A DNA stretch of 26,570 bases from a virus: positions 1 to 26,570 of IMG/VR virus record IMGVR_UViG_3300007508_000040. The stretch is one strand, 5' to 3'. How positions within the stretch are numbered: position 1 is the first letter of the stretch; every line of letters starts with the position of its first letter. The position numbers and the translations under genes are program-made. The notes beneath the pieces were generated by a model. The model did no database searches and had not been told where the DNA came from. It worked only from the letters and a program-made list of their open reading frames with translations. Below are positions 1 through 26,570 of this stretch, one piece after another.

Positions 1-102
1 TCCGTCCACGCGTTCATCCCCTTCTTTCTCACGAACGTCGGTAGTCTCGCAGTCAAGCGCTTGCACACCAGTATGAGTCTGTGCAAGTGCAAGCCAAAGT
101 AG
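1..102 (+). CDS. Possible 3' end of an upstream gene (partial)
   Basis: Frame 1 is open from the left edge to a TAG at 100-102 and would encode about 33 residues including a hydrophobic stretch (AFIPFFLTNVGSLAV). It would overlap the start of the lipoprotein gene by 22 bases. Frame 2 is also open, to a TGA at 74-76, so either frame could carry the end of the upstream gene. Too little sequence is present to choose or to name a product. Confidence 0.2.
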   Translation, partial: SVHAFIPFFLTNVGSLAVKRLHTSMSLCKCKPK

Positions 103-419
103 CCCTTCTCGCCCTCCCCCTCTTATCCGGCTGTGCGGCCCTAAAAACCGCTGGCGTCTCCGGCGTTGCGGCTGGTGTCGGTGGCTTGGTTGGCGGCCCC
201 GGCGGAGCGGCGGTTGGGGCGGCCCTTGGGGCCGGAACCACAAGCCTACTTACAACTGGCTTGGACGGAAGCCAATGCGACGCGCCAATCTCTGGCTTCT
301 GGCCCCTCATGGGCGAAATCATCGAAGCGGGCGGTTGGCTTTTGGCGGGCATCATTCTCATCCCCCTGATCTTGGGCTACCTCATACCCAACGGATTTGA
401 GCGTAAAAAGCGTAATTAA
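81..419 (+). CDS. Lipoprotein with C-terminal membrane anchor, candidate unimolecular spanin
   Basis: This 112-residue protein starts at GTG; an in-frame stop at 42-44 limits upstream extension and no ATG is available. Residues 1-18 form a short lipoprotein signal ending in the lipobox LSGC, with Cys18 as the lipidation site. A glycine-rich, glycine-zipper-like stretch follows (about 25-58). A membrane segment (GGWLLAGIILIPLILGYLIP, about 83-102) and a basic tail (FERKKRN) complete it. An outer-membrane lipid anchor plus an inner-membrane C-terminal helix is the topology known for u-spanins such as T1 gp11, which join the two membranes during lysis. No endolysin or holin lies inside the window, so the lysis context is unproven. 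A glycine-zipper envelope lipoprotein, for example in superinfection exclusion, is the main alternative. Confidence 0.6.
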   Translation: MQVQAKVALLALPLLSGCAALKTAGVSGVAAGVGGLVGGPGGAAVGAALGAGTTSLLTTGLDGSQCDAPISGFWPLMGEIIEAGGWLLAGIILIPLILGYLIPNGFERKKRN

Positions 420-430
420 AGGGACGACTA
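415..430 (+). repeat. Gene-junction motif copy 1 (ATTAAAGGGACGACTA)
   Basis: This 16-base sequence spans the TAA stop of the lipoprotein gene and is repeated exactly at 1395-1410. Shorter versions occur at 2683-2695 and 4008-4021. It is followed by about 40 bases without an evident start signal, so this copy does not serve simply as a ribosome-binding site for an adjacent ATG. Confidence 0.6.
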
Positions 431-469
431 AAGAAACTCCACATGCCCTAATACACCTCATGAACCGCC

Positions 470-700
470 ATGAGGACGATCTCCAACATAGCAGACCTGT
501 TCGACTGTAGCGATTGGCAGGTATTCGAGCGCGCCTACATTGATGTCTTTGGCGCGACCAGCGAATACGAAATCGAAATGGCTTACAGCGCTTATCTATC
601 AACGGGGGAGGTGCCCGCATGGGTAGCCACATTCCTACATGAGTACCCGGAAGAATACTGGGAAGAAGAATTATCCCCTGTGCCGGATAGCGTGGCTTGA
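470..700 (+). CDS. Small acidic hypothetical protein
   Basis: The 76-residue product is not recognised. It is rich in aromatic and acidic residues (for example EYEIEMAYSAYL and EYPEEYWEEELS) and looks like a small soluble helical protein; it has no signal or membrane segment. The ATG at 470 is the only possible start, since an in-frame TGA lies at 461-463, and no clear Shine-Dalgarno sequence precedes it. Its last 62 bases overlap the start of the next gene in another frame. It lies in the accessory strip between the lipoprotein and the HNH-like gene. Confidence 0.5.
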   Translation: MRTISNIADLFDCSDWQVFERAYIDVFGATSEYEIEMAYSAYLSTGEVPAWVATFLHEYPEEYWEEELSPVPDSVA

Positions 701-980
701 CGCTTATACAGAATCGGGCTGGGGGGAGCCAGAACCATCAGACGAACTCACATATACATACGGGCTTCTCGTCGAAAAGAACAGGGAATGGGTCATATTG
801 GCTATGACCTACTGCCCCGAAAAATCAGGCGACTACTTCGGGAACTTCTGGTATATCCCCCGCCCAATAGTGCGGGACATCAAAGTAATCGAAGCCGAAC
901 CAATGCCCCATCCCGCGGTCTCCAACCCTCCCTCCGCACTCCCCCCCACCGGAGACCACGGTGATGGTGGCTCTATGTAA
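639..980 (+). CDS. Hypothetical phage protein
   Basis: The product has up to 113 residues. The conserved-looking core runs from about residue 15 (CRIAWLDAYTESGWGEPEP) through EWVILAMTYCP and FWYIPRPIVRDIKVIE. The WLDA...SGW followed by an IPRPIVRDI segment resembles small uncharacterised proteins common in phages that often sit near head genes. The last 25 residues are proline- and glycine-rich and probably disordered. ATG 639 lies inside the preceding gene (62-base overlap) without a visible ribosome-binding site, so coupled translation or a different non-ATG start is possible. The stop overlaps the HNH-like gene by 17 bases. Confidence 0.6.
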   Translation: MSTRKNTGKKNYPLCRIAWLDAYTESGWGEPEPSDELTYTYGLLVEKNREWVILAMTYCPEKSGDYFGNFWYIPRPIVRDIKVIEAEPMPHPAVSNPPSALPPTGDHGDGGSM

Positions 981-1413
981 CCACTGCGAAACTCCGCTTA
1001 CCCCCCAAAACCGGCCACCGGGGAGGGGCCGCTGTCGCACCTGCTACAACTTACTCCGCAGGAATCGATACGCACAGCGGAAAAGGGCCAGTATCGACCA
1101 CTTCGCCACGCCCCTCCTATCTAACGCCCGACACAGGGGAAAACGCTACAAGCATTTCAATCTCGATAAAAAATGGGTCAAAAGAAAACTATCCAAGGGT
1201 AGATGCGAAGTCACTGGAATCTGCTTTGAGTTTGCTGATAAAGGAAATAACGTCAGTTTCTTCGGGCCTTCCATTGATCGTATTGACTCAACAAAGGGCT
1301 ACACGAAGAACAACTGCCGCCTAGTCGTATGGGGGTACAACAGGGCAAAGGGAGAGCACACAGACAATGAAGTCTTGATGCTCGCGTACGCTGTATTAAA
1401 GGGACGACTATGA
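964..1413 (+). CDS. HNH-like endonuclease with N-terminal zinc ribbon
   Basis: This is a 149-residue protein. The N-terminus carries two CxxC pairs (C5-NH-C8 and C24-RT-C27), a likely zinc knuckle. The C-terminal half has the layout of a phage HNH/His-Me-finger nuclease: CEVTGICF (81-88), PSIDRIDSTKGYTKNN (102-117) and N126 with K129. In the SIDRID segment the usual catalytic His position is not obvious, which either reflects a subfamily that uses Asp-Arg-x-Asp or indicates reduced activity. A GGAG at 951-954 supports ATG 964 (9-base spacer); GTG 961 is the alternative start. As a free-standing nuclease among packaging and head genes it could be a homing-type element or assist genome packaging; context does not decide. 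Confidence 0.7.
   Translation: MVALCNHCETPLTPQNRPPGRGRCRTCYNLLRRNRYAQRKRASIDHFATPLLSNARHRGKRYKHFNLDKKWVKRKLSKGRCEVTGICFEFADKGNNVSFFGPSIDRIDSTKGYTKNNCRLVVWGYNRAKGEHTDNEVLMLAYAVLKGRL
1395..1410 (+). repeat. Gene-junction motif copy 2 (ATTAAAGGGACGACTA)
   Basis: This is an exact 16-base copy of the motif at 415-430. Here it lies inside the last codons of the HNH-like gene, and its final A is the first base of the ATG of the next gene. The AGGGA part is also well placed (about 5 bases) to act as a Shine-Dalgarno sequence for that ATG. Confidence 0.6.
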
Positions 1414-1673
1414 AACCAGAAGCCGCTATAAAAGCAATAGACACCTTGCGTAATGGCAAAGGGTGGGCCTACTTGAGAGCCATCATGGAGAAGGAAGTCC
1501 TCCATGCCGCATACCAACTGGCTGACAACCCCTCCATGACGGAAAAGGAAGTCGACTTCAGGCGTGGAGCCATGTGGGCCTCACGCCAACTGATAGACCT
1601 TCCCGACAAGTTGTATGCACGACTTGAAGCGGAGATCGCCCTTAATTCCGCCAAGGCCGAAAAGGAGACCTAA
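1410..1673 (+). CDS. Small helical protein upstream of scaffold
   Basis: This 87-residue protein is predominantly helical and mixed-charge (AIKAIDTLRNGKGWAYLR, then LPDKLYARLEAEIALNSAK). The ATG overlaps the preceding stop as ATGA, and AGGGA upstream gives a ribosome-binding site, so translation is probably coupled. Small proteins of this size and character commonly sit between portal and scaffold genes in phage head operons; that placement is the only functional clue. It has no recognisable catalytic motif, signal peptide or membrane segment. Confidence 0.7.
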   Translation: MKPEAAIKAIDTLRNGKGWAYLRAIMEKEVLHAAYQLADNPSMTEKEVDFRRGAMWASRQLIDLPDKLYARLEAEIALNSAKAEKET

Positions 1674-1674
1674 A

Positions 1675-2685
1675 ATGGCAAGAGAAGATGAAGCAATCGT
1701 AGACGCATTAGCATCCAAAGCAATGGGCGTAGAGCCGCAAGCACCCGCTACCCCGCCGGTAACAGCCGCTCCCGACGCAGAAGCACAAGATAAAGATGCA
1801 CCCACCGAGGCTGAAGCCGCAATTACCGCCGCAAGCCCCGTCGATGAAGCCGACAAAATGGCTAAATCCCCCATTACCTACAAGGTAGGTGATCGGGAAC
1901 TCACCGAGAAGCAGATCGCTTCCACGATGGATCGGTATAAAGCGCTCAATTACCAGAACGCCCAGTACAAGCCAGTCATGGAAGTCATCAAGCAACTGGA
2001 AGCCAAATACCAGACTTCCCCCGACCAACTGGCCAAAGCCATTCTGGAAATCGCTGAATCCCCTAATGTCGCCCAAGCCAGCGCCGCATCCGTAGGTGCC
2101 ACTCCCGAAAACACACAGGCCGTCGATCAAGACGACGTGTTCCGTCAGTGGGAAGAAGAAAACTCTGCCTCCCTGCCACCGGGCTACAAAGACATCAATG
2201 GCACCATGCAGGCGCTTGCGAACATGAACGCGGAAACCCAGCAGATGCTTCGCGCCGTTCTCGCGCACAGTGACGGCGCTGTCAAAGCCGCCGCCCAAGC
2301 CAATCAGCGCACACAAGAACAAAACTCAGTCAACATGCAACGCCAACTGGCGAACAACCTAGATCGAGTTCAACAGCATTTCAGCATGACAGACGATCAG
2401 GCCCAAGACTTCGTCAACTTTGCAGAAGATCGCGGCTACACAATGGAAGATTTCCTTGACGGTCAACTGCTCGTCAACGTCGTTCGAGACTTCAAAAACA
2501 TGGGGTCTGAACCAGAACTTGCCCAACTGAGAGCACAACGAGAACGCCGACAAGCCTTCTCCGGCTCCATTGGCTCATCGCCCGGATCAGAGTCAGCCGC
2601 TCAACGAGCCGCCGAACCTGAAGGGGCAACTGACCTTGATCGTCTTGCGCAACAGATAATGTCGCAACGCAATCAGCCAGTCTAA
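1675..2685 (+). CDS. Putative capsid scaffolding protein
   Basis: This is a 336-residue acidic, Gln/Ala/Glu-rich protein directly before the major capsid gene, the usual site of a scaffold. The N-terminal about 65 residues are low-complexity (PATPPVTAAPDAEAQDKDAP). A short ordered motif follows (TYKVGDRELTEKQIASTMDRYKALN), then long helical and glutamine-rich segments (NQRTQEQNSVNMQRQLANNL) and a charged C-terminus ending LAQQIMSQRNQPV. AAGGAG at 1662-1667 with a 7-base spacer fixes ATG 1675; an earlier in-frame start at 1615 lies inside the preceding gene and is rejected. It presumably guides procapsid assembly and is absent from mature heads. Assignment is by position and composition, not sequence recognition. 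Confidence 0.65.
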   Translation: MAREDEAIVDALASKAMGVEPQAPATPPVTAAPDAEAQDKDAPTEAEAAITAASPVDEADKMAKSPITYKVGDRELTEKQIASTMDRYKALNYQNAQYKPVMEVIKQLEAKYQTSPDQLAKAILEIAESPNVAQASAASVGATPENTQAVDQDDVFRQWEEENSASLPPGYKDINGTMQALANMNAETQQMLRAVLAHSDGAVKAAAQANQRTQEQNSVNMQRQLANNLDRVQQHFSMTDDQAQDFVNFAEDRGYTMEDFLDGQLLVNVVRDFKNMGSEPELAQLRAQRERRQAFSGSIGSSPGSESAAQRAAEPEGATDLDRLAQQIMSQRNQPV

Positions 2686-2695
2686 GGGACGACAC
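2683..2695 (+). repeat. Gene-junction motif copy 3 (TAAGGGACGACAC)
   Basis: This is a shortened form of the 415-430 motif. It begins with the TAA stop of the scaffold gene and shares TAAGGGACGACA. The ACGAC of the motif can pair with GTCGT at 2706-2710, but the stem is only 5 base pairs with a 12-base loop. Confidence 0.45.
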
Positions 2696-2825
2696 AAAAC
2701 AAACCGTCGTTCACAATTCAACCCATGAAGCGCTACGGCCCTTCGTTTTTCGCAGTGCGATGGACATTCCGCATAGCGAGCCAAAACTAAACCGTTAAAC
2801 CAATCTCTCAAGGAGACCTAGAGTA
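2686..2825 (+). promoter_or_regulatory. Leader of the major capsid gene with strong ribosome-binding site
   Basis: This 140-base untranslated stretch is by far the longest gap among the plus-strand genes. It carries motif copy 3 at its left end and AAGGAG at 2810-2815, 10 bases before the capsid ATG. No convincing sigma70 -35/-10 pair is visible. A 21-codon ORF at 2725-2790 lacks a ribosome-binding site. The length and position suggest a separately controlled capsid transcript or a 5' leader, but no promoter is demonstrated. Confidence 0.4.
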
Positions 2826-4010
2826 ATGTCTACTCCCATTCAAGGTCTGCGCGGGACTGGCGAGTTCGGTGTCGATTTTCGGCCCAAGAACTATCGTGAA
2901 CTGTTCACGCTCTTGGAGCCTAATGGCTCGGCCCCGTTCAACGCCCTGCTCGCAATGGCCAACAGCGAAAGCACTGATGACCCGGAGTTCAAAAACTTTC
3001 GGGATGAGATGCCTGACCGCACTCTCAAAATCAACCTTGCCGCTGGTTACAACACCACCGCTACGGCACTCACCGTCGACAGCGACACGAACTGCAAGTT
3101 CGTCGTTACCGGCGCTCTGATTGTCAACGTCGACACTGGAGAGGTGATGCGTGCCTCTGCTGATTCTTCCGCGAACACGGCCATCACCGTAGAGCGGAAC
3201 ATCGGCGGTACGACCTTCTCTATCACCGACAATGATGACCTCGCCATCGTTGGCTTCGCGGCTTCGGAAGGGGCAACCAGCCCGACCGCCGTGTCGTTCG
3301 ACGCTGTCGTCGCATCAAACTACACCCAAATCTTCCGTACCGCCTTCAAGGTGACGAACACCCTCAAGTCAACCTACCTCCGCACTGGAGACAAGGAAGA
3401 CGAGGTCATCACCAAAGGTCTGCGGATGCACATGATGGATATCGAACGTGCAATGATTTGGGGCAAAAAGCACGAAGCCAATGGCTCGTCTGCACAGCCC
3501 ACCCGCTACACTGGTGGACTCCTCAACTCGATCACGACCGTGGTTGACGGGAACTCCGGTTCCTACTCGTCTGGTATCATCAGCGAGACCAACTTCGACC
3601 GTGAACTCATCGAGACCATCTTCGCTTTCGGCTCAAAACAGAAGGTCGCCTTCATCGGTGCCCGAGTTGCGAGCAACCTCCAGAAGATGGGCAAGGATCG
3701 CTGGCAACCGACCGTCGTTGAAGGCTCTTATGGCGTGTCCATGACGCGTTATGCGACCTTCGCTGGCGACCTGCTTGTTCACGTCCACCCGCAGTTCCGC
3801 ATGATTTCGGGCATGGAGAACTCGATGTTGATCGTCGACTTCCCCTTCGTTCGTTATCGTTACCTCAAAGATCGCGATACCCAGTTGCTTCGGGATCGTC
3901 AGGCGAACGACGAGGATGCGGTGAAGCATGAATACCTGACCGAGTGCGGTCTGGAAATGCTTCAGGACAAGGTTCACGCCTACGTCAAAAACTGGACTGC
4001 TCTCGCCTAA
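2826..4010 (+). CDS. Major capsid protein (DUF5309/SU10 type)
   Basis: The 394-residue protein resembles the DUF5309 (SU10 major capsid) family, an HK97-fold capsid group. Supporting segments are RPKNYRELFTLLEPNGSAPFNALLA near the N-terminus, an inserted beta-rich part (about 70-140), FKVTNTLKSTYLRTGDKEDE, MMDIERAMIWGKK, RYTGGLLN and a C-terminal block IVDFPFVRYRYLKDRDTQLLRDRQANDED. It would form the icosahedral shell. Context agrees: scaffold upstream, strong ribosome-binding site, terminator downstream. Codon use is C/G-ending and regular, as expected for a highly expressed gene. No protease gene or obvious propeptide is visible, so maturation cleavage is not indicated. Confidence 0.88.
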   Translation: MSTPIQGLRGTGEFGVDFRPKNYRELFTLLEPNGSAPFNALLAMANSESTDDPEFKNFRDEMPDRTLKINLAAGYNTTATALTVDSDTNCKFVVTGALIVNVDTGEVMRASADSSANTAITVERNIGGTTFSITDNDDLAIVGFAASEGATSPTAVSFDAVVASNYTQIFRTAFKVTNTLKSTYLRTGDKEDEVITKGLRMHMMDIERAMIWGKKHEANGSSAQPTRYTGGLLNSITTVVDGNSGSYSSGIISETNFDRELIETIFAFGSKQKVAFIGARVASNLQKMGKDRWQPTVVEGSYGVSMTRYATFAGDLLVHVHPQFRMISGMENSMLIVDFPFVRYRYLKDRDTQLLRDRQANDEDAVKHEYLTECGLEMLQDKVHAYVKNWTALA

Positions 4011-4021
4011 TCAGGACGACA
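4008..4021 (+). repeat. Gene-junction motif copy 4, degenerate (TAATCAGGACGACA)
   Basis: This begins with the capsid gene's TAA stop and keeps AGGACGACA from the consensus. It is the weakest copy, but it repeats the placement at the end of a gene and directly precedes the terminator hairpin. Confidence 0.35.
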
Positions 4022-4039
4022 GTTCATCCTTAACCGGGT

Positions 4040-4067
4040 AAAAAGGGGGCTTAATCGCCCCCTTTTT
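4040..4067 (+). terminator. Intrinsic terminator after the capsid gene
   Basis: A perfect 11-base-pair inverted repeat, AAAAAGGGGGC / GCCCCCTTTTT, flanks a 6-base loop (TTAATC). The five T residues at the end of the 3' arm form the run, and TATT follows. It lies 30 bases after the capsid stop and just before the next gene's GGAG. It should end most capsid transcripts and so lower tail gene expression relative to capsid. The A-run at the start of the stem also allows function in the reverse direction. Confidence 0.9.
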
Positions 4068-4081
4068 ATTTGGAGCAATAC

Positions 4082-4414
4082 ATGTCAAATGATGAAGTAC
4101 AAAAAACCCCAACGGACAAAGTCAAAGAAGCCCTCGAAAAAGAGGCCGTGCTAAAAGCCAAGCCAGAAGCCAAAGCCAAGAAGGTGGTGGTGGAGGAGGG
4201 GCCAGCGGTGGAGGAGCCGGTGGTGGAGGTGGAGTTTTCCTACGTCTCAAAGGATCGGGAACCCATGTTCAAGGTTCTTTACCCCGGTGGCGGCTGGCGT
4301 CCCGCTCTCATGAATGACGGTCGACTCATGTGGAAAATCTCCGCAAAAGAGAAAGACCGCTTCGAGGCTCACCATCACTTCCAAGTCGGTCGCATCGTAC
4401 GTCATCATGACTGA
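4082..4414 (+). CDS. Small charged virion-associated protein, unknown
   Basis: This 110-residue protein has two parts. The N-terminal about 50 residues are low-complexity Lys/Glu/Ala/Val (KVKEALEKEAVLKAKPEAKAKK, then VVVEEGPAVEEPVVEVE). A compact C-terminal part follows (FSYVSKDREPMFKVLYPGGGWRPALMNDGRLMWKIS ... HHFQVGRIVRHHD). ATG 4082 is preceded by GGAG at 4072-4075; an upstream TTG (4070) is less likely. It sits between capsid and adaptor genes, where head decoration or completion proteins occur, but the sequence is not recognised. The gene overlaps the next one by 8 bases. Confidence 0.65.
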   Translation: MSNDEVQKTPTDKVKEALEKEAVLKAKPEAKAKKVVVEEGPAVEEPVVEVEFSYVSKDREPMFKVLYPGGGWRPALMNDGRLMWKISAKEKDRFEAHHHFQVGRIVRHHD

Positions 4415-4883
4415 CTCCAGAGTTTCAACGCCGCATATAAAAGACGGCAACGCTCAACTGGAATCCCTGATCTTCTCTGCCCTGAGAAGGTTCGGGGATT
4501 TCGCGCCCGACACATCAGATGGCAACCTAATGTCGATGATGCTGGAATTCGCGAATCTCGTCATCGACGAAGTCCGCAACCACCCTTACTGGGACTCGAC
4601 CCAACTCGACTACTACACCTCCGTATCCGAGTCCCTTCCCGTCCCCGATCAGATTATGATCGCTGGCTTGCTGACTCAATACGCTATTCAGCAAGCATCT
4701 GAAAAAACTCAGATGTTCACGATGCTCTACTACAAAACACTGAACCAAGAACTCTGGAACCGGCTTAACACTACGAACACAGCAGATGGCGGCGGCAACC
4801 GCTCACCCGCCCTCCAGATTCGACCGATGGATTCCCCGATCAACCAGTCACTCATCACTGGCCAAGAAAAAGCCGTAACCTAA
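4407..4883 (+). CDS. Putative head-tail adaptor (head completion protein)
   Basis: This 158-residue, mostly helical protein begins at ATG 4407, overlapping the previous stop; a longer reading from 4314 would lie in the preceding gene and is rejected. Segments such as LIFSALRRFGDFAPD, MLEFANLVIDEVRNHPYWDSTQ and IAGLLTQYAIQQASEKTQMFTMLYYKTLNQELWNR fit the helical adaptor proteins that sit beneath the portal of short-tailed phages (gp6/gp4-like). The C-terminus is polar and probably flexible. Its position after the capsid gene and before the hub-like gene supports the role. Fold prediction rather than sequence identity would confirm it. Confidence 0.6.
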   Translation: MTDSRVSTPHIKDGNAQLESLIFSALRRFGDFAPDTSDGNLMSMMLEFANLVIDEVRNHPYWDSTQLDYYTSVSESLPVPDQIMIAGLLTQYAIQQASEKTQMFTMLYYKTLNQELWNRLNTTNTADGGGNRSPALQIRPMDSPINQSLITGQEKAVT

Positions 4884-4884
4884 A

Positions 4885-6390
4885 ATGGCCAGTAAAACCA
4901 GTGCACCCACTGGCATACCCACAAATCAGATTGTCTACTCCACATTCTCGGGATTAGACACATCAAGAGATGAGACCTCGCTCGACACCCCGAAGTCTCT
5001 CCACATGTCTAAGTTGCAGAATTGCTACTGCGACCACCAAGGCCAGATTGTTCGCGAATCTCCCGCGCATTTCCGCAAGGGCGAGTACCCAATCATCCAC
5101 ATGCAGTTTCTCGACAAAGACCAACTCGTGTGGGCTGAACAACGCGCGGGCGCAGTTTTCCTGAACAATGACAACGGTCTAACACAGGAAGCCTACTCGA
5201 CAAACTCTGTTGCCACCTCGACCAGTTTTAACCGGATGGTGCACTTCACCTCCCGGCTCCAACGCTCCTACTACTACGACGGTATCGTATGGGCGCGCAA
5301 CCAATCGTTCGCCATGAACGAAATCATGCGCCCCGCCTACTTCACCGCCGTACAGCGCCGAATGATTGCGGCTGGCGTAGCGGGTAATGAACAGACTGTC
5401 TACATCTCCAGAGTCGACAACCACGAAATCTGGCCCGACGACGAAGCCATCGATTCAACTGACGCCCTCCGCGCAGGCACTATCAGCATCGCCAACATCG
5501 TCGGCTCCGCGGGACGCATCACAGGCATCGCCCCTTTCGAGCAAACCAAACTGGCCATCTTCACGGAAGACCGTACATTCATTTACGACCTCGACCCGGA
5601 CATAGCCAAATGGCTTCTCGATAACCGGGCGGCGATCAACATCGGTTGCATCTCCCACAACACTATCCAGTCCGCAGGTTCCGACCTCCTTTACTGCTCC
5701 CGATCCGGCGTCCACACCGTCCACCGATCCGAGGACAACGGCATCCTGCTGATGTCTCAATCCCTGAGTGACAAGATCGATGTCTTGTACCGCTCTTTCC
5801 TCGCCCAAGTAGACGACCCCGAAACCGTGAGCGCGGTATTCGACCGAGACAATAAGCAGTACCACATCTATTTCCCAATCGCAGGCGGTGTCACAACCCA
5901 ACGCCTGACGATGAACCTCAACACACAGCAACAGGAAGGACGCGTTAAGTGGAGCACGGGCACCTATCTAAATGCAAAGTGCGGAGCATTTTACGGAGGG
6001 CAACTCGTTGTTGGGACAGGCGGTGGCGCGTTCAACGTGGACAAACCCGAAGATATAAAACCCGAGTCGGTAGCCCCGGAGATGACGGCCACTACCCCAA
6101 TCCTTTGGCTGAAAGACCTAGAGCGGCTGAAGGAAGCCCAAAGCCTAACGATCATCGCATCCGGCCCCGGCGAAATAAAGGTCGAAGCGTTGAATGAAGA
6201 AAACAAACAACTGGCTTCTTGGGTCATGGAGATCAGCGGGGACACGGACGACAACAGATACATTGGCGTGCCATTATCCAAGCAATATCACCGTCAATTT
6301 AACGCCAGATTTAAAGGCTTACGACTCCGCTTCACAGCCAAATCGAAGGGGCTGGTTCGGGTCGTGGGCTTTATCGTAAAAATGAGGTAA
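4885..6390 (+). CDS. Putative tail hub/nozzle (stabilization) protein
   Basis: This is a 501-residue beta-rich protein starting one base after the adaptor stop. It opens with FSGLDTSRDETSLDTPKSLHMSKLQNCYCDHQGQIVRESP, the kind of segment seen where short-tail hub proteins (P22 gp10-like, T7 gp12-like) meet the adaptor ring. Regularly spaced short beta motifs follow (IHMQFLDKDQLVWAEQ, RTFIYDLDPD, LLYCSRSGVHTVHRSEDN, KQYHIYFPIAGG, GAFYGGQLVVGTGGG), suggesting a propeller-like body. It ends with a basic beta stretch (RLRFTAKSKGLVRVVGFIVKMR). It should form part of the short tail between adaptor and fibres. The assignment is by order and fold character. Confidence 0.6.
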   Translation: MASKTSAPTGIPTNQIVYSTFSGLDTSRDETSLDTPKSLHMSKLQNCYCDHQGQIVRESPAHFRKGEYPIIHMQFLDKDQLVWAEQRAGAVFLNNDNGLTQEAYSTNSVATSTSFNRMVHFTSRLQRSYYYDGIVWARNQSFAMNEIMRPAYFTAVQRRMIAAGVAGNEQTVYISRVDNHEIWPDDEAIDSTDALRAGTISIANIVGSAGRITGIAPFEQTKLAIFTEDRTFIYDLDPDIAKWLLDNRAAINIGCISHNTIQSAGSDLLYCSRSGVHTVHRSEDNGILLMSQSLSDKIDVLYRSFLAQVDDPETVSAVFDRDNKQYHIYFPIAGGVTTQRLTMNLNTQQQEGRVKWSTGTYLNAKCGAFYGGQLVVGTGGGAFNVDKPEDIKPESVAPEMTATTPILWLKDLERLKEAQSLTIIASGPGEIKVEALNEENKQLASWVMEISGDTDDNRYIGVPLSKQYHRQFNARFKGLRLRFTAKSKGLVRVVGFIVKMR

Positions 6391-6394
6391 CTCT

Positions 6395-7957
6395 ATGGCC
6401 CGCCTTCGTCAACAGTACCCGAACAATTACCTGACTTCGGGCAATATCAGCACCGAATTCGAGAACTTCGTTCGGTACATCAACGTCGCTGAACTCGGTA
6501 ACAAGACCTTGGGCGAACTGCTTGATGTCCTGTTCGACACAGACGGCAACTTCGACGGCCCAGTTGAGATGCGTCTTGACTCTACCGCTGGACTCCAGTA
6601 TCGAATCGGCACCTACACCTCTACCGAGACCGGCTGGATCACGCTCGCCTCGATGGATTCCATTCGCGGCACTCCGGGCAAAGACCTTGGCGACATTGGC
6701 GCGCCTATCATGTATTCGCGCCAAGACACAATCGCCACCGCTGGCCAAACTATCTTCGACTATTACCAACTCTCCACAGACGAACTACTGGTCTACAAGA
6801 ACGGCCTCCTCCAGCGCGAAGGCTCATCGTACGATTACACCAAAAGCCACACGACAGGCTCTCTCAGCACTGGCGCAGTCACTTTCAACTCTGGCTTGAC
6901 CGTAGGCGACACCGTATCCATCTACAAAATACGCGCCGACGACATCACCGGATACACCCGTGCTGACACTGTTGTCCCGACTGGCGGGCAGGCTGTATTC
7001 CCATTCACGCACGACGCTGACACCAGCCTTCAGGTTTACCGGAACGGCCTGCTCCAGAGAGAGGGCGGCTCTTACGATTACACGACCAGCCCCACATCAA
7101 ACACAGTCACCTTCACCTCGACGATCCCCGCCGCAGACACCGTCTCGATTCTCACCGTCGAGAACGTAGGCGAGTCCGTCATCGCTGGCTTGATGCTCGA
7201 ATCAAGATACACCGACACAACCTCCGGGCTGATCGACTACACCAAACTGTCTATCGCCACCGATGAAATTCCCCAAGCCAAAGTTTACGGGCTAGTCGCC
7301 GCCCTAGCGGCTTCGCCGTCAATAACCATTGCGGCAACTGCCCCGACCTCCCCCAACTCTGGCGCGCTGTGGCTTGATACTTCTGTAACCCCGAACGAAC
7401 TCAAGTTCTATAACGGCACCGTTTGGATTTCTACCGCCGCCGAGCAGTCAATCCCGACATTCACGACATCCAACGCAAGCCAGTTCTTGCAGGTCAACGG
7501 TTCCGGCACGGCCACGGCATGGGCCAACGTCGACCTCACGGGCGTCGTGCCCAAGACCTATATGGGCGCATCCAACGGAGTCGCCTCCCTTGACTCCACT
7601 GGCCGTCTGCCCAACACGCAGTTGCCGACCACCCTCGTCACAGAAAGTATTTATCACAAAGAGGCAGGCCCAGTTATCAACACTGATTTCACGATCAAGC
7701 GTATGTGGAAAGACCACATCCAAGTCACTGGCATGAGTATCCGCACTGGTAGTGGAACATGTAATGTCCAACTGTTGGTGGGTGGCGTTCTCAAAGATTC
7801 AGCCAGAGCCGCCTCGGTTACAACCAGCGACATTACATTCACGTCTCCCGTAGATGTGGACGCCACTTCCGCAAGCCTCAATCTTGGCTTCCAAGTAACG
7901 AGCGGTGCAACCCCAACCGATGTCGAAGTCACATTCTCAGTCGCCGCTGTTACGTAA
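6395..7957 (+). CDS. Putative tail fibre protein
   Basis: This is a 520-residue protein. Its N-terminal about 100 residues (NYLTSGNISTEFENFVRYINVAELGNKTLGELLDVLF) look like a virion-attachment region. Two tandem beta modules follow at about 106-179 and 187-255, each with a VY(K/R)NGLLQREG(S/G)SYDYT core. A Thr/Ser/Ala-rich shaft includes a tail-fibre-like APTSPNSGALWLDTSVTPNELKFYNGTVWIS motif. The C-terminal domain from about residue 420 (MWKDHIQVTGMSIRTGSGTCNVQLLVGGVLKD) is beta-rich and may bind the receptor. GAGG at 6384-6387 serves as ribosome-binding site. The stop overlaps the next start as TAATG. It likely determines host range. Confidence 0.75.
   Translation: MARLRQQYPNNYLTSGNISTEFENFVRYINVAELGNKTLGELLDVLFDTDGNFDGPVEMRLDSTAGLQYRIGTYTSTETGWITLASMDSIRGTPGKDLGDIGAPIMYSRQDTIATAGQTIFDYYQLSTDELLVYKNGLLQREGSSYDYTKSHTTGSLSTGAVTFNSGLTVGDTVSIYKIRADDITGYTRADTVVPTGGQAVFPFTHDADTSLQVYRNGLLQREGGSYDYTTSPTSNTVTFTSTIPAADTVSILTVENVGESVIAGLMLESRYTDTTSGLIDYTKLSIATDEIPQAKVYGLVAALAASPSITIAATAPTSPNSGALWLDTSVTPNELKFYNGTVWISTAAEQSIPTFTTSNASQFLQVNGSGTATAWANVDLTGVVPKTYMGASNGVASLDSTGRLPNTQLPTTLVTESIYHKEAGPVINTDFTIKRMWKDHIQVTGMSIRTGSGTCNVQLLVGGVLKDSARAASVTTSDITFTSPVDVDATSASLNLGFQVTSGATPTDVEVTFSVAAVT
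6710..7159 (+). repeat. Tandem protein repeats in the tail fibre
   Basis: Two modules of about 70 residues (6710-6931 and 6953-7159) share the pattern R(Q/A)DT...GQ..F...(E/S)L.VY.NGLLQREG.SYDYT...TVTF.....DTVSI. The DNA copies are diverged, so this is an old internal duplication of a fibre module, not a recent one. Confidence 0.8.
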
Positions 7958-8475
7958 TGTCTATTCGTGAAGTCACATTAACAGACCTAGAAACTCCGGG
8001 GTGCTTAGATTCTCTAGTACATCTTGGTAAATTGATCTACAAACGCAGTGGGTATCGCGGCATCGAGTTCGATCCGAACAATTTGAGGTCAGAGATTTAT
8101 GAGGCGGTTGTCGACCCGGATACTTTAATTCTTATCTCTGAACGAGATAACAAGATTATTGGGGGAATGATTGCAACTATTAGCACAATCTATTTCAGCA
8201 AAGCAAAGCAATCAATGGATGACATTGTCTTTATCCATCCTGATTACAAAAACACATTGGATGGGCCGCGACTCATCTCTAAATACGTTAAGTGGGCGAA
8301 ATCGAACAACGTCACCCATATTAACTTTACTCAAACACTTGGGTGGTCAGGTCGGGAAAAGCAGGAAGAATCTGAAAAAATGGGGAAATTTCTAAGGCGT
8401 CGGTTTGGGTTTAACCAAGCGGGGGTAATTTACCGACTTAACAATGATGAGGTAAAAACTCGTGGGCCTATTTAG
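7957..8475 (+). CDS. GNAT-like acetyltransferase
   Basis: This 172-residue protein has the outline of a GNAT N-acetyltransferase. A helical N-terminal part is followed by LILISERDNKIIGGMIATIS (57-76, central strands), DDIVFIHPDYKNT (88-100), a helix (LDGPRLISKYVKWAKSNNVTHINFTQ) and a C-terminal FLRRRFGFNQAGVIYRL. The acetyl-CoA loop, normally Q/R-x-x-G-x-G/A, reads KNTLDGPRL and is degenerate. Such genes occur beside tail fibre genes in several phages; modification of a virion or host protein is possible but the substrate is unknown. The start overlaps the fibre stop by 1 base, without its own ribosome-binding site. GC is near 40 percent in two sample lines against 68 percent in a line of the fibre gene. 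Confidence 0.65.
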   Translation: MSIREVTLTDLETPGCLDSLVHLGKLIYKRSGYRGIEFDPNNLRSEIYEAVVDPDTLILISERDNKIIGGMIATISTIYFSKAKQSMDDIVFIHPDYKNTLDGPRLISKYVKWAKSNNVTHINFTQTLGWSGREKQEESEKMGKFLRRRFGFNQAGVIYRLNNDEVKTRGPI

Positions 8476-10330
8476 TAAAAACAAAAACCGGGACATGTAC
8501 ACCCAAGCGCAAGCCGATCAGATAAACGCGCAACGTGTCGCAAATGCGCGCAATCAATGGCAAAACCAAGTAAACATGTGGAACCGATCCTTGCCAGACG
8601 TAAGTGCAATGATTTCCCCCTACACGAGCAAAATCCAGAACCTAAAAGGGAAGCGATGGCAAAGCACTAAACTTTCTGACATAGGAAGAATGAAGACTAC
8701 CTCTGAGGGTCTTGAATCTGCCTTAATGGGCGCAATGTCGCAAGAATTTGACAGTAGCGGTATGCCCCGTCGCGCTGATTACGGCCAAGTAGATTTGATG
8801 ACCCGAAGCGGTAACACGTACGCATCAAACATATTCACAAATCCCAATCTCCGCCATTGGCAGGGGCCGAATCCACACGAAGGGCCGGATATTAAAGGAA
8901 CAGTCACCCCATATTTGAATACGGTTCAGGGTAATCTAAATAAACTAACCGATTGGTACGGAAATCGCGAAGGAGCAGAAGAAACATACAACACATTTCG
9001 AGAAGGTGTCCGCACCGATACTGGAACTCTTGTTGGAGATGTTTACGGCCTCACCATTGCCGATGGAGACGCCATTAAAGACCGAAGGGGCGACTACCGT
9101 GACATAAAGGGCAGACTCAGCGCCTTCAAGACACCGCTAAAGGACTTTGCGGATTTTTCTTGGTCTAACCGCCAACTTGATCGCGCCCACGGGAAAATTA
9201 CCGATTTACACAAAAAACGTGGAAAGGAACTGGGCCGTATTAGTGATGCAAAAGAAGATTTCTCCGGGCGAATAGATACCGCTGAATCCGATTTTGGGGG
9301 TTACACCATCGCTAACGAATCCGGTATGAAATCGTTAGAAGATGCGCTTAGAAAACTTAATCGCGAAGTAAATTCCTTCAACACGGTTATCACAGACAAA
9401 TATGACAACACCGGATACCTTGGAGATATCGAAGACCTCGGTGTAAAACTGGCGGCGCTACAACAAGACCGTCGCGACGAACTTGGCCGCATCAGCACAG
9501 ACACCTCAAGACTGAAAAGCCAAGGATCATCTCTCGGGTCTATGGTTCGCCGCATGGGAACCTACGATCTCGGGTCGATTCAAGATGCGCAAGACCTTGT
9601 TGGCGAGGGACTTAGCGATATCGCTGGCTACACCTCCCTGCTTGATTACAGTGGTATCTCCGGCCTCGAACCCGCGTTCACCGGATACGATACCTCTCTC
9701 GCGAATCTGCTCACCAAGCGCTATGGCGAACTCGACCAATACGAATCCGATCTCTCAGACTATGGCACAGAACTATCTGGCCTAGACCTTTGGGAAGAAC
9801 GAAAGATGCGAGATATTTCGACGCGTCTAAACCGCCAAGCCGGAAAACTCGGAATGTACACGGGCGGTCGAGCACCCGGAATCATGTCCGACTATGAATC
9901 CGGTGATGCTGATGTATTCGCCCGCCTCATGGAACTCGAAGACAAGCGTGATGAATTTGAAACCCAAGCCGCCAACTACCTAAACGAAGCACGCGGCGGT
10001 TTCTATACCACGGGCGATCTCGACACCATGCAAGCCAATTACGACACCCTCTACTCAGATGTACAAAAGTACGGCGCTAATCAAGCCAGTGATGAACTCA
10101 CCGCCCTCTCCGAAGCCATCCGCAACGAAGAAGCGCGCTTCGCCGCAGAGCAGGCCGCTAAGAAAAAGCAGGAAGAAGAAGAAGCCGCCCGCATGGCGGG
10201 GGGCAACCAGTTCATGTACGGCCTCGGTGGCCGCGCTCTCACCCCCGCAGAGTACGCCGCCCTCCTCGCCAAACGAAGGGACGACGAGACCGTAACAACT
10301 TCCGGCTTGCTGTCATCCCTTCTCTCATAA
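8462..10330 (+). CDS. Coiled-coil internal virion protein, putative
   Basis: This 622-residue protein begins at GTG 8462 (MGLFSKNKN), 14 bases inside the preceding gene, with GAGG at 8449-8452. It is polar and mostly helical, with repeated heptad-like stretches and a recurring ELGRIS motif (KRGKELGRISDAKEDF and DRRDELGRISTDTSRL). The tail is a Glu/Lys/Ala coil (EEARFAAEQAAKKKQEEEEAARM) followed by a glycine-rich end and a short hydrophobic terminus (SGLLSSLLS). No enzymatic motif is seen. Its place at the head of the internal-protein cluster suggests an ejection or tail-core protein. The 5' third is poorer in GC than the 3' end. Confidence 0.55.
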   Translation: MGLFSKNKNRDMYTQAQADQINAQRVANARNQWQNQVNMWNRSLPDVSAMISPYTSKIQNLKGKRWQSTKLSDIGRMKTTSEGLESALMGAMSQEFDSSGMPRRADYGQVDLMTRSGNTYASNIFTNPNLRHWQGPNPHEGPDIKGTVTPYLNTVQGNLNKLTDWYGNREGAEETYNTFREGVRTDTGTLVGDVYGLTIADGDAIKDRRGDYRDIKGRLSAFKTPLKDFADFSWSNRQLDRAHGKITDLHKKRGKELGRISDAKEDFSGRIDTAESDFGGYTIANESGMKSLEDALRKLNREVNSFNTVITDKYDNTGYLGDIEDLGVKLAALQQDRRDELGRISTDTSRLKSQGSSLGSMVRRMGTYDLGSIQDAQDLVGEGLSDIAGYTSLLDYSGISGLEPAFTGYDTSLANLLTKRYGELDQYESDLSDYGTELSGLDLWEERKMRDISTRLNRQAGKLGMYTGGRAPGIMSDYESGDADVFARLMELEDKRDEFETQAANYLNEARGGFYTTGDLDTMQANYDTLYSDVQKYGANQASDELTALSEAIRNEEARFAAEQAAKKKQEEEEAARMAGGNQFMYGLGGRALTPAEYAALLAKRRDDETVTTSGLLSSLLS

Positions 10331-10342
10331 GGAGCCTTTAAC

Positions 10343-11824
10343 ATGAGTTGGGGACACCTAATCTCTGCTGGCGTACAGGTCGGCATGGGCCTCTTTGGCG
10401 CATCACAAGCCGCCAAACAGCAACGCCAGTACGAACAACAGATGCAAAAGCATCGCCAATGGCTTATGTCCCAAATGGGCGACAACAAAGCGCTGACGAT
10501 GCAGTTGCTCCAATCAGAGCGGGCCGACTCCCAATACTACAAAAACCAACAGCGCTTCCGCGACATGATGATGTTTAACGCGCGGGATTATGAGAAAGGT
10601 CGTATAAGAGAAACACTAGACCAACTTTTTAAAGAACGCCAGTACGATATAGCGCGCCAAGGAAAGGTCGACATAGCGGCTAAACAAGACCGCCTCTACG
10701 AACTTCGTCGCATCGTAGAAAACTCAAACATGGCCGCCGAGGAGCGGGCATTTGCCGAACGCGAGTTACGCACCCTAGAAAGGCGGCTTCAAGGCGAGCG
10801 GGATTTCGAGATTGCCGAACACGAAGACAATCGCCAACAGGCCCAAGATGAACGATCATGGCGCATCGCCCAGTTACAGGCAGACGAGCGCCAAGCAGAA
10901 GCAGAGCGAGCAGAACAAAAAGTAATTCAAGACCGCTACTTCGGCGCTATTGATTCTTTCTCCTCCGAGATCGACAGGGTTCGGGCGTCTCTTGGCGACA
11001 TTCCCGCCAGAGAAACCTACGGCGAAGCCGATGTCAACCGCCTCTACGAGCGCAACATGGCTGACGTGATGCCGGGGTGGAGAGCCGCTTTAACCGCCGC
11101 CTCCTCTGCCGGAGAAGCAGACCTTATCCGCAGAGGCGTTGGCACGGACGGCGCAGACAACAATGCGCGCCGCGCAGAAATCGCCAGCCGCATGTCTACT
11201 GCATTGGCCTCACTACAGGGCCAAGCCAGACAGTCCGCAATGGGCGAGATCATGAACTATCAGCAGAACGAAGACGCGCGCATCGCTCACGAACTCAACA
11301 AGCGCGGCCTACTGCTAGGCGAAGCCGAACAAGCCACGATGCCCCAAGTCGGTATGCTGGGCCAAGCCCCGCAACTTGGCTCCGCTGTCTATGATCGTGA
11401 CGTAGGCTCTGCCGTCTATACCGGGATGCCCACAACTTCAACCGCAACTACGGCGTACCAAAACCTGCAATCAGCAATCTATGACCGATTCCCCAGTCTT
11501 TCAAGTATTGGTAATACGCTTAACATGACCTCCGCGACAAGCCAGATGATGCCCAGCACAGCGCCAATAGCGGGTTGGCACGGCCTCAACTCAAAAACCT
11601 CGGCTGGCAATCTCTACAATCCGGGCGCATACATGAGCGCAATAGGCCAAACCTTCCAGCGCCCGCAATCTAACCCGGCAACAGGCATGTCCGCCGCAGG
11701 CGCGGGACTCTCAGACCTGTTCAAGACGCCGGGATTCTTTGGTAATCCCGCCCTTGGTAATCCCGCCGCAAAATACGGCGGCCCTTACAACCCCTCAAAC
11801 CCTTATACATGGAGTTGGGGTTAA
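10343..11824 (+). CDS. Putative internal/ejection protein (DNA transfer)
   Basis: This is a 493-residue protein with an AAGGAG ribosome-binding site at 10329-10334. Residues 5-25 (HLISAGVQVGMGLFGASQAAK) form a small-residue, weakly hydrophobic helix. Such a glycine-rich N-terminus is common in short-tail phage ejection proteins (T7 gp14-like), where it may insert in the host envelope. A long charged coiled coil (about 35-200) follows. The C-terminal 120 residues are Gly/Asn/Pro/Ser-rich and include a GNPALGNPAAKYGGPYNPSNP tail. The role, forming part of the trans-envelope channel after adsorption, is inferred from architecture and gene order. Confidence 0.6.
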   Translation: MSWGHLISAGVQVGMGLFGASQAAKQQRQYEQQMQKHRQWLMSQMGDNKALTMQLLQSERADSQYYKNQQRFRDMMMFNARDYEKGRIRETLDQLFKERQYDIARQGKVDIAAKQDRLYELRRIVENSNMAAEERAFAERELRTLERRLQGERDFEIAEHEDNRQQAQDERSWRIAQLQADERQAEAERAEQKVIQDRYFGAIDSFSSEIDRVRASLGDIPARETYGEADVNRLYERNMADVMPGWRAALTAASSAGEADLIRRGVGTDGADNNARRAEIASRMSTALASLQGQARQSAMGEIMNYQQNEDARIAHELNKRGLLLGEAEQATMPQVGMLGQAPQLGSAVYDRDVGSAVYTGMPTTSTATTAYQNLQSAIYDRFPSLSSIGNTLNMTSATSQMMPSTAPIAGWHGLNSKTSAGNLYNPGAYMSAIGQTFQRPQSNPATGMSAAGAGLSDLFKTPGFFGNPALGNPAAKYGGPYNPSNPYTWSWG

Positions 11825-11830
11825 TTAAAC

Positions 11831-14134
11831 ATGGGACTCGGCGCATACTGGGGCGACTTCGCTAAGGGCTTCGCAGATCGCGAGGACTACTGGCGCGATC
11901 AAAAGCGGAAGGATCAAGATGAACAGCGGAGGGATCGAGCCAGTCTAGCGACAGCCGCAACCACGCTTAACAACTACATCCGCCAAAACCCGCAAGCCAC
12001 AGAAGCGGACATCGAAGCGTTTTCGCGAAACCTCCACCCTTCTGGCGCGTCGGGAATTCTTGGCGCGGGCGGATTACAGCGTGCGTATCAAGCCAATCAG
12101 GAAGTGATCAAGCGGCAAAAAGAAGATCGGGATTGGACTCGCCAACAAAGAGAGCAAACAGAAAAAAATAATCTCCTCGAATTTAGCCAAAACAAACGAG
12201 AGTTATTTGAAAAGCAACTCACCTTAGAACTAGACGCGCAACCATACGGCCAAAACCCGAGACAAGAGCCGGACATAAGAGCGGCGGGCCAGAGGGCGCT
12301 TCAGAAACTAAAAGGGATGTACCCTGAGATCGATTTCACGGACATCGAGGCTGAATACTCCTATCTATCTCGCGCGCAAAAGGTCGCTCAGAACAGAGCA
12401 AAGAAGCAACAGGAAGCGGCTGAAATAGTAAGAAACCAGATCATAGCCAACCCCCAAGCCTACGGCGGCGAAAACAACAAAGCACTGGCAAAACTACGCG
12501 AGGACACCCGAGTAAAGTTTGGCTTCGCGGCTGATGTGCAGTTGGTTCCTGATCAAGAAGTTGCCGCACTCGTAATGGACGGTGTCCGAAAGAAGGCCGT
12601 CGAGGATGCTGAACAAAATGCGAGCGCCCTATCTGATGTGTACAACCAGTTAGGCGAACGCGCATTAGCCGCTAAAAACCCGAAAGCGTTAATGAGAGAT
12701 GCAGAACAGATTCTCTCAATGAACTATGACGAGCAGATGGTCGCTCACTTGATGAAAGGGTTTGATCCTGAGAGGGCCAGACAGATGGCCGAGTCCAGCA
12801 TCCTCTCTAGCCGAACAAACGATATGTTGGCCCTGTCAAAGCAGGTCGATACCGTCCCTGAAATGTTGGACGGCCTTGGCATAGCGCACCTCAATGTAGG
12901 GGCGGAATTTAAAGCCCGTCTCCAAGGCTACCTTGATCAAAACGCGGGGGCCAGAGATCAAACTAACCGTGAATTTCTCGGCACTGCAATGAACTCTGAG
13001 TTGTCCGACCCGACACGCATCTTACGCGATTTGTACGACGGCAATACCGATGTCATAAACAACTGGTTGACCGCTCTGAATGAGTCAGGCAACAAGAACT
13101 ACACACTAGCCGATGTAGAAACTTTACTGAGCAAAAGCATCGGAGATCAGATAAGGGCCGGTCTTCAATCATCGATAGAGGCCGAAACCACTGTTACTCC
13201 CGGCTCGGATTACTTTCTTAAAACTGAGAGTCTTAACAGGATGCTCGGTAACATCGCTAAGAGGCGTTTCAACGTAGGCAAGGACGGAAAAAATAAAGGT
13301 GATAACGGATTAGACATCGTCGATATTCTTATTCAGGATGGCTCAATCAAAACAAAAGCCCAACTAGATGCGGCAGTAGGGATTGTTAAAGCCAATGAGA
13401 GCAACCTAGCAGGGGATAAGGTCAACCTCCTCTCCGCTTCTGCTGAAGTTGCGCAGTTGCTAAAACAACATCCCGCAACTAAATTGCTAGACCCTCGCCA
13501 AACTGCAAGGTGGAATGAATACCGATCCGCGAAGCGATTACTCGATAACACAGAGGGATACCTTTCCGATTATGAAGGACAAATAGGCGATTTCGCTAAT
13601 GGTGAGATTATTCTTTCTACTTTAGAGAGTGGCGTAGAGATGACATTCTCAGACAGAACTACCGAAGTTGCAAGAGCCGATCAATATGCTAACGAAAAAG
13701 AAGCAAGCCTAGAGATTGAATTTGCTTTACTACAAAAGTATGGCCCTGCTCTCCGAAGGGATGAGTACGCAAGATATAAAAAAGCAATTGAACAGGCTTC
13801 GCAGGCGTTAAACGCGTTTAACCAAAGGATTAGAGCGGTCGATGAAAATCCCGCTCCCGCATCACAAGATACCGCTGTTGAAGTACCAACTGATAACTCA
13901 GCAACATCTGGCGCTACGTCTTCCAGCCGTCCCTCTCGGGTTCCTACTAAGGAGCAACGAGCAGAAATGGAAAGACAGCGTGATATTAAAGAAATCGAAG
14001 CAGAAATAGCCCGACTGAAAAGACCAGCGCCAAGAGCGAGGGGGTCGGGGAAAGTAGCGGAAGCAGAACTTCTACGCCGTCAGGCTCTCATCGAAGAACT
14101 TGAACAGAAGTTGAAACAATTAAAGGGTTCTTAA
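11831..14134 (+). CDS. Large internal virion protein, putative
   Basis: This 767-residue helical protein begins MGLGAYWGDFAKGFADREDYWRD, an N-terminal aromatic/glycine segment like those of phage internal core proteins. A charged coil follows (QEVIKRQKEDRDWTRQQREQTEKNN), then a long helical middle without cysteine-rich or catalytic motifs. A Ser/Pro/Thr linker (PAPASQDTAVEVPTDNSATSG) leads to a C-terminal coiled coil (KEIEAEIARLKR ... LIEELEQKLKQLKGS). It is followed 4 bases later by the giant gene. No lytic transglycosylase or peptidase motif is visible. Parts of its 3' half are AT-rich, about 38 percent GC in the line at 13561. Confidence 0.6.
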   Translation: MGLGAYWGDFAKGFADREDYWRDQKRKDQDEQRRDRASLATAATTLNNYIRQNPQATEADIEAFSRNLHPSGASGILGAGGLQRAYQANQEVIKRQKEDRDWTRQQREQTEKNNLLEFSQNKRELFEKQLTLELDAQPYGQNPRQEPDIRAAGQRALQKLKGMYPEIDFTDIEAEYSYLSRAQKVAQNRAKKQQEAAEIVRNQIIANPQAYGGENNKALAKLREDTRVKFGFAADVQLVPDQEVAALVMDGVRKKAVEDAEQNASALSDVYNQLGERALAAKNPKALMRDAEQILSMNYDEQMVAHLMKGFDPERARQMAESSILSSRTNDMLALSKQVDTVPEMLDGLGIAHLNVGAEFKARLQGYLDQNAGARDQTNREFLGTAMNSELSDPTRILRDLYDGNTDVINNWLTALNESGNKNYTLADVETLLSKSIGDQIRAGLQSSIEAETTVTPGSDYFLKTESLNRMLGNIAKRRFNVGKDGKNKGDNGLDIVDILIQDGSIKTKAQLDAAVGIVKANESNLAGDKVNLLSASAEVAQLLKQHPATKLLDPRQTARWNEYRSAKRLLDNTEGYLSDYEGQIGDFANGEIILSTLESGVEMTFSDRTTEVARADQYANEKEASLEIEFALLQKYGPALRRDEYARYKKAIEQASQALNAFNQRIRAVDENPAPASQDTAVEVPTDNSATSGATSSSRPSRVPTKEQRAEMERQRDIKEIEAEIARLKRPAPRARGSGKVAEAELLRRQALIEELEQKLKQLKGS

Positions 14135-14138
14135 TAAC

Positions 14139-17100
14139 ATGACGAACAAATACGACCCTAGCAAAGACCTCACGCTTGCCGGTGGTACATACACGCCCTC
14201 GCATTGGGCTGATCCAGTGATACCAGAGGCTCCTGATCCGAACTCGCCTATCGGTGACATGTCGAACTTCAGAAATAATCCCGCCCTACTCCGAGACATC
14301 TACAAGGTCTACAACGCGCGCGGCGTGCAGTTCAACAACGATGACGAAGCCATCAAGCGCTGGTACAGCGACATGGTTTGGTCTCTCGCAAATACAGCGT
14401 CCGCAGTCGGTGGAGATCAAGGCTACCTGACAGCCACCGGAATTGAAGACCCCGAAATTCGCGCCGCCAACAGTCGGCTCCGTCAGGCTTATCACAACAT
14501 GCCCTCTTTCTACGAAGAAGGCGGCATGGGCTGGCGTCGTGGCTTGTGGGAATGGGGAAGCGCGGCGGTCACAGACCCCACCAACCTCCTCCCCCTTGGC
14601 TGGGGCGCAAAAGCCGCCCGCGCTGGATACGTAGCAAGCAAGGCCGCAGGCCAGCCCACCAAGAGCCTCGTCGGAAAACGCGCCGCTCAAGGTGCGGCTG
14701 GCGAAGCCGCGCTCTCGGGTGGTGTTGAAGCCGGACTGGAGTACGGCACCCAAGCCACAGATGTTGAACTCGGCATCCGAAAGGCCGTAGACACGGGACA
14801 AGTCGGGCAAGCCGCTTTGTTCGGTGGCGTGGCTGGCGGCATATTCGGCGGCTTGTTCGCCGCTGTCGGCGCAAAGATGACCACCGCGCAGGTCAACAAC
14901 AAAATCGAAAAACTCACTGGCTTGGGCTGGAAGCCAGAACAGATTGCGGCGATGGTCGACACAGAAGCCAACGACATCCGTTGGTTCAACCTATACGCCG
15001 ACAACGACTGGACTCCCGAAGATCACCTGCGCTCCCCCGCCGACAAGCGCGCCCCTCTTGGTGAAAACGAGCCACAGCCCAACGCGCAACCTACTGGCCC
15101 CGAGAGACAGATCGAAGGCCCGGTCACTGAGTACGATGACGTTCACCAAAAACTGAATCGGCGCATCCATGACGCTCAAGAAAACGCCACCACATTAGAA
15201 CAAGATGGCGTCGATAACAGCGTATTCATAGAGGAGCGTGATCACGCGCAAGCAGTAAAGAACCTCATAAGGGGTTACTCAGCAAGAAAAGAAGAAGGCG
15301 AATTCTCCGCAGAACAAGCGGAAGCCATCGAGCAAGCCATTATTCGAGCCACAAACAGTTCCGATCCGGCTGACCTCGAACAGTTAAACGAACTCCTGAA
15401 AAGGCCGGACGAACCTGAAGCCACGCCCGAACCGGACGCGCCCGAACCGGACGCTCCCGAAGCCACCGCCACAGAAGCAGACGCTCCCGAGCCGGATGCT
15501 CCCGAAGTAGCCGAGCCAGAAGTCGACGCCGCACCGCTGGATCGCGACCCCGCGATCTCTGACAGGATCGCTCAGTGGGGCGAAGCCAACGTCAAAAATT
15601 ACGCAACGCTTCGTGCTACCCGTGGCGGTAAAGCCGCTCTCCGAAAGATTGCTGTAGAACTGAACAAGCAATCTCCTGACGACAAGATCGATACCAAACT
15701 CCCCAAAGAAGAACTGGCTTCAGCCATCGAAGCCAAGATAGATCGAGTTGCATCATCCGCCACTAACGAGGCCGACCTCGATGCACAGGCACGGATCATG
15801 GATTTCGTGGAAGACAGCGCCTTAAAAGAAACTGGCAATGTAGTCAGTTTCGAGGTTTTGCAGAAGGTTGCGCGATCAAGTCCAGATGCTGAAGAAATGC
15901 TTAACAACTGGATCGATGAAACCGTCGAGTTGTTTGGTGCGCACAAAGGAGTCGATGGAGACACTGCCTACTGGCGATCTATGGCTGATCGCATCAGGCA
16001 GAAAGCAGACGCCGTAGATGAATCGTTTGTCAAGCCAACCCCCAGCAAAATCGAGCCTATCGACGCCAAACGCGCGCAAGAAAACACCCACATATCGAAA
16101 CAACTGGCAAGTCTTCCACTTCCTGTGCGTCGCGCTGTTCGTAGAACCATCGACAAACGGATTGAAAAATCAGAACAACTTCGCGAAATGTTCACAGGCG
16201 TTGAAGGCGAATCACTTGGCCGTGTGATCGAAGCCACTCGCGCATACTATCGAAAAATCTTCAACATTCCTGACGACGTATCGAAACTATCTTTTGCAGA
16301 TATCGATCCAGAATATCTTCCTCACATCATAGAACTGCGTGACTTCGCGCGCCGAGCAAAAAGGGGAAAGGGCAAAGACATCCTCAAAGACCCGATCTTC
16401 GAATCGATACGAACGCGGGTCATTAACGACGAGATAGACAAAGCACTGGTCAAAGCCGAAACAAAAGGCACCCCCGGCTCCTCATCTGGCCGTATCTCAA
16501 CAGGCATCGGCATTACACCCGGACGCGCGAAACGTCCCACTCGCACCAACATCAGAAGGGATTGGGGTGGCGACGGAACCAAAGGTCTGCAAGCCGCACG
16601 AGCCAAAGCCGAAGTAAGCAACTCCACCGCCCCCGTCCCATTTGTTGCCGCTAAAGCCGAGAAAGTTACAAGCGAGCGTGTCCAACATAAACGTAAGGAT
16701 GGAACGCCTTACGCCGCTCCGCCTTGGGCCAAAAAGAAATCCAAACTCTGGTACGACCCAATCACCCAAAAGGTATGGCGTGATGAGAACTACGAAGCCA
16801 TGCTCTCTGCGCGCGGCGAAGGCAAATCGGACGCGCCCATCAGCGAAATCGGTGGGGGCAAAGTAACCAGAGCCGATCTCGACAAACAGGCTGAGGCCAA
16901 AGAGCCGCAGACTATTGACGTTGACGACCTCGCAAAAAAGATGGCGGAACTCCTCGCCCTCCGCAAAGCCAAGGGTGCTACTCCTTCAGGGCCAACTGGC
17001 CGAGTCAAAGCAATCCTGCGCCGCCAGCCGGGAGTTAAAGAACGGGACGCCCCCAAAACTTTCCAAGCCAGATACTTCCGTGTTGCTTCCAAGAACCAAG

Positions 17101-20100
17101 GGAGCGAAGTACCCCTAGAGAAAATGGTTGGCAAAGGCGATCCGTCCGATTGGATTGAAGGTACGGTGCCAGCAAGATATCAGGGCAAGGTTGACCACGA
17201 AGCCCTCGCAGAGTTTGTTCCAGATAACCCCGGCGACCAGCATGTCGTAGACCGTTACAGCGTCACTGGCTTTTACATTCCAAAGAAAGGCTCCCCCGCC
17301 CCACAGCCCGTGAAGTTTGTGGATGTGCGAGATGAAATGCACGACATCAGCGATTGGGATGAAGATATTTTAAGGGGAATGATTTCCATCGCAACGGATG
17401 GAAATCAAGAACAGATCGAATTAGCGCTATCGCAAAGGCGGCTCTCCACTACAGCCCTCTCTAATATCATCTCCAACCTCGAAAAAAGGTGGCCGAATGG
17501 AGTAAGGGGATTAAAAACTATTGGTGAGGAGCCGCATCCGAACACACTTACTGGCCCTCAGAGGGATGCCTTAGTTGAACGAAGGATTAGAGAACTAATC
17601 ACCGGTTATCGCACTCTTAACAAGCAGTATCCCGGCGGCATAGTGTATGGAGATGCGACCCGACAGCAAGCATTTTCGCAAATCGAGGACATTTTAAAGA
17701 ACGATCCGAGAACTGCACAAGCGGTAAAGGAAGTGTTAGATCATCTAACCCGAAGTACAAATGATGTTGCTCCGAAGTTTGCCTTCATAGAGGGTATAGA
17801 GGGTGATGTAGTGGCGATGTCTATAAATCGCATGGCGCAATCAGAAAGCGACCGAGCACCGGGCGACTTGAGTTTCGGTCAGTACCATTGGGGTCAGGAA
17901 TCTGATTATGGAATGACATCCACCAAGTTCCAAGCGATGGTGCATGAAATAATGCACTGGGCTTATCTAAATACGCTCGACCAGAACGAAAGGCTCCATT
18001 TTTGGGAGACGGTTGTTGCTAAGAAATCTGATCCCGATATGGCAACCGATTCGGTGTTCAGAACCGCTGGCAACACCTCCGATCACCCCAATGAATACTG
18101 GGCACAGCACGCATCCCTCTACGTAGAGAAGCGTACTCCGGGCGCTCTCGAAGAATCCTACTGGAAGCGCGTCTTCGCTAACACATCAAGAACTATCGAA
18201 GCAGTTCTTGAATTCCTGCAAGGGCATCAAATTGCAGAGGTTGACCCCGAAGTAACCAAGATTCTGAATCGCGTTCTCCCTGACGAATTCAAAAGCCGCC
18301 TTCACGAATCCGCTCAATCTCAGATGATGAGGGATTTAAAGGACTACAAGTTCAATCGACTTACGGAAGGCCACGCTAAACGGCTTATTCAAAGAGCGTG
18401 GACTCTTGATATTGTTGAAGACCAGTTAAAAGAATCCTTGATGGATTCTGCGGATGATGTGTACTCCAGTACACACGCTCGCAATTTGGCTGGCGCGCTC
18501 CTTGATCTAAGCCATGAGAAATCTCTTGGTGGAGACCTTCGCCGTTCTATTGTCGCGCTCGCAACATCCATCTTTGACGTAACAGACAACCGGATACCCG
18601 CAGACGAAAAGACTTTATCCACTGCAATATGGAATACCAAAGGCCGAGTCGTCGAATTCGACGAGAACAACTGGAATGGCGGGCAATGGAGTGACGAGGG
18701 ATCAGTTCGTATAAACGACGTTGAAGAAAATGCGGAGGACTACGCCGACTGGTTCGAGCAGGGTGTCATCGCAGAGGATGGCACCGTCATAGACTTGGAC
18801 ACTTTCGGGATGGGCATCGAGGATTCACTTGGACAGCGTATCGTTCTCGACCAGAACGGCAACCCAAGAGATGTCAACGGCGACGAACTCGACATCCCCA
18901 CTGACGAAGCAGATCGTTGGCTTGCCGAACAAGCCGCTAACGAGAGCGCCACCGGAGAGCAGATCAATAACCTTCGCGCGATCTTTGGACTACAGAACAC
19001 CAAAGATGTAATCAAGCAAGCCAAGACATTGCTGGCCCAGCGCTGGCAGATGGCCGCAAACGTCGACTCCAACACAGGATGGATGGATAAGTTGCCCGAA
19101 TCCATGCGCGACCTTTACTACAAGGACGAGGCCGGAGTTCCCCAAACGCGAACAGATCGATCCCACGCTCTCGAAACAGCGCGGCGGAAATCCAAGAAAG
19201 TAGGCGCAACATATAGAAAACGCGCAGACAAAACAGGAGAGAAAGGCGGATACAGCACCCGTGACATGGATGACGATGAACTGCTCCGCACTGCCCTCGA
19301 CAAATCTGATCCCAAGAAAGCCAAAGATGCGCACAGAGAATTGTGGGCGAGGGTAGCCGAGAATAAAACCGGGCGGAAAGACGTAGAGATTCCTCCTTCA
19401 TTCATCCAGATGAAAGCGGACGAACTTCTTCAACGTCTTGGCGAATTGAATGATGGCCCCAAAACTAAAGCCGCACGCTCTGAAATGGCTCAGATTCTTT
19501 CTGAGGTTCGTCGGCGGGCCGCAAAGAAACTCGCCAAAAGGAAAGCGAAAGCAACCCCGAAGCCAATTATCCGCGCAGTAAGAGATGAAATGCGCGACAT
19601 CGGAGAGGCTGGATTAAAGGACGGTATCCCGCCAAATGTCCGCCCGCATCTTAATGAAGTCCTGCTCCGGGTAAACGAAAGAACCCCCGAACAAACAAGC
19701 CAAGCCCGGACTCTGGCTTATCGAATCATGAACGTCGCCCATCTGTCCGATCCCAGCAGGCCGATCTCAAACGAGCACATGGCTAAACTGTCGGGTGAAC
19801 CCCTGAACAACACTCCGCACAAGCCACTCTCTGATTTTGCTGACCCGGCGTTCCGCTCCTTCCGTAACCAAGTTCGCAAAGCCATCAAAGAAAAAGACGG
19901 TCGCGCCCTTGCAGAGTTCGCTTTAAGGGCTGACGTTCTCGATCCCACCTCGCCACCTATGATCGCGCTTCGCGCGTCGTTCGACTCTAACGATGCCATC
20001 CTAGATCGGTGGGTGGCTTACGCCAAGGAACACAACAGGCCGTTCGCAGGCGTTAGCGATGACATGCTGGCCGAAGTTCAATCCGCAATGGATGACATTA

Positions 20101-23100
20101 CCGCCACTGTGTCTTACATGATGGACGGTATCGATTCTCTCGAATCACTATACGGCTCCTTCCCACGCCTCGCTGATCATGCTGATCCTCTCTCCGCGCT
20201 GAACGGATCACGAAGCCGCAACCTGTATCTCATGGCTCGCCAGAACAAGCCAAAGAGCGTGGCTCAGGGATACGCCCACGTATATGCTCAAGACCTCCTT
20301 CGCTCCATGTCATTGCGAGCCAAGGATAATCTTGCCGCGTTCGCTGGACGCGCACTCTCGAAAACTCCTGATGGCGTAACGCCCTACTTCGTACGATCTA
20401 ACGGCACCGCCACGATCCAGAGCGAGGTACGCGACTTTGGCGAAGGCATCTACGCATCTACCCATGCCGCTCCCTACGATAAATCGTTAAGAAGCATTGT
20501 GGTCGAGCACCTGACCGACGCAGAAGCCTCACCAGAAAAAATCGACGAAGCGGGCCGTATTGCGGTGAACCTCTCCAGCGTGCGCGCTAACATTCGCGCA
20601 AAGAGGGCGTTTGCTGAATGGCACAACCTATCTAACTCCGGCGTACCCGCCCTACTCGCCCAAGAAAAACATCTGGCAAAAGAACTTCGCGACCTCACAG
20701 GCAACGAATACGATCAGGTCACGCCCATCGTCTGTAACTGTGAGCGCTACGCTGACTTTAGCCATACGTCATCCAACCTACCCGATGAGTGGCTTATCTC
20801 AGAATTCATGAAAGCCGCCATTCAGGGAGATCGCGCCACCTCTGTAACCGCTACGGGCGAACTGGCTAAAGCCATGAACTCTAGAGGTGATCGAGGCAAA
20901 GCACTGTACAACGCGTTCTGGCGCACCATAGCAAATGGCGACATCGCTGACGAGTCTGCCGCCAAGTCTCGCACAAACGAAATCCTCCAAGACCTTGGCT
21001 ATGACGGAATCAAGTTCACCGGAAGCCATAAAGTTCCGGGCGGGCAAGACACTCACGTCGAGTACATGATCTTTGATAGAGATAGCGCTCGCCGCCTCGA
21101 TGATTCGCACTGGGAAGACGGCGAGGTTCTGGAACTTACCTCACCCACCCCGAACTACACCACCCCTGTATCGCCTATCGTCAATGACATCCTCTCCGGC
21201 GGAGACGGTCGCACCGTATCGGTAGGTGAGCAATTAGCCGAACTTCGTGGCGTAGCCAACTTACTGGACAGCATCCGCTCGCGTGGCGCTCCATCCCCGG
21301 AGAACGTCATCGAAGGGTTTCGTAAAGGCCCGGTCTACTATTTACGCAAAGGCTCTGCCCGACTCCGCAAGTATGGAGACAAGTACATCTCCGACTTCCT
21401 ACAGAAAGAGAACGGCACAGGCATCTTCGAGCGCGTCGACAACGAGATTGGCCGGAAACTCATGCCAATTATCCGCGCCCTCAACGAACTACCGGGGACA
21501 GGTAACACTGTACAGCGCTGGTTTAAGCGGTCACTCGATGTCCGGCACCGTTCCAACCCAACCGAAGCAGAGAACCGGGTCATCATGGCGCTCCGCACTG
21601 GTGAGGAAGAATGGCTTACCGATCCCGCTGAACGCCGCGCATACCAACGTATCCGCGAAACTCTCGACAACGAGAAGGATGCGCTGATCCACTACGGCAT
21701 CATGCACGGAGGCATTGCTGAAAACTACGTACCGCAGATATGGTCAGCGGAACGTCTTCGGAAAAACACTGACCGCGCTGTAGAAAAACTTGCCGACTAT
21801 TTCGTAACTGAGTCCTTGGCTCGTGACGAAATGTTGCCGAGAGAACGCGCGCAAGACATCGCCCGACGAATGATCCGAAACATCACGGATGACAACGGCG
21901 TTCACCTGCCTCCTCAGTACGCTACCAAGAACGAGCCGGGTCTCGACCACGTCGACTACCAGCGTATGATCCAACTCCATCGGCCAGAGTTTCGTCAGAA
22001 TCTCATGGCGCTGAGTGAGTTCCTTGAAAATGACATTTCCTCCATTCTTGCCAAATATCTGGACGGCTCTACTCGCAAGATCGAATACGCAAAACGATTT
22101 GGCGTAAACAATCATGCCGCCTTAATGTACATGCGCATCTTAGAGAACGGCCCCGAAGCCGCACAGGCCGCTCTACTCAGACCTCGTGAAATGCGCCGCA
22201 CAATACGCGGTGTCGTAGACGGTGAGGTCGAGACGATGCAACGCACTGACCAGATTCCCGCACCATTTGGCGAGAATCAGGTAGGCGCTCAAGCGCTCCT
22301 TAACGACGTGATGGATGCGATTAAGAATCCTCAACGCGGCGGAACTCAGGAAGCCGAGCAAATCCTAAAGAATCCCGATCTGTTTAGTTTCCGATTGTCG
22401 GACAAGAAACAGTTCCAGTGGGATCGCCGCGCCGAAGCCATCGTCGCTGGCTTGGAAAACCACAGCAAAGGCGCGGTAGCGCCCAGTGAAGTTAAGGTCA
22501 TGGAAGACCTGCTCTTAGCCGGTATGCGTAAGCCAGTCGGGGACTCACACTTCCAGACAGCAATGCGTCCATTCTCGAAATTCATGCGCAACTTTAATGC
22601 GCTGACCATGCTGAGTTTCACTACAGTCACGTCATTGACCGACCCATTCATTCCCCTGCTCCGCTCTGGCGAAGTGGGCGCATGGGTGCGCGGCATGAGG
22701 AAGTACGCCGCCGACCCCGATTACCGGGAGATGATGCGCGACAGTGGCTTGTCCATCGAGAACTACGTACACAACCGACTGGTCGGACTCTATGGCGCAG
22801 ACGCATCGAAACTCACGACGGCGTTCTTCAATGCAACCATGCTCTCACCGTGGACGGATTCCATGCGGGAGATGGCAGGCATCATTGGCTTCGAGTGGTT
22901 CAAGACAGAACAGCGCCGCATTGCCAAGCACGGACTCAACAGCCGCGCGGGACGCAAGGCCAAGCGTGTACTAGAAAGGTACGGCCTTAGCGAATTTGCG
23001 ACTGAAGGTGCCGTGCCAATCGAAAACCTAGTGAAAAGCCGACGACACATAGGCGCTCAGTACGACGAATCTATCGACCCTGAGTTCGTTCTCCAAAGTA

Positions 23101-23879
23101 ACGTGATGCGGGATGCGCTCGTTAAGTTTGCGAACGATACGATCTTCGCTCCAAACACCAACGATGTACCTCTGTGGGCGCAGACCCCCGCAGGCGCTAT
23201 GGTCTGGCAGTTGAAGTCCTTCCCCATGATGATGGCTCGCCTGTCCAAAGACTCGATCATGGAGATAGTCAAAGACCCGACCAACCTGCACTCGTACAAG
23301 CCGCTCACAATGCTCGCAGTCATGGGGCCAGCGGGTGGCTCGATGGCTATTGCCGCCAAGGATATTATCCAGATGCGCGGTGACGAAGATCAGGGTATGC
23401 TCCGAGATCGCCACGGTAAAAACATCAACTGGCTCAAGGCGGTCGGGTATAACCCTGACCTTCACGGCGATCCAAACGATTTTGCGGGATGGTACGTCGA
23501 AGGTCTCATGCACATGGGTGGCTTTGGTCTCTACCTAGAACTACTCCACAATGTCGTAGAGCAGGCAGACAACGGAATGTACGGCTACTCCCGCGCCATG
23601 AGCAACATCGCTGGGCCGACAGTCAGCCAGACGATTGGCTTGTGGAACCTCGGATCAGGGCTTCACAACATGGTGTTAGGTGATGAAGGTGATCCCAACG
23701 GCAAGGGAAGACAAGCCGCGCGCGAACTCGTTCAGCGCGTCCCAGTTGTAGGCGGGATTAAAGCAGTAAAAGAAAGTCTCGTGGATGCGATGGCTGGCGA
23801 GCCGACGAGAGGGAAAAAAGGAAGGTACGCTGGCCCCTCATACGGCGGGGCCAAGTACGGCGGATCAAAGTACGAGTAG
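14139..23879 (+). CDS. Giant polyvalent internal virion protein with metallopeptidase and ADP-ribosyltransferase-like domains
   Basis: This is one uninterrupted 3246-residue frame. Visible parts: an N-terminal region with GSAAVTDPTNLLPLGW and a glycine-rich membrane-like stretch (about 222-247); an acidic Glu-Pro-Asp-Ala linker (about 423-466); basic helical segments; a zinc-peptidase signature HEIMH (H1269, E1270, H1273) with a distal E1319 in NEYWAQHA, gluzincin-like; a Lys/Arg-rich stretch near 1700-1820; a candidate ADP-ribosyltransferase-like fold (R2086, GEGIYAS 2101-2107, GYDGI 2287-2291, EYMIF 2308-2312); a NYVPQIW region near 2528; hydrophobic segments near 2821 and 3055; and a Tyr/Gly tail. 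Multi-enzyme giants of this kind are known as polyvalent or DarB-like proteins that enter the host with phage DNA. Weak AAAGGG at 14122-14127 precedes the ATG. Confidence 0.75.
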   Translation: MTNKYDPSKDLTLAGGTYTPSHWADPVIPEAPDPNSPIGDMSNFRNNPALLRDIYKVYNARGVQFNNDDEAIKRWYSDMVWSLANTASAVGGDQGYLTATGIEDPEIRAANSRLRQAYHNMPSFYEEGGMGWRRGLWEWGSAAVTDPTNLLPLGWGAKAARAGYVASKAAGQPTKSLVGKRAAQGAAGEAALSGGVEAGLEYGTQATDVELGIRKAVDTGQVGQAALFGGVAGGIFGGLFAAVGAKMTTAQVNNKIEKLTGLGWKPEQIAAMVDTEANDIRWFNLYADNDWTPEDHLRSPADKRAPLGENEPQPNAQPTGPERQIEGPVTEYDDVHQKLNRRIHDAQENATTLEQDGVDNSVFIEERDHAQAVKNLIRGYSARKEEGEFSAEQAEAIEQAIIRATNSSDPADLEQLNELLKRPDEPEATPEPDAPEPDAPEATATEADAPEPDAPEVAEPEVDAAPLDRDPAISDRIAQWGEANVKNYATLRATRGGKAALRKIAVELNKQSPDDKIDTKLPKEELASAIEAKIDRVASSATNEADLDAQARIMDFVEDSALKETGNVVSFEVLQKVARSSPDAEEMLNNWIDETVELFGAHKGVDGDTAYWRSMADRIRQKADAVDESFVKPTPSKIEPIDAKRAQENTHISKQLASLPLPVRRAVRRTIDKRIEKSEQLREMFTGVEGESLGRVIEATRAYYRKIFNIPDDVSKLSFADIDPEYLPHIIELRDFARRAKRGKGKDILKDPIFESIRTRVINDEIDKALVKAETKGTPGSSSGRISTGIGITPGRAKRPTRTNIRRDWGGDGTKGLQAARAKAEVSNSTAPVPFVAAKAEKVTSERVQHKRKDGTPYAAPPWAKKKSKLWYDPITQKVWRDENYEAMLSARGEGKSDAPISEIGGGKVTRADLDKQAEAKEPQTIDVDDLAKKMAELLALRKAKGATPSGPTGRVKAILRRQPGVKERDAPKTFQARYFRVASKNQGSEVPLEKMVGKGDPSDWIEGTVPARYQGKVDHEALAEFVPDNPGDQHVVDRYSVTGFYIPKKGSPAPQPVKFVDVRDEMHDISDWDEDILRGMISIATDGNQEQIELALSQRRLSTTALSNIISNLEKRWPNGVRGLKTIGEEPHPNTLTGPQRDALVERRIRELITGYRTLNKQYPGGIVYGDATRQQAFSQIEDILKNDPRTAQAVKEVLDHLTRSTNDVAPKFAFIEGIEGDVVAMSINRMAQSESDRAPGDLSFGQYHWGQESDYGMTSTKFQAMVHEIMHWAYLNTLDQNERLHFWETVVAKKSDPDMATDSVFRTAGNTSDHPNEYWAQHASLYVEKRTPGALEESYWKRVFANTSRTIEAVLEFLQGHQIAEVDPEVTKILNRVLPDEFKSRLHESAQSQMMRDLKDYKFNRLTEGHAKRLIQRAWTLDIVEDQLKESLMDSADDVYSSTHARNLAGALLDLSHEKSLGGDLRRSIVALATSIFDVTDNRIPADEKTLSTAIWNTKGRVVEFDENNWNGGQWSDEGSVRINDVEENAEDYADWFEQGVIAEDGTVIDLDTFGMGIEDSLGQRIVLDQNGNPRDVNGDELDIPTDEADRWLAEQAANESATGEQINNLRAIFGLQNTKDVIKQAKTLLAQRWQMAANVDSNTGWMDKLPESMRDLYYKDEAGVPQTRTDRSHALETARRKSKKVGATYRKRADKTGEKGGYSTRDMDDDELLRTALDKSDPKKAKDAHRELWARVAENKTGRKDVEIPPSFIQMKADELLQRLGELNDGPKTKAARSEMAQILSEVRRRAAKKLAKRKAKATPKPIIRAVRDEMRDIGEAGLKDGIPPNVRPHLNEVLLRVNERTPEQTSQARTLAYRIMNVAHLSDPSRPISNEHMAKLSGEPLNNTPHKPLSDFADPAFRSFRNQVRKAIKEKDGRALAEFALRADVLDPTSPPMIALRASFDSNDAILDRWVAYAKEHNRPFAGVSDDMLAEVQSAMDDITATVSYMMDGIDSLESLYGSFPRLADHADPLSALNGSRSRNLYLMARQNKPKSVAQGYAHVYAQDLLRSMSLRAKDNLAAFAGRALSKTPDGVTPYFVRSNGTATIQSEVRDFGEGIYASTHAAPYDKSLRSIVVEHLTDAEASPEKIDEAGRIAVNLSSVRANIRAKRAFAEWHNLSNSGVPALLAQEKHLAKELRDLTGNEYDQVTPIVCNCERYADFSHTSSNLPDEWLISEFMKAAIQGDRATSVTATGELAKAMNSRGDRGKALYNAFWRTIANGDIADESAAKSRTNEILQDLGYDGIKFTGSHKVPGGQDTHVEYMIFDRDSARRLDDSHWEDGEVLELTSPTPNYTTPVSPIVNDILSGGDGRTVSVGEQLAELRGVANLLDSIRSRGAPSPENVIEGFRKGPVYYLRKGSARLRKYGDKYISDFLQKENGTGIFERVDNEIGRKLMPIIRALNELPGTGNTVQRWFKRSLDVRHRSNPTEAENRVIMALRTGEEEWLTDPAERRAYQRIRETLDNEKDALIHYGIMHGGIAENYVPQIWSAERLRKNTDRAVEKLADYFVTESLARDEMLPRERAQDIARRMIRNITDDNGVHLPPQYATKNEPGLDHVDYQRMIQLHRPEFRQNLMALSEFLENDISSILAKYLDGSTRKIEYAKRFGVNNHAALMYMRILENGPEAAQAALLRPREMRRTIRGVVDGEVETMQRTDQIPAPFGENQVGAQALLNDVMDAIKNPQRGGTQEAEQILKNPDLFSFRLSDKKQFQWDRRAEAIVAGLENHSKGAVAPSEVKVMEDLLLAGMRKPVGDSHFQTAMRPFSKFMRNFNALTMLSFTTVTSLTDPFIPLLRSGEVGAWVRGMRKYAADPDYREMMRDSGLSIENYVHNRLVGLYGADASKLTTAFFNATMLSPWTDSMREMAGIIGFEWFKTEQRRIAKHGLNSRAGRKAKRVLERYGLSEFATEGAVPIENLVKSRRHIGAQYDESIDPEFVLQSNVMRDALVKFANDTIFAPNTNDVPLWAQTPAGAMVWQLKSFPMMMARLSKDSIMEIVKDPTNLHSYKPLTMLAVMGPAGGSMAIAAKDIIQMRGDEDQGMLRDRHGKNINWLKAVGYNPDLHGDPNDFAGWYVEGLMHMGGFGLYLELLHNVVEQADNGMYGYSRAMSNIAGPTVSQTIGLWNLGSGLHNMVLGDEGDPNGKGRQAARELVQRVPVVGGIKAVKESLVDAMAGEPTRGKKGRYAGPSYGGAKYGGSKYE
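23831..23853 (-). terminator. Hairpin at the convergent gene ends, possible terminator
   Basis: A perfect 7-base-pair stem TGGCCCC / GGGGCCA encloses a 9-base loop, inside the last codons of the giant gene and 11 bases beyond the minus-strand nuclease stop. On the minus strand a six-T run (23819-23814) follows only after 11 bases, and the plus strand has no T-run, so it is not a canonical intrinsic terminator. It may act as an mRNA 3' stabiliser or weak terminator for the minus-strand operon. Confidence 0.35.
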
Positions 23880-24683
23880 TTCAAACTCCTCGCAAGCCTC
23901 TTTCGCTGGCTTGTCGTGGTAATTGCAATACCACGCTTTGTTCTGACCGTATAAGTCAGGCACGCTATGTGCACACAGGCTACACCGTGGCTTGGGATCG
24001 ATCTCGTTCGGATGCCAGCACGATGTCCGCTTGAAACATCCACGACAGCGCCAATCCGATTCCGTTTTGTGAGCACGCTCTGGCTCGCTGATGGCTTGCG
24101 AAATCTTCTGACGTAAGTTCGAGACCTCAAACTCATCATACTCGATGACTTCGATGTGATACTTGCAGTCGTCTTTGCAGATCGCCACGAGCAATGACTT
24201 CCTCATCTTGCTCAAGTGCATCGCTAACATGCACTGCGCAAAGTAATTCGGGTGCGATACCTTCACGCCCTTCTTCTCGAACGCGCTGAACTTACTCTTG
24301 TTCATCGTTTTAATTTCCAAGACGCACGGCTCCTCATCCACGTAGATGATACCGTCAAGATGGCACACAACATGATCGCCTAGCGCTGTGTACTCGTACT
24401 GGTCGCCCGTGATCTCGTCCACTTCGCTTACACCATACCCGCCCTTCTTCTTCAAATCCGCAACGACCATGTCTTCAAGAGCATGGCCAACATTAAAAAT
24501 GCGAAGAAGGCGCGGCATGGGTGAGTCTTCGGGGAAGCCACGCATAGACAGATGCAGGTACGCAGTGCAGTCGTTACCAATAATTGACGCCCCTATATAG
24601 GAGCGCGTCTTGTAGCGAATAGGATCGCCCTCTTTATCGAGGGCGTCCATAAGTGATTGCGCCGTCACTCGACCGACCCCCAC
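23865..24683 (-). CDS. Cas4/RecB-like PD-(D/E)XK nuclease with probable Fe-S cluster
   Basis: This is a 272-residue protein. The nuclease core reads GHALED (E70), HLDG (D110), LEIKT (E123, K125) and a downstream Gln in NYFAQCMLAMH (Q150), matching the RecB-family order. C39 plus C213-x2-C216-x5-C222 is the cysteine pattern of the Cas4/AddB iron-sulphur site. A further set (C234, C237, C253, H256) suggests an added zinc knuckle. Likely role: exonuclease resecting DNA ends for recombination or replication with the Sak4-like ATPase and SSB upstream. GTG 24683 overlaps the preceding gene by 19 bases; ATG 24650 (residue 12) is an alternative start. The 3' end overlaps the giant gene's end on the other strand. 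There is no CRISPR or Cas1 context. Confidence 0.8.
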   Translation of the reverse strand: MGVGRVTAQSLMDALDKEGDPIRYKTRSYIGASIIGNDCTAYLHLSMRGFPEDSPMPRLLRIFNVGHALEDMVVADLKKKGGYGVSEVDEITGDQYEYTALGDHVVCHLDGIIYVDEEPCVLEIKTMNKSKFSAFEKKGVKVSHPNYFAQCMLAMHLSKMRKSLLVAICKDDCKYHIEVIEYDEFEVSNLRQKISQAISEPERAHKTESDWRCRGCFKRTSCWHPNEIDPKPRCSLCAHSVPDLYGQNKAWYCNYHDKPAKEACEEFELLVL

Positions 24684-24913
24684 ACTATCGCGTTTCGCCC
24701 CGATCTGGTGAGCCTGCGCTCACCCGTATCCGAAAGAAACCCGTCTTTGACAAGGTGCCTAATCGTGGCTGAAATCGATTGATGCTTCGCGCCTAATAGC
24801 ACTTCAACCTCGTCACATGTATATGCCCGAGACTCCATCAGCAGACTCACTCGATCTCTGAGCGTCGTGCCGACGCGACTGAACGCCTCTCTACTGGTTT
24901 GCTGTATCAACAT
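24665..24913 (-). CDS. Small winged-helix DNA-binding protein
   Basis: This 82-residue protein carries a winged helix-turn-helix: an N-terminal helix (TTLRDRVSLLMESRAYTCDEVEVLL), a recognition-type helix (AKHQSISATIRHLVKDGFL) and a wing (TGERRLTRSGRNAIVW). ATG 24913 is fixed by GGAGG at 24922-24918; a longer reading from 25024 would run through the terminator and the microprotein and is rejected. It directly precedes and overlaps the nuclease gene. It may be a transcriptional regulator of the early operon or a DNA-binding partner of the nuclease. Similar short wHTH proteins are frequent beside phage exonuclease genes. The target is unknown. Confidence 0.72.
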   Translation of the reverse strand: MLIQQTSREAFSRVGTTLRDRVSLLMESRAYTCDEVEVLLGAKHQSISATIRHLVKDGFLSDTGERRLTRSGRNAIVWGSVE

Positions 24914-24917
24914 AATG

Positions 24918-24922
24918 CCTCC
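24918..24922 (-). promoter_or_regulatory. Shine-Dalgarno GGAGG abutting a terminator U-run
   Basis: GGAGG lies 4 bases before ATG 24913 and is immediately preceded in the RNA by the eight-U run of the terminator (24930-24923). It decides the start of the winged-helix gene. Termination would release RNA just before the site, so translation of the downstream genes needs read-through. Confidence 0.75.
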
Positions 24923-24951
24923 AAAAAAAAGAAGGGGGCTGTGCGCCCCCT
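24923..24951 (-). terminator. Intrinsic terminator inside the minus-strand operon
   Basis: Read on the minus strand, AGGGGGC (24951-24945), a 5-base loop GCACA and GCCCCCT (24939-24933) form a 7-base-pair GC-rich stem. It is followed by TC and eight T residues. It begins 3 bases after the microprotein stop and ends at the next gene's ribosome-binding site. The opposite strand has only an A-run upstream of the stem, so it is directional. It should reduce expression of the wHTH and nuclease genes relative to the ATPase, SSB and microprotein. Confidence 0.82.
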
Positions 24952-24954
24952 CCC

Positions 24955-25035
24955 TTATCCCAAAAATATGGCGATAGTCACTAAGGCGATCAAGAACACA
25001 AAGATCGCGCTCCATGACATCCACCAGCGTCCCAT
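24955..25035 (-). CDS. 26-residue single-pass membrane microprotein
   Basis: This small ORF begins with ATG at 25035, one base after the TAG of the SSB gene, and ends with TAA at 24957-24955, just before the terminator. The peptide starts MGRWWMSWS and continues with IFVFLIALVTIAIFLG, a clear membrane helix ending at the C-terminus. The basic/aromatic N-terminus would favour a cytoplasmic N-end. There is no Shine-Dalgarno sequence, so translation would rely on re-initiation from the SSB stop. The exact fit between the upstream stop and the terminator argues that it is a real gene. Function is unknown; a holin-like, host-inhibiting or membrane-tethering peptide are options. Confidence 0.6.
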   Translation of the reverse strand: MGRWWMSWSAIFVFLIALVTIAIFLG

Positions 25036-25036
25036 G

Positions 25037-25534
25037 CTAAAAATCAGGGAGCGCATCATCAAACTCCTGAGCCGCACCATTCTCTGGCACGGGTGCGCTG
25101 TCGTTGGCTGGCATCCGGTATCCCTTTACCTCTGGACGGGAGACCATGACCTGCCCCGTATTGGGATTACGGCGTTCTTTGGACATGCCTATCACGACGC
25201 CGACGTGTAGGCCACGCATAGTCGCAATATCCCCCGGCTTGTCAGGCGAGGGATGCCCTCCAAACTGCAACAGGCTCTTGAGTTGGCGTTGACCAATCTC
25301 CTGCGCCATCTTGGATGTCTTGTGGTGCACGTTGATCCAATGACGGATTGATCCGCCACCGCCCACATCTTCGAGTTCGACCATCACCTGATGGCCGTTA
25401 CCGTTGTTCATCTCCTGCCACTCGGCGTTTGCGACACGCACGTCGTAAGTCCCCGGCTGAAGAATGGATACACCCTTGGCTTCGGTTACGGAAGACAGGT
25501 CGAGTTCTGAAAAACTTGCAAAGGTATTGCTCAT
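25037..25534 (-). CDS. DUF669-type single-stranded-DNA-binding protein
   Basis: This is a 165-residue protein. The core matches the DUF669 pattern: LQPGTYDVRVANAEWQEMNNGNGHQVMVELE, a HWINVHH strand, AQEIGQRQLKSLLQFGG, and a final strand region with RRNPNTGQVMVSRPEVKGYR. The C-terminus is disordered and ends in an acidic-hydrophobic tip (EFDDALPDF) resembling the DDDIPF tip with which bacterial SSB recruits partner enzymes. The ATG overlaps the ATPase stop as ATGA, so the two are co-translated. It probably coats single-stranded DNA during replication and works with the Sak4-like ATPase in strand annealing or exchange. Confidence 0.75.
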   Translation of the reverse strand: MSNTFASFSELDLSSVTEAKGVSILQPGTYDVRVANAEWQEMNNGNGHQVMVELEDVGGGGSIRHWINVHHKTSKMAQEIGQRQLKSLLQFGGHPSPDKPGDIATMRGLHVGVVIGMSKERRNPNTGQVMVSRPEVKGYRMPANDSAPVPENGAAQEFDDALPDF

Positions 25535-26349
25535 GCGGCTTTCTCCTTCTTGATCTGAGTAGGTTTAAGTTTTCGGTTTTGGCTTTCACGATATTTGGCA
25601 TACTTTTCATCATCTGTTCGTATGAGTTTGAGAAGCGTTACCACGTTGTCACATGGCTCCACGGGCTTGAGTCTTCCGCGAGGGTCGCGGGACTTCCCGT
25701 GCCAACCACGCACTTCTTCCGTGATCAGGAAGCGCTTAATCGTCGGAGAATTCTTATCACCGTCCGTCGTTCGCACGCCACAGAAAACGTGATCGAACAG
25801 CGCAGGGAGTTGCTTCGCGACTTTGTTGCCCTTGATAAGCGGCCAGTAATTTACGTTGCCGTTATCGTCGGTTTCCTCGGATACAAGGCACGTCATATAT
25901 ACGTGCATATCCACATCTCGAAGCCACTTCAGCGCGCCTATCATTAGGCGGCTGTACTCGCCCCATTTCACGAATCCGTTTGTCACGTCTTTAAATTCCT
26001 CCTCGACGTGCTCCATCAGTTGGTCGGAGAGTTCAGTCAGGCTGTCCACGGCAAGCCACTGGTATCCAGCCTTTGCGAACTCGGGTGAGGACATCATGCG
26101 TACGATCCCACGGAACGAGTACACGCCATCGTCCGGCCTGTGATCTCCATCCCATGATTTGAAATCGACGTACTCAATGTCCGTGTCTTCCAAAGACTTG
26201 AGACCGCCCTCCCCGGAAAGGATCAGCCCTTTACCGTAGGATTCCGCATAGTGCCTGCACTGATGGGTCTTGCCCCATCCGTGATGACTCATAATCAGGG
26301 TCTTGTCTTTAATAAACTTCGTGTCATTGGTTTTCTTCGTGTTAAACAT
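25531..26349 (-). CDS. Sak4-like RecA-fold ATPase (recombinase)
   Basis: This is a 272-residue P-loop NTPase. Walker A is SHHGWGKT (21-28; K27, T28), with the first conserved Gly replaced by Ser. Walker B is WLAVDS (98-103; D102). A later segment (VDMHVYMTCLVSEE) fits the sensor strand of the AAA_24/Sak4 group, and GNKVAKQLPALFDHVFCG is typical of these phage ATPases. The C-terminus is basic (KLKPTQIKKEKAA). GGAG at 26363-26360 supports ATG 26349; ATG 26358 is too close to it, and the longer reading to 26445 lies inside the upstream gene. The adjacent SSB gene matches known Sak4-SSB pairs, which promote annealing and recombination. Confidence 0.75.
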   Translation of the reverse strand: MFNTKKTNDTKFIKDKTLIMSHHGWGKTHQCRHYAESYGKGLILSGEGGLKSLEDTDIEYVDFKSWDGDHRPDDGVYSFRGIVRMMSSPEFAKAGYQWLAVDSLTELSDQLMEHVEEEFKDVTNGFVKWGEYSRLMIGALKWLRDVDMHVYMTCLVSEETDDNGNVNYWPLIKGNKVAKQLPALFDHVFCGVRTTDGDKNSPTIKRFLITEEVRGWHGKSRDPRGRLKPVEPCDNVVTLLKLIRTDDEKYAKYRESQNRKLKPTQIKKEKAA

Positions 26350-26570
26350 TCGGGTCATGCTCCAAGCAAAAGTCGTCGACCTCGGACTCGTCCTCGAATT
26401 CGACGTAGGTGAGACGTTCGTACGGCTTCGCTGTGAGAGCGCCAACGATGCGATCCTGAAGATCGTCGGACATCCCCTCCCAGTGTTTGCGACTAAAGGA
26501 CAACTTCAGCCCAAAATCCTTGGCTTCCCCGAAACTAAGAACTTCGTCAACCAGCATTTGCAATAAGGTC
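26342..26570 (-). CDS. Unrecognised gene, probably partial at the window edge
   Basis: The frame is open from the right edge to TAA at 26344-26342 and encodes at least 75 residues. Readable parts include MLVDEVLSFGEAKDFGLKLSFSRKHWEGM, DDLQDRIVGAL and an acidic end (VEFEDESEVDDFCLEHDPNV). Possible internal starts are TTG 26563 and ATG 26557, neither with a Shine-Dalgarno sequence, so it may be the C-terminal part of a longer protein. It overlaps the ATPase gene by 8 bases and belongs to the same operon. No family is recognised. Confidence 0.5.
   Translation of the reverse strand, partial: TLLQMLVDEVLSFGEAKDFGLKLSFSRKHWEGMSDDLQDRIVGALTAKPYERLTYVEFEDESEVDDFCLEHDPNV

Follow-up and report, generated by a model that had tools for sequence, protein, structure and literature searches.

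Does a 26-codon open reading frame (ORF) wedged between an SSB-like gene and a GC-rich hairpin encode a membrane peptide that the phage really makes, and what could such a peptide do? The question arises from the viral record IMGVR_UViG_3300007508_000040 in IMG/VR, of which positions 1 to 26,570 were analysed (hereafter the window, i.e. the whole stretch of 26,570 nucleotides). A first-pass annotation had proposed an overlooked membrane microprotein gene at this site, starting one base after the SSB stop codon and ending three bases ahead of the stem of a terminator. All its coordinates for the ORF are correct: the SSB-like gene ends with TAG, which is followed by a single C and then by the ATG of the ORF, and the reading frame continues for 26 amino acids on the minus strand to TAA. 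The three-base distance is true for the core stem (TAA, GGG, then AGGGGGC-GCACA-GCCCCCT); the 12-pair version of the stem from the hairpin scan extends over the final two bases of that stop codon. The features of the locus are collected in Table 1.

Table 1. Positions of the microprotein gene, its neighbours and the associated signals in the window.
Feature	Position	Strand	Remarks
Cas4/YqaJ-type exonuclease gene	23865..24683	-	Profile matches
Winged-HTH-like (wHTH) gene, 82 aa (MLIQQTS...)	24665..24913	-	T run immediately precedes its Shine-Dalgarno
GC-rich hairpin, 12 pairs in scan, then T run	24928..24956	-	Position after SSB conserved in relatives
Microprotein gene, 26 codons + TAA, MGRWWMSWSAIFVFLIALVTIAIFLG	24955..25035	-	Predicted single-pass membrane peptide, N-terminus in
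Stop-start junction TAG-C-ATG	25033..25039	-	Without Shine-Dalgarno; presumed reinitiation site
SSB-like (DUF669-like) gene, 165 aa	25037..25534	-	One base separates its end from the microprotein start
AAA_24/Sak4-like ATPase gene	25531..26445	-	Upstream of SSB

The minus-strand order is AAA_24/Sak4-like ATPase, SSB-like protein, microprotein, hairpin, wHTH protein and Cas4/YqaJ-type nuclease. This gene group from ATPase to nuclease is an early recombination/replication operon in which the microprotein gene is the last one before the hairpin. The SSB/DUF669 name given in the first-pass annotation stands with moderate support: it is favoured by the neighbourhood and by a weak match to PHROG 6015 (ssDNA-binding), but the DUF669 match (17.4 bits) lies under the cut-off of 21. 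Among isolates, Roseobacter phage CRP-810 (OR671924) comes nearest, with 42% identity in the SSB and 66% in the major capsid protein, and the family of CRP-810-type phages has been described (PMC11288001). CRP-810 shares the ATPase-SSB-nuclease order of the window, but only 45 bases separate its SSB and nuclease genes and neither a microprotein nor a wHTH gene is annotated there.

Two other genes of the window deserve mention. Versions of the wHTH protein with about 45-50% identity turn up in other phages (L097-L104, found with a wHTH profile), where it stands beside different genes, follows genes other than SSB and has no microprotein with it; a wHTH profile search of GTDB genomes found no relative. 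Among PHROGs it weakly matches the Ren-like exclusion proteins, and it looks like a mobile small module. On the plus strand, an ORF of 3246 aa (14139-23879) is very large for a phage genome near 50 kb, and the related locus L005 has an ORF of 3271 aa at the matching position.

We gathered relatives of the locus by SSB-based searches of IMG/VR, which gave 15 loci and then 80. Four of them, L001 to L003 and L011, hardly differ from the window. Recognisable versions of the microprotein occupy the same slot in L004 (MGRWWMSWTAICVFLIVLLTISAFFA; E = 9e-10 in a search within the relatives' records) and in L007 ((V/M)GKWWFSWEAVIFFLIFWAALTMIM, initiated from GTG; E = 3e-4), whose SSB proteins are about 91% and 88% identical to that of the window, respectively. 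The conservation tests on the microprotein thus cover three distinct alleles (i.e. window, L004 and L007). In the three-way alignment the in-frame BLOSUM score is 225, compared with a mean of 83 for column shuffles, and none of the 40,000 shuffles reached the observed score; both alternative frames are interrupted by stops. Between the window and L004 the ORF has a dN/dS of about 0.2 (dS 0.85, dN 0.17) based on 18 differences; the synonymous/non-synonymous comparison proposed in the first-pass annotation favours a gene. This ratio is close to that of the wHTH gene (0.15), while SSB and nuclease are more tightly constrained (0.04-0.05). Synonymous sites are saturated in comparisons with L007, and a simpler null that considers substitutions only gives weaker support than the column shuffles, with P = 0.03 for the window-L004 pair and about 0.07 for the other pairs.

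The predicted hydrophobic segment is a common property of the three alleles. Each contains a stretch of ∼18-20 hydrophobic residues, whose lowest octanol-scale value over 19 residues is close to -14.5 kcal/mol, and a shuffled window contains on average just 0.05 ORFs of 20-40 aa with a comparably strong stretch (a fraction of 1.7e-4). However, a 38-aa antisense ORF (12074-12190, minus strand) within a long plus-strand gene of the structural region is even more hydrophobic, so hydrophobicity alone is no proof of coding; that antisense ORF is probably there by chance. Judging from the same-slot homologues and the frame-specific conservation, which bear out the proposal of an overlooked gene, we consider it highly probable that the microprotein ORF is genuine and translated. 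The frame-breaking changes in relatives that would have spoken against it are absent wherever the ORF exists.

The gene is patchily distributed among the relatives. L005 and L006, which are sisters of L007, have no microprotein ORF in the slot; SSB and nuclease identities pair the window with L004 and L007 with L005, and the absence fits a loss in the L005/L006 branch. In L008-L010 and L018 the slot is occupied by an unrelated, Cys-rich and zinc-ribbon-like ORF of 46-48 aa. This ORF (L008:3483-3629; L018 after 365) has a CxxC...CxxC arrangement and weak matches to endonuclease VII and HNH zinc-binding parts. In relatives further removed, the slot mostly contains nothing but the hairpin, or else another gene. 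The expectation that the same ORF would follow DUF669-like genes in related phages is therefore borne out by L004 and L007 but not by L005/L006, which have none, or by L008/L018, where the ORF is a different one. This suggests an accessory gene rather than a general partner of DUF669 genes; the microprotein gene is thus accessory, dispensable and clade-level within a CRP-810-like marine phage lineage.

Profile searches of Pfam, PHROGs, NCBIfam and PADLOC with all three alleles gave no match at E <= 1. A tblastn search (E <= 10) with the microprotein found nothing in phage records and one poor match (E = 1) in plasmids. Motif scans of IMG/VR returned the known loci, and the extra matches were not small membrane ORFs of this type running from start to stop; a motif scan of GTDB genomes gave no match. 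By these comparisons the predicted peptide is a new orphan among small phage membrane proteins, with no described family that matches it. It resembles the small orphan proteins of phages (<100 aa) with effects on the host (reviewed in PMC11323111) in being very short, accessory, clade-specific and encoded in an early operon, but a membrane peptide of its kind is not described in the accessible part of that review.

The start of the gene bears on how the peptide is made. Its distance from the SSB stop is 1 nt in the window and L004 but 2 nt in L007, so the frame of the peptide relative to SSB differs in L007, and yet conservation begins at the Met. This supports an independent start and a free-standing peptide, and argues against an overlap artefact. 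The anti-Shine-Dalgarno duplex at the microprotein start is calculated at +0.6 kcal/mol (i.e. no Shine-Dalgarno), compared with -8.8 for SSB and -9.3 for the wHTH gene, which makes reinitiation coupled to SSB translation likely. Given this junction, ribosomes that end SSB at TAG would probably begin translation anew one or two bases downstream, at the ATG or, in L007, at the GTG, and the microprotein would be made together with SSB and, by this presumed co-production, early in infection. Pairing of GCGCTCC in the SSB tail with GGAGCGC in the microprotein gene (25010-25053, minus strand) could form over the start codon; it is absent in L004.

A conserved hairpin follows the slot. A stem with at least five G-C pairs lies after the SSB (or microprotein) stop in 41 of the 46 distinct relatives, compared with 5.4% of random 75-nt stretches from the same loci, when the 75 nt past the stop are considered (150 nt for the three microprotein loci). 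Its sequence differs among relatives while its place remains the same (L005, L012-L080), a simple rule recognizes a clear U-tract in only 13 relatives, and a few of the stems lie inside a following gene. The terminator of the first-pass annotation is consequently upheld as a hairpin at a conserved position, but a clear U-tract accompanies it in only some relatives; it may act as an attenuator, a partial terminator or an RNA-stabilizing element between SSB and nuclease. In relatives without the microprotein it lies 2-36 nt from the last stop, so the close spacing belongs to the slot and not to the microprotein ORF.

Several other readings of the ORF have to be weighed against these data. That it is a chance ORF with no product would agree with its shortness, its missing Shine-Dalgarno and its absence from most relatives, but is very unlikely in view of the frame-specific conservation across three alleles, the rarity of such hydrophobicity and the retention of the motif in L007, although start codon and junction have changed there. 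A +1 frameshift at TTT-TAG could instead extend SSB at its C-terminus and anchor a fraction of it in the membrane, since GAT TTT TAG C in the window and GAC TTT TAA C in L004 permit tRNA-Phe to slip into the microprotein frame, which is open through the junction (46-56 aa). In L007, however, the junction reads TTC TAG CC GTG, which puts the peptide in the other frame and leaves no slip site, and still the peptide is retained. One frameshift mechanism cannot serve all three alleles, and we reject this reading as largely refuted, with hardly any probability left to it.

Tandem Trp codons are also a feature of trp leaders, which the WW pair of the microprotein resembles. The ORF could accordingly encode a leader peptide. 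Its translation, ending with a stop at the base of the hairpin, would govern read-through to the wHTH and nuclease genes, and the codons for W4, W5 and W8 could sense Trp or slow ribosomes. Its stop lies within the extended stem, 3 nt ahead of the core stem, and the hairpin immediately precedes the downstream genes. Unlike in trp-type leaders, though, the hairpin here outlives the ORF: L005/L006 and many distant relatives keep it without any ORF. In addition, the C-terminal half preserves hydrophobicity and not sequence, unlike a stalling peptide, and the extra helices predicted within the ORF include the SSB-tail pairing that L004 lacks. Because the hairpin persists without the ORF and the tail sequence is not kept, leader-peptide attenuation is judged unlikely. 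Known small membrane toxins and holin-like peptides resemble the microprotein in size and hydrophobicity, and it could be a membrane-active toxin, a minor holin or a lysis helper that permeabilizes or depolarizes the host membrane. We also hold this to be rather improbable: the gene sits in the early recombination operon, away from the late genes; CRP-810 has an annotated holin and a GH108 lysozyme elsewhere; and the 49.7-kb L005 record does without the peptide, which is thus unneeded for lysis in that phage.

The preferred reading, a free-standing membrane peptide, agrees with what is kept among the alleles. All three, L007 included, retain the motif MG[RK]WWxSWxA..xFLI followed by a hydrophobic tail, in which a positively charged, Trp-rich N-terminal face (MG[RK]WWxSW) precedes ∼18 uncharged hydrophobic C-terminal residues. 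The tails share little sequence, but their hydrophobicity is kept, and this combination suits a membrane helix better than a leader that stalls ribosomes. Provided that the gene is real and translated, a membrane location for its product is probable; by the positive-inside rule, the peptide would be inserted in the inner membrane of the host with a cytoplasmic N-terminus. It would most likely act early in infection by helix-helix contact with a membrane protein of the host or the phage, and might be an optional factor for host takeover or exclusion, although no sequence similarity to superinfection-exclusion proteins was found. Among the possible roles, our first choice is accordingly exclusion or host takeover via membrane-protein contact, followed by a membrane-active toxin or lysis aid and then by attenuation of the downstream genes. 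The roles suggested in the first-pass annotation, i.e. inhibition of host functions, an effect on membrane potential or a block to superinfection, are conjectural. Our account as a whole, i.e. (i) an accessory gene, (ii) SSB-coupled reinitiation, (iii) a membrane peptide with its N-terminus inside and (iv) a role through membrane-protein contact, has in our estimate an even chance of being correct.

These results indicate that comparing one slot among related phages can recover a gene far under the usual length limit of gene calling. A more tentative proposal, which we put forward as possible and still doubtful, is that MG[RK]WWxSWxA marks a new family of Trp-rich membrane microproteins, made with SSB from an exchangeable slot, that would block either some process of the host membrane or rival phages. 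The junction between SSB and the hairpin is itself a small accessory-gene site, which may hold a membrane peptide, a zinc-ribbon-like peptide or nothing.
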